Below, in pieces: positions 1-64,000 of a DNA stretch of 64,000 nt. The DNA comes from Spiribacter sp. 1M189. Lineage in GTDB: Bacteria > Pseudomonadota > Gammaproteobacteria > Nitrococcales > Nitrococcaceae. A program made the position numbers and the translations under genes. Under the pieces are notes generated by a model. The model was not told the DNA's origin, made no database searches, and worked only from the letters and a program-made list of their open reading frames with translations. Position 1 is the first letter of the stretch; every line of letters begins with the position of its first letter. Location of the stretch: positions 1,798,001-1,862,000 of the forward strand of contig NZ_JBAKFF010000001.1 in assembly GCF_040838345.1 (NCBI RefSeq). Direction: 5' to 3'.

Positions 1-80
1 TTCTCGATACCCGCCTATTTTCGCTACATAATGCGGACAATGAATGGCGCGGGCCGGGGTGATCGCATCCACTCAAAGGA

Positions 81-2081
81 ATGAGTTTTGCGCGGTTCAC
101 GGGGGAATCAGTGACTGACCAGGGTTTCATTCGCCGTTTTCTGAACATGGGCAGGCCCAAGAAGCGTGTCACCATGATGATTGGCGATGCGCTGCTCATG
201 GCCTTTGTTGTCTGGGCGGCCTTTGGGCTGCGCATGGGCGAGGGCTTTTCCGAGAAGTTCTACCAGTTCTGGTATCTGCACCTACTGCTGCCGGCGATCA
301 GCCTGCCGCTGTTCTACTGGTCGGGCATGTACAACTCCGTACTGCGCCATATGGGGCCCTGGGACGTCTGGTCGGTACTGCGTGGCGTTTCCCTCTCGAC
401 GCTGGCGTTCATCGCCATTGTGGCGCTGGGCGGCCTGGATGCGGTTCCCAGGACAACCATCATCATTTACTGGCTGCTGGGCCTGCTTTTCGTCGGCGGG
501 AGCCGCTTCATGGTGCGCGCCTGGCGTCAGCAATATGCCCGCTCGCGGGGTAACCAGGAGCCGGTGATCATCTACGGCGCCGGCTCCGCCGGGCTGCAGC
601 TACTCAGCTCACTGATGGCCACCGGCGAGCACATCCCGGTCGCGTTCATTGATGACAACCGACAGCTGCACGGCACATTGCTGCATGGTGTGCCGGTGTA
701 TCCACCGAGCGAGCTCGACCGGTTGATCCGCCGGCTCGGCGCTCATTCCGTACTCGTCGCGTTGCCTTCGGTCTCGCGTCAGCGACGCCGCGAGATCATG
801 GCGCAGCTCGAGCGTCACCCGGTGCATGTCCGCACGATCCCCAGCATGACCGATCTCGTCACCGGCTCGGCCCGGCTCAGGGACGTGCGGGAAGTCGACA
901 TCGAGGACCTCCTTGGCCGGGATCCGGTGAACCCGGATCAGCAACTTCTCGAGAGCTCCGTGAAGGGTCGGTCTGTCATGGTGACCGGAGCCGGCGGCTC
1001 GATTGGCAGTGAACTCTGCCGCCAGATCATCATGTTGGCGCCGCGGCGACTGGTGATATTCGAGCGTTCCGAGCTCGGGCTCTACCGCATTGATCGGGAG
1101 CTCAGGGCGCTTGCCGAAACCCACGGCCACGACTGCGAGGTGGTGCCCCTGCTCGGCTCCGTCGTGCACCGCAATCGCATGACCCACTGCATGCGCACCA
1201 ATGGCATCGAGACCGTCTATCACGCGGCGGCCTACAAACACGTCCCGCTGGTGGAGTCCAATCCGCTCGAGGCGATCCGCAACAATGCCTTTGGCACCTG
1301 GCATACCGCCGTTGCCGCCCGGGATGCCGGAGTCGATACCTTTGTGCTGATTTCCACCGACAAGGCGGTCCGTCCCACCAGCATCATGGGTGCCACCAAG
1401 CGGGTGGCCGAACTGGGGCTGCAGGCGCTGGCCGCCGATTCGCCCCATACCGTCTTCAGCATGGTTCGTTTCGGTAATGTGCTGGACTCTTCGGGTTCGG
1501 TGATTCCACTGTTTCGGGAGCAGATCCGCGAAGGCGGGCCGGTGACCATCACGCATCCGGAGGTCACGCGGTACTTTATGACCATTCCGGAGGCGGCGAG
1601 TCTCGTCATCCAGGCTGGCTCCCTGGCGAAGGGGGGCGAGGTGTTCGTCCTGGACATGGGTGAGCCGGTCCGGATCCAGGAGCTTGCCCGGCGCATGATT
1701 CAGCTCAGTGGCTTTACCGTGCGGGATGAGGACAATCCTCTGGGTGACGTGCCCATCAAGTACATCGGCCTGCGGCCCGGTGAAAAGCTCTACGAGGAGC
1801 TTCTGCTCGGGGAGAACTGCGCGGCTACGGATCACCCGATGATCCAGCGGGCGCGCGAGGAGGGTCTCTCCGTCGAGCAGATCACCGATTGCCTGGAGCG
1901 GCTCGAGGCGGCCTGTCGGGGTCAGGATCCGCATTCCGCGGAGCGGGTGCTTGCCGAGTGCGTGGTCGGGTTCGACCGGCCGGGCCTGTCCCGTTCCATG
2001 GAGGGGGAGAAGCGTCGTCATCTGCGGGTCATCGCCGGGGGTGACAACCCCGGGAGCGATAAAACGGCTCCCCCTTCTTAA
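81..2081 (+). CDS. WbpM/CapD/PglF-like UDP-sugar 4,6-dehydratase, membrane-anchored
   Basis: Long-form nucleoside-diphosphate-sugar dehydratase (666 aa), the family that makes 4-keto-6-deoxy UDP-HexNAc for surface polysaccharide or protein glycans. About four membrane segments lie in residues 31-145. A first Rossmann-like domain carries YGAGSAG near 165-171, and the catalytic SDR domain begins with VTGAGGSIGS at 301-310. The active site reads STDKAVRPTS then MGATK (425-440), so the usual SDR Tyr is Met436 and the triad is Ser-Met-Lys, as known for WbpM-type enzymes. The ATG at 81 directly abuts an AAAGGA; the in-frame GTG at 111 has GGGGGAA at 100-106 at better spacing and may be the true start. 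It is followed 28 bp later by galE on the same strand. Confidence 0.9.
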   Translation: MSFARFTGESVTDQGFIRRFLNMGRPKKRVTMMIGDALLMAFVVWAAFGLRMGEGFSEKFYQFWYLHLLLPAISLPLFYWSGMYNSVLRHMGPWDVWSVLRGVSLSTLAFIAIVALGGLDAVPRTTIIIYWLLGLLFVGGSRFMVRAWRQQYARSRGNQEPVIIYGAGSAGLQLLSSLMATGEHIPVAFIDDNRQLHGTLLHGVPVYPPSELDRLIRRLGAHSVLVALPSVSRQRRREIMAQLERHPVHVRTIPSMTDLVTGSARLRDVREVDIEDLLGRDPVNPDQQLLESSVKGRSVMVTGAGGSIGSELCRQIIMLAPRRLVIFERSELGLYRIDRELRALAETHGHDCEVVPLLGSVVHRNRMTHCMRTNGIETVYHAAAYKHVPLVESNPLEAIRNNAFGTWHTAVAARDAGVDTFVLISTDKAVRPTSIMGATKRVAELGLQALAADSPHTVFSMVRFGNVLDSSGSVIPLFREQIREGGPVTITHPEVTRYFMTIPEAASLVIQAGSLAKGGEVFVLDMGEPVRIQELARRMIQLSGFTVRDEDNPLGDVPIKYIGLRPGEKLYEELLLGENCAATDHPMIQRAREEGLSVEQITDCLERLEAACRGQDPHSAERVLAECVVGFDRPGLSRSMEGEKRRHLRVIAGGDNPGSDKTAPPS

Positions 2082-2109
2082 GCGCCGGCCAGAGGGGACC
2101 CCTCAGACC

Positions 2110-3225
2110 ATGAAGCTACTTGTCACCGGTGCCAGCGGTTATATCGGCTCCCATGCAGTCCTCGAGCTCCTCGAGACAGGCCATGAGGTGCTTGGCGTCG
2201 ATAATCTCAGCAATAGCTCGCGGGAGTCCCTGCGGCGGGTCGAGGCGCTCACCGGCCAGTCGGTGCCCTTCGTCGCGGCCGACATCCGGGACCGGGATAC
2301 AATGGAGGCACTGTTGCGGGCGGACCGACCGGCCGTCTCGGCACCGCTTGATGGGCAGGACCGCCCCTTCGACGCCGTAATGCACTTTGCTGGCCTCAAG
2401 GCAGTGGGCGAGAGCACCGAGCAGCCCATCGCTTACTACGAGAACAATGTCGCCGGAACGCTGAGTCTGCTGGACGCTATGGAAGCCGCTGGCGTGCGGC
2501 GGATGATTTTCAGCTCTTCCGCCACGGTCTATGGTGACCCGGCAACGGTCCCCATTGCGGAGACCGCGCCGGTGGGCTCGCCCTCCAACCCCTACGGCTT
2601 CTCCAAACTCATGATCGAGCAGATCCTGCGCGACCTGGCCGCGGCGGACCCACGCTGGGCGGTGGCGCTGCTGCGCTATTTCAATCCGGTGGGCGCGCAC
2701 TCGAGTGGTCGGATCGGTGAAGATCCCCAGGGGGTTCCCAATAATCTCGTGCCCTACATCAGCCAGGTGGCGGTGGGCCGGCGTGATGTCCTCTCGATAT
2801 TCGGCGACGACTACCCGACACCGGACGGCACCGGCGTGCGCGATTATATCCATGTGGTGGATCTGGCCCGCGGGCATGTCCGGGCGCTGGAGTTTCTGGT
2901 GAACGCAGGCGTGGCTCAGACTGACCCATCAGGGCAGTCGCTACGGGCCATGGGCGATCAGGCATCTGCCAACTGCCAGGTCTGGAACCTGGGCACCGGC
3001 CGAGGCTACTCCGTGCGTGAAGCCGTTGCTGCGTTTGAAAAGGCCTCGGGGCAGACGATCCCGGTCCATGTGGCGCCGCGTCGCCCGGGTGACATCGCCG
3101 CGTGCTATGCCGACCCGACCCTGGCCCGCGAGCAGCTCGGCTGGGAGGCGGAACATGGCCTCGAGGCGATGATGCGCGATGCCTGGCGCTGGCAGCGGCA
3201 GAATCCGCAGGGGTACGAGGGCTGA
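2110..3225 (+). CDS. galE: UDP-glucose 4-epimerase
   Basis: Interconverts UDP-glucose and UDP-galactose in the cytoplasm, feeding surface polysaccharide synthesis. The 371-aa SDR protein starts MKLLVTGASGYIG (NAD-binding GxxGxxG at 7-13), with FSSSATVYG at 134-142 and the catalytic YGFSK at 162-166. It also has the galE-typical NPYG, RYFNP(V)GAH and RDYIHVVDLA segments. I chose the ATG at 2110; an open frame reaches back to 1951, but that stretch overlaps the upstream dehydratase and has no family similarity. A short insertion near residues 74-87 (around APLDGQDRPFD) precedes the conserved MHFAGLKAVGES. It probably forms a transcription unit with the upstream WbpM-like gene. Confidence 0.95.
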   Translation: MKLLVTGASGYIGSHAVLELLETGHEVLGVDNLSNSSRESLRRVEALTGQSVPFVAADIRDRDTMEALLRADRPAVSAPLDGQDRPFDAVMHFAGLKAVGESTEQPIAYYENNVAGTLSLLDAMEAAGVRRMIFSSSATVYGDPATVPIAETAPVGSPSNPYGFSKLMIEQILRDLAAADPRWAVALLRYFNPVGAHSSGRIGEDPQGVPNNLVPYISQVAVGRRDVLSIFGDDYPTPDGTGVRDYIHVVDLARGHVRALEFLVNAGVAQTDPSGQSLRAMGDQASANCQVWNLGTGRGYSVREAVAAFEKASGQTIPVHVAPRRPGDIAACYADPTLAREQLGWEAEHGLEAMMRDAWRWQRQNPQGYEG

Positions 3226-3270
3226 GGCGATCGCCCGATGGCAGGCTTGCCTCGCAGGGAGGTTATACGT

Positions 3271-3296
3271 AAATTGACCAGAGTTATGGTCAATTT
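3271..3296. promoter_or_regulatory. perfect 10-bp inverted repeat upstream of Phd/VapC-like module (candidate operator)
   Basis: Arms AAATTGACCA (3271-3280) and TGGTCAATTT (3287-3296) are perfect reverse complements around a 6-bp spacer (GAGTTA). The palindrome ends 11 bp before the antitoxin ATG at 3308, where an autoregulatory operator of a type II toxin-antitoxin operon is expected. Antitoxin binding here is inferred from position and symmetry. Confidence 0.7.
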
Positions 3297-3307
3297 ATGG
3301 CAAGAGA

Positions 3308-3556
3308 ATGGATGATAAATCGGTATCGCTTGCTGACGCTAAGGCCCATCTGAGTGAACTCACCGAGCGCGCGGCGCGGGGTGAGTCCGTGGTGGTTACT
3401 AAGCATGGACGCCCCGTGGTCCGGTTCGTTGCAATCGAAACGCCGCGGCAGCCGATCGACTGTACTCGTCTGCGCGCATTGACTGATTCCATGCCGAAGA
3501 CGGAGGAGGACGCGGGGCGGTTCATCCGCCGGGCGCGAGAGGGCGAGCGCTATTGA
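3308..3556 (+). CDS. Phd/YefM-family antitoxin
   Basis: Predicted 82-aa antitoxin and DNA-binding autorepressor. The N-terminal fold is typical of Phd/YefM proteins: SLADAKAHLSELTERAARGE (7-26), then VVVTKHGRPVVRFV. The C-terminal part (residues 50-82) is charged and has a DSMPKTEEDAGRFIR segment, the region that in this family wraps the toxin. Its TGA stop (3554-3556) overlaps the ATG (3556) of the PIN-domain toxin, indicating translational coupling. A perfect palindrome sits just upstream. The gene lies between galE and rfbB and has no relation to sugar metabolism. Confidence 0.85.
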   Translation: MDDKSVSLADAKAHLSELTERAARGESVVVTKHGRPVVRFVAIETPRQPIDCTRLRALTDSMPKTEEDAGRFIRRAREGERY

Positions 3557-3978
3557 TGCACTACCTGGACACAAGTGTGCTGGTGGCCGCCCTCACCAAT
3601 GAGCCGCGTACTGCTGATGTCCAATCCTGGTTGATGGACCAGCCCGCCGGTGAACTGGCTATCAGCGACTGGGTCGTCACCGAATTCTCCGGAGCGATGT
3701 CGATCAAACTGCGCTCCGGCGTGCTTGAGGCCAACCACCGGGCGGATGCACTCGCCATGTTTCAATCGCTTTGTGAGACCTCGCTGATGGTGCTGCCCAT
3801 TGAGCGCGCCGACTTCCGAACAGCCGCGCAACTGGCGAATCAGTATGAGACCGGCCTGCGTTCAGGGGATGCTTTACATCTCGCTGTAGTTTCCAACCAC
3901 GGCATGCGGATTCAGTCACTCGATCGGGGGTTAGTCGCTGCCGCCCAGCGACTCGGCGTGAGTGCCCGTTTGATTTAA
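3556..3978 (+). CDS. PIN-domain ribonuclease toxin, VapC-like
   Basis: A 140-aa PIN-domain protein, expected to be a Mg2+-dependent RNase inhibited by the preceding antitoxin. It starts [13 protein letters not shown], with the first acidic residue in the YLDTS motif, has a conserved Glu in VVTEFSGA, and a C-terminal acidic cluster around [11 protein letters not shown] and [12 protein letters not shown] codon immediately upstream (3553) is in frame, but the ATG at 3556 overlapping the antitoxin stop is the likelier start. Length and motif order match complete VapC-type toxins, so the module looks intact. The RNA target cannot be read from sequence. Confidence 0.87.
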
Positions 3979-4006
3979 ACCGATACCGATACCGCGGAGC
4001 CTATTA

Positions 4007-5182
4007 ATGAAAGTCCTCATCACCGGCGGCGCCGGGTTCATCGGCTCGGCCCTGATCCGCTATCTGCGCGCCCGGCAGCTCGCCGAGGTGGTCAACGTCG
4101 ATGCGCTGACCTACGCCGGTAATCCCGAGTCTCTCCCGGGCCTCGACGCAGATCCCGGTTACCGATTCGAGAAGGTCGATATCCGCGATCGCGAGGCCCT
4201 CGAGCGCGTCTTCCGCGAACATCGCCCCGACGCCGTCATGCATCTGGCGGCCGAGAGCCACGTCGACCGCTCGATCCTCGGCCCGGAGGTGTTCGTCGAC
4301 ACCAATGTGGTCGGCACCCAGAACCTGCTCGAGGTTGCCCGCGCCTATTGGGAGGCCCTGGATGACCGCCCGGACGCCAACGGGTCGAGCCCTCGCGGGC
4401 GCTTCCGCCTTCACCACATCTCCACCGACGAGGTCTTTGGCGATCTGCCACCGGAGGCCCCCGCCTTCACCGAGGCGACGCCTTATGCGCCGAGCTCGCC
4501 CTACGCGGCGAGCAAGGCGGCGAGCGATCATCTGGTCCGCGCCTGGCACCGCACCTACGGCCTGCCGGTGGTCATCACCAACTGCTCCAACAACTACGGC
4601 CCGTACCAGTTCCCGGAAAAGCTCATCCCGCTGATGATCCTGAATGCCATTGCCGGCAAGCCGCTGCCGGTCTACGGCGACGGCGGCCAGATCCGCGACT
4701 GGCTGCATGTCGAGGATCACGCCGAGGCGCTATGGACGGTTCTGCAGCACGGCCAGATCGGCCGGACCTACAATATCGGTGGAGATGCCGAGCGCACCAA
4801 CCTTGAGGTGGTGGAGGCCATCTGCGGGGGCCTGGCGGCGCTGCGGCCGGCGGGGTCATCACCGGACAATGCCGGTGCCGCTGATCGGGCCCGGGCGTCC
4901 GCCAGCGAGGCGACAAGCCGCGGTGATGATGGCCGCGCCAACCCCTATCGTGCCCTCATCCAATCCGTCACCGACCGCCCCGGCCATGACCGGCGCTACG
5001 CCATCGACAGCACCCGTATCCGGCAGGAGCTCGGCTGGCGGCCGGCGCACAGCTTCGAGCAGGGCCTGCGCGAGACTGTGCAGTGGTATCTGGACCACCC
5101 GGAATGGGTCGCCCGCGTCCAGTCCGGTGCCTACCGCGAGTGGATCGAGGCCAATTACGGCGGTCGCGAGATGGCGCCATAA
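4007..5182 (+). CDS. rfbB: dTDP-glucose 4,6-dehydratase
   Basis: Converts dTDP-glucose to dTDP-4-keto-6-deoxyglucose, the first committed step toward dTDP-rhamnose and related sugars. NAD-binding GGAGFIG at 7-13, the [12 protein letters not shown] segment at 79-90, STDEVFGDL at 139-147 (catalytic Asp141/Glu142; the usual Tyr of DEVYG is Phe) and catalytic YAASK at 166-170 are present. [18 protein letters not shown] is also typical. At 391 aa it is longer than the usual about 355: residues about 280-312 form an Ala/Ser/Asp/Arg-rich low-complexity insertion. No rfbA, rfbC or rfbD lies in the window. Toxin-antitoxin modules flank it on both sides. Confidence 0.93.
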
Positions 5183-5204
5183 TACGTACAATATGCTGTA
5201 CGTA
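5183..5204. promoter_or_regulatory. perfect 8-bp inverted repeat upstream of yefM (candidate operator)
   Basis: Arms TACGTACA (5183-5190) and TGTACGTA (5197-5204) flank ATATGC. The repeat begins one base after the rfbB stop and ends 13 bp before the antitoxin ATG. YefM/YoeB operators studied in enteric bacteria contain TGTACA-type hexamers, and the arms here hold GTACA/TGTAC. Autoregulation is therefore a reasonable inference, but binding has not been shown. Confidence 0.7.
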
Positions 5205-5217
5205 ATGCGGAGGTTTT

Positions 5218-5469
5218 ATGGACGCAATCAGCTATACCAAGGCACGGGCCAATCTCGCCGGCACAATGGAGCGGGTGTGTGAGGATCACGATCCGGTCAC
5301 GATCACGCGCGGTCGATCGCCCTCAGTGGTGATGATGTCGTTGGAGGATTACGAGTCGCTGCAGGAAACGGCGTTGCTGCTTCGTGCGCCACGAAATGCC
5401 CGGCGGCTGCTTGAATCGGTGGCCGAACTGGAGGCTGGCGGTGGCGAGGTGCACCCGCTTGCCGAATGA
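5218..5469 (+). CDS. YefM-family antitoxin
   Basis: An 83-aa antitoxin that should neutralise the downstream YoeB-like RNase and repress its own operon. It opens MDAISYTKARANLAGTMERV followed by DPVTITRGRSPSVVMMSLEDY, the standard YefM N-terminal dimerisation/DNA-binding fold. It continues with a helical ETALLLRAPRNARRLLESV segment as in enteric YefM. GGAGG lies at 5209-5213 upstream of the ATG. The stop overlaps the toxin start as ATGA at 5466-5469. Confidence 0.93.
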   Translation: MDAISYTKARANLAGTMERVCEDHDPVTITRGRSPSVVMMSLEDYESLQETALLLRAPRNARRLLESVAELEAGGGEVHPLAE

Positions 5470-5720
5470 GCGTGCTGCTTTCCGCAAACGCCTGGGAAGA
5501 CTACCTTTTTTGGCAGAAAACCGATCGACGGACACTGCGACGGATTAATCAGCTCATCAAGGCGACCCAGCGCGAGCCGTTCGCGGGACCTGGCAAGCCG
5601 GAGCCGCTACGGCATGCCTTGGCAGGCTATTGGTCCCGGCGGATCGATTCCCAGCATCGCATGGTCTATAAAGTGGCCGATGGAACGCTGATGATCGCTC
5701 AGCTCCGTTATCAGTATTGA
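5466..5720 (+). CDS. YoeB-family mRNA interferase toxin with His83 replaced by Gln
   Basis: An 84-aa RelE-superfamily protein closely following E. coli YoeB along its length (WEDYLFWQKTDRR, then KPEPLRHALAGYWSRRI). YoeB cleaves mRNA on the ribosome using Glu46, Arg65 and the penultimate residue His83. Here Glu46 and Arg65 are conserved, but the C-terminus reads RYQY instead of RYHY, giving Gln83 (codon CAG at 5715-5717). This may reduce RNase activity, or the protein may keep ribosome binding and corepressor function. It is translationally coupled to the antitoxin and followed 10 bp later by a glutathione peroxidase gene. Confidence 0.92.
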   Translation: MSVLLSANAWEDYLFWQKTDRRTLRRINQLIKATQREPFAGPGKPEPLRHALAGYWSRRIDSQHRMVYKVADGTLMIAQLRYQY

Positions 5721-5730
5721 GGGACCGATC

Positions 5731-6279
5731 ATGGGACTTGCACGCATCGCCGCACTGCTGACGGCCTTGATCACCGGAGGACTGCTCATGACATCCACGG
5801 CCCAGGCTTACGACTGGCTCGATCACGACATGCGCCGGCTGCATTCGAGCGAGGTCGTCAACGTGCAGGACCTTGCCGCCGATGCGCCGGCGGTGCTGTT
5901 GGTGAATACCGCCAGCCACTGTGGCTTTACCGGTCAGTTCGAGGGGCTCGAATCCCTCCATCAGGCATACGCCGACAAAGGGCTGAAGGTGATCGGCTTC
6001 TCGTCGGATTCCTTCAACCAGGAGGCCGATGACGAGGCGGCCGCCGCCGAGACATGCTTCGTGAATTTCGGGGTGACCTTCGACATGATGGCCACGGTCC
6101 CGGTGCGCGGCGCCAACGCCCATCCGATCTTCGCTGAGGCCGCCCGCCAGACGCGTGCGCCGCGCTGGAATTTCAACAAGTATCTCGTGAACCGCGATGG
6201 CGAGGTAGTCGAGGTGTTTGGCGCGCTCACCGGCCCGGAATCCGGCAAGCTGAAGCGAGCGATCGAGCGGCTTTTGTAG
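5731..6279 (+). CDS. exported glutathione peroxidase-family (2-Cys) peroxidase
   Basis: A 182-aa GPx-fold protein with an N-terminal signal peptide (residues 1-26, cleavage near AQA), so it probably acts in the periplasm. The peroxidatic Cys64 lies in NTASHCGFTGQF. Trp146 and Asn147 of WNFNKYLV match the catalytic Trp and Asn. Cys109 (ETCFVNFGVTF) sits where the resolving Cys of thioredoxin-type GPx enzymes is found. The usual NQ of the FPCNQFG motif is changed (FSSDSFNQE), so the catalytic Gln appears to be Ser94. An alternative ATG at residue 20 lies inside the signal peptide and is less likely. Confidence 0.85.
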   Translation: MGLARIAALLTALITGGLLMTSTAQAYDWLDHDMRRLHSSEVVNVQDLAADAPAVLLVNTASHCGFTGQFEGLESLHQAYADKGLKVIGFSSDSFNQEADDEAAAAETCFVNFGVTFDMMATVPVRGANAHPIFAEAARQTRAPRWNFNKYLVNRDGEVVEVFGALTGPESGKLKRAIERLL

Positions 6280-6288
6280 TCTCGATCC

Positions 6289-7116
6289 ATGTTCTTTTTC
6301 ACCAAACTGGCCGGCGCGCTCCTGAAGCCGCTGAGCCTTGTTGTCATTGCCCTGGTAGTGGGGCTGATCCTGGCCGCGTTCACGCGCTTTCGGCGCAGCG
6401 GCCTGGCGCTGATCGGGGTAACGACGCTGGCTCTGGCGCTGATCAGTTGGTGGCCGATCTCGAATACGCTGATGGCACCGCTGGAGAGGGTCCATACGCC
6501 GGTTGAGGTGGGTGCGCCCGATAACCCCACTGACCAGGCATTGCCCCGCGGCGTCGCCGCCATCGTGGTGCTGGGTGGCGGCGCCGTGGATGATCCCTCG
6601 CTGCCGTTAACTGCCCAGCTTTCCCCGACTTCCCTACAGCGGCTGATCGAGGGCATTCGGTTGTGGCGGCTGCGGCCGGATGCGCTCCTGGTGACCAGCG
6701 GGGCGTTGCCGCGGGGCCGGTCCCAGGCCGCGATCGCCGCGGATCTGGCGGTGTTGCTGGGTGTGCCGCGGGAGCAGATCCGCAGGCTGCCGGCGGCTCG
6801 CAATACCGCGGAGGAGGCGGCGGCCTACGCGGCGCTTGCGGCTAACGTCAGCGACGATAGCGCCTCAGGCGACGAGGTCAGAGGGCTCACGCTTCGCCAG
6901 CCCGTGGTCGTCAGCTCGGCGAGCCATCTACCGCGGGCCATCGCGGAGTTCAAAAGCCAGGGCCTCGAGCCTTTACCGGCGCCAACCGCCCACAGGGCCA
7001 GCCCCCAGCGCTTTGCCCTGCCCGGTGACTTCGTCCCACAGGCCGATGACCTGCGCACCGCCGAGGCGGCCTGGCACGAATTCCTGGGCCGGCTTTGGGC
7101 GTGGCTGCGGGGATAG
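6289..7116 (+). CDS. YdcF/ElyC-like (DUF218) envelope protein
   Basis: A 275-aa inner-membrane protein of the DUF218 family. Two N-terminal hydrophobic segments (about 15-35 and 38-58) are followed by a soluble domain with AIVVLGGG near residues 87-94, then LVTSGALPRGRSQAA and a late VVVSSASHLPRA motif. This order is typical of ElyC/SanA/YdcF proteins. ElyC in E. coli affects peptidoglycan and enterobacterial common antigen lipid-carrier metabolism; whether that applies here is unknown. It follows the peroxidase after 9 bp, so they may be co-transcribed. Confidence 0.8.
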   Translation: MFFFTKLAGALLKPLSLVVIALVVGLILAAFTRFRRSGLALIGVTTLALALISWWPISNTLMAPLERVHTPVEVGAPDNPTDQALPRGVAAIVVLGGGAVDDPSLPLTAQLSPTSLQRLIEGIRLWRLRPDALLVTSGALPRGRSQAAIAADLAVLLGVPREQIRRLPAARNTAEEAAAYAALAANVSDDSASGDEVRGLTLRQPVVVSSASHLPRAIAEFKSQGLEPLPAPTAHRASPQRFALPGDFVPQADDLRTAEAAWHEFLGRLWAWLRG

Positions 7117-7120
7117 CGCC

Positions 7121-7321
7121 CTAACGCCGAAACCACCAGATGATCAGCGTCACCACGACGCTGACAATAATTGAGGTGGCGAGCGGGAAGTAGAAGGTGA
7201 AGCCCTCCCGACGGACGAGGATGTCGCCCGGCAGCCGGCCCAGCCCCAGCTTGCTGATCACCGGCCAGAGCAGGCCGCTGATCAGGATGACAAGCCCGAT
7301 AGTGACAAGAAGCTTCTGCAT
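7121..7321 (-). CDS. DUF2905 small membrane protein
   Basis: A 66-aa protein with two hydrophobic segments (residues 3-25 and 47-64) separated by KLGLGRLPGDILVRREG. This loop and layout are the hallmark of the DUF2905 family. The frame stays open upstream, but the family begins at this MQKLLVTIG start. The family's function is unknown. It is convergent with the upstream ElyC-like gene (4-bp gap) and lies 55 bp downstream of rpiA on the same strand. Confidence 0.85.
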   Translation of the reverse strand: MQKLLVTIGLVILISGLLWPVISKLGLGRLPGDILVRREGFTFYFPLATSIIVSVVVTLIIWWFRR

Positions 7322-7376
7322 AGCGAACCCTGGGATCGCCCGATGCGTTGTGTCTGACGCCCGGCCCGGCGCGACG

Positions 7377-8039
7377 TCAGGCCGCTGTGGACCGCTGCAC
7401 GCCGGTGTCCGTTCCCACCAGGAGCTCATCCGCCGGCCGCAGGGCGAACAGCCCATTGGTGACCACGCCGGCGATGTTGTTGAGCTGCTGCTCGCGGTGA
7501 ATGGGCTCGGACAGATCCAGCGCGCGGACATCCAGAATGAGGTTGCCATTGTCTGTGGTGAAGCCCTCACGCAGTTCCGGGCGCCCACCGAGGCGGACGA
7601 GCTGGCGTGCCACGTGGGAGCGGGCCATGGGAATCACTTCCACCGGCAGCGGAAAGTCGCCCAGTGCGGTCACCTGCTTGCTGGCATCGACGATGCAGAT
7701 GAAACGATCGGCGATGGCAGCGACGATTTTCTCTCGCGTGAGCGCTCCGCCGCCGCCCTTGATCATCTGAAGATGCCGATTGATCTCGTCGGCCCCGTCG
7801 ACATAGATGGCCAGTTCCGAGACGCTGTTGGCGTCCCGGACCTCGATGCCGTGACCGCGCAATCGCTCGGCGCTGGCCTCGGAGGCCGCCACGGCGGCTT
7901 CGATTTCGATATCCGAGGCGGCCAGCGCGTCAATGAAGTGATTGACGGTGGATCCGCTGCCGACACCGATAACGGTGCCCGCCTCGACTTTCTCGACTGC
8001 CGCCTCGGCGGCGAGACGTTTCTGCGCGTCGGCGCTCAT
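7377..8039 (-). CDS. rpiA: ribose-5-phosphate isomerase A
   Basis: Isomerises ribose-5-phosphate and ribulose-5-phosphate in the pentose phosphate pathway. The 220-aa protein shows the phosphate-binding GVGSGSTV (25-32), catalytic DGADE (81-85), KGGGGAL (94-100) with Glu103, and a C-terminal [14 protein letters not shown] segment. The ATG at 8039 is preferred; an in-frame ATG at 8060 would add seven non-conserved residues. It is divergent from ilvA with 53 bp between starts, an arrangement common in gammaproteobacteria. Confidence 0.96.
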
Positions 8040-8092
8040 GGCCTGGTCTCTCCTGTACACTGAAGCCCTTTGGGGCGAATTCCCGTTCTGGC

Positions 8093-9604
8093 ATGAAATC
8101 CTATCTACAACGCATCCTCACCGCGAGCGTCTATGATGTCGCGCATCAGACCCCGCTGACATCCGCCGTCAATCTCTCCCGTCGGCTCGGCAATAACGTG
8201 CTTCTCAAGCGGGAAGACATGCAGCCGGTGTTTTCGTTCAAGATCCGCGGTGCCTACAACAAGATCGCGAGCCTGACCGAGGCACAGCGCGAGAAGGGCG
8301 TGATCTGCTCGTCGGCGGGCAACCATGCCCAGGGTGTGGCGCTTTCGGCGAAGAACCTGGGCATTCGTGCCACCATCGTCATGCCCCGGACCACGCCGAG
8401 CATCAAGGTGGATGCGGTGCGCAACTTTGGCGGACGCGTGGTCCTGCACGGCGACAACTACGATGCGGCGAAGGCCCATGCCGAGAAACTGGTGGAGGAG
8501 CGGGGGCTCACCTACATCCCGCCCTACGACGATCCGGATGTCATCGCCGGCCAGGGCACCGTGGGCATGGAGATCCTCAGCCAGCACCCGCGTCCGATCG
8601 ATGCGGTCTTCGTTCCTGTCGGCGGGGGCGGTCTGATCGCCGGGATCGCGGCCTACATCAAGCAGCTGCGGCCGGATATCCGCATCATCGCGGTGGAGCC
8701 CGAGGACGCGCCCACGCTCGAACGTGCCATGGCCACCGGCCGTCGGGTGACGCTTGATGAGGTGGGTATTTTTGCCGATGGCGTCGCCGTCCGGCAGATC
8801 GGTGAGGAGACGTTCCGTATCTGTCGGGAGCTCGTGGACGAGTGCATGCTGGTCAGCACCGACGAGATCTGTGCCGGCATCAAGGACATATTCGAAGACA
8901 CCCGGACGGTCATGGAGCCTGCCGGCGCCCTTGCCGTGGCCGGGATCAAGAAGTACGTCGAGCAGCGGGGCGTGACTGGGGAGACACTGATCGGCATCAA
9001 CTGCGGTGCCAACATGAATTTCTCGCGCCTGGCTCATGTGGCCGAACGCGCCGAGCTCGGTGAGCATCGCGAGGCGGTGCTGGCGGTCACCATCCCCGAG
9101 CGGCCCGGTAGTTTTCGGGAATTCTGCGAGACCATCGGCAACCGCGCCATCACCGAGTTCAATTACCGCTATGCCCATGCCGATGAGGCGCATGTCTTCG
9201 CGGGTATCGGCCTGAATGACGGCCTCGCCGAGCGTGACGAGGTGGTGGCGGCGCTGGAGTCCCGGGGTTATCCGGTCCTGGATCTCACCGAGGACGAAAT
9301 GTCGAAGGTGCACGTCCGGCATATGGTCGGCGGCCGGGGCCACAACGTCGACCATGAGGTGCTCTATCACGTGCGCTTCCCGGAGCGCCCCGGGGCATTG
9401 CTCAACTTTCTCAAGCGTCTGGGGCGGCGCTGGAACATTTCGTTGTTCCACTACCGTAACCACGGTGCGGATTACGGGCGGGTGCTGGTGGGCATTCAGG
9501 TGCCGCCGGATCAGCGCGGGAAGTTCGAGGCGAGTCTCGACAAGCTTGGCTATCCGTACCGGAATGAGTCGGATAATCCGGCCTACGCGCTTTTTCTGAG
9601 CTGA
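8093..9604 (+). CDS. ilvA: threonine deaminase, biosynthetic
   Basis: PLP-dependent conversion of threonine to 2-oxobutanoate, the first committed step to isoleucine. The 503-aa protein has the PLP lysine in [11 protein letters not shown] (Lys50), [15 protein letters not shown], the phosphate-binding VGGGGLIAG, and two C-terminal ACT-like regulatory domains (about 325-400 and 420-500). The two domains mark the long, isoleucine-feedback-inhibited form. It is a single standing gene divergent from rpiA; no other ilv genes are in the window. Confidence 0.96.
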
Positions 9605-9631
9605 CGGATCTCTAGCTGAACGTTAGCCGAG

Positions 9632-9973
9632 TCACTGGGCGGCGCAGTGGATGCATAGCGTGGCGGCCGGATCGATCTCGAGGCGCTGGGGGTTGATGTA
9701 TTCCCCGCATCGCAGACACTCGCCGTAACTGCCATCGTCGCAGCGTTGAAGGGCCGAGGCGATGCGCTTGAGCGTGAGCCGAGCGCGCTCGTTGGTCGCC
9801 TCCGCCATGGCCTGCTGCTGTAACGCGTCCATGCGCGAGAGACGCCCGACGCGGGTCTGATCAAGCTCCACCGTGGCTCGCGATGCGTCCCGCGTCTGCT
9901 CCAACGCCTCGATCTCCGAGCGCATCTGTTGCAGACGTTGCCGGAAGTGGGGGACATCCGGTTGATCAAACAT
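9632..9973 (-). CDS. DksA/TraR-type C4 zinc-finger protein
   Basis: A 113-aa protein with a long N-terminal helical region (5-75, likely coiled coil) and a C-terminal four-cysteine zinc finger, Cys86-x2-Cys89 and Cys107-x2-Cys110. A conserved DQTRVGRLSRMDALQQQAMA stretch lies at 38-57. The acidic coiled-coil tip of true DksA (DxxDxA) is not evident, so it is a short DksA-family paralog rather than DksA itself. Binding in the RNA polymerase secondary channel is only a family-level possibility. Confidence 0.85.
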   Translation of the reverse strand: MFDQPDVPHFRQRLQQMRSEIEALEQTRDASRATVELDQTRVGRLSRMDALQQQAMAEATNERARLTLKRIASALQRCDDGSYGECLRCGEYINPQRLEIDPAATLCIHCAAQ

Positions 9974-10045
9974 GGCTTGAGATTATCACGCGGTCGTTTG
10001 TCCAGACGAAGGGAAGGCAACCACCACAGGCCCAGGGGAGGTTGC

Positions 10046-10273
10046 TATCCCCTTTCCGCCCCCTTGTTAACGTTGGACATAAAACCGGTGGATGCATTAC
10101 GCAACGCGTATCGACGTGTTTCTCTCTTGGCCGCCGGATACATGCGACTGCCACGCGTCCGTCCGGCCTCTGGCCCCGGTCAAGCGGATGCGCCGCGTAC
10201 CCCGCGCGCATCAGAGACGTATGACGTCCTGCGTTACTCTGTCCAACGTTAACAAGGGCCCGGAAGGGCATAC
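10046..10273. repeat. 19-bp perfect inverted repeat about 160 bp apart, with imperfect extension (MITE-like)
   Basis: Left arm CCCTTGTTAACGTTGGACA (10061-10079) and right arm TGTCCAACGTTAACAAGGG (10240-10258) are perfect reverse complements 160 bp apart. Similarity extends outward with mismatches (left 10046-10060; right 10259-10273) and weakly inward (TACGCA...ACGT blocks). The two halves look like two copies of a longer unit in opposite orientation. No transposase and no clear target-site duplication is seen. It could be a non-autonomous element, a remnant, or a paired regulatory site. Confidence 0.6.
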
Positions 10274-10277
10274 GATC

Positions 10278-10384
10278 CCTCTCTCCTTGGGGCTCCCTGG
10301 CCTTCCCTCGGCTCCCTGGCTTTCCTTGCCCCCTCCCTAGTCTTCTCCTAATTTCCCCATCGTCTCTTTTCCTTCCCATGCCTA
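10278..10384 (+). repeat. polypyrimidine tract with 19-bp-period tandem repeat
   Basis: The plus strand is almost entirely C and T over about 100 bp. Within it GGCTCCCTGGCCTTCCCT (10291-10308) is repeated with two changes at 10310-10327, a 19-bp period. Such strand asymmetry can form intramolecular triplex DNA, but no role is shown. Confidence 0.6.
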
Positions 10385-10555
10385 CCGTTTATCTGATGCC
10401 CACCGCCGCCGATCGGGAAATGGCGTATGGGCCGACGAATGGCCGACCCGAGCATGCCAGATCATGTTTTCCTGGATCCCGCCAAAAAATCGATCCCGTC
10501 ACCACTCACCAGTCGTCGGTCGTCGATGAACCCCAACCGATGGAGTGATCACGCC

Positions 10556-10894
10556 ATGCTCAAAACCGTCGCAACGCCGAGCCTGAGGGCAATATGGCTG
10601 GGACGACAGCCTCGACGGATGCACTCGCGGCTGCTGCTTGCGCTGCGGCGGGATCTGTCGATTATCCACGCGGCGGTATCAATCGAGGACCTTGCCCTTG
10701 CCTGTGGCGACCGGCTCGAGCCACTGGCCGACGAATCCATCCCTTTCGATGATGCCGCCGGCGTTGGGGCGGCTGAGCATGCGGCTGGCGAGACCGGGAT
10801 GTACTGCCTTGATGTGGGCTATGGCTGGCGGCTGTATTTTCAGTTCCATGATGGGGAGGCCCACGGCGTCCGGCTGGAGGAGCATTCGAGATGA
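10556..10894 (+). CDS. divergent HigB/RelE-superfamily toxin (putative)
   Basis: A 112-aa protein placed directly upstream of a HigA-type antitoxin and overlapping it as ATGA (10891-10894). Toxin-first order is characteristic of HigBA. The C-terminal part (GYGWRLYFQFHDGEAHGVRLEEHS) resembles the HigB NWRITFEFxDGDAxxV segment, and LALACGDRLEPLA matches the LxxxGxRLHxL region. An extra about 20-residue Ala/Gly-rich insertion (around residues 75-95) separates them, unlike canonical HigB. The frame is open back to an ATG at 10427; 10556 is preferred because TGGAG lies at 10541-10545 and HigB-like sequence begins there. Confidence 0.65.
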   Translation: MLKTVATPSLRAIWLGRQPRRMHSRLLLALRRDLSIIHAAVSIEDLALACGDRLEPLADESIPFDDAAGVGAAEHAAGETGMYCLDVGYGWRLYFQFHDGEAHGVRLEEHSR

Positions 10895-11286
10895 CCATCG
10901 ACCCAATGACCGACCCGATGATCAGCCCGACGCCGGATGCCCTGGACGAAGATGATCCGCTTTTGCCTGATCCGGCGCTCGTCGACGACGCCGAGGCGCC
11001 GGTTCCTCCCGGTGAGATCCTCGGAGCCAGCTTCATGCTGCCGCAGGGACTGCTGCCAACGCCCCTGGCGCGTGCGCTGCGCGTTCCGGTGAACCGCATC
11101 ACCGATATCCTCAGCGGCAAACGCCGTATCACGGCGCAAACGGCATTGCTGCTGGCCACTTATTTCGACACAACGCCGGAGTTCTGGCTTCGGCTGCAAA
11201 TGGAGTACGATCTGCGATGCGCGCGCCGCCGTGGGCGGATCCGAACGCATCTCCAGGCCATCCAGTCCGCCAGACGTCTTCGCTGA
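10891..11286 (+). CDS. HigA-family (XRE/HTH) antitoxin
   Basis: A 131-aa protein with an acidic, Pro-rich N-terminal extension (1-38) followed by a typical HigA core: PPGEILGASFM, a helix-turn-helix at about 55-84 including VNRITDILSGKRRITAQTA, then ATYFDTTPEFWLRLQMEYDL. HigA binds the toxin and represses the operon. The N-terminal extension is longer than in most HigA proteins (about 100 aa) and may compensate for the unusual toxin. It ends with a basic tail. Confidence 0.88.
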   Translation: MTIDPMTDPMISPTPDALDEDDPLLPDPALVDDAEAPVPPGEILGASFMLPQGLLPTPLARALRVPVNRITDILSGKRRITAQTALLLATYFDTTPEFWLRLQMEYDLRCARRRGRIRTHLQAIQSARRLR

Positions 11287-11344
11287 TTTGTCCTCTCCGT
11301 TGGGTTTCTGTTAGAACTGCCCCACTACATCTAGTGGAGGACGC

Positions 11345-11617
11345 ATGAGCGCTTCGTCACCCTGCATCAGTATCTGTGAAGTCGAGAACGGTCGCTGCAT
11401 CGGCTGTGGCCGAACCGAGACGGAGATCGCCGAGTGGCGCGATTATCCCGAGGAAAAACGCCTGGCGATCATGGATCGGCTGGATGAGGAGGCCGCTAAC
11501 GGCGGCTGGATCGATGCCGGTGCCTTTGCGCAGGCTGCCAGCGCGACCGGCGATGCCGTACCCGCGTCAACGCCCGCGAAAGTCCAACCCAACCGCCCCG
11601 GAACAACGAATGCCTGA
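11345..11617 (+). CDS. DUF1289 cysteine-rich small protein
   Basis: A 90-aa protein whose N-terminus has the DUF1289 signature: Cys7-x3-Cys11, Cys18-x2-Cys21 (GRCIGCGRT), then EIAEWRDYPEEKRLAIMDRL. The four cysteines suggest a small metal-binding knuckle. GGAGG at 11336-11340 precedes the ATG. The tail from about residue 60 is low complexity. Function unknown. It overlaps the next Cys-rich gene by 8 bp. Confidence 0.85.
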   Translation: MSASSPCISICEVENGRCIGCGRTETEIAEWRDYPEEKRLAIMDRLDEEAANGGWIDAGAFAQAASATGDAVPASTPAKVQPNRPGTTNA

Positions 11618-12005
11618 GCATGAGCCCAAGCGCTGCCCGCGCTGCGGCAACGGTTTCGAATGCCGGCAGGGGAGCATTCACCGCTGCCAGTGCGTGGACG
11701 TCATGCTGACCGATGAAGTGCGGGAGACCATTGCCCACACATACGACGACTGCCTCTGTCGCGATTGCCTGCAGGCCCTTGCCGCGGCGGATTCAGTCGG
11801 CGATTCGGCCGCCGACGCTGCTGGTGCCGTGGCCCCTGGCGTGGCAGCGAGCCCATCACCGATAACGACTTCAAAGCCGTCCCCGCTGATGCCGTCCCAA
11901 GTGGTCCGCGAGCGCCGACGCCAGGCACGGGATGCGGCGCGCGCCCGATCCGTCCGTCCGGAGGAAGTTCTGGCGGCGCTTAACGGTCTGCCCGGCCGCC
12001 GTTAG
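11610..12005 (+). CDS. cysteine-rich CWC-family protein
   Basis: A 131-aa protein with eight cysteines in the first 53 residues (Cys9, 12, 18, 26, 28, 48, 50, 53: KRCPRCGNGFECRQG then RCQCVDVML and DDCLCRDCL), fitting the small cysteine-rich CWC family. The middle (55-95) is Ala/Ser/Pro-rich, and the end is basic (RERRRQARDAARAR). It starts inside the end of the DUF1289 gene, so the two are probably translationally coupled. The function is unknown; zinc binding is likely. Confidence 0.75.
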   Translation: MPEHEPKRCPRCGNGFECRQGSIHRCQCVDVMLTDEVRETIAHTYDDCLCRDCLQALAAADSVGDSAADAAGAVAPGVAASPSPITTSKPSPLMPSQVVRERRRQARDAARARSVRPEEVLAALNGLPGRR

Positions 12006-12100
12006 TCGCCAGCTCCGACTCGCCTCGGTCCCTAATGACGCACCGGAATCCGGGCTGACTCATCAGCCCTGCTCGCGATCGCCGGGTCAGTGACTCGCTA

Positions 12101-12400
12101 TCAGGCCCGTCCGGCATCAAAATCCGTCGGCGTGTGGAAGTACTCGCTGCTACGGGCGAAATCCTCCAGCGCGTTGCGCATTGCCTCCAGTCGCAGTTCC
12201 GCCGTACACAGGGGTTTGCATTCTTCGCAGTTCGCATCGCCGCAGGGCTGATTGGCATAGAGCCAGTACTGAATGGCACCGGCGAGCAGGCCGTCGGCGA
12301 TTTCCCCGAGCTCGGCATCCGGGTCGGCATCCGCCAGACGGTTGCCAAGCTCGACCGTCTCGCGTGCACCCCTTTCGTAGGCATTTTCCTGTTCAGTCAT
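12101..12400 (-). CDS. hypothetical protein with CxxxxCxxCxxxC motif
   Basis: A 99-aa acidic protein I do not recognise. It has an N-terminal helical region, a conserved-looking LLAGAIQYWLYANQPCGD segment, and four cysteines at 53, 58, 61 and 65. The regular spacing suggests a small metal site. It lies 89 bp from the divergent apt gene and converges with the CWC gene. No clear Shine-Dalgarno sequence is visible, so the start is uncertain. Confidence 0.6.
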   Translation of the reverse strand: MTEQENAYERGARETVELGNRLADADPDAELGEIADGLLAGAIQYWLYANQPCGDANCEECKPLCTAELRLEAMRNALEDFARSSEYFHTPTDFDAGRA

Positions 12401-12488
12401 GGCGCGATTCTAGCAGCCGTCGCAGGCGACCGGGTTTTCTGGCTATCATGCGGCCTGGTTGCACTCAAGGACTCGGGAGACATCGCCA

Positions 12489-13037
12489 ATGAACACCCTG
12501 ATCAAGGATCGAGAGGCCGCCGTGGCGCAAGTACAGGGCCTGATCCGCGACATCCCCGACTTCCCCAAGCCGGGCATCGTCTTCAAGGATATTACGCCGC
12601 TGCTGGGGGACGCCGAGGGTTTTCACCTGGCGGTTGATCTGCTGGCGGATTCCATCGAGGGGCCGACTCCGGAGTACATCGTCGGCACCGAGTCACGTGG
12701 GTTCATTTTCGGCGCGGCCCTTGCCTATCAACTGGGTGCGGGCTTCATCCCCGTGCGCAAGCCCGGCAAGTTGCCCTCAGAAGTGCATGCCTGTGAATAC
12801 CAGCTCGAATATGGAACCGATGCGCTGGAAGTGCATCGCGATGCCCTGCATCAGGGCGCCAGAACCCTGATCGTCGATGACCTGCTCGCCACTGGCGGGA
12901 CGGCTCGCGCCACGGGTGATCTGCTGCGGCGTCTGGGTGCCGAGATGCTGGGCTACAGCTTCGTGATCGAGCTGACCTTCCTCGCCGCCCGCGAGCACAT
13001 GACCGACGCACCGGTGCACTCGCTGGTTCAGTACTGA
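12489..13037 (+). CDS. apt: adenine phosphoribosyltransferase
   Basis: Salvages adenine with PRPP to AMP. The 182-aa protein contains [18 protein letters not shown] (22-39), the ESRGFIFG substrate segment and the PRPP loop [14 protein letters not shown] (126-139). The ATG at 12489 gives the family-typical N-terminus; an in-frame ATG at 12459 would add ten unrelated residues. It stands alone, convergent with the ABC exporter permease 7 bp downstream. Confidence 0.96.
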
Positions 13038-13044
13038 GCGGACG

Positions 13045-13836
13045 CTAGCGAATCAGCCGCCGGCGCGCCAGGGCGGCGCTGATCCAGTAAGTGGCGACGA
13101 TATAGACGAGGATCACGCCCAGATGCAGCAGCGGCGCATCGATGCTGCCGCCGGTCATGAGCGGGCGGACCAGCATGACGACATGGGCCAGTGGCAGAAA
13201 CTGCGCGCCGATCTGCACCGCCTCGGGCAGGCTCGAGAGCGGGAAAAAGACGCCCGAGAGCAGCAGCATGGGCGTCATGACCAGGGTGAAGTAGTACAGA
13301 AAGAAGTCATAGCTGGGCGACAGCGCCGTCACGATCATGGCGATACCGGCGAAGGCCAGGCCGGCCAGCAGGATCACCGGCAGCACCAGCAGGGCCTCGG
13401 GGCCGGCCACCAGGCCAAGCAGGGCGGCGACCAGGACGATGGCACTGGCGTTGATCAGGGCCTTGGTGGCGGCCCAGACGATCTCGCCAAGCACCACATC
13501 ATCCACATTCATCGGCGCGGCCAGCATGGCCGCCCAGGTCTGCTGCTGGGTCAGCCGCGTGTAGGCGGAGTAGAGCGCCTCGAAAGTGGCGCCGGTCATC
13601 GCCGCCGAGCAGACGATGCCGCTCGCCAGAAACACCATATAGGGCATGGACTCGACTTCGCCGACGAACTGACCGAGCCCGTAACCGAGGGCGAGCAGAT
13701 AGAGCAGCGGCTCGCCGAAGTTGCCGAGTATCGAGGGCAGCATCAGCTTGCGCCAGACCCGCAGGTTGCGCAGCCACACGGCGATGAAGCGCAGGCTGAG
13801 CTCGGGCGGCTCGCGCAGGTGGTCGAGTACGCCCAT
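13045..13836 (-). CDS. ABC-2 type exporter permease, NodJ-like
   Basis: A 263-aa membrane protein with six hydrophobic segments and the NodJ/ABC-2 features YMVFLASGIVCSAAM, TRLTQQQTWAAMLAAP and DDVVLGEIVWA. It should form the membrane part of an exporter with the ATPase encoded immediately upstream; the two genes share base 13836. Substrates of this group include lipo-oligosaccharides and drugs; the one here is unknown. Confidence 0.88.
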   Translation of the reverse strand: MGVLDHLREPPELSLRFIAVWLRNLRVWRKLMLPSILGNFGEPLLYLLALGYGLGQFVGEVESMPYMVFLASGIVCSAAMTGATFEALYSAYTRLTQQQTWAAMLAAPMNVDDVVLGEIVWAATKALINASAIVLVAALLGLVAGPEALLVLPVILLAGLAFAGIAMIVTALSPSYDFFLYYFTLVMTPMLLLSGVFFPLSSLPEAVQIGAQFLPLAHVVMLVRPLMTGGSIDAPLLHLGVILVYIVATYWISAALARRRLIR

Positions 13837-14861
13837 CAGTCCCTCAGCTCCCGGCCGGTCAGGCGCAGGAAAACATCCTCAAGGCTTGCCGGGCGGTACA
13901 GATAACCCGGCCCCACCAGCGCCTCGACGTGATCAAGCAGGGTGTCGCGCTCGCTCCCGTAGATGAGTACCGTCTCGCCAACCGGCTCAACGCGCAGGCC
14001 AGCGGCCACGAGCGGTGCAAGGGGATGGTCACCGGCCCCAGCCGCAGCACTGTCGCCAGCATTGCTGCCTGCACCACCCGTGTCCGCTTCATCGCGCTCG
14101 CCGCCACTCCAATGCAAGGCGAGATCACCGCGTAGCTCTACCACATGCGGCTCGATATGCTCGCGGATCAACCGCGTCGGGCTGTCGCAGGCAACGATGC
14201 GGCCGTGGTCGATGATGGCGGCCCGATCGCAGAGCCGCTCCGCCTCTTCCATATAGTGCGTGGTCAGCAGCAGCGTTCGGCCCTGCCGGCGAAGGGTCTG
14301 GAGACGTTCCCAGATATGCTGTCGCGCCTGCGGATCGAGGCCGGTGCTTGGCTCGTCCAGCGCGAGCAGTTCTGGATCATTGACCAGGGCACGGGCCAGT
14401 GTCAGGCGCCGCTTCATGCCCCCGGAGAGGCCCTGGATCGGCGCATCGGCGCGCTCGGTCAGCTCGGCAAACCGCAGCAGTTCGTCCATACGGGCCTCGA
14501 CCTGTCGGCGACTGGCGCCGTAATAGGCGCCGTAGGTGACCAGATTCTCCCGTACGCTGAAATCCGGATCGAGATTATCGAACTGCGGCACAATGCCGGC
14601 CCGCTCGCGCATGGCCCGGGCCCGCTGCGGGATCGGCTCGCCCAGTACCGTGATCTCACCCGCGCTGGGTGGGGTGAGGCCCAGGAGCATGCGCAGCGTG
14701 GTGGTCTTGCCCGCTCCGTTGGGGCCGAGGAGGGCAAAACACTCACCGGCCTCGATATCAAGATCGATGCCATCGACCACATTGACCGCGCCGTAGCAAC
14801 GGGTCAGACCGCGGGCAACCACCGCCGGGGCGTTGCCCGTTTCAATCGCTGCATGCCCCAT
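13836..14861 (-). CDS. ABC exporter ATP-binding protein, NodI/DrrA-like
   Basis: A 341-aa ATPase with Walker A GPNGAGKTT (46-54), signature LSGGM (145-149), Walker B LLALDEP (165-171), switch His202 in TTHYMEEAERL, and the C-terminal domain typical of NodI/DrrA proteins. Residues about 258-285 form a Gly/Ala/Asp-rich low-complexity insert. It is the first gene of a two-gene exporter with the permease. It starts 3 bp after the stop of the RND pump on the same strand, so all four genes may be one transcript. Confidence 0.9.
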   Translation of the reverse strand: MGHAAIETGNAPAVVARGLTRCYGAVNVVDGIDLDIEAGECFALLGPNGAGKTTTLRMLLGLTPPSAGEITVLGEPIPQRARAMRERAGIVPQFDNLDPDFSVRENLVTYGAYYGASRRQVEARMDELLRFAELTERADAPIQGLSGGMKRRLTLARALVNDPELLALDEPSTGLDPQARQHIWERLQTLRRQGRTLLLTTHYMEEAERLCDRAAIIDHGRIVACDSPTRLIREHIEPHVVELRGDLALHWSGGERDEADTGGAGSNAGDSAAAGAGDHPLAPLVAAGLRVEPVGETVLIYGSERDTLLDHVEALVGPGYLYRPASLEDVFLRLTGRELRD

Positions 14862-14863
14862 GC

Positions 14864-17800
14864 TCAGGTGGCTGCCACATCCCGCTTGTGGGCATTGTGA
14901 TCCCGCGCCAGGAGCACGTAGAACGCCGGCAGTACGAACAGCGTGAACACCGTGCCGATGCCAAGCCCCGTGGCGATGGTCAGGCCGATGTCGAAGCGAC
15001 TGACCGCACCGGCGCCGGTGGCGATCAGCAGCGGCACCATGGCCATGATCAGTGCCAGCGAGGTCATGATGATCGGCCGCAGCCGGATCGCTGCCGCCTC
15101 CTCCACCGCCTTGCGCTTATCGAAGCCCTTTTTGAGCTGCAGATTGTTGGCGAACTCCACGATCAGGATGCCGTTCTTCGCCACCACGCCGATCAGCGTG
15201 ATCAGCCCCACCTGGGTATAGATGTTCACCGTGGCGAAGCCGAGGGTGATGAATGCCAGCGCGCCGGCGATACTCAGGGGCACCGACACCAGGATGATCA
15301 GCGGATCACGCCAGCTCTCGAACTGGGCGGCGAGGACCAGGTAGATGACCACAATGGACAGGAAGAAGGTCACCACCAGGGCGCTGCCCTGATTGACGAA
15401 CTGCCGCGACTGACCGGTGTAGTCGACGTTGTAACTCGCCGGCAGGTTCTGGCTTGCGAGCTGATCGAGATACCCCAGGGCATCACCCAGGGGAACACCC
15501 GGCGTCGGGATACCCTCCAGTGTCACGGAGTTGAGCTGCTGGAACTGATTGCGTGAGCTGGGCACCACGGAATGGCTGAGCGACACAAGACTCGATAGCG
15601 GCACTTTCTCGCCTGCGGACGTCTCGATGTAGTAGTCCTCCAGCATTTCGGCGTTGAGCCGATAGGGTCGGTCCACCTGAGGGATGACCTTGTAGCTGCG
15701 GCCATCCAGATTGAAGCGGTTCACATAGCCGCCACCCAGCATGCTGGAGAGGTTGCCGCCGATCTCGGCCATGGTGATGCCCAGATCCGCGGCCTTGTCC
15801 CGGTCGACCTCGATGGTGGTCATCGGCCGGTCGAATTCCGTGGATTTCTTCAGGAACAGAAAATTGCCGCTCTGCATCGCCTGGCCGATGAGCTCTGTTG
15901 CCCGGGTGTCGAGCGCCTCGTAGCTCGCGGAAGTCGTCAGCACGAACTGTACCGGCAGACCGCCGCCGGAGCCGGGCAGGCTGGGCGGCGGGAACACGGC
16001 GGTGTCGAAGCCGGGGTTAGGCGTGAATTTGGCATTCACCTCCTGCTGAATCGCCCCGATGCCCCGTTCACGATCCTTGTTGGGCACCATCTTGAAGCCA
16101 CCGAAGACGGTATCCGGCGAGAGGCCACCGATGATCATGAACGTCTCGCTGTATTCCGGGATGCTCTCTGCCTCGTCCTGGTAGAGCTCGGCGAATTTTG
16201 ACAGATAGTCGAAGTTGGCCGTCCGCGGCGCCGAGCCCTGGAAGAAGAGGATGCCCTGATCCTCGGTGGGAGCCAGCTCGCTCTGGCTCATCGTGAACAT
16301 GAAGTAGTTGGACGCGAGGACCACGATGCCGAAGAACACCAGCACGCTCTTGGTATCGAGCAGGCCGTTCAGGACCCGCTTGTATCCGCTCGCCAGGCCC
16401 TCGAAGAAGTTTTCCACCATCTTCTCGAAGCGGCCCTGGTTGCCGCCGGGCTTGAGCACCTTGGAGGAGACCATCGGAGAGAAGGTCAATGCCACGATGC
16501 CGGAGATCAGCACCGCCCCCGCCAGCGTGAACGCGAATTCGCTGAACAGCGTGCCGACAAGCCCGCCCATGAAACCGATCGGCGCATAAACCGCCAGCAG
16601 GGTGGTGGTCATGGCAATGATCGGCACGGCGAGCTCACGCGCCCCCATGATGGCCGCATCGAAGCGGCTGTGACCTTCTTCGATGTGCCGGTGGACGTTC
16701 TCCACCACGATGATGGCGTCATCCACCACCAGGCCGATCGCCAGCACCATCGACAGCAGCGTGAGCAGGTTCAGCGAATAGCCCAGCGCCAGCATGATGG
16801 CCGCGGCGCCAATGAGCGAAAGCGGGACCGCGATGGAAGGGACGATGGCCGCCCGGATCGAACCGATGGTCAGGAAGATGACCACCAGGACGATGAGCAC
16901 CGCCTCCAGAATGGTGGTGAGCACCTCATTGATAGAATCCTGGATGAACTCGCTGGCGTCGTAGGGCAGTGCGAGCTGGATGCCTTCCGGCAGCTGCCGG
17001 CGGAGGTCGGGCAGCTCATCGCTCACCCGGCCGGCCACGGTGAGTGGGTTCGCGCCCGGTGCCTGCTCAACGGCAATGAACACCGAAGGCTGGCCCCGAT
17101 ACCAGGCCGCCGATGAATAGGTCTCGGAGCCGAACTCGGTGGCCGCCACGTCATCCAGCCGGATGATCGTGCCGTTCTCCTCGCGCACGACGAGTTGCCT
17201 GAACTGGTCCGGATCGGCGATATCCGTGGTCGCCGAGAGATTGATGCGGGTATACGGGCCCTTGGTGTTGCCGATACCGGCCTGATAGTTGTTCTGCTGC
17301 AGGACCTCGCGCACCTCGGTGGCGGTGACGTTGAGCGCCGCCATCCGGTCGGGGTCAAGCCATATGCGCATGGCCGGCGAGCGGCCGAACACCCGCGCCT
17401 TGGCCACGCCGGGGAGGGCCTGGACCTGCGGCTGCAGCACGCGGTTGACGAAATCGGTGATCTCCGGGACCGGCACGTCCTCGCTGTAGATGGCGAGGTA
17501 CATCAGCGCCGTCTGGTCACCGGTGCTGGACTCGATCACCGGATCCTGAGACGCCGCGGGCAGCACATTGCGCTGACTGGCCACCTTGGCCTGGATCTCG
17601 GAGACGGCCGCGTTGGCGTCATAGTTGAGCTCCATGTTGACTTCAATGGTGGACAGGCCCTGACGGCTCTCCGAGGTGATGTAGTCGATGCCATTGGCCT
17701 CGGCGATCGCCTGCTGCAGCGGCTGCGTGATGAAGCCCTGGATGAGCTGGCTGTCCGCGCCCGGATAGCTCGTGGACACGGTGACCACGGTTTTCTCGGT

Positions 17801-17917
17801 GGAGGGGTATTCGCGCACCTCGAGCATCTCCAGCGACCGCACGCCGGCGAGCAGGATCAGCAGACTGATCACCGTCGCCAGTACGGGTCGCTGGATGAAT
17901 ATGTCGGTAAACTTCAT
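14864..17917 (-). CDS. RND efflux pump inner-membrane transporter, AcrB/MdtBC type
   Basis: A 1017-aa proton-driven efflux transporter of the HAE1/AcrB class. It opens MKFTDIFIQRPVLATVISL, carries two large periplasmic loops, and has the TM4 double-Asp motif GLVVDDAIIVVENV plus the TM10 lysine in GVVAKNGILIVEFAN, so the proton relay looks intact. It overlaps the adaptor gene stop by 4 bp (17914-17917). No outer-membrane TolC-like gene is present in the window, so the pump must borrow one. Confidence 0.95.
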   Translation of the reverse strand: MKFTDIFIQRPVLATVISLLILLAGVRSLEMLEVREYPSTEKTVVTVSTSYPGADSQLIQGFITQPLQQAIAEANGIDYITSESRQGLSTIEVNMELNYDANAAVSEIQAKVASQRNVLPAASQDPVIESSTGDQTALMYLAIYSEDVPVPEITDFVNRVLQPQVQALPGVAKARVFGRSPAMRIWLDPDRMAALNVTATEVREVLQQNNYQAGIGNTKGPYTRINLSATTDIADPDQFRQLVVREENGTIIRLDDVAATEFGSETYSSAAWYRGQPSVFIAVEQAPGANPLTVAGRVSDELPDLRRQLPEGIQLALPYDASEFIQDSINEVLTTILEAVLIVLVVIFLTIGSIRAAIVPSIAVPLSLIGAAAIMLALGYSLNLLTLLSMVLAIGLVVDDAIIVVENVHRHIEEGHSRFDAAIMGARELAVPIIAMTTTLLAVYAPIGFMGGLVGTLFSEFAFTLAGAVLISGIVALTFSPMVSSKVLKPGGNQGRFEKMVENFFEGLASGYKRVLNGLLDTKSVLVFFGIVVLASNYFMFTMSQSELAPTEDQGILFFQGSAPRTANFDYLSKFAELYQDEAESIPEYSETFMIIGGLSPDTVFGGFKMVPNKDRERGIGAIQQEVNAKFTPNPGFDTAVFPPPSLPGSGGGLPVQFVLTTSASYEALDTRATELIGQAMQSGNFLFLKKSTEFDRPMTTIEVDRDKAADLGITMAEIGGNLSSMLGGGYVNRFNLDGRSYKVIPQVDRPYRLNAEMLEDYYIETSAGEKVPLSSLVSLSHSVVPSSRNQFQQLNSVTLEGIPTPGVPLGDALGYLDQLASQNLPASYNVDYTGQSRQFVNQGSALVVTFFLSIVVIYLVLAAQFESWRDPLIILVSVPLSIAGALAFITLGFATVNIYTQVGLITLIGVVAKNGILIVEFANNLQLKKGFDKRKAVEEAAAIRLRPIIMTSLALIMAMVPLLIATGAGAVSRFDIGLTIATGLGIGTVFTLFVLPAFYVLLARDHNAHKRDVAAT

Positions 17918-19011
17918 CGCCCGGTCACCTCGGCGGGGTTCATTTCCACCGTCTTGTCGATGGTCACCGGCTGGCCAGGCCGTACCTTGATCAGGCCTGC
18001 GGCCACGATCCGATCACCCGCCTCGAGCCCCTTGGTGACCGACACTCGGCCGTCACGAATCTCGCCGGTCTGGATCTGTATCCGCTCGGTGACCATGCCC
18101 TGGTCCTGTTCCTTGATCCGCAGCACGAAATCGCCGTAGGTGTTGAAGCTCACCGCGGTGCGCGGAATCGTCAGCACATTGCGCTCGGTGGGTTCGAGCA
18201 GTGTCACCCGCGCAAACATGCCCGGCCGCAGATTGCCGTCGGCGTTGTCCAGCGTCGCCCGGACCGGTATCGCCCGGGTCTGGTTATTGATACCCGTGTC
18301 GATCGCGGTGATCTTGCCGGTGAAGACCTGATCGAAGGCGCTGGTGCGAACCTGAATGGACTGTCCCATGGACAGATCCGGCAGGAACCGCTCCGGCATG
18401 TTGAAGTCGGCATAGATCGGATCGAGGCGCCGCAGCTCCACGATATCGCTGCCCGGGGCGAGGAATTGACCGACGCTGACCCGGCGCAGTCCCAGCACGC
18501 CGTCGAAGGGTGCACGAATGGTCTTCTGCCGGATCCTGGCCTGCTGGCTCTCTACCGCGGCGTTGGCACTGTCGAGTCGGGCCCGCGCCTCGTCGAATTC
18601 CGACTGCGAGATCGCCCGCTGCGGCAACAGGTCCTCGGAGCGCTCGAACTGGATGCGGGCGAGCTCCGCCTCGCTCTGCAGGCCCTGGAGCTCCGCCCGA
18701 TCCACTGCCTTGTCCAGCTCCAGCAGGATATCGCCCGTGGCGACACGTTCACCCGAGTCGAAGTTGAGCGACTGGATGATGCCGGCCACCTCCGTGCTCA
18801 CCGCCACGCTGTCGACCGCGGTGAGGCTGCCCACGGCGCTCTGCTGCCCCTGCCACTTCTCGCTCTGCACCTCGGTGGCAACGACATTGGCCGCCTGCGG
18901 CCCGCCAGGCCCGCCAGCCTGCATCTGCACGAAGTATTTGTAGCCGAAAATGCCCCCGAAGATTCCGCCCAATAGCAGCAGGGCGATAAGGAAGCGGATG
19001 AAGACTTTCAT
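17914..19011 (-). CDS. RND efflux periplasmic adaptor (membrane fusion protein)
   Basis: A 365-aa adaptor linking the RND pump to an outer-membrane channel. It has an N-terminal anchor (KVFIRFLIALLLLGGIFGG), a lipoyl half-motif pair around a helical hairpin (SEAELARIQFERSEDL and beyond), then IRAPFDGVLGLRRVSVGQ and a C-terminal beta-barrel/MPD region. The start at 19011 was chosen because the family begins with the anchor; the frame is open to 19119 but that part is not hydrophobic. Confidence 0.93.
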   Translation of the reverse strand: MKVFIRFLIALLLLGGIFGGIFGYKYFVQMQAGGPGGPQAANVVATEVQSEKWQGQQSAVGSLTAVDSVAVSTEVAGIIQSLNFDSGERVATGDILLELDKAVDRAELQGLQSEAELARIQFERSEDLLPQRAISQSEFDEARARLDSANAAVESQQARIRQKTIRAPFDGVLGLRRVSVGQFLAPGSDIVELRRLDPIYADFNMPERFLPDLSMGQSIQVRTSAFDQVFTGKITAIDTGINNQTRAIPVRATLDNADGNLRPGMFARVTLLEPTERNVLTIPRTAVSFNTYGDFVLRIKEQDQGMVTERIQIQTGEIRDGRVSVTKGLEAGDRIVAAGLIKVRPGQPVTIDKTVEMNPAEVTGR

Positions 19012-19195
19012 GGATCGGGCCCCGTGAATTGAGTGACCGGCCGGTGCGCCTGACTTGCGCCCTCCGACACTGGTGCGGTTACAAAGTTGCAAGTGTATCA
19101 GTGCGGAGGCGGATTTCACGCGGGCGGGATGGAGCCCCGCCAGCTGCAGCGTTAGGCTGGTTTCCGGGATGGATTAAACGATAGGGGAGAGGTCC

Positions 19196-20038
19196 ATGAT
19201 TCGGGATATCCTGGTCTATTTGAGTGATGACGGCCACGAGGCCGATCATGTGGCCTCGGCCGCGGATCTGGCCGCCGCCCATGAGGCCCATCTCATCGGC
19301 CTCGCCGTGGCGGAACCGCTCGCGGCCCATGCCGAATACCTTCCGCCGGAGGCACTGGAGCGCTATCGGGAGGCCTGGCAGACCCGCAACCGTCGGCTTG
19401 AACAGGTGTTTCGCGAGGTCAGCGGGCATCACGGCCTCAGCACCGAGTGGCGCTCGGTGGAGGACCTGCGGGTGGACCGCAGCACGGTGGATGTCATCGC
19501 CATGCAGGCCCGGTATGCCGATCTGCTGGTGCTCGGCCAGGTGGATCCCGACCGACCGGCCGACCTGATCCCCGCCGATCTGCCCGGACAGGCGGCGGTT
19601 ATGGCGGGTCGCCCCGTGCTCGCCCTGCCCTATGCCTGGGAGCGGCGACCGATCGGGCGACGGGTGATCATCGGCTGGGATGGCGAGCGCGAGTCGGCCC
19701 GCGCGGTGAGCGATGCGCTGCCCCTGCTGCGGCGCGCCGACAATGTGCAGGTGGTGGTCGTTGGCAGTCAGCACGGGCCGCACGACCGTCATGGCGATCT
19801 GCCGGGCGCCGACATCGCCGCCCATCTCGCCCGCCACGGCGTGCCGGTGGAGGCCTCCAGCCAGGGTAGGAGCGAGATCCCGGTGGCCGACGCGCTGCTA
19901 TCCGCCGCCGCGGACAGCGATGCCGATCTGTTGGTCATGGGGGCTTACGGCCGATCGCGCTTCCGCGAGATGGTGCTCGGTGGCACCACCCGCCGCATCC
20001 TCGGCGAGATGACCCTGCCGGTGCTGATGGCGCATTGA
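19196..20038 (+). CDS. tandem-domain universal stress protein
   Basis: A 280-aa protein made of two UspA folds. The N-terminal one starts MIRDILVYLSDDGHEADHV, and the second has RRVIIGWDGERESARAV and a C-terminal ATP-binding loop MGAYGRSRFREMVLGGTTRR (G-x2-G-x9-G-[ST] type). The second domain is the likelier nucleotide binder because the first lacks that loop. AGGGGAGAGG upstream of the ATG is a strong ribosome site. It is a single gene between divergent neighbours. Confidence 0.9.
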   Translation: MIRDILVYLSDDGHEADHVASAADLAAAHEAHLIGLAVAEPLAAHAEYLPPEALERYREAWQTRNRRLEQVFREVSGHHGLSTEWRSVEDLRVDRSTVDVIAMQARYADLLVLGQVDPDRPADLIPADLPGQAAVMAGRPVLALPYAWERRPIGRRVIIGWDGERESARAVSDALPLLRRADNVQVVVVGSQHGPHDRHGDLPGADIAAHLARHGVPVEASSQGRSEIPVADALLSAAADSDADLLVMGAYGRSRFREMVLGGTTRRILGEMTLPVLMAH

Positions 20039-20060
20039 TCGCCGCGCATTATGCCTGCGC

Positions 20061-20708
20061 TTAGAGCGTGCTGGCGGCGGTGGAAAGGGCCAGAAAGACC
20101 AGCGCCGCGCCGGTGATGCGCTCGATCCACACGCCATGGCGCCTCAGCCAGGTCGTCGTCCCGGTGGCCGTCAGGCCAATCGCCACCAGCGCATACCAGC
20201 CCGCATCCACCACCGTCGCAGTGCCGGCGAGGATGGCGACCTCGACAACGCCGGCGTCGGCCGATACGAACTGACTGAACAGCGCCAGGAAGAAGAGCGC
20301 GATCTTGGGATTGAGAAAAGCGATGGTGAAACCGTCGCGGGCCGCGGCAATCCCGCCGGCCGGCTGCCGGCCCGCATCCGGGCCGGGCCCGGGGGGCACC
20401 GGGCGCCCATCGGAGCCCGCCGCGCGCCCACCCCGCATGGCACTCGCCCCCAGCCATAGCAGATAGGCTGATCCGGCCAGGGTGATGGCATTGAAGAGGG
20501 CTTGCTGCGCGGCGATGACCGTCGCCAGGCCGAGGGATGTCGCCAGCGCGTAGCCGCCCACGCCCATCCCGTGGCTCAGCGCCGTGGTGATCCCGGCGCC
20601 GCGGCCGCGGTTAACGGTATTGCGGATGACGACGGCGAGGCTCGGCCCGGGTGACAGGGCGCCGAGGAGGCAGATCGCCAGCAGTGACAGCCATGCCGCG
20701 AACGTCAT
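20061..20708 (-). CDS. LysE/RhtB-family amino-acid exporter
   Basis: A 215-aa membrane protein with about six hydrophobic segments, the family start LLGALSPGPSLAVVIRNTV (15-33) and TIAFLNPKIALFFLALFSQF in the middle. Family members export amino acids or homoserine lactones. The loop after TM3 (about 95-125) is a Gly/Pro/Ala-rich stretch longer than usual. The substrate cannot be assigned. Confidence 0.9.
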   Translation of the reverse strand: MTFAAWLSLLAICLLGALSPGPSLAVVIRNTVNRGRGAGITTALSHGMGVGGYALATSLGLATVIAAQQALFNAITLAGSAYLLWLGASAMRGGRAAGSDGRPVPPGPGPDAGRQPAGGIAAARDGFTIAFLNPKIALFFLALFSQFVSADAGVVEVAILAGTATVVDAGWYALVAIGLTATGTTTWLRRHGVWIERITGAALVFLALSTAASTL

Positions 20709-20738
20709 GCGTCCCCGCCCGGCCGCTGCATGGCCGCC

Positions 20739-21116
20739 TTAGTCGCGGCTCGCCGACATGGTCAGTGAAACCGAGTCGGAGAAGCGCAGTGCGTGCGGCT
20801 TGTCCACCTCCACTTCGACACGGCGGGCGGGGTTGTGGGCCATGACCATCTCCACCAGGTCGTTGACCAGCTTTTCCAGCAGCAGAAAGCGATTGTCCTC
20901 GACATGCGCGATCACCTGCTTGGTGATGGTCTTGTAATCGAGGGCCTCGGCCACTTCGTCGCCCCGTGCCGCGGACAGGGCGTCGTAGTCGATGCGAATG
21001 TTGACCACCACGTCCTGGCGCTTGCGTTGCTCCTCGTCATTGAAGCCGATGAAGGTGCGCAGGCGTAGATCCTTGATATGGATCTGCGACAGGGGTCGGG
21101 TGAGCCCCTCGCTCAT
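20739..21116 (-). CDS. folX: dihydroneopterin triphosphate 2'-epimerase
   Basis: A 125-aa DHNA-aldolase-fold protein that reads as FolX rather than Fol[39 protein letters not shown] and [20 protein letters not shown] track E. coli FolX closely. FolX epimerises dihydroneopterin triphosphate to dihydromonapterin triphosphate. The ATG at 21116 overlaps the folE stop (21113-21115). Upstream in-frame sequence to 21242 lies inside folE and is not part of the protein. Confidence 0.92.
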
Positions 21117-21679
21117 GCCGGCCGCCGCCGGATCAGCTGCAGGAACTCGTTGCGGGTCGACACCGATTCGCGGAAGGTGCCGAGCATCACCGACGAGCTC
21201 ATCTCGGCGTTCTGCTTGCTCACACCGCGCATCATCATGCACATGTGTTGAGCGTCCATCTGCACCGCGACGCCCTTCGCGCCGGTGACCCGCTGCAGGG
21301 CCTCGGCCACTTCGCGGGCGAGGTTCTCCTGGATCTGCAGGCGCCGGGCGTACATGTCGACGATGCGCGCGATCTTCGAAAGGCCGATGACCCGCCCATC
21401 CGGGATGTAGCCCACCTGGGCATGGCCAAAGAACGGCAGCACATGATGTTCGCAGAGCGAATAGAACTCGATGTCGCGAACAATGACCATTTCATCATTG
21501 TCCGATTCGAACATTGCCTCGTTAACCAGATCATCCAGCGATTGGTGATAACCCTGAGTGAGGTATTCCATCGCCCGGGCGGCTCGATAGGGCGTTTTCG
21601 CGAGGCCTTCGCGTTCGACGTCCTCGCCGAGGCCGCGGATGATCTGCTCAAAATGATGGTCCAGATCGGGATTCATCAT
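21113..21679 (-). CDS. folE: GTP cyclohydrolase I
   Basis: Makes 7,8-dihydroneopterin triphosphate from GTP. The 188-aa protein has [19 protein letters not shown], the zinc ligands in [14 protein letters not shown] and in [10 protein letters not shown], and [18 protein letters not shown]. It is complete. Two tandem ATG codons are possible starts. Overlap with folX implies a two-gene operon feeding a tetrahydromonapterin branch in addition to folate. Confidence 0.96.
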
Positions 21680-21775
21680 CGATCTCCGTTCGATTGGAAG
21701 GATGCCGTTATGACGGCGTTAAGACAGGGATCTTACACAGGTGTGTCATGAATTCGACCGAAAAGGTGTCGATTG

Positions 21776-24106
21776 ATGCGATTGATGGCGATTATGCGAT
21801 GGTTGCCGTGGCGCTGGCTGCTGCGGCGGGCGGCCCGTTCCCAGGGGTTCCTCGATCCGCTTGCGGTAATGGCCCGCCTGCGCCGGTTCGGACAGCCCTC
21901 GGAGGTGGCCGAGCCCATTGAGCTGCTGCGAGCCGGCATGATTTTCCATGCCCGCGGGCTCATCAACACGCGGGTCATCCAGCACAATCTGGACTGGGTC
22001 TGGCCCTACTGGATCGAGCAGCAGTTCGACCCGGCCAGTGCTGCCTTCCTGCCAAGGGCGTTCAGCATCACCCATGTCAATCTGACCCACCGTAACTGGA
22101 CGGCGGTCGGCCGGCCGGACTGCGCGGCGCTGCCCATCGTCGACCCCCGCGGTCTGGTGACGCCGCTGGATGACGGCTGGTCGCTGGACGCCTGGGTGCT
22201 CGGCAGTCGCGGCGAGACCCTGTACCCCTCGCGTCTGGATGACGTCGATCAGTGGCTGGAGATCGGCGACGACGACCTTTGTGTGGTGACCCGCGCCCGG
22301 CAGAACGGACTGTGGCTGGAGAGCCGTGCGCACGTCGTGCGCCAGGGGGATGCTTTCCGCCTGGAATGCCGCTACCGGGCAGCCGCCGAGTCAGGCGGGC
22401 GACTCGCCATCGCCCTGCGACCGTACAACCCGGAGGGCATCAGCTTTATCCACCGGCTTGATCAGCAACCGCTCGATGATCGCGCTGACGGCCCTGCCTG
22501 GCAGTGGCGTGTTCGCAACGGTGAACCGGGAACGCCGCCGGCGACGGTAGCGTTCAGCCGGCGCCCCGAGCGCATCGACCAATCCGACTATGAGACGGGT
22601 GATGTCGCCCTGGCGCTGGCCCTGGAGCGACCCGACGGCTCACCCGAGGCCACGCGCATTGACTGCGACACGGGCCTCGTCACGGCAGCGGCGCAGTTCG
22701 AGATCCCGTCGGGGGAAGTGGCGGAACTCAACGTATCGATCCCGCTCCCGCTCCCGGATGAGAACGTGACCGCCCAGGCAGAGACATGGGCCGAGGCGCT
22801 GGCGCCGGCCGCGCGACTGGATGTGCCTGATCCGGCCTTCCAGAGGCTCTACGACACGGCGCTGCGGACGTTGCTGCTCCACTCCGTCGAAGACATCTAC
22901 CCCGGGCCCTACACCTATCGGCGTTTCTGGTTCCGGGATGCCGCGTTCATCATCCATGGGCTTTTCAGTGCCGGTCTGATCGGTCGCGGCCGACGGGCCC
23001 TGGCCCACTTCCCGTCGCGCCAGACCCGCGCCACCGGGTATTTCCACAGTCAGGAGGGCGAGTGGGATTCCAATGGCCAGGCGCTCTGGATCGTGGCGCG
23101 TTACCACGAGCTGACCGGGAAGTGGCCACCCGGGGCCGACGCCGACGAATGGCGCCGGGTGATCCGCCGGGGCGTGCAGTGGATCGCGCGCAAGCGGCTG
23201 CCTGCGGATACCGGGCGTCCCGAGGCCGGATTACTGCCGGCGGGTTTCAGCGCCGAGCATCTCGGCCCGAATGACTACTACTACTGGGATGACCAGTGGG
23301 CACTGGGTGGGCTGCGCGCCGCGGCGCGTCTGATGCGCGCCGAGGAGGAAAACGACTTTGCCGACTGGATCGAGCGCGAGGCCGACGATCTGGCCGCCAG
23401 CCTGCGCCGGGCGCAGGACGCGGACGAGCAGCGGCTCGGTGCTCCGATGCTGCCGGCCTCGCCGCTGCGTCGCATGGATGCCGGTGCCGTTGGTTCGCTG
23501 GCGGCCGGCTATCCTCTGCAGACGCTGGCGCCCGACGACGAGCGCCTGCTGGGGACAGTGCATTATCTGCTCAGGGCTCATCGGGTGAATGGCGGATTCT
23601 TTCAGGAGATGATCCACTCCGGCATCAACGCCTATCTCACCCTGCATCTGGCTCAGGTATTATTGCGCGCTGGTGATCCGGAGGGTCTGACCCTTATCGA
23701 TGCGGTGGCTTCGCTCGCCAGCCCCACGGGCCAGTGGCCGGAGGCGATCCATCCACGCACCGGCGGTGGCTGCATGGGCGATGGCCAGCATGTCTGGGCG
23801 GCGGCGGAGTGGGTCACGATGATGCGCAATGCCTTCTGCCGCGAGGAAGCCGACGGCCTGGTGCTGGGCGCCGGCATTCAGCCCCGCTGGCTGGCGGCCC
23901 GGGCGCCATTTGGTTTTGGTCCAACGCCCACCGCATTCGGCAGCGTAACGGTGCAGGCGGAGCCGCTGGAGGCGGGTGGCCACCGGCTTTACTGGGAAAT
24001 TGACGGGACGGGGCCGGAATGGATCAGAGTCGAGCGCCCCGGACGGGCGGCCATCGCACTGCCGGGTGATGCCCGCGAGGTTCACCTGCCGGAAGAACGC
24101 GCATGA
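21776..24106 (+). CDS. six-hairpin glycosidase-like protein of unknown substrate
   Basis: A 776-aa protein. The N-terminal half (about 50-330) looks like a beta-sandwich domain, and the C-terminal half (about 350-740) resembles an (alpha/alpha)6 toroid of the GH15/GH63 type. In the second half YRRFWFRDAAFIIHGL, EGEWDSNGQALWIVARY and QWPEAIHPRTGGGCMGDGQ contain acidic residues suitable for catalysis. No signal peptide is evident; the first 18 residues are basic and Trp-rich. The stop overlaps the following glycosyltransferase (ATGA), so the two act together. The start at 21776 is one of several close ATG/TTG codons. Confidence 0.7.
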   Translation: MRLMAIMRWLPWRWLLRRAARSQGFLDPLAVMARLRRFGQPSEVAEPIELLRAGMIFHARGLINTRVIQHNLDWVWPYWIEQQFDPASAAFLPRAFSITHVNLTHRNWTAVGRPDCAALPIVDPRGLVTPLDDGWSLDAWVLGSRGETLYPSRLDDVDQWLEIGDDDLCVVTRARQNGLWLESRAHVVRQGDAFRLECRYRAAAESGGRLAIALRPYNPEGISFIHRLDQQPLDDRADGPAWQWRVRNGEPGTPPATVAFSRRPERIDQSDYETGDVALALALERPDGSPEATRIDCDTGLVTAAAQFEIPSGEVAELNVSIPLPLPDENVTAQAETWAEALAPAARLDVPDPAFQRLYDTALRTLLLHSVEDIYPGPYTYRRFWFRDAAFIIHGLFSAGLIGRGRRALAHFPSRQTRATGYFHSQEGEWDSNGQALWIVARYHELTGKWPPGADADEWRRVIRRGVQWIARKRLPADTGRPEAGLLPAGFSAEHLGPNDYYYWDDQWALGGLRAAARLMRAEEENDFADWIEREADDLAASLRRAQDADEQRLGAPMLPASPLRRMDAGAVGSLAAGYPLQTLAPDDERLLGTVHYLLRAHRVNGGFFQEMIHSGINAYLTLHLAQVLLRAGDPEGLTLIDAVASLASPTGQWPEAIHPRTGGGCMGDGQHVWAAAEWVTMMRNAFCREEADGLVLGAGIQPRWLAARAPFGFGPTPTAFGSVTVQAEPLEAGGHRLYWEIDGTGPEWIRVERPGRAAIALPGDAREVHLPEERA

Positions 24107-25398
24107 AGATCGTCATGATGACCAACACCTACCTGCCCCACGTGGGCGGAGTGGCCCGTTCGGTGTCCGCCTTTACCGAGGGTTACCGTGATCAGGGTCA
24201 TCGGGTGCTCGTTGTGGCGCCGGTCTTTCCGGACATGCCCGTGGACGAACCCGACGTGGTGCGCATTCCCGCCCTGCAGAATTTCAATGGCAGTGATTTC
24301 TCGGTGGTTCTGCCGGTACCCGGTCGGCTTGATGAAGCCCTGGATGCCTTCGAGCCCGACATCATTCACGCCCATCATCCCTTTCTGATCGGCTCCACCG
24401 CCATGCGGGTGGCCACCGAGCGGCGCTGCCCGCTGATCTTTACCCACCACACCATGTACGAGGCCTACACCCACTACGTGCCGGGGGACTCGCCGGCCCT
24501 CAAGCGCTTCGTGGTCGAGCTCTCCACCAGCTATGCCAACAGCGCCGATCGGGTCATCGCGCCAAGCGACAGCATTGCCGAGGTGCTTCGTGCGCGGGGC
24601 GTCGAGTCACCGGTGGAGGTGGTCCCCACGGGCATCGACCGCGACGCCTTTGCGGCCGGTAATGGCGAGGCCTTCCGCGAGCGTGCCGGTATCGACGCAG
24701 GGGCCCGAGTGATTGGCCATGTCGGTCGGCTCGCCGAGGAGAAGAACCTCGACTATCTGGGCGCGGCCATGGTCAAGGCCGCCATCCAGGATGCGAACAT
24801 CCATTGCCTGGTCGTGGGCGAGGGGCCTGCCGGCGAGGGGCTGGAGGCGCGGTTTGCCGAGGCCGGCATCGCCGGGCGCCTCCATCGCCCGGGAGCCCTT
24901 GCCCTGCCGGGGCTTGCCGATGCCTATGACGCCATGGATGTCTTTGCCTTCGCTTCCCACACCGAAACGCAGGGGCTGGTACTCGCCGAGGCCATGGCGG
25001 CCGGCGTGCCCGTGGTCGCCCTCGACGCACCGGGAGCGCGGGAAGTCGTCAACGCCCAGAATGGGCGCTTGCTGCCCGCTGACTCGGATACCGGAGCCTT
25101 TGCCGATCGGCTGCAGAGTCTGCTGGCCATCGAGGGGTCGGCGCGCTCGCGGATGCAGGCATCGCTGGCGCAGACCGCGGATGCCTATTCGATCACCCGC
25201 TGCGCGAATGGGGCGCTTGATCTCTATCGCCGGAGCCTGGCGGACACCGAGGATCGCGGGCACTCCCGCGATGACGCCCGCGAGGCCTGGCATGGCAGCC
25301 TGCGACGCGTGCAGGCGGAATGGTCTGTGATCCGGGGCATGGCCCGGGCCGCCGGTCGGGCGCTCACTGGTGAGGGCGAGCCGGATCGCGGCGGCTGA
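24103..25398 (+). CDS. GT4-family glycosyltransferase
   Basis: A 431-aa GT-B enzyme. N-terminal [19 protein letters not shown] is the acceptor-domain Gly loop, HAHHPFLIG follows, and the donor domain has [15 protein letters not shown] and the E-x7-E motif [20 protein letters not shown]. The nearest named relatives by motif are diacylglycerol glucosyl- or mannosyltransferases (MgtA/AlMGS-like), so a glycolipid product is possible. It is translationally coupled to the preceding glycosidase-like gene. Confidence 0.88.
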
Positions 25399-25454
25399 AC
25401 CTCTGCATGCAAGGTTTGTCTTCCCTCTCACGCTCGATCACAAAGGAGAATGTC

Positions 25455-26063
25455 ATGAGCCGAATACTCGTTCTGTACTACAGCACCTGGGGGCACGTGG
25501 AGACCATGGCCGAGGCGGTCGCCGACGGTGCGCGCGGCGTCGACGGCGTGGAAGTGGACATCAAGCGGGTCCCTGAGCTCATGCCGGATGATGTCGCCCG
25601 GGAGGCCGGTGCCAAGCTTGATCAGGCCGCACCGGTGGCCGAGCCCGCCGAGCTCGCCGACTACGACGGCATCATCTTTGGCACGCCCACCCGGTTCGGC
25701 AACATGGCCGCCCAGATGCGCAACTTCCTCGACCAGACCGGTGGGCTCTGGGCCAGTGGCAAGCTGATTGGCAAGGTGGGCAGCGTTTTCGCCAGCACGG
25801 GCAGTCAGCATGGCGGCCAGGAGACTACCCTCACCTCTTTTCAGACAACCCTGTTCCACCACGGCATGGTGGTGGTCGGCGTGCCCTACTCCTGCAAGGC
25901 GCTGACGCGCATGGACGAGGTCACCGGCGGTACGCCCTATGGCGCGACCACGCTCTCGGATGGCGATGGCAGCCGCCAGCCCAGCGCCAACGAGCTGGAA
26001 ATCGCCCGTTTCCAGGGCCGTCATGTGGCTGAAATCACCGCCAGGCTGGCGGGCGGGGAGTAG
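25455..26063 (+). CDS. wrbA: NAD(P)H:quinone oxidoreductase WrbA
   Basis: A flavodoxin-like FMN enzyme that reduces quinones by two electrons. The 202-aa protein has the FMN loop [39 protein letters not shown] and [12 protein letters not shown], all WrbA hallmarks. AAAGGAGA at 25442-25449 supports the ATG at 25455. The next gene, five bases later, encodes a glutathionyl-hydroquinone reductase, so the pair likely handles quinone stress. Confidence 0.96.
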
Positions 26064-26067
26064 CGCC

Positions 26068-27027
26068 GTGGGATTGCTGGTTGATGGTGTCTGGCATGAC
26101 CAGTGGTACGACACCGAATCCACCGGGGGGCGCTTCGAGCGCCCCGATACGGTTTTCCGGAACTGGATCGACCCGGATGGCGATCATCCGCCGGCCTCCG
26201 GGCGATACCACCTCTACGTGTCCCTGGCATGCCCCTGGGCTCACCGGACATTGATCGTCCGGCGGCTCAAGGGTCTGGAGCCCCATATCGGCGTCTCGGT
26301 GGTGCATCCCTACATGGGCAGCGGTGGCTGGCATTTCGACGGCCGCTATCCGGGCGCGACCGAGGATGCGCTGTTCGGCTTCAATTACCTGCACGAGCTC
26401 TACCAGAAGGCCGATCCGCACTACACAGGCCGGGTGACCGTGCCCGCGCTGTGGGATCGTGAGCGGGAGACGCTGGTCAGTAACGAGTCCGCCGATCTGG
26501 TGCGCATGTTCAATCGCGCTTTCGACAGCCTGCCGGGCGTAAAGACCGGGCTTGACCTCTATCCTGCAGACAAAGTGACGGACATCGACGCGCTCAACGA
26601 GCGGATCTATCACGCGGTCAACAACGGTGTTTACAAGGCGGGTTTCGCCACGGCGCAGGGTGCCTACGAGGAGGCGGTCACCGAGCTCTTCGCCGCGCTT
26701 GACGAGCTCGAGGCAGTCCTCGGCGAGCGGCGATATCTGACAGGAGCAGGCATAACCGAGGCCGACTGGCGGCTGTTCACCACGCTGGTGCGGTTCGACG
26801 CGGTGTATGTGGGGCATTTCAAGTGCAACCTGCGGCGTATCGACGACTATCCTCACCTCTCCGGTTACCTGCGCGATCTCTACCAGCAGCCCGGGGTCGC
26901 CGACACCGTCAGTCTCGATCACATCAAGCGGCACTATTACACGAGCCATCCGATGATCAATCCCACCGGGGTCATTCCCGTTGGGCCACTCCTCGACCTC
27001 GATGCGCCGCATGCTCGGGGTGCGTGA
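26068..27027 (+). CDS. glutathionyl-hydroquinone reductase (YqjG/Ecm4 type, Xi-class GST)
   Basis: Removes glutathione from glutathionyl-hydroquinones. The 319-aa protein has the catalytic Cys in [16 protein letters not shown], then [20 protein letters not shown], and the family-specific C-terminus [20 protein letters not shown]. The GTG start at 26068 is preceded by GGGGAG at 26055-26060; the longer open frame to 25939 overlaps wrbA and is rejected. It is coupled to wrbA (4-bp gap). Confidence 0.94.
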
Positions 27028-27040
27028 TATCGTTATAGGG

Positions 27041-27694
27041 ATGACGCACGAAGCCGCCCGCACCACTGAACGATCCAAGGCCCGTGAGACCGGACAGGCC
27101 CGCCTGCCAACGCGTTGGGGCGAGTTCCGCATTCATGGTTTCGAGGCCGCCAATGGCAGTGAGCATGTCGCCCTGGTGATGGGCGACCCGGCCGGGTCGA
27201 GTGCGCCGCTCGTCCGCGTCCATTCCGAATGCCTGACCGGTGATGCGCTTTTCAGTCAGCGCTGCGACTGCGGGCCGCAGCTTGAGGCGGCCATGCGCCG
27301 CATCGGCGAGGCCGGCGAGGGCATCATCATCTATCTTCGGCAGGAAGGCCGGGGCATCGGTCTGCTCAACAAGATCCGCGCCTACGGCGTGCAGGACCGG
27401 GAAGGGGCGGATACGGTCGAGGCCAATGAGGCGCTGGGCTTCGCCCCGGATGCCCGCGACTACGGCGTCGCGGCGGCCATGCTCGAGTCGCTGGGCGTTG
27501 AACGCCTGCGTCTGATGACGAACAATCCCGGTAAGGTGGCCGGCCTCGAGTCCGCGGGGGTCGTCGTGGTCGAGCGTTTGCCCATCCTGGCCGGCCGTAA
27601 TCCGCATAATCATGCCTATCTCGAGACCAAGGCCGCGAAGTTCGGGCACCACTTCGACGAGTCGACGGATCCGCCCTCTTCCGGCGGGAATTGA
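27041..27694 (+). CDS. ribA: GTP cyclohydrolase II
   Basis: First enzyme of riboflavin synthesis, converting GTP to a diaminopyrimidine. The 217-aa protein has the zinc site in [20 protein letters not shown], the [17 protein letters not shown] motif and [13 protein letters not shown]. The ATG at 27041 was chosen because the family N-terminus begins here; earlier in-frame starts overlap the upstream gene. Flavin supply may support WrbA, but this is only an inference from position. Confidence 0.95.
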
Positions 27695-27782
27695 TCTGCG
27701 TCACAAACGCAGCGGCGCCCGCGCTGTCGATTACCTGTAGCATTTCGGTTCGCGTTATGGAGGCCGCCCGAGTGGAGGCGTC

Positions 27783-28904
27783 GTGAATCTTAAATCCTAT
27801 TTGATCGCCCTCGCTGTGGCGCTGGTCCTGGCCGCGTGGATGCTCAGTGGCCAGCTCGGGACTGACCAGTCCGTCTCGCAGACCGCGCCGGCCTCCAGCG
27901 GGGCGGCGATTATGGACGTGCAGGTGGCGAGCTTCCAGGCGAGCCAGGTGCAGCGGTATCTGGAAAACCAGGGCGAGACACGCGCCGATCAGGATGTCGA
28001 CCTGCGGGCCGAGACCGATGGTCAGGTCGCCGAGGTGCTTGTCCAGGAGGGCAGCACGGTGGCCGCCGGCGATACGCTGGTGCGACTCGCCATGGGTGAT
28101 CGTGACGCCCGCCGTGAGGAGGCTCGGGCCCGGGTGGCCCAGCGCGAGGCCGATTTCGAGGCGGCCCAGCGTCTTCAGGGCAACGGTTTTCAGTCGGACA
28201 TCGCCGTGCAGGAGGCCCGGGCCGCATTGCACTCCGCGCGGGCCCGTCTGGCTGAGATCGAGAAGGAGATCCGCGATACCCGCATTGCATCGCCGATCGC
28301 CGGAGAGGTGGAGTCGCGGCCGGTGCAGGTGGGTGATTACCTGCGCGCAGGGGAGTCGGTCGCCCGGCTGGTCGATACCGATCCGCTGATCGCGGTTGCA
28401 CAGGTCGCTCAGCAGGATATCCGCAAGGTGGAGACAGGGCGCGAGGCGCAGATCTCGCTGGCCACCGGCGATGAACTGAGCGGCGAGATCACCTATATCA
28501 GTAATGCCGCGCAGAGTGGCTCGCGGACCTTCCGCGTCGAGGTCCGTGCCCCCAACCCCGATCGATTACCCGCCGGCGTCAGCGCCACGATCCGCATTCC
28601 GCTCGATCCGGTCAAGGCCCATTTCCTCAGTCCGGCCTGGCTGTCGCTGGAGGCCACCGGCGAGGTGGGCGTCAAGACGGTGGATAGCGAGAACCGCGTG
28701 ACCTTCCGGCCGGTGGATATCGTTCGGGCTGAGCGCGATGGCGTGTGGGTGAGCGGGCTGCCGGATCAGATCCGGCTGATTACGGTGGGCCAGGGCTTCG
28801 TTCGTGCCGGTGAGACGGTCAATCCGGTGGAGGCAGGCAGTACGCCGGGTCTCGCCACCGAACCGCCCGGGGGTGGCGGTATGCCAGCCATCAGCGGGGG
28901 CTGA
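27783..28904 (+). CDS. RND efflux periplasmic adaptor
   Basis: A 373-aa membrane-fusion protein with an N-terminal anchor (residues 4-22), lipoyl half-motifs (DVDLRAETDGQVAEVLVQEG), a short helical hairpin, RIASPIAGEVESRPVQVGDY-like second half, and a barrel domain. The GTG start at 27783 follows GGAGGCG. It is the first gene of a two-gene pump operon, 5 bp from the transporter. Confidence 0.92.
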   Translation: MNLKSYLIALAVALVLAAWMLSGQLGTDQSVSQTAPASSGAAIMDVQVASFQASQVQRYLENQGETRADQDVDLRAETDGQVAEVLVQEGSTVAAGDTLVRLAMGDRDARREEARARVAQREADFEAAQRLQGNGFQSDIAVQEARAALHSARARLAEIEKEIRDTRIASPIAGEVESRPVQVGDYLRAGESVARLVDTDPLIAVAQVAQQDIRKVETGREAQISLATGDELSGEITYISNAAQSGSRTFRVEVRAPNPDRLPAGVSATIRIPLDPVKAHFLSPAWLSLEATGEVGVKTVDSENRVTFRPVDIVRAERDGVWVSGLPDQIRLITVGQGFVRAGETVNPVEAGSTPGLATEPPGGGGMPAISGG

Positions 28905-28909
28905 CCGAT

Positions 28910-31900
28910 ATGCGCGCGCTGATCAACGCCGCGTTCAGCCGCAGCCGGTCAGTGACGCTGATCCTGCTGCTGGTGATCGGCATGGGCGTCATCGCCTACC
29001 AGAACATCCCCAAGGAGGCCGAGCCCGACGTCAATATCCCGGTCATCTACGTCTCCATGGCCTATGAGGGCATCTCGCCGGAGGATGCGGAACGCCTGCT
29101 GGTGCGCCCCATGGAGCGCGAGCTCTCCAGCATCGAGGGCATCAACGAAATCAAGGGCACGGCGACCGAGGGCTTCGCCTCGGTGCTGCTGGAGTTCGAC
29201 GCCGGTTTCGATGCCGACCGCGCGCTTGATGATGTCCGCGAGGGCGTGGATATCGCCCGCTCCGAGCTGCCCCAGGGAGCCGAAGAACCCCGTGTCAACG
29301 AGGTCAATGTCGCGCTCTTTCCCGTGCTGACGGTCGCTTTGTCCGGACCTGTGCCGGAGCGGGCCCTGATCAATGCGGCGGAGGACCTGCAGGATCGGAT
29401 CGAATCCCTGCCCGGTGTGCTGGAGGCTGATATCGGCGGCAATCGCGAGGAGCTGCTCGAGGTGGCGGTGGATGACCGGGTCATGCAGACCTACGACGTC
29501 TCCTACGCCGATCTCTTCAACCTGGTCAGCCGCAACAATCGCCTGATCGCCGCGGGTGCCCTGGACACGGGCGCCGGGCGTCTGTCCATCAAGGTCCCGG
29601 GTGTGATCGAGAACATGGACGACGTCCTCAGTCTGCCGGTGAAGGTCGCTGAGGATCGCGTGGTGACCTTCCAGGATGTGGCCAGCGTCCGGCGGACGTT
29701 CAAGGACCCGGATGAATTCGCCCGCATCAACGGCGAACCGGCGATCACGCTGGAGGTCTCCAAGCGCGTCGGCGCCAACATCATCGAGGTCAATGACCAG
29801 GTCCAGGGCATTGTTGAAGGCATGCGGGCGGACTGGCCCGAGGCCATGGAAGTGACCTACCTCCAGGATCGCTCGGAGGATATCCGCACCATGCTGCGGG
29901 ACCTCCAGAACAATGTCCTCACCGCGGTGGTGCTCGTCATGATCGTGGTGGTGGCGGCCATGGGCTGGCGCCCGGCACTGCTGGTGGGCCTGGCGATTCC
30001 GGGGGCCTTTCTGGCCGGCATCCTTGCCGTGTACGCCATGGGCTACACCATGAACATCGTGGTGTTGTTCAGTCTCATCCTGGTGGTGGGCATGCTAGTG
30101 GATGCCGCCATCGTCGTGGTGGAGCTGGCCGAGCGGCGCATGACCGAGGGCTGGTCGGCGCTGGAGGCCTATCGCTACGGCGCCCAGCGCATGAGCTGGC
30201 CGATCATTGCTGCCACCGTGACCACCCTCGCGGTGTTCGTGCCGCTGTTGTTCTGGGGCGGGCTCGTTGGCCAGTTCATGAAGTATCTGCCCATTACGGT
30301 GATTGTCACGCTCGCCGCCTCGCTGGCCATGGCGCTTATCTTCATCCCGGTGCTTGGCGGATGGTTTGCCCGCAGCGAGACCACCCAGGGTAGCCATCAC
30401 CGCCGTATTCGCATCGCCGAGAGCGGTGATCTCGGCGAGCTGGATGGCTTCAGCGGTGGCTATGTCCGCTTTCTGCGGCGCGCGTTGCGCATGCCGGGGA
30501 CGGTCCTGCTGCTCATGCTGGCGGTGGTGGTGGCCACCTACATTGCCTATGGACGCTTTGGCGTGGGCGTGGAGTTCTTCCCGTCCACCGAACCGGACTA
30601 TGCGCGCATCCAGGTACAGGCCCGCGGCGATCTCTCCGTTCACGAGAAGGATGAACTGGTACGGGCGGTGGAATCGCGGCTCGCCGGCTTCGATGAGGTC
30701 GGTTACGCCTATGCGCGGACCTTCGCCGATCCCACCCGCACCGGCGGCCAGTCCCTGGCCCGCGATGCCATTGGCGTCGTGCAGCTCGATTTTGTCGACT
30801 GGACGCAGCGCCGGCCCGCCGCGGAGATCATCGAGGATATCCGTGCGGCCGTGGCGGATATTCCGGGGATTCGGGTGCAGATCACCGAGCAGCAGCAGGG
30901 ACCGGGCCAGGCCAAGCCGGTGGAGCTGCAGGTGGCGGGTCTCCCGGGGCGGCTTGAGGCGGGCGTCGAGGCCCTGCGGACCCGTATGAACGAGCTCGGT
31001 GGCTTCGCCGATGTGGAGGATAACCGGCCGCTCCCCGGCATCGAGTGGTCACTGCGTGTGGACCGGGAAAAGGCGGCACGCTACGGCGCCGATGTCCAGC
31101 TGGTGGGTAACGCCGTGCAGCTGGTGACCAACGGCGTCCAGATCGCGGATTACCGGCCGGATGACGCCGATGACGAGGTCGACATCCGGGTGCGCTTTCC
31201 GGTGGAGGACCGCAGCCTCGACAGCCTCGGGCAGCTGCGGGTGCCGACGCGATATGGCCAGGTGCCGATCAGCAACTTCGCGGCGTTTGTCCCGGCTGCC
31301 AAGACCGGCACCCTGGAGCGCATCAACGGCGAGCGGGTGCTGACCATTAATGCCGATGTTGAGGCGGGGCGCCTGGTGGATGAGCGGATCCAGGCCTTGC
31401 GGGCATCCCTCGCGGAAAACCCGTTGCCCGATGGCGTGATGGTTCAGTTCAAGGGCGAGGATGAGGATCAGCGCGAGGCCCAGTCCTTCCTGTCCACCGC
31501 GTTCGTGGTGGCGATCGCCCTGATGGGCATCATTCTGGTCACACAGTTCAACAGCCTCTATCAGACGCTGCTGGTCCTCTCCGCGATCGTGCTCTCGAGT
31601 GCCGGCGTGCTCCTTGGGCTTATGCTCACCCAGCGGCCGTTCAGTATCGTGATGGGGGGCGTCGGCATGATCGCGCTGGCCGGGATTGTGGTGAACAACA
31701 ATATCGTGCTCATCGATACCTACAACGCCCTGCGCGACGAGGGCATGCCGGTCCCCGAGGCGATCCTGCGCACCGCCGCGCAGCGTCTGCGGCCGGTGCT
31801 GCTGACCTCGGTCACCACCGTGCTCGGCCTGATGCCCATGGTGCTCAAGCTCAACGTCGACCTTGTCAACCGCAGCATCGAGTTCAACGCCCCCTCCACG

Positions 31901-32050
31901 CAGTGGTGGGCGCAGCTCTCGGCCACCATTGCCGGGGGGCTGAGTTTCGCGACGGTACTCACGCTCATCCTGACACCCTGTCTGCTCATGCTGGGATACA
32001 ACGCCCGTCAGGCCATGACGCGCTGGCGGCACCGTCTCAAACCCGCCTGA
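28910..32050 (+). CDS. RND-family efflux transporter with non-canonical proton-relay residues
   Basis: A 1046-aa, twelve-segment RND transporter paired with the upstream adaptor. Sequence landmarks are IPKEAEPDVNIPVIYVSM at the N-terminus, TM4 GMLVDAAIVVVELAE and TM10 GIVVNNNIVLIDTYN. Unlike AcrB, which has two Asp in TM4 and a Lys in TM10, only one TM4 Asp remains (DA instead of DD) and the TM10 Lys is Asn. It is full length, with no frameshift. The substrate is unknown and no outer-membrane channel gene is adjacent. Confidence 0.93.
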   Translation: MRALINAAFSRSRSVTLILLLVIGMGVIAYQNIPKEAEPDVNIPVIYVSMAYEGISPEDAERLLVRPMERELSSIEGINEIKGTATEGFASVLLEFDAGFDADRALDDVREGVDIARSELPQGAEEPRVNEVNVALFPVLTVALSGPVPERALINAAEDLQDRIESLPGVLEADIGGNREELLEVAVDDRVMQTYDVSYADLFNLVSRNNRLIAAGALDTGAGRLSIKVPGVIENMDDVLSLPVKVAEDRVVTFQDVASVRRTFKDPDEFARINGEPAITLEVSKRVGANIIEVNDQVQGIVEGMRADWPEAMEVTYLQDRSEDIRTMLRDLQNNVLTAVVLVMIVVVAAMGWRPALLVGLAIPGAFLAGILAVYAMGYTMNIVVLFSLILVVGMLVDAAIVVVELAERRMTEGWSALEAYRYGAQRMSWPIIAATVTTLAVFVPLLFWGGLVGQFMKYLPITVIVTLAASLAMALIFIPVLGGWFARSETTQGSHHRRIRIAESGDLGELDGFSGGYVRFLRRALRMPGTVLLLMLAVVVATYIAYGRFGVGVEFFPSTEPDYARIQVQARGDLSVHEKDELVRAVESRLAGFDEVGYAYARTFADPTRTGGQSLARDAIGVVQLDFVDWTQRRPAAEIIEDIRAAVADIPGIRVQITEQQQGPGQAKPVELQVAGLPGRLEAGVEALRTRMNELGGFADVEDNRPLPGIEWSLRVDREKAARYGADVQLVGNAVQLVTNGVQIADYRPDDADDEVDIRVRFPVEDRSLDSLGQLRVPTRYGQVPISNFAAFVPAAKTGTLERINGERVLTINADVEAGRLVDERIQALRASLAENPLPDGVMVQFKGEDEDQREAQSFLSTAFVVAIALMGIILVTQFNSLYQTLLVLSAIVLSSAGVLLGLMLTQRPFSIVMGGVGMIALAGIVVNNNIVLIDTYNALRDEGMPVPEAILRTAAQRLRPVLLTSVTTVLGLMPMVLKLNVDLVNRSIEFNAPSTQWWAQLSATIAGGLSFATVLTLILTPCLLMLGYNARQAMTRWRHRLKPA

Positions 32051-32059
32051 GGGGGTCAT

Positions 32060-32659
32060 ATGGAGCTCTATACGTCACCTACATCGCCGTATGCACGTCT
32101 TGTGCGCATCACGCTTGCCGAGAAGCAGCTGGATGAGCGGGTGAGCTATCGCTTTGTCGATCCGTGGGCCTCGCCGCCGGAGTTGCTGGCCGTCAATCCG
32201 GCCTGCCGTGTCCCCACGCTGGTGACCACCGGCGGGCACGTCCTGACCGAGGCCAGCCTCATCGTGCTCTTCCTGGAGCGTCGCTTCCCGGAGCCGCGGC
32301 TGATTCCCCGGGACGCCGTGGAGCCGGTGCATGCGCGTCTGGGCGAGGCCCTGGGCTGCCTCGACTGTGGTGCCGGCGTGATTGCCGAGCGGCGCTATGG
32401 TGACCCCGGCACGCCACTGGCGCGCCGTCGCGCCGAGGCCCTGCATCGCGCCGTGGAGGGCGTTGCCGGGAGGGTCGCCTCGGAGCGCACCAGCGACCCC
32501 GATCTGGGCGATCTGGCTGGTGCCGTCGCCCTCGACTGGGTGACATTTCGCTTTGCCGATGAGGTGCATTGGCAGTCCCGTTTTCCAGCGGTGGCCGCCT
32601 GGTTGGAGCGGCTCCGGGAGCGGCGGTCCTTCAGCGAAACCGCGCCACCGACTCGCTGA
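32060..32659 (+). CDS. glutathione S-transferase family protein
   Basis: A 199-aa GST-fold protein. The thioredoxin-like N-domain (MELYTSPTSPYARLVRITLA) has Ser/Thr rather than Cys at the active-site turn; VPTLVTTGGHVLTEASLIVLFLE provides the cis-Pro and glutathione-binding Glu/Ala-Ser. The C-terminal helical domain follows. It lies 9 bp after the RND pump gene and 13 bp before azlC, so it could be part of a longer transcript. The substrate is unknown. Confidence 0.88.
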   Translation: MELYTSPTSPYARLVRITLAEKQLDERVSYRFVDPWASPPELLAVNPACRVPTLVTTGGHVLTEASLIVLFLERRFPEPRLIPRDAVEPVHARLGEALGCLDCGAGVIAERRYGDPGTPLARRRAEALHRAVEGVAGRVASERTSDPDLGDLAGAVALDWVTFRFADEVHWQSRFPAVAAWLERLRERRSFSETAPPTR

Positions 32660-32672
32660 GGGAGCGGTGTTG

Positions 32673-33365
32673 ATGTCGCCACGTCGTCAGGCACTGGCTG
32701 CCGGTCTGAAGGCCGTTGCTCCCATGGTGGCCGCGATCATGCCGTTCGGTATGACGGCCGGCGTGGCCGGGCTCGATGCGGGCCTGGGCCCGGCCCTGAC
32801 CATGGGCATGTCGATGATCGTCTTTGCGGGCGCGTCGCAACTCGCCAGCCTCCAGCTGATCGATGCCGGCGCTGCCGTCCCGCTGGTGGTGATCACCGCG
32901 CTTATCATCAACCTGCGCATGGTGATGTACAGCGCCCACCTCGCGCCTCATTTCCAGCATCTGCCGCCGGGTTGGCGTTCGCTGGTGGCCTATATCCTCA
33001 CCGACCAGGCCTATGCCCTGACCATCTCACGGGTCATGACGGAGGGTTCCGGCCGGTTCACCCACTGGTTCTACCTGGGGGTGGGGATACCGCTATGGGT
33101 GGTGTGGCAGTTATCCACTGCATTCGGGTACTGGGCCGGGACGGCCATGCCACCGGAATGGGAGCTCGGGTTTATTGTGCCGCTGATCTTCCTGGCCCTG
33201 CTGATGATGTCCATCAATAGCCGGCCCGGCATGATTGCCGCCGTGGTGGCCGGCAGCCTGTCGGTCCTGGGCAGCGGCCTGCCCGCTGGCCTCGGGCTGA
33301 CCCTGGCATCACTGGCGGGCATCACCGCGGGCGTTGTCTCGGAGGGGCGCCGTGGCAGCGATTGA
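32673..33365 (+). CDS. azlC: AzlC-family branched-chain amino-acid exporter subunit
   Basis: A 230-aa membrane protein typical of AzlC (FGMTAGVAGLDAGLGPALTM, VFAGASQLASLQLI, ALIINLRMVMYSAHLAPHF). With the small AzlD partner it should export branched-chain amino acids or analogues. The ATG at 32673 is preferred; in-frame GTG and TTG codons sit just upstream. Its end overlaps azlD by 14 bp. Confidence 0.92.
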   Translation: MSPRRQALAAGLKAVAPMVAAIMPFGMTAGVAGLDAGLGPALTMGMSMIVFAGASQLASLQLIDAGAAVPLVVITALIINLRMVMYSAHLAPHFQHLPPGWRSLVAYILTDQAYALTISRVMTEGSGRFTHWFYLGVGIPLWVVWQLSTAFGYWAGTAMPPEWELGFIVPLIFLALLMMSINSRPGMIAAVVAGSLSVLGSGLPAGLGLTLASLAGITAGVVSEGRRGSD

Positions 33366-33678
33366 TCCGCTCTGGTGGGTGATCGGCCTGATCGGTCTGG
33401 GAACGTTCGCCTGGCGTGGTTCGTTCCTGGTGTTTGGGCGCGGGCTGCGGATGCCCGATCTGGTTCGGCGTGCGCTCAATTATGTGCCGCCGGCGGTGTT
33501 CGCTGCACTGGTTTTGCCTGGGCTCATGCAATGGCAGGCGGATGGAACGCTGGATACGCCCCGGCTGATCGCCGGGGCGGTGGCGGGCGCTGTGGCCTGG
33601 TGGACCCGCGGGACGATTGCCACGCTGGTCGCCGGTATGGCCGTGCTATGGATTCTTCGTGCCCTGATGCCGGTCTAG
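33352..33678 (+). CDS. azlD: AzlD-family small subunit of branched-chain amino-acid exporter
   Basis: A 108-aa protein with three to four hydrophobic segments, and GTFAWRGSFLVFGRGLRMPD and ALNYVPPAVFAALVLPGLM as in AzlD. A GTG start at 33352 is preceded by GGAGGGG (33341-33347) inside azlC; the in-frame ATG at 33334 lacks such a site. The azlC overlap indicates coupling for 1:1 assembly. Confidence 0.9.
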   Translation: MAAIDPLWWVIGLIGLGTFAWRGSFLVFGRGLRMPDLVRRALNYVPPAVFAALVLPGLMQWQADGTLDTPRLIAGAVAGAVAWWTRGTIATLVAGMAVLWILRALMPV

Positions 33679-33842
33679 TGGTGACTGGGCAGGCCATGAC
33701 GGGCAGCCTGACGGTCGGCAAGCTGCGCCCGGATGCGCCGGACCATCGATTTGCAGGCGCCGGCGATATAGGCGCTGCGGATGATCTCAGCCTGGCGAAT
33801 GGCGGCATCGGTGCTCATGCTGTGGACTTCCTGAGGGCTCAT
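33675..33842 (-). CDS. small basic protein, function unknown
   Basis: A 55-aa protein (start MSPQEVHSM) with an amphipathic central helix AIRQAEIIRSAYIAGACKS and an Arg-rich tail. GGGAGG lies five bases before the ATG at 33842, strong support for translation. It resembles short 'RSP_7527-like' proteobacterial proteins only in size and composition. It overlaps the azlD stop by 4 bp on the opposite strand and is divergent from the LysR gene. Confidence 0.65.
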   Translation of the reverse strand: MSPQEVHSMSTDAAIRQAEIIRSAYIAGACKSMVRRIRAQLADRQAARHGLPSHH

Positions 33843-33848
33843 GCTGAC

Positions 33849-33873
33849 CTCCCAACAGTCTTGATGTTGGGAG
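33849..33873. promoter_or_regulatory. 9-bp perfect palindrome upstream of the small minus-strand gene
   Basis: Arms CTCCCAACA (33849-33857) and TGTTGGGAG (33865-33873) surround a 7-bp spacer. The left arm includes the ribosome-binding GGGAGG of the minus-strand small gene, so the transcript would fold into a hairpin hiding its start site. A DNA operator role is an alternative. A second imperfect repeat (GAATTGT...GTGCC at about 33871-33889 versus GGCACACAATTC at 33914-33925) lies closer to the LysR start. Confidence 0.6.
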
Positions 33874-33949
33874 AATTGTATTCTGTGCCCAGGATGAGAT
33901 AATCCGGCTAATTGGCACACAATTCATGACGTAGAGGAAAAGGTAGGCC

Positions 33950-34909
33950 ATGGATCGAGCGGCGGAAATGCACATGTTCGTGCGGGCGGTGGACAAGGGT
34001 AGCTTTTCCGCCGCCGCCAGAGACCTCGATCTCACCCCCTCGGCGGTGAGCAAGCAGATCCGCCGTCTCGAGGACCGGCTCGGCGTGCGGCTTTTCAATC
34101 GCACCACGCGCCGGGTCAGTCTCACCGAGGTTGGACACGCCTACTACGATCGCTGCTCGCGGATCATTCAGGAAATCGAAGAGGCCGAGGAAGCGGTCAC
34201 CGCGCTCAACGAGAATCCGCGCGGGACCCTGCGTGTGGCGGCCACGGTGGCTTTCGGCCGGGTAGAGGTGCTCCCCCGTATCCAGGATTTCCTGGAGCGG
34301 TATCCCGAGCTCAATGTCGAATTCGAGCTCACTGACCGTCAGGTCGATCTCATCGAGGAGGGCATCGACGTGGCGATTCAGTGGCGGGAGCAGATGGAGG
34401 ATCCCTCGCTGATTGCCCGGCGCCTGTGCGTCAACCGCCGCATCATCTGTGCCTCACCACAGTATATCGAGCGCCATGGCAAGCCTCGGACCCCGGAGGA
34501 GCTCCTGGAGCATAACTGCCTGACGCTCTATGAGGTCTCGCAGTTCAACGACTGGGCTTTCGAGGATGCTGAGCAGGGTCACCGTGTGCTGCATGTCGGT
34601 GGTAACTTTCGGGCGAACACGGCGGATGCGCTGTATGAAGCGGCGCTCGCCGGTGTGGGCCTGGCCCGGCTTTCCACCTGGCTGGTCATGCCCGCCATCC
34701 GTCGGGGCGACCTGGTCCCGGTGCTGCCGCAGTATCCTCACGAGAGCTCGGCCTACTTCCTTCTCTACCCGCATCGCCGGCACTTGTCACGCAAGGTACG
34801 GGCATTCGTGGACTTCCTTGTGGAGGTCTTCACGCCGGTCCCGCCCTGGGAGCGGGAGGGCCTGGAGTTTACCCAGGCAGAATGGCAGGAGCGTATCGAG
34901 CGCGGATGA
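33950..34909 (+). CDS. LysR-family transcriptional regulator
   Basis: A 319-aa regulator with an N-terminal winged helix (FVRAVDKGSFSAAARDLDLT, SAVSKQIRRLEDRLGVRLF at 16-49) and a two-lobed effector domain of the CrgA/DmlR subgroup. The effector is unknown. It starts opposite the small basic gene; LysR proteins often regulate a divergent neighbour, and an imperfect inverted repeat lies in the gap. Confidence 0.93.
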   Translation: MDRAAEMHMFVRAVDKGSFSAAARDLDLTPSAVSKQIRRLEDRLGVRLFNRTTRRVSLTEVGHAYYDRCSRIIQEIEEAEEAVTALNENPRGTLRVAATVAFGRVEVLPRIQDFLERYPELNVEFELTDRQVDLIEEGIDVAIQWREQMEDPSLIARRLCVNRRIICASPQYIERHGKPRTPEELLEHNCLTLYEVSQFNDWAFEDAEQGHRVLHVGGNFRANTADALYEAALAGVGLARLSTWLVMPAIRRGDLVPVLPQYPHESSAYFLLYPHRRHLSRKVRAFVDFLVEVFTPVPPWEREGLEFTQAEWQERIERG

Positions 34910-34939
34910 CGCGCATGATCCGCTTGAGGGGCTGACGGA

Positions 34940-35452
34940 TCAGGCCGGCGGCGCCGGCCCGTTGAGCAGGATCACCCCGATATTCAGGTAGGCGGCGTAG
35001 CTCACCCAGATCAGGTAGGGCGCCAGCAGCCAGGCAGCCGGTGCGTGCACGCGCCGAAAGCGCAGCATGGTCAGAGCGATCAGCACCCAGAGCACGACCA
35101 GGTCCACCAGCGCCAGATCCGGGCGATGCCATTGGAAAAACAGGATGCTCCACAGCCCGTTGGCACCCAGCTGGGCAATGAAGGGCAGCAGCACCGCCAG
35201 GCCGGCGACCAGGCCTGTACGTCGCCAGACCTGCCACGCGGCGGCGATCATCAATCCGTAGAGGATTGTCCAGGCCACCGGAAAGAGCAGGTCCGGTGGC
35301 GTGAGGGGCGGCTTTTGGAGGCCGGCGTACCACTCGCCGGGCGGGCTGAGAATACCGCCCATCGCGGTAATGACCACCAGCAGTGTCCAGCCCCCCAGGC
35401 CGATCAGGTCACGCCGTCGATCGTCCATGGGGCGCTGTGCGGCGGCTGCCAT
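34940..35452 (-). CDS. TspO/MBR-family tryptophan-rich sensory protein
   Basis: A 170-aa five-helix membrane protein with QKPPLTPPDLLFPVAWTILY and QLGANGLWSILFFQWHRPDL, as in TspO. Bacterial TspO proteins bind porphyrins and tune stress or photosynthesis gene expression. The ATG at 35452 overlaps the glyoxalase TGA; a GTG at 35455 is a less likely start. Confidence 0.9.
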   Translation of the reverse strand: MAAAAQRPMDDRRRDLIGLGGWTLLVVITAMGGILSPPGEWYAGLQKPPLTPPDLLFPVAWTILYGLMIAAAWQVWRRTGLVAGLAVLLPFIAQLGANGLWSILFFQWHRPDLALVDLVVLWVLIALTMLRFRRVHAPAAWLLAPYLIWVSYAAYLNIGVILLNGPAPPA

Positions 35453-35895
35453 CACCAGCTCCCCGTGTTGGGCATGGATGCCCAGGGCTCCTGCAATGGG
35501 AGTGCATCGCCGTGCTGTAGCAGCTCGATGGAGATGCCATCAGGCGATTTCACGAAGGCCATATGACCATCGCGGGGCGGCCTGTTGATGATCACGCCGT
35601 TATCCATCAGCCGCTGGCAGGTGCCGTAGATATCGTTCACGCGATAGGCCAGGTGACCGAAGTTGCGACCGCCGGTGTACTCCTCCGGATCCCAGTTGTA
35701 GGTGAGCTCCAGCATCGGAGCCCGTTCCTCGGAGCGGGCCCGGTCGACATCCGCCGGGGCGGCAAGAAAGATCAGCGTGAACCGGCCCCTGTCACTCTCG
35801 CGCCGGCTGATCTCTTCCATGCCGAGCAGCCCACAGTAGAATTTGAGTGACTCGTCGATATCGCTGATGCGTACCATCGTGTGCAGGTACTGCAT
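35452..35895 (-). CDS. gloA: lactoylglutathione lyase (glyoxalase I)
   Basis: Converts the methylglyoxal-glutathione adduct to lactoylglutathione. The 147-aa protein has HTMVRISDIDESLKFYCGLLGM, LELTYNWDPEEYTGG, FGHLAYRV and KSPDGISIELLQ, with metal ligands His5, Glu, His and Glu in the usual places. GGAGGGG precedes the ATG at 35895. Methylglyoxal arises from triose phosphates, so proximity to the glycerol genes is functionally sensible. Confidence 0.94.
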   Translation of the reverse strand: MQYLHTMVRISDIDESLKFYCGLLGMEEISRRESDRGRFTLIFLAAPADVDRARSEERAPMLELTYNWDPEEYTGGRNFGHLAYRVNDIYGTCQRLMDNGVIINRPPRDGHMAFVKSPDGISIELLQHGDALPLQEPWASMPNTGSW

Positions 35896-35928
35896 GGTCC
35901 CCTCCGCACAAAACGCCATGATAGCGTT

Positions 35929-37422
35929 TCATTTGCCGGTGGTCAGCGTCCGGCGTACCGCATCATGCCATCCCTCGACGACATGCTCGCGCGTGCCGCG
36001 CGAGATGGCCGGCTCGAAGCGGCGATTGAGCGCCCACTGCGATTCCAGACTCTCCAGCGAATCGTACAGCCCGTGCTGCAGCCCCGCCAGGTAGGCGGCG
36101 CCCAGCGCGGTGGTTTCGATAATCTCCGGGCGCTCGACGGCAAGCCCGGTCAGGTCGGCCAGTCGCTGCAGCAGCCAGTTGTTGGCGACCATGCCGCCAT
36201 CCACGCGCAGGGTTTCCTGGGCCGTACCCGAGTCGCCGGCCATGGCCTCGAGCAGATCACCCGTCTGCAGACAGACCGAATCCAGCGCGGCATGAACGAA
36301 CTCGGCCACACCGGTGTTGCGGTTGAGTCCGAAAATGGCCCCGCGCGCGTTCGGATCCCACCAGGGCGCGCCCAGGCCCGTGAAGGCCGGGACCAGATAG
36401 AGCCCCTCTGCTTCGGCATCATTGGCGAGCCCCTCGCTCTGCGAGGCATGGGCGATGATACCCAGCTCGTCGCGCAGCCACTGAATGGCGGCACCAGCGA
36501 TAAAGATGGCGCCCTCAAGGGCATAGGTCGGCTGGCCATTGATTCGATAGGCCGTCGTGGTGAGCAGCCGGTTGCTGGATGGCACCGCCTGGTCGCCGGT
36601 GTTCATCAATGCGAAGCAGCCCGTGCCGTAGGTGCTCTTGATCATGCCCGGCTGGAAGCAGCACTGACCGACCACGGCGGCGTGCTGATCGCCGGCAATG
36701 CCCTCGATCGGCAGTTCCGCGCCCAGAACCTCCGGATCGGTCACCCCGAAGTCGGCGGCACTGTCGAGCACCTCGGGCAGGATGGCCGCGGGAATGTCGA
36801 ACAGCGCCAGAAGGTCCTCGTCCCAGGCCTGACGGTGGATGTCGAAGAGTAGCGTGCGGCTGGCGTTGGTGGCGTCCGTGGCATGGCTGCGGCCGCCGGT
36901 CAGTTTCCACAGCAGCCAGGTGTCCACGGTGCCGAAAGCGAGTTCGCCGTTTCGGGCGCGTTCCCGGGCGCCCTTCACGTTTTCCAGGATCCAGGCGATC
37001 TTGGTGGCGGCGAAGTACGGGTCGAGCAGCAGGCCGGTGCGCTCGGCCACCAGTGGCTCGTGGCCGGCCGACTTCAGAGCGGCACAGCGCTCGGCGGTGC
37101 GGCGATCCTGCCAGACAATGGCGTTGTGGATGGGCTCACCCGTGGCGCGATCCCACAGGATGGTGGTTTCCCGCTGGTTGGTGATGCCGATGGTGCGGGC
37201 ATGAACGCCGGCGGCCTTTGCGGCTTTCAGGGCGCGGCGGCAGGTGTCGACGGTGGTGTTCAACAAATCCTGAGGATCATGCTCCACCCAGCCGCTGTGC
37301 GGATAATACTGGGTGAATTCCTCCTGGGCCGTGGCAATGATTCGACCTTCGAGGTTGAAGACAATCGCCCGTGAACTGGTCGTGCCCTGATCGATGGCCA
37401 GGATGCCGCTGTTTTCAGCCAT
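35929..37422 (-). CDS. glpK: glycerol kinase
   Basis: Phosphorylates glycerol to glycerol-3-phosphate. The 497-aa protein (E. coli about 502) has [36 protein letters not shown], the ADP-binding [16 protein letters not shown] and KSTYGTGCF, and [15 protein letters not shown]. The ATG at 37422 has GGAGGAGGG upstream; earlier in-frame ATGs lack one. It is divergent from glpR, separate from the plus-strand glpD operon. Confidence 0.97.
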
Positions 37423-37532
37423 TCCGCTGCCCTCCTCCATAATATTTGCGCCGTTTTTCCAAAACGGTATGATCGAATCCGAGCGAAAAATGTCAAGCTT
37501 GATGTTCACAAGCGAAAACAAGGGGGAGAGCG
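37423..37532. promoter_or_regulatory. glpK-glpR divergent control region
   Basis: On the minus strand TTGACA (37496-37491) is a consensus -35 for glpK. A hairpin CCGTTTT/AAAACGG (37451-37467) lies in the glpK leader. ATGTTCACAAGCGAAAACA (37502-37520) partly matches the enteric GlpR operator, and AGCGAAAA occurs twice in direct orientation (37482-37489 and 37511-37518). GlpR control of both genes is inferred. Confidence 0.55.
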
Positions 37533-38321
37533 GTGATCGCGGTAGACGACGATGCCGTGGAGCTGAATCGCCGGCAACAGGCGATGCTCGGCCTGGTCCA
37601 GGAGCAGGGCTTCGTTTCCGTTGAGGAGCTCGCGCAGCATTTCTCCGTGACCTCGCAGACCATCCGGCGGGATATCAATTCCCTATGCGGGGCAGGCCTG
37701 CTACGCCGGTATCATGGTGGGGCCGGGCTGCCCTCCAGTGTCGAGAACGTGGCCTATCAGGCGCGTCAGATCCTCTATCCCGAGGCCAAGGAACGGATCG
37801 GCGCAGCGATCGCGGCGCGCATCCCCAATCAGGCATCCCTCTACATTACCCTCGGGACCACCACCGAGGCCGTGGCGGCGGCGCTGCGCGAGCACCGCGG
37901 GCTGCGGGTGATCACCAATAATCTCAATGTCGCCAGCATCCTCGCGGACAACCCGGGTTGCGAGGTCATTGTTGCCGGTGGTGTCGTACGTCACCGCGAT
38001 CGTGGAATCACCGGTGAGGCAACCATTGATTTCATGAATCAGTTCAAGGTTGATTATGCGGTGATGGGAATCTCCGGCATCGAGGCGGATGGAACGCTGC
38101 TGGATTTCGACTACCGCGAGGTGCGGGTGCTCCAGGTGATCATGGGCAACGCCCGCTCCATCCTGCTCGGCGCCGACCACAGCAAGTTCGGGCGCAACGC
38201 GTTGGTCCGGGTGGGTGATCTCAGCCGCATTACCGAGCTCTACACCGATGCCGAGCCACCCGCCTCCATCCGTCGGATCCTGTCCGAGAACGGCGGCCGG
38301 CTGGTTGTGACCGATCCCTGA
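37533..38321 (+). CDS. glpR: glycerol-3-phosphate regulon repressor, DeoR family
   Basis: A 262-aa DeoR-type repressor: winged helix with [20 protein letters not shown] and [20 protein letters not shown] (14-58), then the sugar-phosphate-sensing domain with [13 protein letters not shown] and [19 protein letters not shown]. Glycerol-3-phosphate is the expected inducer. The GTG start follows AGGGGGAGAG. It lies between glpK (divergent) and glpD (downstream), both with GlpR-like operator sequences. Confidence 0.93.
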
Positions 38322-38331
38322 AAGACGCGTA

Positions 38332-38382
38332 AATGTTCGCTTGACTCCCCAAATCGGGCTGGTATGTTTGAAATCGAACATT
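38332..38382 (+). promoter_or_regulatory. glpD promoter with GlpR-like operator
   Basis: TATGTTTGAAATCGAACATT (38363-38382) matches the E. coli GlpR consensus WATGTTCGWTAWCGAACATW at nearly every position. It overlaps a plausible -10 (TATGTT at 38363) paired with -35 TTGACT (38341-38346) at 16 bp. A further half-site ATGTTCG lies at 38333-38339, just before the -35. Repression by GlpR of the glpD-glycerol ABC transporter unit is strongly suggested. Confidence 0.75.
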
Positions 38383-38431
38383 ACGAAGCGGCAATATAGC
38401 CGCCGTCATTCGAAACGGAGGAGAGGCACTC

Positions 38432-39970
38432 GTGTCTTCCGAGGGTCAGCAGACGGACTTCTACGATGTCGTCGTCGTCGGTGGCGGCATTAACGGTGCG
38501 GGCATCGCCCGCGACGCGGCGGGCCGCGGTCTCCGGGTCCTGCTCGTCGAGCAGGGCGACCTCGCCAACTACACCTCCTCCGCCAGTACCAAGCTGGTGC
38601 ACGGCGGACTTCGCTACCTCGAGTACTACGAATTCCGGCTCGTTCAGAAAGCACTGAAAGAGCGCGAAGTGCTCATGGGTATCGCCCCTCATATCATCTG
38701 GCCGCTTCGTTTCGTCATGCCGCATGTCAAGGAGCTGCGGCCGGCCTGGATGATCCGCATGGGCCTGTTCCTCTACGACCACCTCGGCGGCCGCAAGAAG
38801 TTGCCGGGGTCGAAGGGCATCAACCTGCAGACACACTTTGCCGGCGCGCCCCTCAAGGACAGCCTCCGCAAGGGCTTCATCTACTCCGACTGCTGGGTTC
38901 AGGATTCGCGCCTGGTGGTGCTCAACTGCATGGACGTCGAAGCGCGTGACGGCAAGGTGCTTCCACGCACCCGCTGCACGGGGGCCGAGCGCAGCGGTGA
39001 CGAATGGCGCGTGCAACTCACCGACACGATCAGCGGTGAAGTGCACGATGTTCGTTCTCGTTCGATTGTGAACGCCGCGGGCCCCTGGGTCGCCAAATTC
39101 CTTGGCAACGCCATGCACCAGGAGGATGAGAAGGCCGAGAAGGACGTCCATCTGGTCAAGGGCAGCCACATCGTCGTGCCGAAGATGTTCGACCATGAGG
39201 ACTCCTACCTCTTCCAGAACGACGACGGTCGGGTGATCTTCGCCATCCCCTACGAGCAGCATTTCACGCTCATCGGTACCACCGACGTGGCCTATGAAGG
39301 CAACCCGGCGGAGGCGACGGCCAGCGACGACGAGATTCAGTATCTATGCGATGCCGTGAATCGCTACTTCAAGCATGGCATCGCCCCGAAGGACGTGGTC
39401 TGGACATACTCCGGCGTCCGCGCCCTTTATGACGAGTCGGAAGAGGAAGACGTATCGGCCGTGAGCCGTGACTACAGCCTCGAGCTCGACGACAAGGCCG
39501 CCCCGCTCCTCTCGGTATTCGGGGGCAAGATCACCACCTACCGCACGCTGGCGCGTCAGGCGGTCGACCGCATTGCGCCCTTGCTGAATGCCAGCATCAC
39601 CGACTGGACGGGTCGTTCGGCGCTGCCGGGCGGCGACATTCCCGATGGTGACTTCGACGCCTATCTCGCCGCGCTGCGCAAGTCTCGGCCCTGGCTGCCC
39701 GAGGATATGGCGTGGCGCCTCGCCCGCAACTACGGCACCTGCGTTGAGGAAATGCTGGGCGATGCGGCTTCGCTGGAAGATCTCGGTGAGCATTTCGGCG
39801 CCGATCTCTACGAAGCCGAGCTGCGCTACCTGGCCGAGCGGGAGTGGGCAATGACCTGCGAGGACGCCATCTGGCGTCGCACCAAGCTCGGGTTGATGCT
39901 TGATGCCTCGCAGCAGGAGCGGGTGGACGCCTGGTTCACCGGCCAGAACAAGAAGAGGGCAACTGCGTAA
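38432..39970 (+). CDS. glpD: aerobic glycerol-3-phosphate dehydrogenase
   Basis: A 512-aa FAD enzyme of the inner membrane oxidising glycerol-3-phosphate to DHAP with electron transfer to quinone. It has the FAD-binding VVVGGGINGAGIARDAAGRG (12-31), LVHGGLRYLEYYEFRLV, IFAIPYEQHFTLIGTTD and the C-terminal dehydrogenase domain. The GTG start at 38432 follows GGAGGAGAGG. The stop overlaps the start of the first transporter ATPase gene, putting oxidation and uptake in one operon. Confidence 0.97.
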   Translation: MSSEGQQTDFYDVVVVGGGINGAGIARDAAGRGLRVLLVEQGDLANYTSSASTKLVHGGLRYLEYYEFRLVQKALKEREVLMGIAPHIIWPLRFVMPHVKELRPAWMIRMGLFLYDHLGGRKKLPGSKGINLQTHFAGAPLKDSLRKGFIYSDCWVQDSRLVVLNCMDVEARDGKVLPRTRCTGAERSGDEWRVQLTDTISGEVHDVRSRSIVNAAGPWVAKFLGNAMHQEDEKAEKDVHLVKGSHIVVPKMFDHEDSYLFQNDDGRVIFAIPYEQHFTLIGTTDVAYEGNPAEATASDDEIQYLCDAVNRYFKHGIAPKDVVWTYSGVRALYDESEEEDVSAVSRDYSLELDDKAAPLLSVFGGKITTYRTLARQAVDRIAPLLNASITDWTGRSALPGGDIPDGDFDAYLAALRKSRPWLPEDMAWRLARNYGTCVEEMLGDAASLEDLGEHFGADLYEAELRYLAEREWAMTCEDAIWRRTKLGLMLDASQQERVDAWFTGQNKKRATA

Positions 39971-41043
39971 TGAGTCTGATCCTTGAGGGGGTCGACCGCA
40001 CCGTCGGTGGTGAGGTTTACCTGAAAGATATCAACCTCACCTTCGAGCGCGGTGAGTTCAATGTGCTGCTGGGCCTGACCGAGGCCGGCAAGACCACCAT
40101 GATGCGGATCATGGCGGGCCTGGAGCCGCCGAACCGCGGCCGTGTGGTCGAGGATGGTCAGGATGTGACCCGCGTCCCGGTCCGTAAGCGGTCGGTGGGC
40201 ATGGTCTACCAGCAGTTCATCAACTACCCGTCGCTGAGCGTCTACGACAACATTGCTTCGCCGCTCAAGCTGGCGGGGATCTCCAAGTCGGAGATCGATC
40301 GCCTGGTGCGCACCGAAGCCGAGCGTCTGGGCATTGACCACCTGATCGATCGCCTGCCGTCGGAACTCTCCGGGGGGCAGCAGCAGCGTTGTGCCATGGC
40401 CCGGGCGCTGGTCCGCGACGCCAAGCTGGTGCTGCTGGACGAGCCCCTGGTCAACCTGGACTACAAGCTGCGTGAAGGGCTGCGCTCGGAGCTCCGCTCC
40501 TTGTTCGCCGATCGCGACACGGTGGTGGTCTATGCCACCACCGAGCCCGAAGAGGCCCTCGTGCTGGGCGGCAAGACGACGGTATTGCACGAAGGCCGTG
40601 TCATCCAGAACGGCGTGACGGCCCAGTGCTATCGCCACCCGGCCAGTACCACGGTGACCCAGGTGTTTGCCGACCCGCCCATGAATCTCATGCCGGTGAC
40701 GGTGGGTGACGGCCAGGTCAAGGCTGAAGGGTTGCTGAGCGCGCCGCTGCCGGCGCACATGAAGGACCTGGCCCCTGGGCATTACACACTCGGCGTCCGA
40801 CCGCATCACCTGTTCGTGAATGCCGGGGAGGGGCGTGTTGGCCTTCATGGCACCGTCGAGGTCGCCGAAATCGCCGGTTCCGTGACGTACGTGCACCTCG
40901 AAGTGAATGGCCGGGACTGGGTGATCGAGGAGCGTGGCGTCCATCAGGTGCACCCCGGCGAGCGCTTCGAGCTCTTCATGGATTTGAACCGGGCATACGC
41001 CTTCGACAGCGCGGACCAGCTGGCGGCCGCGCCGGATAGTTAA
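39970..41043 (+). CDS. glpS: glycerol ABC importer ATPase GlpS (degenerate switch His)
   Basis: A 357-aa CUT1/MalK-like ATPase. Walker A GLTEAGKT (35-42) is intact though unusual, signature LSGGQQQR (133-140) is canonical and Walker B LVLLDEP (153-159) is present. The switch-loop His is replaced: VVYATTEPEEAL has Thr191 where MalK-type proteins have TH. The C-terminal regulatory OB-like domain is present. It overlaps glpD by one base and lies 13 bp before the second ATPase gene, as in GlpSTPQV systems of other proteobacteria. Confidence 0.9.
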   Translation: MSLILEGVDRTVGGEVYLKDINLTFERGEFNVLLGLTEAGKTTMMRIMAGLEPPNRGRVVEDGQDVTRVPVRKRSVGMVYQQFINYPSLSVYDNIASPLKLAGISKSEIDRLVRTEAERLGIDHLIDRLPSELSGGQQQRCAMARALVRDAKLVLLDEPLVNLDYKLREGLRSELRSLFADRDTVVVYATTEPEEALVLGGKTTVLHEGRVIQNGVTAQCYRHPASTTVTQVFADPPMNLMPVTVGDGQVKAEGLLSAPLPAHMKDLAPGHYTLGVRPHHLFVNAGEGRVGLHGTVEVAEIAGSVTYVHLEVNGRDWVIEERGVHQVHPGERFELFMDLNRAYAFDSADQLAAAPDS

Positions 41044-41056
41044 TGCGGATGACAAA

Positions 41057-42127
41057 ATGGCGCGAATAGAACTCAACAATCTGGCGCATCAGTACGCCCC
41101 CGGCGGCGACTACGCCTTGCAGCCCATGCAGCATGTCTGGGAGGACGGGGGCGCCTATGCACTCCTGGGACCGTCGGGCTGCGGCAAGACCACGCTGCTG
41201 AACATCATCTCGGGGCTGGTGCAGCCTTCGGAGGGACGGGTGATGTTTGGTGATCTTGATGTCACCACACTGGCCCCCGAGCAGCGCAACATCGGGCAGG
41301 TTTTCCAGTTCCCGGTCATCTACGACACCATGAGCGTGTTCGACAATCTCGCCTTCCCGCTGCGTAACCGCAAGCATGGTGAGGACTATGTCGAGCGTCG
41401 GGTGAAGCACATCGCGGGCATGCTCGGCCTTGAAGACGTCCTCAAGCGGCGTGCCAACAACCTCACCGCCGATGCCAAACAGAAGATCTCGCTGGGCCGC
41501 GGGCTGGTCCGCGAGGACGTGGCGGCGGTGCTGTTCGATGAACCGCTCACGGTGATCGATCCGCATCTGAAATGGCAGCTGCGGCGCAAGCTTCGTGAGG
41601 TGCATGAGCAGCTCAACCTCACGCTGGTCTATGTCACGCATGACCAGACCGAGGCGCTGACATTCGCTGACAAGGTGGTGGTCATGCTGGCTGGCCAGGT
41701 TCTCCAGGTCGGTACGCCCCAGGCACTGTTCGAGCGGCCGGAACACACCTTCGTGGGCTACTTCATCGGCAGCCCCGGCATGAACTTCTTCGACTGCCAG
41801 GTCGACGGCAGCCATGCCGTCGTAGACGGCGAGCATATCCCGGTGGATCCCACCATGGCGGAGGCCGCGCGCAACGCGGGTGGTCTGCTGCAGCTCGGTA
41901 TCCGTCCGGGGTTGATCCGGCCGGCCGGAGCGGATGAGTCGGCGCTCACCGTCAAGGTGGACAAGGTTGAGGATCTGGGCGACTACGAACTGGTGACCGG
42001 CCACCTCGGCCAGCATCAGGTTCATGTGCGCCTGGAGGAGTCCGAGAAGATTGGCAGTGACGGTCTGCGGGTGGTTTTCCCCACCGAGAACGCACTGCTG
42101 TACGCCGACGACAAGCTGGTCGGCTAG
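41057..42127 (+). CDS. glpT: glycerol ABC importer ATPase GlpT (degenerate signature motif)
   Basis: A 356-aa ATPase partner of GlpS; it is not the antiporter also named GlpT in enterics. Walker A GPSGCGKTT (38-46), Walker B AVLFDEP (157-163) and switch His195 (VYVTHDQTEAL) are canonical. The signature is lost: LTADAKQKISLGRGL (136-150) stands where LSGGQ is expected. The degenerate features are complementary to those of GlpS, implying a heterodimer with one consensus and one degenerate ATP site. Confidence 0.9.
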   Translation: MARIELNNLAHQYAPGGDYALQPMQHVWEDGGAYALLGPSGCGKTTLLNIISGLVQPSEGRVMFGDLDVTTLAPEQRNIGQVFQFPVIYDTMSVFDNLAFPLRNRKHGEDYVERRVKHIAGMLGLEDVLKRRANNLTADAKQKISLGRGLVREDVAAVLFDEPLTVIDPHLKWQLRRKLREVHEQLNLTLVYVTHDQTEALTFADKVVVMLAGQVLQVGTPQALFERPEHTFVGYFIGSPGMNFFDCQVDGSHAVVDGEHIPVDPTMAEAARNAGGLLQLGIRPGLIRPAGADESALTVKVDKVEDLGDYELVTGHLGQHQVHVRLEESEKIGSDGLRVVFPTENALLYADDKLVG

Positions 42128-42138
42128 GGGGAGAGAAC

Positions 42139-43005
42139 GTGGAAAAGCGCGAATATCAATGGGCGTGGCTGATGGTGCTGCCAGTGGTGCTGGTGGTGGC
42201 CTTCAGCGCCATCATGCCGCTGATGACCGTGGTCAACTACTCGATGCAGGACATCTTCGGTCCTGACTCCCGTTTCTTCGTGGGCACTGAGTGGTTCAAG
42301 GAGGTGCTTCGGGATCCGGCGCTGCATGGCGCGCTGATCCGCCAGATCATCTTCTCCGCCGCGGTGCTCCTCATCCAGATCCCGCTGGGCATCGGTCTTG
42401 CGCTGTGTCTGCCCAAGAAGGGCCCATGGGTGTCCGTCTCGCTGGTGCTTCTGGCGCTGCCGCTGCTGGTGCCGTGGAACGTGGTCGGCACGATCTGGCA
42501 GGTCTTTGCCCGCCCGGATGTAGGGCTCGCCGGCGTATTCCTGAATTCTATCGGCCTGGACTACAACTACACCGGGGACTCGGTGGATGCCTGGGTCACC
42601 GTGCTCGTCATGGACGTCTGGCACTGGACCTCGCTGGTGATCCTGCTCTGCTACGCCGGACTCCAGGCGATTCCCGACGCTTTCTACCAGGCGGCGCGCA
42701 TTGACGGGGCGTCGCGCTGGGCCGTGTTCCGGTACATCGAGCTGCCCAAGCTCAAGGGTGTGCTGCTGATCGCCATTCTCCTGCGCTTCATCTTCAGCTT
42801 CCGGATCTACGCCGAGCCGTTCGTGCTCACCGGCGGTGGTCCGGGCAACGCGACCACATTCCTGAGTCAGCGGCTCACCACCATGGCTGTGGGGCAGTTC
42901 GATCTGGGACCGGCGGCAGCATTCTCGCTGATCTACTTCCTGATCATCCTGCTGTTCAGCTACGTGTTCTATCTGACCATTCTCAATATGGACCGGGAGG
43001 GTTAA
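42139..43005 (+). CDS. glpP: glycerol ABC importer permease GlpP
   Basis: A 288-aa binding-protein-dependent permease of the MalF type with six hydrophobic segments (first at about 9-30) and the EAA coupling loop AARIDGASRWAVFRYIELPK. The GTG start at 42139 follows GGGGGAGAG. The start is 12 bp after the second ATPase gene. Confidence 0.92.
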   Translation: MEKREYQWAWLMVLPVVLVVAFSAIMPLMTVVNYSMQDIFGPDSRFFVGTEWFKEVLRDPALHGALIRQIIFSAAVLLIQIPLGIGLALCLPKKGPWVSVSLVLLALPLLVPWNVVGTIWQVFARPDVGLAGVFLNSIGLDYNYTGDSVDAWVTVLVMDVWHWTSLVILLCYAGLQAIPDAFYQAARIDGASRWAVFRYIELPKLKGVLLIAILLRFIFSFRIYAEPFVLTGGGPGNATTFLSQRLTTMAVGQFDLGPAAAFSLIYFLIILLFSYVFYLTILNMDREG

Positions 43006-43008
43006 GCC

Positions 43009-43812
43009 GTGGGTTCCAAGCGACGTTACATCTTCCTTGGCCTGTGGCTGGTCTTCCTGATGCTGCCGATCTACTGGCTCATCATGATGTCGCTGAAGAC
43101 CAACCAGGAGATCCTCTCGACGTTCACGCTGTGGCCGAACGATCTGACGGTGGCCAACTACGTGAAGATCTTCACCGATCCCACGTGGTACCCGGGCTAC
43201 ATCAACTCCACGCTCTATGTACTGATGAACGTGGTGATCTCGCTGACGGTGGCACTGCCGGCGGCCTATGCCTTCTCCCGGTACAACTTCCTGGGTGACA
43301 AGCATCTGTTCTTCTGGCTGCTGACCAACATCATGGCGCCGCCGGCGGTGTTCCTGCTGCCGTTCTTCGAGCTCTACCAGAGCGTCGGCCTGTACGACAC
43401 GCACATCGCCGTGGCGCTGGCGCATACGCTGTTCACCGTGCCGCTCGCGGTGTGGATCCTCGAGGGGTTCATGTCCGGCGTGCCGAAGGAGATCGACGAG
43501 ACGGCCTACCTCGACGGGTATTCCTGGCCGCGGTTCTTCATCACGATCTTCCTGCCCCTGATCCGCTCCGGTGTGGGCGTGACGGCGTTCTTCTGCTTCA
43601 TGTTCTCGTGGGTGGAACTGCTCATCGCCCGGACCATCACCTCCACCGAGGCCAAGCCCATTGCCGTCACGATGACGCGGACCGTGGGGGCCTCCGGCCT
43701 TGACTGGGGTCTGCTCGCCACCGCCGGCGTGCTGACGCTGGTGCCGGGGGCGCTGGTGATCTGGTTCGTGCGCAAGCACATCGCCCGCGGGTTCGCGCTG
43801 GGCCGCGTGTGA
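43009..43812 (+). CDS. glpQ: glycerol ABC importer permease GlpQ
   Basis: A 267-aa MalG-type permease with six hydrophobic segments and EAA loop DETAYLDGYSWPRFFITIFL. A GTG start lies 3 bp after the glpP stop. With GlpP it forms the membrane channel. The name follows the glycerol transporter operon nomenclature and is not the periplasmic phosphodiesterase GlpQ. Confidence 0.92.
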   Translation: MGSKRRYIFLGLWLVFLMLPIYWLIMMSLKTNQEILSTFTLWPNDLTVANYVKIFTDPTWYPGYINSTLYVLMNVVISLTVALPAAYAFSRYNFLGDKHLFFWLLTNIMAPPAVFLLPFFELYQSVGLYDTHIAVALAHTLFTVPLAVWILEGFMSGVPKEIDETAYLDGYSWPRFFITIFLPLIRSGVGVTAFFCFMFSWVELLIARTITSTEAKPIAVTMTRTVGASGLDWGLLATAGVLTLVPGALVIWFVRKHIARGFALGRV

Positions 43813-43828
43813 TCGGAGTAAAGACACG

Positions 43829-44125
43829 ATGAATCAAGAAGCTGGATTTAACCTCGCGTGGATGGCCTGGACGCAGCCGGTCGCGATCTTCTTCGCCTCG
43901 ATCGCGGTCATGCTGGTGGTCTTTGGTGTGCTGCAGTTCGTCATCCCGACCTACGAGCGGAAGGGCTTCCTGCCGGTGCCGACCACGCGCGGCGACCGGC
44001 TGTTCATGAGCCTGCTGGGAGCGGCTTATATCCATCTCATCTGGCTGGCGTTTACGGACGCGAGTCTTTTGATTGCCTCAGGCATTTCCATCGTCTATGC
44101 GGTGGTGATGCTGCGTTGGGGCTGA
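43829..44125 (+). CDS. DUF2160 small membrane protein of glycerol ABC operon
   Basis: A 98-aa protein with three hydrophobic segments (about 11-34, 53-72, 78-96), separated by IPTYERKGFLPVPTTRGDR. This DUF2160 family is found between permeases and the binding protein of glycerol ABC operons; its role is not established. It may assist assembly or stability of the transporter. Confidence 0.85.
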   Translation: MNQEAGFNLAWMAWTQPVAIFFASIAVMLVVFGVLQFVIPTYERKGFLPVPTTRGDRLFMSLLGAAYIHLIWLAFTDASLLIASGISIVYAVVMLRWG

Positions 44126-44206
44126 CTGGCTTGCGGGTACCTCGGTGCTCGCTTGGCATGAAATGGGCATGGGCCGGATGGGCCGGTTCCGCTGCCCTTT
44201 GGTAAC

Positions 44207-44241
44207 GGGATCAGAATGATCCCCTCCAGGAGGAGAAACGC
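44207..44241 (+). promoter_or_regulatory. intergenic hairpin and self-complementary ribosome site before glpV
   Basis: GGGATCA/TGATCCC (44207-44223, loop GAA) forms a stable short hairpin, followed at once by CCTCC-A-GGAGG, an almost perfect self-complementary sequence containing the Shine-Dalgarno site of glpV. Such elements could stabilise the mRNA 5' end for high binding-protein output or modulate translation. This is seen in sequence; the role is inferred. Confidence 0.55.
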
Positions 44242-45987
44242 ATGAAACAGCATAAAAGCGCCATGCAGCCATGGACTGCGCTCGCTGTAGCCGCTGCGCT
44301 GGGTGTGGGAGGTCTGGGCAGTGTCCAGGCCGCCACTGATGCGCAGATGGCCGTCGCCGAGCAGTATCTCGACGAGTTCCAGCCGTCGACGCTGACCCGT
44401 GAAGAGCAGCTCGAGCAGCTCGAGTGGTTCATCGACGCGGCCGAAGAGTTCCGCGGCATGGATGTCTCGGTGGTCTCCGAGACCATCCCGACCCACGAGT
44501 ACGAGGCCAGTGTGCTGGCCCCGGCCTTCTCCGAGATCACGGGGATCAACCTGACCCACGATCTCATCGGCGAGGGCGACGTCATCGAGGCCCTGCAGAC
44601 CGAGATGCAGTCGGGTGAGAGCATCTACGACGGCTACGTCAACGATGCCGATCTGATCGGTACGCATTATCGCTACGGCCAGGTCATTCCGTTGTCCGAT
44701 TACATGGACGGTGACGGCGCCGACGTGACCTCGCCCTATCTGGATCTGGACGATTTCATCGGCCTCGACGCCGTGACGGCGCCTGACGGCAAGATGTACC
44801 AGCTGCCCGATCAGCAGTTCGCCAACCTCTATTGGTTCCGCTATGACTGGTTCCAGCGCGAGGACCTGCAGAGCCAGTTCGAGGACATCTACGGCTACGA
44901 GCTCGGTGTGCCCACCAACTGGTCGGCCTACGAGGACATCGCCGAGTTCTTCACCGAGCATGTCGGTGAGCTGGACGGCCAGACCGTCTACGGCCACATG
45001 GACTATGGCAAGAAGGACCCGTCCCTCGGCTGGCGTTTCACTGACGCCTGGCTGTCCATGGCGGGTGCCGGTGACACCGGTCTGCCGAACGGTCATCCGG
45101 TCGATGAGTGGGGTATCCGTGTCGAAGACTGCCATCCGGTGGGCTCCGACGTGACCCGTGGCGGTGCCGTGAACGGCCCGGCTGCGGTCTACGCCCTGAC
45201 CAAGTACATCGACTGGCTTGACGCCTACGCCCCGCCGGAGGCTGCCGGCATGACCTTCTCCGAGGCGGGTCCCGTCCCGGCACAGGGTCATATCGCCCAG
45301 CAGATCTTCTGGTACACCGCCTTCACCGCGCCGATGGCCGCTGAGGGGACTCCGGTGGTGAACGCCGATGGCACGCCTAAGTGGCGTATGGCGCCGTCGC
45401 CTCACGGCCCGTACTGGGAAGAGGGCATGAAGGTCGGTTATCAGGACATCGGTTCCTGGACCTTCTTCGAGCATGCGGATCCGGATCGTCGCAAGGCGGC
45501 CTGGCTGTATGCGCAGTTCGTGACCTCCAAGGTCGTGTCGCTGAAGAAGCTCCACGAGGGCCTGACCCCGATCCGCCAGTCCGACATCATGTCCGAGTCG
45601 ATGACCGAGCGGGCGCCGGAGCTGGGTGGTCTCGTCGAGTTCTACCGCAGCCCCGACCGTGCCCTGTGGACGGATACCGGCACCAACGTGCCTGACTATC
45701 CGCGTCTGGCCCAGCTCTGGTGGTCGAACGTCGCGGCAGCCGTCACCGGCGAGGTGACCCCGCAGGCCGCCATGGACAACCTGGCCCAGGAGCAGGACCG
45801 CGTCATGGAGCGCCTCGAGCGTGCCGGTGTGCAGGATCGCTGCGGACCGCGCATGAACGAGGAGCGGAGTGCCGAGTACTGGTTCGACCAGCCCGGCGCA
45901 CCCAAGCCCCCGCTGGATAACGAGAAGCCGCAGGGCAAGACCGTGCCTTACGACGAGCTCGTCGCCGGCTGGCGCGCAAGCATGTAA
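44242..45987 (+). CDS. glpV: glycerol ABC importer substrate-binding protein GlpV
   Basis: A 581-aa periplasmic binding protein with a signal peptide (residues 1-31, cleavage near VQA) and the family's long extracellular-solute-binding fold. Landmarks are LYWFRYDWFQREDLQSQFED, GVPTNWSAYEDIAEFF and TVYGHMDYGKKDPSLGW. At about 580 aa it matches GlpV-type glycerol binders, far longer than the usual 400-450. It is the last gene of the operon and is followed by a strong terminator. Confidence 0.92.
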   Translation: MKQHKSAMQPWTALAVAAALGVGGLGSVQAATDAQMAVAEQYLDEFQPSTLTREEQLEQLEWFIDAAEEFRGMDVSVVSETIPTHEYEASVLAPAFSEITGINLTHDLIGEGDVIEALQTEMQSGESIYDGYVNDADLIGTHYRYGQVIPLSDYMDGDGADVTSPYLDLDDFIGLDAVTAPDGKMYQLPDQQFANLYWFRYDWFQREDLQSQFEDIYGYELGVPTNWSAYEDIAEFFTEHVGELDGQTVYGHMDYGKKDPSLGWRFTDAWLSMAGAGDTGLPNGHPVDEWGIRVEDCHPVGSDVTRGGAVNGPAAVYALTKYIDWLDAYAPPEAAGMTFSEAGPVPAQGHIAQQIFWYTAFTAPMAAEGTPVVNADGTPKWRMAPSPHGPYWEEGMKVGYQDIGSWTFFEHADPDRRKAAWLYAQFVTSKVVSLKKLHEGLTPIRQSDIMSESMTERAPELGGLVEFYRSPDRALWTDTGTNVPDYPRLAQLWWSNVAAAVTGEVTPQAAMDNLAQEQDRVMERLERAGVQDRCGPRMNEERSAEYWFDQPGAPKPPLDNEKPQGKTVPYDELVAGWRASM

Positions 45988-46018
45988 TCCGGACTTATCT
46001 CCTCATCCGGAACTTTTA

Positions 46019-46045
46019 GGGGGCCCTCGGGCCCCCTTTTTCTTT
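46019..46045 (+). terminator. strong intrinsic terminator after glpV
   Basis: GGGGGCC (46019-46025) pairs with GGCCCCC (46030-46036), a GC-only stem, followed by TTTTTCTTT (46037-46045). Position 32 bp after the glpV stop makes it the end of the glpD-glpV transcript. Confidence 0.92.
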
Positions 46046-46067
46046 CCCGCCCTTCAGGACAGACGGT

Positions 46068-46098
46068 TTGACCGACCCCCCGTGGGGAGGGGTATGGT
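46068..46098 (+). promoter_or_regulatory. CueR-like copA promoter with 19-bp spacer
   Basis: -35 TTGACC (46068-46073) and -10 TATGGT (46093-46098) are separated by 19 bp, the distance typical of MerR-family activated promoters. The spacer GACCCCCCGTGGGGAGGGG is roughly dyad symmetric, and the -35 with start of the dyad equals that of E. coli copA. A MerR/CueR gene is not in the window, so the activator would have to be elsewhere. Confidence 0.65.
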
Positions 46099-46131
46099 GA
46101 TTCCATTGCCAACGGCAGGGAATCGATTGCC

Positions 46132-48420
46132 ATGTCCGAACGAACGTTCAATCTGGAAATAACCGGCCTCAACTGCGGTAGTTGCGTCCGGCGGGCGGAG
46201 ACCGCGCTGGGGAACGTCCGCGGAGTCAACGCGGCCAGTGTCAATCTGTCCACGGCGAAGGCGCGCCTGGAGATCGACTCCGGGCACGACCCGGCCACCG
46301 TCCTGCGTGAGGCCGCCGAGGCGCTGACAGAGGCCGGTTATCCGCCGGCGGACCCGGACGCCAGTGACGCCGGCGATGACACGCAGCAGCGGCTGCGTCA
46401 GCGGGTGGCCATTGCCGCGGCCTTCACGCTGCCGCTGGTGATCATTGCCATGGGCCGCCACATCCCCGCGGGCCATGAATGGTTCACGCAATGGCTGCCC
46501 GATCGGGGCTGGATCGCCATTGAGTGGCTCCTCGCCACCCCCGTGGTGTTCTGGGCGGGCCGCGATTTCTTCATCAAGGGCTTTTCGGAAATGCGTCACC
46601 GCGCGCCCGCCATGAGCAGTCTGGTCATGATCGGGGCCGGCGCGGCCTACGTTTACTCATTGCTGGCACTGACCCTGCCGGCGATCTTCCCCGAAGGAAC
46701 CGCGGGCAGCTATTTCGAGGCGTCCGGCGTCATCATCACCCTGATTCTGGTGGGTCGCTACCTCGAACAGATCGCCCGCGGTCGGACCTCCATGGCCATC
46801 AGACGCCTGCTGGGGATGCAGTCCCATACGGCCCGAGTGGTGCGCGATGGCGATACCGTCGAGGTGCCGATTGATGAGGTCGCCACCGGCGACACCGTCC
46901 TGGTCCGCCCGGGAGAGCGTATCCCGGTGGATGGCGAGATCAGCGAAGGACAATCGCGGGTCGACGAGTCGATGATCACCGGCGAGCCCGTACCGGTGGC
47001 CAAGAACATCGGCGACCGGCTGGTGGCCGGTACCGTCAACGGTCAGGGGTCGCTCACCGCCAGGGTCACCGAGGTGGGTTCCGAGACCGTGCTGGCCCAG
47101 ATCATCGACATGGTGGAACAGGCGCAGGCCGAGAAACCCCCCATCCAGCAGCTCGCCGATCGCATCGCCGGGGTATTCGTGCCCATCGTCCTGCTGGTGG
47201 CCCTTGCCACCGGCGCGATCTGGCTGACGATCGGGCCCGACCCGGTGCTCGCCTATGCGTTCGTGGCCACGGTCAGCGTCCTGCTCATCGCCTGCCCCTG
47301 CGCCATGGGGCTGGCTACGCCCACCGCCGTGATGGTGGCGACCGGCAAGGGCGCCGAGAACGGCATGCTGTTGCGCCGTGGCGCCGCGCTGGAATCACTG
47401 GCCCGGGCCGATACGGTCGTGCTCGACAAGACCGGCACCCTGACGCTGGGCGAGCCGCGGCTGACCGATCTGGAGGTGGCGAGCGGCAGCGAGGACGAGG
47501 CCCTGGCCCTGATGGCCGCGGTCGAATCGCACAGTGAACATCCGCTTGGCCAGGCCATCGTCGATGCGGCCCGCCGGCGCGGTCTGTCGATCCCGACGGC
47601 AACGGACTTCGACGCGGTCACCGGCTTTGGCGTCGAGGCCCGAGTCGATGGTCGGTATGTGCATATCGGCGCCGCCCACTACATGGAATGGCTCGGCGTT
47701 GATACCCGCAACGTCCAGCCCAGTGCCGAGCGGCTCATGGCGCAGGCCAGAACACCGTTGTATGCCGCCGTGGATGGCCAGTTGATCGGCGTGGCCGCCG
47801 TGGCGGATCCGCCGCGGGCCGAGAGTGCACAGGTCATCGCCGACCTGCGCGATCGGGGGCTGAAGGTGGCCATGGTCACCGGCGATCAGGCGGCCACCGC
47901 CAATGCACTCGCCGAGCGTCTGGGCATCGACGAGGTCATGGCTGGCGTTCTGCCGGATGGCAAGGCCCGCGAGGTCCAGCGCCTGCAGTCCGAAGGCCGT
48001 CGGGTGGCATTCGTGGGCGACGGCATCAACGATGCACCGGCCCTCGCCCGTGCCGACGTGGGTATCGCCATCGGCACCGGCACGGATGTGGCCATCGAAG
48101 CGGGCGATGCCGTGCTCATGCGCGCCGACCTCAACGGCCTGCTGGATGCAGTGGACCTGGCCCGACGCACCCACCGCACCATTCAGGGCAACTTCGTCTG
48201 GGCCTACGGCTATAATGTCCTTCTGATCCCGGTGGCAGCGGGGCTGCTTTACCCCTTCACGGGTTGGCTGCTCAACCCGATGGCCGCTGCGGCGGCCATG
48301 AGCCTGTCGAGCCTGTTTGTGCTCACCAACTCATTGCGTCTGCGCCGGTTCCGTCCGGCGCCGCACCGCCAGGAGGCTGACCATGGCCGAAACGACCAAC
48401 CACTGCCAGCTCGCTCTTGA
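46132..48420 (+). CDS. copA: Cu(+)-exporting P1B-1-type ATPase
   Basis: A 762-aa copper export pump. N-terminal heavy-metal domain with GLNCGSC (Cys15/Cys18), actuator TGEPVPV, CPC motif (388-390) in TM6, phosphorylation site DKTGT (432-436), [10 protein letters not shown], and TM7/8 signatures YN and MSLSS that define the Cu(+) group. A CueR-like promoter precedes it. The C-terminal coding region overlaps the next gene by 38 bp. Confidence 0.95.
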
Positions 48421-48679
48421 CCCGGCGGTCCGGGATGCCGCGCGGCAACGGCTGGCCTCCATCCGCGGCCATGTCGAAGGCATCGTGCGCATGCTCGAGC
48501 GCGACGATGTCTACTGTGTCGATGTGCTGCGCCAGCTCAAGGCGGTGGACGGGGCGCTCTCCAAGGTGGGGGACGCGGTCCTCCGAAGCCACCTTCACCA
48601 CCATGTCACCAGTGCGCGCGAGCGCGGCGACGCCGACGTCATCGTCGACGAGCTCATGGAGATCATGAAATACCGCTAG
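48383..48679 (+). CDS. CsoR/RcnR-family metal-sensing repressor
   Basis: A 98-aa DUF156 helical repressor: [40 protein letters not shown] and [10 protein letters not shown]. The metal-site fingerprint seems to be (His7/Cys8)-Cys-His-His rather than the Cys-His-Cys of CsoR. That is the RcnR-like arrangement for Ni/Co, yet it is coupled to copA. AGGAGG precedes the ATG at 48383, inside copA. What it senses and represses is not settled by sequence alone. Confidence 0.88.
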
Positions 48680-48693
48680 CGGTCTCCTGGCCG

Positions 48694-48717
48694 GTGGCGG
48701 CGGTCAGCCGCCGCCAC
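48694..48717. terminator. GC-rich hairpin between convergent csoR-like gene and pat-like gene
   Basis: GTGGCGGCGG (48694-48703) and CCGCCGCCAC (48708-48717) are perfect 10-bp arms with loop TCAG; the loop contains the minus-strand stop codon (48704-48706). There is no U-tract on either side, so termination efficiency is uncertain. Confidence 0.6.
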
Positions 48718-51421
48718 TGTCCATGTCCAGGGGCAGCGTCACCCGGATGATGTCGCGCTCTTCCGGGTCGACATGCTCTTCAAAGCCCAGCTGGCGGCAG
48801 AGCGCGAGCATGGGCTGGTTCTCCCGCAGCACATCGCCGTCGATCTCATGGATGCCGCGATGGCGGGCATAGTCGATGACATGCTCCATCAGCAACCGGC
48901 CCAGACCCTGCCGGGTCAGGTCGTTGCGCACGATGATCGAGTACTCGGCCTTCTCGCCGTCCGGATCGGCATGGATATGCACCGCGCCGTAGAGCTCCGC
49001 TTCGCCGGGGACCTTGTCCGGGTCGGTGATGATCAGTGCCATCTCGCGGTTGTAGTCGATCTGCGTGAAGCGCGCCGCGGCCATGTGGCTGAGCTGCTTC
49101 ATGGGCGCGAAGAAGCGCAGGCGGATCTGCTCCGGCGTCAGATGGGCGAAAGCGCGGTGCAGCGCCGGCTCGTCCTCCGGCAGGATCGGCCGCAGCAGAT
49201 AGTGCTCGCCGTCATCGGCGGTCACCGTCTTTTCCAGGTCGCGGGGATAGGGGCGGATCGCCAGGCGCCGGGTGCCCTGTCCGTTCTCGCCGATCCGTAC
49301 CCGGGCGTCCAGCGCCACCACGCCGTCGGCGGACGCCAGCAGCGGGTTGATATCGAGCTCCTTGACCCGCGAGAGATCCGCCGCAATCTGGGCGATGCGC
49401 GTGAGCGTGAGCGCGATGGCTTCCAAGTCGGCGGGCCGGCGATCGCGATAGCCCTGCAGCTGCCGGTAGATCCGGGTGCGGGAGATCATGTCGCTGGCCA
49501 GTTTGAGGTTGAGCGGCGGCAGGGCCAGTGACTGGTCCTTGATCACCTCGACGGCGGTCCCGCCCTGTCCGAACAGCACCACCGGTCCGAACTGTTCATC
49601 GTCGGTGAAGCCGGCAATGAGCTCCCAGGCACCGGCCCGCTTGACCATCGGCTGAACGCTGAAGCCCTGGAGTTCGGCGTCGGGGTAGGTCTCCGAGACA
49701 CGGCGTTGCATGGCCTCGGCGGCCTGGCGGACGGCGTCGGCGTTCTCCAGGTCAAGCACCACACCACCCACGTCGCTCTTGTGGGTGATGTCCTTGGAGA
49801 GGATCTTGATCGCCGACGGATAGCCCAGGCGGTCGGCCGCCTCCGCGGCGCTATCCGGGTCGCCGGCCACCTCCGTGGGTACGACTTCGACGCCATAGGC
49901 CGCCAGCAGCTGCTTGGCCTCGGGCTCGCTGAGGATCTCTCGACCCTCGGCCGCGGCCTTTTCCACCAGCCGATTGGCGGTCTCGTAATCCGGCGTGAAG
50001 AGCTCCGGCACCGACGGCGGCGTTTCCAGCAGCTGCTCCTGGCTGCGGCGGTACGCGACCATGTGCATGAAGGCGCGCACCGCGCCCTCGGGTGTGGTGT
50101 AACTCGGAATGCCGGCTTCGGCGAAGCGCCGGCGGGCGTTCTGGGCGGTGTGCTCGCCCACCCAGCAGGTCAGGAGTGTGGGTCGGTTGCCGCGGCCGCT
50201 GCGCTGGCGGCCCTGCTCGGCGATCACCGCCTCGGCCGCGTCCATGCTGTCAGCGACGGCGGTGGGACAGTTCAGGACCAGGATGGCGTCGGCGTCCTGG
50301 GTATCGGCGAGGATGGAGAGCGAGTCGGCATAGCGCTTGCCCGGCGCATCGCCGATGATGTCCACCGGATTGCCATGCGACCAGGTTGCCGGCAACACCG
50401 CGTTCAGTGACTCGATGGTCTCCTCGGGAAGCTCGGCCAGTTGGCCCCCTTGGCCGATCAGCGCATCGGTAGCCAGTACGCCAATCCCGCCGCCATTGGT
50501 CAGGATCGCCAGGCGATCCCCCGCCGGCGGCTCTGTCGTGGCCAGGGTTTCCACCGCGGCAAAGAGCTCGCCAAGCGTATCCACCCGAAGCATGCCGGCG
50601 CGCCGGAACGCCGCGTCGTAGACGGCGTCCGAGCCGGCCAGCGCCCCGGTGTGGGAGGCCGCCGCCTTGGCGCTGGCGGCGTGGCGGCCGGCCTTGACCA
50701 CGATCACCGGCTTCATGCGGGCCGCGGCCCGTGCCGCCGACATGAACTTGCGGGCATCGGTGATGGCCTCGACGTACAGCAGGATGGCGCGGGTGTTGGG
50801 GTCGTTGGCCAGGTAGTCAATGGTGTCGCCGAAGTCGACATCCGCCATGTCACCCAGCGAGATCATGTGCGAGAAGCCGATGCCGCGACGTTCCGCCCAG
50901 TCCAGCACGGAGGTGACGATGGCGCCGGACTGGGTGACGAAGGCGATCCGTCCCTTGGGTGGTGCCAGGTGGGCGAAGCTCGCGTTGAGGCCCATACCGG
51001 GGACCAGCAGACCCAGACAGTTGGGGCCGATGATGCGGGTGAGATTGGGCCGCGCGGCGTCCAGGGTGGCCTGGCGGAGTGCCATGCCTTCCTCGTCATT
51101 GCCCTCACCGAAGCCGGCGGTGATCACGATCACGCCGCGGGTGCCGCGCTCGGCCAGCTGTCGGACGATGTCGGGCACGGTCTTCGGCGGCGTGCAGACA
51201 ACGGCCAGGTCCGGCGTGACAGGCAGATCGCTGATGTCGCGGTAGCAGAGAACGCCCTCGATGGCCTCATGCTTGGGGTTGACCGGCATGATGGGCCCGT
51301 CGAACCCGCCGTTGAACAGGTTGCGGGCCAGCACCGCACCCACCGAACCGGCGCGCCGGCTGGCGCCAATGATGGCGATGGAACGGGGCTTGAACAGCGC
51401 GTCGAGGTTGCGGACCGTCAT
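48704..51421 (-). CDS. Pat-type fusion: NDP-forming acyl-CoA synthetase domain plus GNAT acetyltransferase
   Basis: A 905-aa protein with CoA-binding domain (1-125), succinyl-CoA-ligase-like domain, ATP-grasp domain (about 480-700) and a C-terminal GNAT domain (about 740-900, RNDLTRQGLGRLLMEHVIDY). Such fusions acetylate protein lysines, e.g. acetyl-CoA synthetase. The ASHTGALAG segment keeps His257, the residue phosphorylated in ADP-forming acyl-CoA synthetases, which is reported to be lost in the well-studied enteric Pat. It may therefore retain synthetase activity. Confidence 0.9.
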   Translation of the reverse strand: MTVRNLDALFKPRSIAIIGASRRAGSVGAVLARNLFNGGFDGPIMPVNPKHEAIEGVLCYRDISDLPVTPDLAVVCTPPKTVPDIVRQLAERGTRGVIVITAGFGEGNDEEGMALRQATLDAARPNLTRIIGPNCLGLLVPGMGLNASFAHLAPPKGRIAFVTQSGAIVTSVLDWAERRGIGFSHMISLGDMADVDFGDTIDYLANDPNTRAILLYVEAITDARKFMSAARAAARMKPVIVVKAGRHAASAKAAASHTGALAGSDAVYDAAFRRAGMLRVDTLGELFAAVETLATTEPPAGDRLAILTNGGGIGVLATDALIGQGGQLAELPEETIESLNAVLPATWSHGNPVDIIGDAPGKRYADSLSILADTQDADAILVLNCPTAVADSMDAAEAVIAEQGRQRSGRGNRPTLLTCWVGEHTAQNARRRFAEAGIPSYTTPEGAVRAFMHMVAYRRSQEQLLETPPSVPELFTPDYETANRLVEKAAAEGREILSEPEAKQLLAAYGVEVVPTEVAGDPDSAAEAADRLGYPSAIKILSKDITHKSDVGGVVLDLENADAVRQAAEAMQRRVSETYPDAELQGFSVQPMVKRAGAWELIAGFTDDEQFGPVVLFGQGGTAVEVIKDQSLALPPLNLKLASDMISRTRIYRQLQGYRDRRPADLEAIALTLTRIAQIAADLSRVKELDINPLLASADGVVALDARVRIGENGQGTRRLAIRPYPRDLEKTVTADDGEHYLLRPILPEDEPALHRAFAHLTPEQIRLRFFAPMKQLSHMAAARFTQIDYNREMALIITDPDKVPGEAELYGAVHIHADPDGEKAEYSIIVRNDLTRQGLGRLLMEHVIDYARHRGIHEIDGDVLRENQPMLALCRQLGFEEHVDPEERDIIRVTLPLDMDSGGG

Positions 51422-51444
51422 CGGGCAGCCCTCCTGGTCGATGT

Positions 51445-51465
51445 ATGTTGCAGAGCAACATTGTA
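51445..51465 (-). promoter_or_regulatory. palindrome overlapping a -10 box upstream of pat-like gene
   Basis: ATGTTGC-AGA-GCAACAT (51445-51461) is a perfect 7-bp palindrome. Reading on the minus strand it directly follows TACAAT (51465-51460), a good -10 match, about 25-40 bp before the ATG at 51421. A repressor operator at the transcription start is plausible. Confidence 0.6.
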
Positions 51466-51543
51466 ACGCAGGAAGGCTTCAGACTTGTGACCCGCGAGAC
51501 TACCCGCCTTGGCTGAAAAGCATGGGTGGCACGAGCGGCGGAA

Positions 51544-52590
51544 TCAGGCTCCGGCCGCTGCGGCCGGGGTCAGCCCCGAGAGCTGCACCCCCAGCAAGCG
51601 CACGGCACGGTGCAGTCGATGGGCGAACAGGCATTCGCGCACCGCATCGGCCAGCGGTGAGAGACGGTCGGTGGGCACCGACAGGCTGCGGGAACGGGTA
51701 TGGGTAGTGAAATCGCGGTAGCGCAGCTTGACGGTCACCGTCCGGGCGGCGAGACCGCGTTCGGTGAGCCGCGCATGGACACTATCCAGCATCTGGCGCG
51801 CCTCGTAGGCCAGTCGACCGCTGCTGCGGCAGTCCTGCTGGAAGGTACGCTCGCGGCCGATGGATTTGCGCACCCGCTCGGTCTGAACCGGTCGATCATC
51901 CTCGCCATGGGCGGCGCGCTGCAGTGACCGGGCGTGGCGTTCGCTGAATTCGCCCCGCAGCTGATCCGCTGGCAGGGCGGCCAGGTCGCCCACCGTTTCC
52001 ACGCCCAGCGCGGCGAGGCGTTCCCCCGTCCGCGGTCCAACACCATGCAGGGTACGCACCGGCAGCGGCCAGACGCGACCGGGGACATCCGACGTCCGCA
52101 GCCAGGTCAGCCCGTCGGGCTTTTCCAGATCGGAGGCGATCTTGGCCAGCAGCCGGTTGGGACCGATGCCCACCGAGGCCACCAGGTCGGTGCTGGCCAG
52201 GATGTCGGCCTTCAGCCGCCGACCGATGTCGAGTGCATCCTCTTGCCGGTCGCTGATATCCAGATAGGCCTCGTCCAGCCCCACGGGTTGCAGCCGCTCG
52301 GTGACCGCGGCCAGGTGTTCGAACACCCGATCGGAGGCCGCGCGATAGGCCGGAAAATCCACCGGCAGGAAAACCGCATCGGGGCAGAGCCTTGCCGCCG
52401 TGCGCAGCGCCATACCCGAGTGAATGCCGAACACCCGCGCCTCGTAGGTGGCGGTGGAGACAACGCCACGCCGGGTCGGGTCGCCCCGCCCGCCCACGAT
52501 CACCGGCTGGCCGTTGAGCTCGGGACGGCGTTTGAGCTCCACCGATGCAAAGAACGCGTCCATGTCGACATGCATGATGGTCCGCATCAT
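51544..52590 (-). CDS. dinB: DNA polymerase IV (Y-family)
   Basis: A translesion polymerase. The 348-aa protein has HVDMDAFFASVELKRRPEL (catalytic Asp), GLDEAYLDIS (catalytic Asp-Glu), SVGIGPNRLLAKIASDLEKP and an HhH region HGVGPRTGERLAALGV. A C-terminal QLSGL could serve as a weak clamp-binding motif. The start was set at 52590 (tandem ATG ATG), as earlier sequence overlaps otsA. No LexA box is obvious. Confidence 0.94.
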   Translation of the reverse strand: MMRTIMHVDMDAFFASVELKRRPELNGQPVIVGGRGDPTRRGVVSTATYEARVFGIHSGMALRTAARLCPDAVFLPVDFPAYRAASDRVFEHLAAVTERLQPVGLDEAYLDISDRQEDALDIGRRLKADILASTDLVASVGIGPNRLLAKIASDLEKPDGLTWLRTSDVPGRVWPLPVRTLHGVGPRTGERLAALGVETVGDLAALPADQLRGEFSERHARSLQRAAHGEDDRPVQTERVRKSIGRERTFQQDCRSSGRLAYEARQMLDSVHARLTERGLAARTVTVKLRYRDFTTHTRSRSLSVPTDRLSPLADAVRECLFAHRLHRAVRLLGVQLSGLTPAAAAGA

Positions 52591-52606
52591 GGTGCCGCCG
52601 ACGGCT

Positions 52607-53983
52607 TCAGCCCGTGGGTTCGCCAAGATCATTCAGGAATCGCTGCTCCCAGGCGCCGATATCCTTTTCCCGCAGTGTGGTCATCATCCGCTGGTGGCGC
52701 CGCCGCCGCTCGGGCAGCGGCATGGCCAGTGCCTGGTTGAGGCCGGCGGCAATGGCGTCGATATCGTAGGGGTTGACCTGCACGGCGTCGGTGAGCTCGG
52801 CCGCCGCGCCGGCCAGCTCGGAGAGCACCAGCACGCCGGGGTTGTCGGGATCCTGGCTGGCCACGAATTCCTTTGCCACCAGATTCATGCCATCGCGCAG
52901 CGGCGTCACCACCCCGACCCGCGCCGCACGGTACAGCCCCACGACGGAGCCCCGCGCGAAGGTCTTGTTGAGATAGTGGATCGGGGCCCAGTCCAGGTCG
53001 GCATAGGTACCGTTGATGTGCCCGCTCAACCCCTCCAGGCGCTGGCGCAGCTCGGCGTACTCGGCGATGTCGCCCCGAGACGGGCTGGCGATCTGCATCA
53101 GCACGGTATGGCCGCGTCGGTGCGGGTAGTCGTCGAGCAGTGCCTCGAAGGCGCGGAAGCGCTGTTCCAGGCCCTTGGAGTAGTCCAGCCGGTCGACACC
53201 GATCATCAGGTCGCGCTCGCCCAGCCCGTCCAGCAGTCGGCGAACCCGCGGCGTGGTCATGGTACGGCGGCTGAGATCCGCCAGCTCATCCACGGCCACA
53301 CCCACCGGATAGACGCCCGTTCGAAAATGTCGGCTGCGGTGGCGAAGACGCCCCGGTGAGAACACCAGCGCGCCAATGGCGCGGCTCGCGGACTCCTCGA
53401 AGGCGTGCCGGTCGTTTTCGGTCTGAAAGCCGAGGAGATCGAACCGGCATAGATCCTCGAGCAGCCGGCGATGCCCCGGCATGGCCCGCAGGACATCGTA
53501 ATCCGGGAACGGGATGTGCAGGAAAAAGCCGATCCGATTGCGCACGCCCCGCTCGCGCAGCTCCCGGGCGAGGGGCATGAGGTGATAGTCATGGATCCAG
53601 ACGGTATCGTCGGGCTCGAGCAGCGGTGCCAGCGCATCGGCGAACAGCGCATTGACCCGCGCATAGCCTTCGGAATAGCGGCGCTGGTAGTCCATGGCGC
53701 CCAGGTTGAAGTGGAACACCGGCCAGATCACGGCATTGGCGTAGCCAAGATAGAAGTCGTCGTAGTCGTCCTTGGCCAGTGGCAGGGTGGCGTAATCGAT
53801 GCCGTCGTGCTGGACCAGTCGCGGTCGGGTGACGGGGCCGGCGCTGAGTTGCCCGTTCCAGCCAAACCACAATCCGCCACGCCGGGCCAGCGCATCGGAC
53901 AGTGCCACGGCCAGGCCGCCCGCCTGCGGCTGACCGGCCTTAGGGGTCGGGACCCGATTGGAGACCACCACCAGTCGGCTCAA
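52607..53983 (-). CDS. otsA: trehalose-6-phosphate synthase (TTG start)
   Basis: Transfers glucose from UDP-glucose to glucose-6-phosphate. The 458-aa GT20 protein has VVVSNRVP at 4-11, [20 protein letters not shown], and [15 protein letters not shown] assign a TTG start at 53983: GGGAGGAGAG lies upstream and the TTG overlaps the previous stop as TTGA. The upstream in-frame ATG (54067) is inside the GH15 gene. It is the third gene of the trehalose operon. Confidence 0.93.
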
Positions 53984-55791
53984 AGGCTCTCCTCCCAGCT
54001 GCGGCTCAGATGCATGGCTGAGTTGATGAGCCCCACCATGCTGTAGGTCTGCGGGAAATTGCCCCACAGTTCCCCATCCTCGGTATTCAGATCCTCCGAC
54101 AGCAAGCCGAGTTTCGTGCGGTGTTCGAGCATGTTGCAGAAAAGCCGCCGCGCCTCCTCGCCGCGGCCGATGGCGTGCAGCGCATCGATGAACCAGAAGG
54201 TGCAGATGTTGAAGGCGTTCTCTGGCAGGCCGAAGTCATCCTCGGCGGCGTAACGGAACAGATGATCGCCGCGACGCAGCTGGCGCTCGATGGCCTCGAC
54301 CGTGCCGATGAAGCGGGAATCATCGGGGGCGATGAAGCCGAGTTCATGCATCAACAGCAGGCTCGCATCCAGCGTGTCACCGCCGAAGGTCTCGACAAAG
54401 GCCCCGTGTCGCTCGCTCCAGGCCTCCCGGCAGATGGTTTCGTGCATGCGCTCGGCCTCGCCCTCCCAGCGGGAGGCATCCGCATCCAGACCAAGCCGTT
54501 CGGCGATTCGCCGCAGCCGGTCGCAGGCCGCCCAGCACATCATCGCCGAGTAGGTATGGACCCGCGCCCGGCCCCGATACTCCCAGATACCGGCATCGGG
54601 CTGGTCATAGAGCCGCGCGGCCTCCTCGCCCAGCGCGCAGAGGCGATGGTAGAGCGCCTTATCACCCGGCCGCTCGAGGCGTTCGTCGAAAAACGCCTGG
54701 GTCGCGGCCAGCACCACGGTGCCATAGACATCATGCTGATCCTGGTGATACGCGGCATTGCCGACCCTGACCGGTCCCATCCCCCGGTAGCCGCTGAAGG
54801 CATCGGCCTGGGTCTCATCAATGCGCCGTTCGCCGCCGATGCCATAGAGCGGCTGCAGACGATGATCGCCACTCGCGGCGACCAGGTTGATGATATATCG
54901 CAGGAAGCCCTCCATGGTGCGCGTGGCACCCAGCCGGTTGAGGGCATGCACCGTGAAATAGGCATCGCGCAGCCAGCAGTAGCGGTAGTCCCAGTTGCGC
55001 TCGCTGTTGGCCGCCTCCGGGATGGAGGTGGTGAAGGCCGCGATCACCGCCCCGGTGTCCTCATAGGCCGAGAGCTTGAGGGTGATCGCCGCCCGGATCA
55101 CCTCGCGCTGCCATTCGAAGGGAATCGCCAGTGAGCGCGCCCATTCCCGCCAGTGGATCTCGGTATTCTCGAGAAAGCGTCGGCCCATGGCGTCGACGGA
55201 CTCCTTGACGCTCTCGTCCGGCCCCAGCACGAAGGTCATCGTGCCATCCACCACGAACGGCGTTTCTTCCAGCACATGGGTCAGCGGCGCGTCCGTGGTC
55301 ACGCGCAGCACCTGCGCCTCGCGGATGAAACGCACATGGTTGCTGCCGCGGGTCGTCGCCGGTGGCTGACCGTCCCAGCCGCTGGTGGGCCGCAGCCGGG
55401 TGCGGATCACCGGATTGCCGCGCAGTACCTCGAGACGGCGAATGATCATGACCGGCCGGTAGTAGCGGCCGTACTGCCGGAACCGCGGGCAGAAGTCGGT
55501 GATCCGCAGGACCGCGCCATGCAGGTCGCTGAGCTCGGTGCAGAGGATGGCGGTGTTGTGCCGGTAGTACTGGCGGGTGTCGCAGTGGTCGATCAGCTCA
55601 ATACTGAAGTGCCCCCGGTCGCCCGTATCCACGAGCCGCGAGAAGGCCGGCTGGGCGTCGAAGCGTGGCAGGCAGGACCAGACCAGCGATCCGCCCGAGT
55701 CGATCAATGACGCGATCTGGCAGTTGCCGATCACGCCCAGTTCCAGGTTCAGCTCGGAGGGGTCAGTTGCCTCGCCAGGCTGGTCAGCCAT
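53980..55791 (-). CDS. GH15-family glucoamylase/trehalase-like protein
   Basis: A 603-aa cytoplasmic GH15 protein: N-terminal beta domain (LELGVIGNCQIASLIDSGGS), then an (alpha/alpha)6 barrel with WDYRYCWLRDAYFTVHAL, AGIWEYRG (probable catalytic Glu) and EDGELWGNFPQTYSMVG (second catalytic Glu). GH15 includes trehalases, e.g. in mycobacteria. It sits between otsB and otsA with overlaps on both sides (43 bp and 4 bp). A role in trehalose or oligoglucoside turnover is inferred from context. Confidence 0.9.
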   Translation of the reverse strand: MADQPGEATDPSELNLELGVIGNCQIASLIDSGGSLVWSCLPRFDAQPAFSRLVDTGDRGHFSIELIDHCDTRQYYRHNTAILCTELSDLHGAVLRITDFCPRFRQYGRYYRPVMIIRRLEVLRGNPVIRTRLRPTSGWDGQPPATTRGSNHVRFIREAQVLRVTTDAPLTHVLEETPFVVDGTMTFVLGPDESVKESVDAMGRRFLENTEIHWREWARSLAIPFEWQREVIRAAITLKLSAYEDTGAVIAAFTTSIPEAANSERNWDYRYCWLRDAYFTVHALNRLGATRTMEGFLRYIINLVAASGDHRLQPLYGIGGERRIDETQADAFSGYRGMGPVRVGNAAYHQDQHDVYGTVVLAATQAFFDERLERPGDKALYHRLCALGEEAARLYDQPDAGIWEYRGRARVHTYSAMMCWAACDRLRRIAERLGLDADASRWEGEAERMHETICREAWSERHGAFVETFGGDTLDASLLLMHELGFIAPDDSRFIGTVEAIERQLRRGDHLFRYAAEDDFGLPENAFNICTFWFIDALHAIGRGEEARRLFCNMLEHRTKLGLLSEDLNTEDGELWGNFPQTYSMVGLINSAMHLSRSWEESL

Positions 55792-56522
55792 TGCAGTGCC
55801 TCGTTGACAGACTCGATCTCGTATTGCGCCGCGGTCGGGCGGTCGGTGCCGACGCGGATGGAATGGCCGCCCAGCGTGTTGACGACCTGAAAGGCGTCTT
55901 CATCGGTCACGTCATCGCCGATGAATACCGGTGTACGTCCTCGGAAGGGTATCTCGGCCATGAAGGCCTCGACCACGGTGCCCTTGTGGTGGCTTGAAGG
56001 ACGGATCTCCAGAACCTGCTTGCCGGGCTGAAGCCGGAACTCTTCGCCGAGGGCTGCGCATTGGTTCCGCATCACCGCCGCCGCCTCCTCGGCCACGGCC
56101 GGAGCCCCGCGGTAATGCAGGGTCAGTGCATTACCCTTGTCCTCCATCGCGGTGCCGGGATGCGTCTCGACGAACTCATGCAGCGCGGCACGCACCTCGG
56201 TGAAGCGTTCGCTGTGATCCACGGGCCGATACAATCGGCCCTGGCCATCGCGGCGCTCCAGTCCATGGATGCCGGCCATGGCTGGCAGGGCACCGTCGAG
56301 CAGGGCATCGAGCCCGGCCAGGTCACGACCGGAGACAATCGCCACGGCCCCATCCAGCCGCTCGACGAGCGCCCGCAGGAGGGCCGGCAGCGCATCGGGA
56401 ACGGTCACGGCATCCGGGTGCTCGGCGATCTCCACGAGGGTGCCGTCGAAATCGAGGAACAGGGCCCAACCGGCCTCAGGGCTCGGCAGGCCGGGCCTCC
56501 TTGCCGCGCGCGCTTCGCTCAT
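55749..56522 (-). CDS. otsB: trehalose-6-phosphate phosphatase
   Basis: HAD-family phosphatase releasing trehalose. The 257-aa protein has the nucleophile motif LFLDFDGTLVEI, AIVSGRDLAGLDALL, KGTVVEAFM and FIGDDVTDEDAF. The ATG at 56522 has GGAGTGGC before it; upstream in-frame codons are not conserved. It is the first gene of otsB-GH15-otsA. Confidence 0.94.
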   Translation of the reverse strand: MSEARAARRPGLPSPEAGWALFLDFDGTLVEIAEHPDAVTVPDALPALLRALVERLDGAVAIVSGRDLAGLDALLDGALPAMAGIHGLERRDGQGRLYRPVDHSERFTEVRAALHEFVETHPGTAMEDKGNALTLHYRGAPAVAEEAAAVMRNQCAALGEEFRLQPGKQVLEIRPSSHHKGTVVEAFMAEIPFRGRTPVFIGDDVTDEDAFQVVNTLGGHSIRVGTDRPTAAQYEIESVNEALQWLTSLARQLTPPS

Positions 56523-56532
56523 GCCACTCCGT

Positions 56533-57114
56533 TCAGCCGCGTCCCGCCAGGAAGTTGGCCATCTCCTCATTGAGGAGCTGGCCGAGGGCCCGGGTGATGG
56601 CCGTATCGATGGCCTCGGCATTGGCCTTGGCCCCCGGGGGCAGGGCGCGCTGCCGGGTCAGAGTGGTCTGTGCCCGGCCGGTGAACCGCTCGCCGTTCAT
56701 CCAGGCGACACCCTGGAGGGCGATTTCCGTGTCGAGCTTGTAGGGCACGCCGGCGGTCACATCGTGCATGAGCACCTGGATGCGGATCTCCAGCCGCGGC
56801 TCGGCACGCCCATCCCACAACGTGGGTTCGAAGCCATAGTCACGCAGTGTCTCGGCGGCGGCCAGCTGGATGGCGTAGTTGATGTCGTCGGCCGGCAGCA
56901 GACGCACGATGCTGCCATCGGGGTTCTCGAGCATGCCCAGATCGCGGTCGCTGCGCATGTCCACCACCTGCAGGGAGACCGGCAGACCGCCACCGGTCAC
57001 CTCGCCGGTGTCCGCCGGTTGCGGCGCCAGTCGAAGGTTCTGTGTGCCCTGGCTACAGGCGGCGAGCAGCAGCGTCAATCCGATCAGCAACAGGGTCTGC
57101 TGGAGTCTTTTCAT
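56533..57114 (-). CDS. YajG-family lipoprotein
   Basis: A 193-aa outer-envelope lipoprotein with signal peptide and lipobox LLAAC (Cys at residue 20). LAPQ, the VVDMRSDRDLG stretch and the INYAIQLAAAETLRDYGF segment fit YajG. Function is not established. It starts opposite the MTHFR-like gene and ends 10 bp before otsB on the same strand. Confidence 0.85.
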   Translation of the reverse strand: MKRLQQTLLLIGLTLLLAACSQGTQNLRLAPQPADTGEVTGGGLPVSLQVVDMRSDRDLGMLENPDGSIVRLLPADDINYAIQLAAAETLRDYGFEPTLWDGRAEPRLEIRIQVLMHDVTAGVPYKLDTEIALQGVAWMNGERFTGRAQTTLTRQRALPPGAKANAEAIDTAITRALGQLLNEEMANFLAGRG

Positions 57115-57251
57115 GGTTCAGTCCTCGCTTGGGATGTCAGAAGATTAACATCCCCGGACCCGCCGCGGGCGCCCGGGCACTTGACGCCGGCAAGGGGGCG
57201 CCGGAGACTGCCGAGCCGTTTGCGAGTCGCTTTGATCAGGGAAAGACAACC

Positions 57252-58154
57252 GTGAAAACCGTTCTGGAGGCCGTTCCGCCGGAGCTGCACAAGGGAGAGG
57301 CGGCGGTGGACGCCGTGGTGGAGAAGGTCGCTGCTGTCCAGGCGGGAACGCCGCTCGATGCCGTGAATATCCCCGAAATCCACGAGGAGCCATCCCGCAG
57401 CAGCAAGGGTGAGCGGCGCCAACCCTTCGCGCCGCGCATGGCGCCCCGCGACCTCGCGAGGATCATCCATGACCGGCTCGGGCTGGAGTGCATGATCAAC
57501 CACGTCGTCGTCCATCATCAGAGCGAACAGGCTTTGGTCGACTGGGCCCGGGAGACCTGGGAGTCGTACGGCATCCGGCAGTTCGTGCTGGTGGGCGGCG
57601 GGCGCCACTCGGCGCGCTACCCGGGGCCGGGGGTGCCCGAGGCCAACCAGCTCCTGCGCGAGCGCGCCGACATTCCCGCGCTGCGAATCGGTAATATCTG
57701 CATCCCCTCCCGCGAGGACGAGGCGCAGCGCGTAGCGGCCAAGGTGGCGACCGGCGCGGATTTTTTCACCACCCAGATCCTCTACGAGCCCGAGGGCTTC
57801 ACCGGCATGCTCGATACGCTGGCCGAGGAGGGCGGTGCGCCGCCGGAAATCCTGCTCGCCTTCTGTCCGGTCAGGTCCGTTCGCAACCTGCGCTTTCTGC
57901 TCTGGCTGGGCGTCAGCCTGTCCGATGCGCTGGAGCAGTGGCTCACCGCCATCGAGGACGCGGTGCCTGAGCGCTCGCTGGCCCAGATCCGCCAGGCCTG
58001 GGCCGAGATCATCGAGCATCAGCAAGCCCGCGGCCGCGAGGCGCCGATCCTCGGTGTCAACCTTGCCCCCATCGGCCCGATCACCGCCGGGACGACGATC
58101 GATCTGGCCGCTGACCTCGCGAAACTGCACGGCGCCGGTTCGCGCGCGGTATGA
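57252..58154 (+). CDS. methylenetetrahydrofolate reductase-like protein
   Basis: A 300-aa protein with an MTHFR-like TIM-barrel layout: VPPELHKGE near the N-terminus, AVNIPEIHEE, ECMINHVVVHHQSEQ, then TTQILYEP and LGVNLAPIGPITAG. It diverges from MetF and is closer in pattern to short MTHFR-like proteins of actinobacteria. A GTG start at 57252 fits the family N-terminus; the open frame to 57042 does not. Whether it reduces methylene-THF is untested. Confidence 0.7.
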   Translation: MKTVLEAVPPELHKGEAAVDAVVEKVAAVQAGTPLDAVNIPEIHEEPSRSSKGERRQPFAPRMAPRDLARIIHDRLGLECMINHVVVHHQSEQALVDWARETWESYGIRQFVLVGGGRHSARYPGPGVPEANQLLRERADIPALRIGNICIPSREDEAQRVAAKVATGADFFTTQILYEPEGFTGMLDTLAEEGGAPPEILLAFCPVRSVRNLRFLLWLGVSLSDALEQWLTAIEDAVPERSLAQIRQAWAEIIEHQQARGREAPILGVNLAPIGPITAGTTIDLAADLAKLHGAGSRAV

Positions 58155-58161
58155 TGCCCGC

Positions 58162-58656
58162 ATGACGATCACGCTCAAAACGCTGATGAGTCAGTATCCG
58201 CGCGCCGGCCGCCTGGAGTGGATCGGCCTCCGCCCGGCACGCCGGGTGGCACTGGAGATGCCGGATCAGGCCGAGGTCGACGCGACCGGGCTGGTGGGTG
58301 ATCGCTACGCCGGCCGCAGTGGCAAGCGGGCGGTCACCCTCATCCAGGCCGAGCATCTGCCGGTGGTGGCGGCCCTGATGGGGCGGTCCGATCTGGATCC
58401 GGCGATCACCCGTCGTAACCTCGTGGTCAGCGGCATCAACCTATACGCCCTGCGCGGCGAGCGGTTCCGGGTGGGGGAAGTGCTGCTCGAGGGCACCGGG
58501 GTCTGCGATCCCTGCTCGTTCATGGAGGCGTCGCTGGGGCCGGGCGGCTACAATGCCATGCGTGGCCATGGCGGCATTACGGCGCGGGTCATCGACGCCG
58601 GGCGCATTGCCCTCGGTGATGCCGTCGCCGCCGAGCTGGAGGAGGCATCGGCATGA
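58162..58656 (+). CDS. MOSC-domain protein
   Basis: A 164-aa protein of the MOSC (MoCo sulfurase C-terminal) fold: GLVGDRYAGRSGKRAVTLIQ, ITRRNLVVSG, VCDPCSFMEASLGPGGYNAM with the typical C-x-x-C, and GGITARVIDAGRIALGD. The conserved Cys115/Cys118 suggest sulfur or molybdenum cofactor handling. It lies 7 bp after the MTHFR-like gene and overlaps the next small gene by 4 bp. Confidence 0.85.
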   Translation: MTITLKTLMSQYPRAGRLEWIGLRPARRVALEMPDQAEVDATGLVGDRYAGRSGKRAVTLIQAEHLPVVAALMGRSDLDPAITRRNLVVSGINLYALRGERFRVGEVLLEGTGVCDPCSFMEASLGPGGYNAMRGHGGITARVIDAGRIALGDAVAAELEEASA

Positions 58657-58889
58657 GTGATCTCCCGCGTTTCTTTCGCCGGCTCGGCTGGGTGTTCCTG
58701 GCCGTCGCCCTGAATATCGTGCTGATCGGTGTCGGTGCGCTCTGGATGAAGATCGGTCCGGCGACGATTGGCGTGCTGCTCGACCCGGGCAACGCCGTGA
58801 TCTGGCTGACAACGGCGCTCACTTTCGCCCCGGCGATCGGCAGTTTCTACGCCGCGAGGCTGTTCCGTCGCCGCCAGTCCGACGCCTGA
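58653..58889 (+). CDS. small membrane protein, unknown function
   Basis: A 78-aa protein with two hydrophobic segments (residues 11-33 and 47-68), basic ends, and no recognised domain. Its ATG overlaps the MOSC gene stop (ATGA), which supports translation. It could anchor or assist the MOSC protein, but this is only inferred from position. Confidence 0.6.
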   Translation: MSDLPRFFRRLGWVFLAVALNIVLIGVGALWMKIGPATIGVLLDPGNAVIWLTTALTFAPAIGSFYAARLFRRRQSDA

Positions 58890-58892
58890 GGC

Positions 58893-60308
58893 CTAGTCCT
58901 CCGCCGGCGGCACAACCTTACCGGGGTTGAGGCGGCCCGCCGGATCCAGCGCGGACTTCAGGCGCCGCATCAGATCCTGCTCCACCGGGTCCTTCAGCCG
59001 CGAAACCTCGCCGGGCTTCAGCTGGCCCACTCCGTGCTCGGCGGCGAACGAGCCGTTGTATGTCATGACCACGTCGTGGACCTGTTGGGTGAGTTCATCC
59101 CATTCCGCGAGGAAGTCCGCATCGTCCATCGTCTCGGGTCGGGTCAGGTTGAAGTGGATGTTGCCATCACCGATATGCCCGAACGCGCAGACGCGGACGC
59201 CGGGGCAGGCATCGCGGACGACGGCGCCGGCGGCATCAATGAAGCCCGGCATGTCCGCCACTGGCACCGAGATATCGTTCTTGACGCTGGCACCAGCGCC
59301 CTTCTGGGCGCCGGGGATGCCGTTGCGCAGGCGCCAGAACGCCGCGGCCTCATCGGCGTTATCGGCGATCCGGTAGTCGCCGATCCCCGCCGGGGCAGCG
59401 GACAGGGCCCGCTCCAGCCGGCGCCCCAGCTGGACCTCGTGGCCGCTGCTGGTCAGTTCGATGAGCAGATACCAGGGGTACGCCGCGGGCAGCGGTTCAA
59501 CGCAACCCTCGGCATAGTCGATGGCAAAGGCCAGGGGTTGGCGGCCCATGAGCTCGCAGCTGGTGACAGTGTCGCCGCTCTCGGCCCGCAGAATGCCGAA
59601 CAGCGCAACGGCCGACTCGGCGCTCTCGAGGCCCACAATGGCGGTGGCCCGTTCACGGATCGCCGGGAAGAGCTTGAGGGTCGCGGCAGTGATGATGCCC
59701 AGTGTGCCCTCCGCACCGATGAACAGATCCTTCAGGTCGTACCCGCTGTTGTCCTTGCGCAGGGCGCGCAGGCCGTTCCAGATCCGCCCGTCGGCCAGGA
59801 CCACCTCGAGGCCCAGGGTCAGGTCGCGGGCGTTGCCGTAGCGCAGCACATTCATGCCGCCGGCATTGGTGGCCAGGTTGCCGCCGATCTGGCAGTCGCC
59901 CTCCGCGGCGTAGCTGAGCGGGAAGAGTCGATCCACGGCAGCGGCGGCGGCCTGGACGGCGCTCAATCGACATCCGGCCTCGGCGGTCAGGCTGAAGTTG
60001 TCCGCATCCACGGCGCGGATGCGGTTGAGCCGCTCCAGCGACAGGATGATGGCCTCGCCACCATCGGTGGCCGCGGCGCCCCCGCACAGGCCGGTATTAC
60101 CGCCCTGAGGCACAATGGCAACTCCCTGCTGGGCGCACATTCGCACCGTTGCGGCAACGCCCGCGCTATCCGCGGGGCGCAGCACCGCACGCACCGGGCG
60201 ATCGGCGAAAAGCCCGCGGCGTTCCGTCAGGTAGGATGCCATTCCCTCACCGGGGTGAATGACCGCCCCGGGCCCCAGCTGCTGGCTTAGTGCGTCGAGG
60301 AATTCCAT
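58893..60308 (-). CDS. FAD-linked D-2-hydroxyacid dehydrogenase (D-2-HGDH/GlcD type)
   Basis: A 471-aa VAO-family flavoenzyme: PQGGNTGLCGGAAA FAD-binding region, CQIGGNLATNAGGMNVLRYG, GAEGTLGIITAATLKLFP, and a C-terminal HIGDGNIHFNLTRP motif with the metal-binding His residues typical of D-2-hydroxyglutarate dehydrogenase. Substrate may be D-2-hydroxyglutarate or D-lactate; neighbours do not decide it. Confidence 0.88.
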   Translation of the reverse strand: MEFLDALSQQLGPGAVIHPGEGMASYLTERRGLFADRPVRAVLRPADSAGVAATVRMCAQQGVAIVPQGGNTGLCGGAAATDGGEAIILSLERLNRIRAVDADNFSLTAEAGCRLSAVQAAAAAVDRLFPLSYAAEGDCQIGGNLATNAGGMNVLRYGNARDLTLGLEVVLADGRIWNGLRALRKDNSGYDLKDLFIGAEGTLGIITAATLKLFPAIRERATAIVGLESAESAVALFGILRAESGDTVTSCELMGRQPLAFAIDYAEGCVEPLPAAYPWYLLIELTSSGHEVQLGRRLERALSAAPAGIGDYRIADNADEAAAFWRLRNGIPGAQKGAGASVKNDISVPVADMPGFIDAAGAVVRDACPGVRVCAFGHIGDGNIHFNLTRPETMDDADFLAEWDELTQQVHDVVMTYNGSFAAEHGVGQLKPGEVSRLKDPVEQDLMRRLKSALDPAGRLNPGKVVPPAED

Positions 60309-60335
60309 GATGCCAATGCTCTCATCCCGGCGGCG

Positions 60336-61028
60336 TTACAACCACATCCGCATGAGGGCGCGCACCGGGAAGACCGCCGTCCAGATACCCAGTGCCAGCA
60401 CCGCCAGGCCGGCGACCCGCCGAAACCCCTGGTGCTGGAAGAAGCGCGACAGCCGGCCGCCGGCAACGCCGACCAGCGCCATGGCCGGGATCGTGCCGAG
60501 GCCGAAGGCGATCATGAACGCCGCCCCGCCACCCGCGGAACCCACGCCGGCGGCGGTGAGCGCCATGGCATAGACAAGGCCGCAGGGCAGCCAGCCCCAG
60601 AGTCCGCCCAAAGCGAATGCCATCGCGGGGTTGTGCACCGGCATGCAGCGCTGGGCGAGCGGTGCGATGTGCTGCCAGAGGCGCAGTCCGGCCCGCTCCA
60701 GCGGCGCCAGCAGATTGCGATTGAGGGTCAGCTGGATGCCCACCAGGATCACCAGCACGGCGGCGAACAGCCGCAGGAGCGGGGCCGCCGGGCCAAGGCC
60801 CTGGCCAATGCCCGCGCCCAGCAGTCCGGCTACGCCGCCGATGATGGCATAGCTCGCCACCCGGCCCAGGTTGTAGCCGAGCACGCAGGCGACACCGCGG
60901 CCACCGGGCGCGGCGGTGCTGCCGAGGGCGGCGGCAATGCCACCACACATGCCGATGCAATGGCTGCTGCCGGCCAGGCCGGCGACCAGGCCGGCGATCA
61001 GTGTCGGATCGGTTCCGCCCATGTTCAC
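60336..61028 (-). CDS. TauE/SafE-like (UreH-type) membrane protein of cbb3 cluster
   Basis: A 230-aa membrane protein with about six hydrophobic segments and GSSHCIGMCGGIAAAL, the hallmark of the UreH/SafE-like group found next to ccoI/ccoS. Cysteines in that loop and PCGLVYAMALTAAG suggest metal (copper) handling during cytochrome oxidase assembly. The GTG at 61028 overlaps the ccoS stop as GTGA; the ATG at 61022 is an alternative start. Confidence 0.85.
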   Translation of the reverse strand: MNMGGTDPTLIAGLVAGLAGSSHCIGMCGGIAAALGSTAAPGGRGVACVLGYNLGRVASYAIIGGVAGLLGAGIGQGLGPAAPLLRLFAAVLVILVGIQLTLNRNLLAPLERAGLRLWQHIAPLAQRCMPVHNPAMAFALGGLWGWLPCGLVYAMALTAAGVGSAGGGAAFMIAFGLGTIPAMALVGVAGGRLSRFFQHQGFRRVAGLAVLALGIWTAVFPVRALMRMWL

Positions 61029-61255
61029 TGCTCGGGTTCTCCGTCTTTTCTCGACGGGTTATCCGGGTCCGCTGGCGGCAAGTCGCTTGGCTTGTTGCCC
61101 TGCTCGGGTGGACGGCGGTCGTCGTCCAGCAGAATGCGCCAGGCGGGGCTGTCCAGATCGTCGTACTGGCCGTTGCTGACTGCCCAGATGAACGCGGCAA
61201 CGGCGAAGCCCAGCAGCATCACGCCCAGCGGGATGAGAATGAAGAGGATATTCAT
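61025..61255 (-). CDS. ccoS: cbb3 oxidase assembly protein CcoS
   Basis: A 76-aa protein with one N-terminal membrane helix ([20 protein letters not shown]) followed by the typical [19 protein letters not shown] segment. CcoS is needed for heme/copper insertion into cbb3 oxidase. It overlaps ccoI (ATGA) and the downstream gene. The Pro/Asp-rich tail is longer than usual. Confidence 0.93.
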
Positions 61256-63699
61256 GGGGTCGCCTCGCCGGCCGTGTCCAACGAGCCAGCCGGTGCCGAT
61301 GCGCCCCGCGGGCGGCCGCCCCGGGTCAGGCGGAGGGCGTTGAGTACCACCAGTACCGAGCTCGCGGACATGCCGATGGCCGCCGCCCAGGGTGGGATCT
61401 GGCCCATGGCGGCAAGCGGCAGGGCCAGGGCGTTATAGCCCGCCGCCCAGGTGAGGTTCTCGCGGATCACCCGGCGGGTCCGCCGGGCCAGGTCGATGCC
61501 CGGTGCCAGTGCGGTGAGTCGTTCGCCGGCGAGGAGCAGATCGGCACTGCCATGGGCGATGGCGGCACCACTCCCGAGGGCGACAGCCAGATCGGCGCCG
61601 GCAAGCACCGGCGCATCGTTGACGCCATCGCCCACCATGGCGGTGGCACCGCGTTGGCGTTGTGCGCTGAGCCACTCCAGCTTGTCCGCCGGCGTCAGCC
61701 CCGAGCGCCATTCCTCGATGCCCAGCCGTTCGGCCACCGCCGCCACAGAGGGTTCGGCATCGCCGCTGGCAATGCTGATCCGAATGCCGGCCTGTCGCAG
61801 CGCGGTGACTGCCGCTTCGGCATCGGGCCGGATGCGATCCGTGAGCACGAATCGGCCGAGCAGGCTTTCGGTATCGCCCAAAAGGACTTCTGTGCCCGAG
61901 TCGCTGCGGCGCGCCGGCACCGGCTTGCCGCTGAGGGCTGCTACCCAGTCGGGGCGGCCGAGCCGCAGCCGGCGGCCGGCACGCCCGGCCTCCACGCCCA
62001 GGCCGGGATGACTCTCGATGGCCTGTACCGAGGGGTCGCGTCGCATGCCATCAAAGGCCCGCGCCAGCGGGTGGCCGGCCTCGGCCTCCATGGCCGCGGC
62101 AACGGCCAGGCAATCCGCCTCGGAGAGCGCGCCCAGCATGTCCCGCTCGCCCAGCGCGATCCGTCCCACGGTGAGGGTGCCCGTCTTGTCGAAGACAACC
62201 TGTTCGACCGCGGCCAGCCGCTCGATGGCATCCGCCCTGGCCACCAAAAGCCCTTCCCTGGCCAGCCGCGAGGTGGCGCTGACCAGGGCCGCCGGCGTCG
62301 CCAGCGAAAGGGCGCAGGGGCAGGTCACCACCAGCACGGCCAGGGTAATCTCGAAGGCGCGTTCCGGCGCGATCTGCAGCCAGACCGCCCCGGTGACCGC
62401 GGCCGCGACCAGTAGCGCCGTGACGAACACCCGGGCAATCCGGTCGGCCAACCGCGCCACCGGCGGACGTTCCGCCTGGGCCCGCTCCAGCAGTCGCATC
62501 ACCGAGGCCACCACCGTATCGCCCCCGGTGCGGGTGACCTCAATATCCAGCGCGCTACTGGTGTTGGTGCTGCCCCCCACCACTTCGTCGCCCACGGATC
62601 GGGGCTGCGGGACCGACTCGCCGGTCAGCAGCGATTCGTCGACATGACTGCGCCCGCGCAGGATCCGGCCATCCGCGGGGATCGCCTCGCCGGGGCGCAC
62701 CCGCAGCTGATCACCGGGCTCGAGGGCCGCCAGCGCAACCCGTTCCTCGCCGTCGGTGCCGAGGCGCAATGCCGTGGCGGGCAGTAGCCGGCCCAGCGCG
62801 GTACTGGCCCGCCCGGCCCGCTGGCGGGCCATCAGCTCAAGGAAGCGGGCGACGGTGAGAAAGAACACGAACATGGTCACCGAATCGAAATAGACCTCAC
62901 CACTGCCGCTGAACACGTGCCAGACACTGGCGGTATAGGCGCTGCCCACCGCCAGCGCCACCGGCACGTCCATGCCCGGCCGCCGGGCGCGTAGATCCCG
63001 CAGCGCGCCCTGAAAGAACGGATAGCCCGCGTACAGGGCCACCGGCGTTGCCACCAGTGCGCTTACCCAGCGCAGCAGGGTCTCCAGTGCCGGATCCATG
63101 TCGGCCTGGATGGCACCGGCGTAGAGCCCGACGGCGTACATCATCACCTGCATCATGCCGAGGCCGGCCACGGCCAGGCGGCGAATGGCGGCGCGCTGCT
63201 CGCGCAGGGCCGCGGAATCGCGCTCTCCCGGTGTCAGCGGATGCGGGTGGTAGCCAATCCGGTCGAGCTCGCGAAGCAGCACCGAGAGGGCCGTGGTCTC
63301 CGGATCCCAGGTCAGTACCGCCCGGGCGGAGGCCGGGTTGACGCTGATTCCGATAACGCCGGGAAGGCGGCCGAGCAGGTGCTCGATCAGCCAGCCGCAG
63401 GCCGAACAGCGCAGTCCCTCGATGAGCAGAACCACCTCGCGACTGCCGTCCGGTCGCATGCGCACCAGCTCGCGCTGGGCGGTATCGCTGTCCCAGGCGT
63501 TCCAGTCGTCGGGCTGCGGATCGGGCCGCGGGGCACTGGCCGTGCGGTACTGGTAGAAATCCTCCAGGCCGGCACCGGCGATCAGGCTGGCGACCGCTGC
63601 ACAGCCCGTGCAGCATACCGAGTGGGTCTCGCCGTTGATGGTGACCGTCGGCGGGTCACCCGGCGGGAGGGGCTCTCCGCAGTGATAGCAGCCGCTCAA
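61252..63699 (-). CDS. ccoI: copper P-type ATPase for cbb3 oxidase assembly
   Basis: An 815-aa CcoI/FixI copper pump: Cys-rich N-terminus ([18 protein letters not shown]), heavy-metal domain [15 protein letters not shown] motif in [24 protein letters not shown] and [10 protein letters not shown]. It supplies Cu to the CcoN subunit. It differs from the CopA in the window, which is the export type. Overlaps bind it to ccoH and ccoS. Confidence 0.95.
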
Positions 63700-64000
63700 G
63701 GCGCATCGGCACCGGCGCCGAGCCGGGCCTCGGTGGCGCCCGCGCCGATGCGGCCCTCAAGCCGCCAGACCTCGGCCGGATCCGTGATGATCAGGTAATG
63801 CCGCTGGTCGATGGCCTGTGGCAGGCGCCCCTCATAGCGCTGGCCATCCACGCGCACCAGCTGGATGCGCTGGTCGCGGTCGCCCTGGGTGGCGTGGGCC
63901 AGTCTGACGTCCAGCTGCTGCGGGTAGTCATGGGCACCGCCCAGCCACAACCGCACGGTGCCGTCCGCCTCGGGCAGGCTGACCTCGGCGCTCAGCCCCA
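63696..64000 (-). CDS. ccoH: CcoH/FixH (partial, cut by window edge)
   Basis: At least 100 codons are open to the window end. The sequence [25 protein letters not shown], read in parts, and [14 protein letters not shown] fit the periplasmic domain of FixH/CcoH. The N-terminal anchor lies outside. The stop overlaps the ccoI start (ATGA). Together with ccoI and ccoS it defines the standard cbb3 assembly order. Confidence 0.75.

Follow-up and report, generated by a model that had tools for sequence, protein, structure and literature searches.

GlpS and GlpT, the two ATPase subunits encoded in the glpSTPQUV region of Spiribacter sp. 1M189, differ from one another in their catalytic motifs in such a way that, judging by sequence, they probably work only as a heterodimer, in which one ATP site is catalytic and the other is conserved but non-catalytic, within an importer of the MalFGK2 type. 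A single GlpS/GlpT heterodimer would sit beneath the GlpP and GlpQ permeases and would hydrolyse ATP at the site composed of Walker A, Walker B and the switch His of GlpT and LSGGQ of GlpS. The site composed of Walker A and Walker B of GlpS and the LxADxKQ motif of GlpT would hydrolyse ATP too slowly, if at all, to be useful and may instead keep a nucleotide bound or serve as a structural hinge. With one site hydrolysing, there would therefore be one hydrolysis event per transport cycle. The antiparallel dimer, the identity of the active site and the ATP stoichiometry are what we infer from ABC-transporter biochemistry.

Gene neighbourhood and motifs of GlpS and GlpT

The region was taken from a 64,000-nt window (the whole stretch of DNA analysed; NZ_JBAKFF010000001.1, 1,798,001-1,862,000, forward strand), in which two adjacent MalK-type ATPases, two permeases, a DUF2160 protein and a binding protein form a single gene run, linked to glpK, glpD and glpR (Table 1). 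This linkage is common but not universal, because among the best 80 related loci listed the stretches examined contained glpR in 38, glpD in 35 and glpK in 27 cases. The order glpR-glpD-two ATPases-two permeases-DUF2160-binding protein is the same on R. leguminosarum plasmid pRL23b6, and the operon of R. leguminosarum VF39 has been reported to encode an ABC importer of glycerol (PMC7912956, partial text). The position of glpK differs from that in the R. leguminosarum GlpSTPQUV system: in the window it is divergent and upstream, whereas in Rhizobium it is downstream within the operon. Gene context and the Rhizobium operon together point to glycerol as the probable substrate. The glpT gene described here is not that of the MFS GlpT of E. 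coli.

Table 1. Genes of the importer locus and motif positions in GlpS and GlpT (window coordinates)
Feature	Position	Strand	Evidence
glpK, glycerol kinase, provisional start	35929..37521	-	TIGR01311 (NCBIfam), 681 bits, cut-off 590.35
glpR, DeoR-family regulator	37533..38321	+	PRK10906 (NCBIfam), 305.9 bits, below cut-off 331
glpD, glycerol-3-phosphate dehydrogenase, upstream of ATPases	38432..39970	+	PRK12266 (NCBIfam), 769.8 bits, cut-off 360
glpS, MalK-type ABC ATPase: good signature, no switch His	39970..41043	+	ORF, NCBIfam, Pfam, motifs
GlpS Val12 at A-loop aromatic position (MalK Trp13)	40003..40005	+	
GlpS Walker A GLTEAGKTT, fourth residue Gly to Glu	40072..40098	+	
GlpS signature LSGGQQQ, residues 133-139, intact	40366..40386	+	
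GlpS Walker B Glu158, kept	40441..40443	+	
GlpS Thr191 at switch His position	40540..40542	+	
glpT, MalK-type ABC ATPase: intact Walker A/B and His, no signature	41057..42127	+	ORF, families, motifs
GlpT Walker A GPSGCGKTT, residues 38-46, intact	41168..41194	+	
GlpT LTADAKQ, residues 136-142, at LSGGQ position	41462..41482	+	
GlpT Walker B Glu162, kept	41540..41542	+	
GlpT D-loop VID versus NLD	41552..41560	+	
GlpT switch His195, kept	41639..41641	+	
glpP, permease	42139..43005	+	Pfam BPD_transp_1
glpQ, permease	43009..43812	+	Pfam BPD_transp_1
glpU, small membrane protein	43829..44125	+	DUF2160
glpV, solute-binding protein	44242..45987	+	Pfam SBP_bac_1

Both ATPases share 33-37% identity with E. 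coli MalK and UgpC. The Pfam domains ABC_tran, TOBE_2 and OB_MalK (PF00005, PF08402 and PF17912, the last at its cut-off with 27 bits) were detected in GlpS, and PF00005 and PF17912 in GlpT. The best NCBIfam models for both were UgpC/MalK, but scores of 253.7 (GlpS) and 294.4 bits (GlpT) fall below the UgpC cut-off of 432, and neither protein reaches the MalK cut-off of 568; they are therefore relatives of UgpC and MalK, not these proteins themselves.

Both ORFs are open at the coordinates in Table 1, and the motif columns match in an alignment with E. coli MalK, where Thr191 of GlpS corresponds to His192 and residues 136-142 of GlpT to 134-140. The sequence-only reading had described GlpS as keeping LSGGQ while carrying Thr191 where the switch His is expected, and GlpT as having Walker A and His195 but LTADAKQ as its signature; ORF translation and the MalK alignment bore out both descriptions, residue numbers included. 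Three further deviations, which that reading did not mention, fall on the same site: Val12 and the altered Walker A of GlpS and the VID D-loop of GlpT, the last being milder because its Asp is kept.

Conservation of the two composite sites

We compared 113 distinct GlpS/GlpT pairs, of which a pattern scan of genome contigs supplied 78, whole-genome searches 33 and plasmids 2; proteins of <220 aa were left out before comparison. The scan used the patterns DEPLTVID and QVFQF, which favour the VID D-loop, and in its best 80 loci glpS adjoins glpT, with both genes whole in 78 (L033, in which GlpS ends at a contig edge, and L043, in which it is split between two frames, were left out of the pair counts). 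Four of the 37 whole-genome loci (L124, L131, L139 and L140) were left out as both of their proteins were identical to pattern-scan copies. A strong GlpT match was found in 85 genomes, and motifs were read in those among 30 loci.

The site formed by GlpT in cis and GlpS in trans was complete in 113/113 pairs for the nine features scored. At the opposite site neither the His nor SGG was found in any pair (each 0/113), the D-loop Leu-Asp was likewise absent (0/113, a mild Leu to Ile change with Asp kept), the Walker A Gly was present in a single pair (1/113) and the A-loop aromatic in 2/113 (counting His as aromatic; one row is a gap). Non-consensus motifs, as in the degenerate-site class of transporters, are thus found in both subunits and confined to one composite site in 113/113 pairs. 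Such transporters commonly, though not always, have lost the Walker B catalytic Glu at the degenerate site. In GlpS it was not lost: this Glu, the Walker A Lys, the Q-loop Gln and the Walker B Asp were each kept in 113/113 GlpS, and because of this slow hydrolysis at the degenerate site could still occur. The replacement residues are themselves conserved (MalK numbering): Thr192 in 110/113 GlpS, and Ala136 in 110/115, Asp137 in 114/115 and Lys139 in 113/115 GlpT. The near-invariant core comprises A136, D137 and K139 of GlpT and T192, E193 and P194 of GlpS, and variation is seen at 135 and 138 of the GlpT signature and at 37 and 39 of the GlpS Walker A.

In contrast, SGG, His, Walker A Gly and Glu were all present in 48/48 control ATPases, a mixed set of MalK/UgpC matches including both E. 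coli references, some near-copies (L172 and L173) and a few distant ATPases (e.g. L162, L055 and L042). Chance or local mutation was ruled out by the loss of His and SGG from the same site in 113/113 pairs against 48/48 normal controls, sequencing error or a pseudogene by the open ORFs and the recurrence of the motifs in 113 pairs, and search-pattern bias by the same result in the 33 pairs that whole-genome searches yielded without any pattern. The same defects, which the initial reading had proposed to look for in homologous operons, were therefore found in every pair, and no pair was canonical in both subunits. That reading's central proposal, one canonical and one degenerate site, fits this invariance, the fact that the subunits occur together and the additional changes, which all fall on the degenerate site. 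The sequences themselves show which motifs are altered, how well the alterations are conserved, that they lie at a single composite site and that the two genes are found in the same genomes.

A charge pairing across the degenerate site between GlpS Arg37 and GlpT Glu138 (MalK numbering) was also considered. The raw association was strong, with both residues in 38 pairs, one only in 14 and 5, and neither in 56; the candidate was nevertheless dropped, as few independent changes occurred on the tree, and ~3% of comparable column pairs show an association of this strength.

A rarer related importer and alternative readings

A related two-ATPase importer, present in 3 genomes, has a degenerate site of the same handedness, at which Asp replaces the catalytic Glu (3/3 genomes); plasmids gave no match to it at 1e-70. 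In trees built with 18/113 GlpS and 18/115 GlpT picked for diversity and with the motif columns removed, one of its subunits grouped with GlpS (99/94 in one tree, 92 SH-aLRT in another) and the other with GlpT (100/99.7 and 99, respectively). An independent split of GlpST and the related system was 26.7 log-likelihood units worse but was not rejected (AU p = 0.134), and common ancestry of the S-side and T-side subunits, other ATPases excluded, was neither established nor rejected (AU p = 0.492); the analysis with AU tests omitted two long-branch controls.

We considered whether both sites hydrolyse ATP, with Thr191 and LxADxKQ as unusual but working substitutes and Glu158 doing the chemistry. 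The retention of Glu, Walker A Lys, Walker B Asp and Q-loop Gln in all GlpS, and the conservation of the substitutes themselves (GlpS Thr192 and GlpT Ala136, Asp137 and Lys139), would be expected in that case, but multiple elements are changed jointly at one site, catalysis is hard to square with an Asp at the position from which the signature Gly contacts the gamma-phosphate, and the related importer lacks the catalytic Glu on its degenerate side; on balance we find this unlikely. That the degenerate site is merely decaying under relaxed constraint and has no separate function appears more improbable still: although GlpT positions 135 and 138 and GlpS positions 37 and 39 vary, the core positions of the altered motifs are near-invariant and the ATP-binding Lys, Gln, Asp and Glu are kept, and therefore this looks like a maintained non-catalytic site. 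Finally, that GlpS and GlpT do not pair, each forming a homodimer or partnering another of the ATPases in a genome with 61 ABC_tran matches (ATPases common to several importers, e.g. MsmX, are known), is very improbable, since a GlpT homodimer would have a signature at neither site and a GlpS homodimer a switch His at neither, so that only the heterodimer completes one site, and the two proteins occur in the same 8/185 genomes with their genes adjacent in the best 80 pattern-scan loci.

Relation to known transporters and implications

The GlpSTPQUV system resembles the CUT1 type I importers MalFGK2 and UgpABCE: its ATPases are MalK-like and carry an OB_MalK domain at the C-terminus, and it has two permeases and a binding protein. 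MalK and UgpC are homodimers with two canonical sites, whereas GlpST has two different ATPases, one canonical and one degenerate site. One-site asymmetry is better known from export pumps than from MalFGK2-type importers, and in TAP, TM287/288, BmrCD, Pdr5 and CFTR the in-trans deviations are likewise limited to one composite site; those are, however, exporter-type, while GlpST belongs to a MalK-type importer whose ATPases are separate subunits. As a review describes, the degenerate site of yeast Pdr5 has an LNVEQ signature and a His to Tyr change, so that, as in GlpST, an acid lies in the altered signature and the switch His is replaced; unlike GlpST it lacks the Walker A Lys and the Glu, and introducing canonical motifs into it impaired or uncoupled transport (PMC7756269).

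The sequence-only reading had called such asymmetry notable in an importer, which needs qualifying, as one degenerate ATPase site has been reported for the fused type II importers RbsA/NupO (PMC11466899, partial text). Those are one-chain proteins whose second Walker A Lys is lost, whereas GlpST is encoded by two genes and keeps the Lys. E. coli DppDF is also an importer with two different ATPase subunits, but DppD and DppF single E-to-Q mutants kept similar ATPase activity and therefore both sites are reported to work (PMC12136057, partial text). The available portion of the VF39 glycerol importer account (PMC7912956) makes no mention of asymmetric ATP sites. What looks new is that an importer of the MalFGK2 type, its two ATPases encoded by separate genes, has a degenerate site that is conserved.

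GlpST also suggests separate origins of one-site drive among importers and exporters, the altered signature containing an acid in both GlpT and Pdr5. Debate over how much ATP an ABC importer must use per substrate and whether it needs both sites has drawn mainly on engineered mutants of symmetric transporters. Davidson and Sharma reportedly found in 1997 that mutating one of the two MalK subunits severely impaired maltose transport, and because of this single-site drive is not a given in the MalK class. GlpST appears to be a naturally asymmetric member of the MalFGK2 class and, as both sites are canonical in another two-ATPase importer of this genome, one linked to dihydroxyacetone kinase, which can serve as a control, the question of one versus two sites becomes directly testable. 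More tentatively, the lineage of GlpST and the rarer system may have left symmetric two-ATP catalysis before diversifying, with one hydrolysis per substrate and the second site acting as a non-catalytic nucleotide site or hinge; if true, single hydrolysis would halve the ATP cost of importing a small, low-yield substrate such as glycerol.

Composite ATP sites of GlpS and GlpT

ABC ATPase domains form an antiparallel dimer. The residue positions given for GlpS and GlpT by a sequence-only reading proved correct in a motif check: the switch His of GlpS is replaced by Thr191, which aligns with His192 of E. coli MalK, and the GlpT signature is LTADAKQ (residues 136-142), aligned with MalK residues 134-140 (LSGGQRQ). 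Missed by that reading were Val12 at the A-loop aromatic position of GlpS, Glu instead of Gly as the fourth residue of its Walker A motif (GLTEAGKTT), and VID replacing NLD in the GlpT D-loop, a mild change because the Asp is retained. Given the antiparallel arrangement, the motif alignments place all deviations at the site pairing GlpS Walker A with the GlpT signature (GlpS-cis/GlpT-trans) and leave the other (GlpT-cis/GlpS-trans) complete.

We scored nine features per composite site in 113 distinct GlpS/GlpT pairs: 78 of the best 80 loci from a pattern scan of named genomes (two were dropped, GlpS being partial or broken), 33 of the 37 loci that whole-genome searches gave (four were identical to pattern-scan copies) and two from plasmids. 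Judged by organism name, the pairs come from Alpha-, Beta- and Gammaproteobacteria, Desulfobacterota and Actinomycetota, the last stated in the record of Nonomuraea. The proposal that one site is complete and the other lacks both His and signature was borne out in 113/113 pairs, and the same defects, sought in homologous operons, were found throughout. The GlpT-cis/GlpS-trans site had nine of nine features in all 113. At the GlpS-cis/GlpT-trans site His, SGG and the D-loop Leu-Asp were each found in 0/113, the Walker A Gly in 1/113 and the A-loop aromatic in 2/113, with His scored as aromatic and one sequence gapped at this position. None of the 113 lacked Walker A Lys, Q-loop Gln or the Walker B Asp and Glu. 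The GlpS switch position is Thr in 110 pairs, Ser in 2 and Ala in 1, and the second signature Gly position of GlpT is Asp in 114 of 115 proteins and Gly in one. In the divergent Nonomuraea copy the switch residue is Ala and the signature reads LDAGRQQ, so the defect is retained despite different replacing letters.

GlpT (at 1e-70) and GlpS (at 1e-60) were found in the same 8/185 genomes of the class, one GlpS match (G093) spanning one TGA. This shared distribution suggests that the two subunits are obligate partners. In the phylum sample, 88/398 genomes had a GlpT match at 1e-66, 85 of them at 7.8e-110 or better and three only at 1e-67 to 1e-69; no match fell between 7.8e-110 and 1e-69 when five candidates were scored in each of the 398 genomes. 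Judged by this gap between strong and weak matches, GlpT seems to form a separate family within the sample.

Control ATPases and a second asymmetric importer

Among 48 other ATPases with MalK or UgpC as best match (mixed kinds, a few distant), SGG, His, Walker A Gly and Glu were present in 48/48 and the A-loop aromatic in 45/48. The same genome encodes another importer with two different MalK-type ATPases (locus L121), which adjoins Dak1/Dak2 dihydroxyacetone kinase and possibly takes a triose or polyol. Its ATPases carry LSGGD and LSGGE, with the switch His in both. Genome G044 has a comparable operon (L122). None of the four ATPases of the two operons, which were scored under the handles L103 and L104 for these same loci, departs from the canonical residues at the positions scored, and their signatures read LSGGE or LSGGD. 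A two-ATPase make-up alone thus does not bring asymmetry.

The match in genome G565, a weaker one, brought to light a different operon (L152), ordered binding protein, two permeases, 94-aa protein, S-like ATPase and T-like ATPase. A search for this second system at 1e-72 gave matches in 3/398 genomes of the phylum sample; in two of these (G561, G563) the ATPase is canonical and has no partner ATPase in the 4 kb examined. In the order around G565, 3/347 genomes matched at 1e-80 (G565, G645, G661), the G661 T-like match spanning one TAA. In all three, Walker A, Glu and His are intact in the T-like subunit, whose LSGGQ is gone and whose D-loop reads NVE. The S-like subunit of all three retains LSGGE and, unlike GlpS, the A-loop Tyr; its switch His is missing and its catalytic Glu is replaced by Asp, and 2/3 S-like proteins have also lost the Walker A Gly. 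In this rare relative of GlpST (L152, L178, L179), Glu-to-Asp, His-to-Ser and signature loss all fall on one composite site. The L178 copy lies near genes best matching the NCBIfam 2-keto-acid aldolase and glycolate oxidase GlcD models, below cut-off.

In a tree built without the motif columns, S-like clustered with GlpS (99/94), as did T-like with GlpT (100/99.7); under another model SH-aLRT was 92 and 99, respectively. This grouping favours a single S/T split before GlpST and the second system parted; the opposite arrangement was worse, though not rejected (AU p = 0.134).

Gene neighbourhood and substrate

We infer glycerol as substrate of the window's importer from the glpR-to-binding-protein gene order, also annotated on an R. 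leguminosarum plasmid, and from the R. leguminosarum VF39 glpSTPQUV operon, described as an ABC glycerol importer (PMC7912956). GlpT of this operon is an ABC ATPase, unlike its E. coli namesake, an MFS glycerol-3-phosphate antiporter. The interest of the P-type ATPase candidate beyond glpV is limited to the reported link of a related glycerol importer with zinc resistance in Cupriavidus (PMC7912956).

Coordinates of the window and of the loci compared
Feature	Position	Observation
Window	1798001-1862000	Contig 1 of 1.95 Mb genome
GlpS	window 39970-41043	
GlpT	window 41057-42127	
Small DUF2160 membrane protein	window 43829-44125	Present in 78/80 best pattern-scan loci
Candidate heavy-metal P-type ATPase	window 46132-48420	3' of glpV; read from translation
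Dak-linked importer	L121:1888-9109	Contig 1, about 641.9-649.1 kb
Second asymmetric importer	L152:38-5989	
Pseudomonas GlpSTPQUV-type operon	L040:2826-4643	No glpK/glpD/glpR in stretch examined; adjoins sigma-54-dependent-type regulator (read from translation)
Metagenome-assembly pair	L043:2837-5099	GlpS over two overlapping frames; assembly error or true break

Among the best 80 pattern-scan loci (some on short contigs), glpR was present in 38, glpD in 35 and glpK in 27, and the Pseudomonas importer may have a substrate other than glycerol. This partial linkage, together with the Pseudomonas locus beside its sigma-54-type regulator, points to the asymmetry as a trait of the transporter family, which need not be tied to glycerol.

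Proposed roles of the two sites

Degenerate ATP sites are well studied in exporters, and the familiarity claimed by the sequence-only reading holds. Its view that such asymmetry is notable in an importer stands only in part, since the fused importers RbsA and NupO are each reported to have one degenerate site (PMC11466899). The exporter Pdr5 has LNVEQ, a lost switch His and neither the Walker A Lys nor the Glu (PMC7756269), and the two-ATPase E. coli Dpp importer is reported to hydrolyse ATP at both sites (PMC12136057). A literature search, with subscription journals mostly outside its coverage, returned no paper on GlpST asymmetry among the matches listed.

In their altered state the motifs are themselves conserved (GlpT A136, D137 and K139; GlpS T192, E193 and P194, MalK numbering), which argues against plain decay. 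Slow hydrolysis at the GlpS-cis site may still occur, as Glu158 and other ATP-binding residues are retained. Overall, the motifs most likely reflect one catalytic and one non-catalytic site per GlpS-GlpT heterodimer, the second being retained as a non-catalytic element, and a homodimer of either GlpS or GlpT would contain no complete site.
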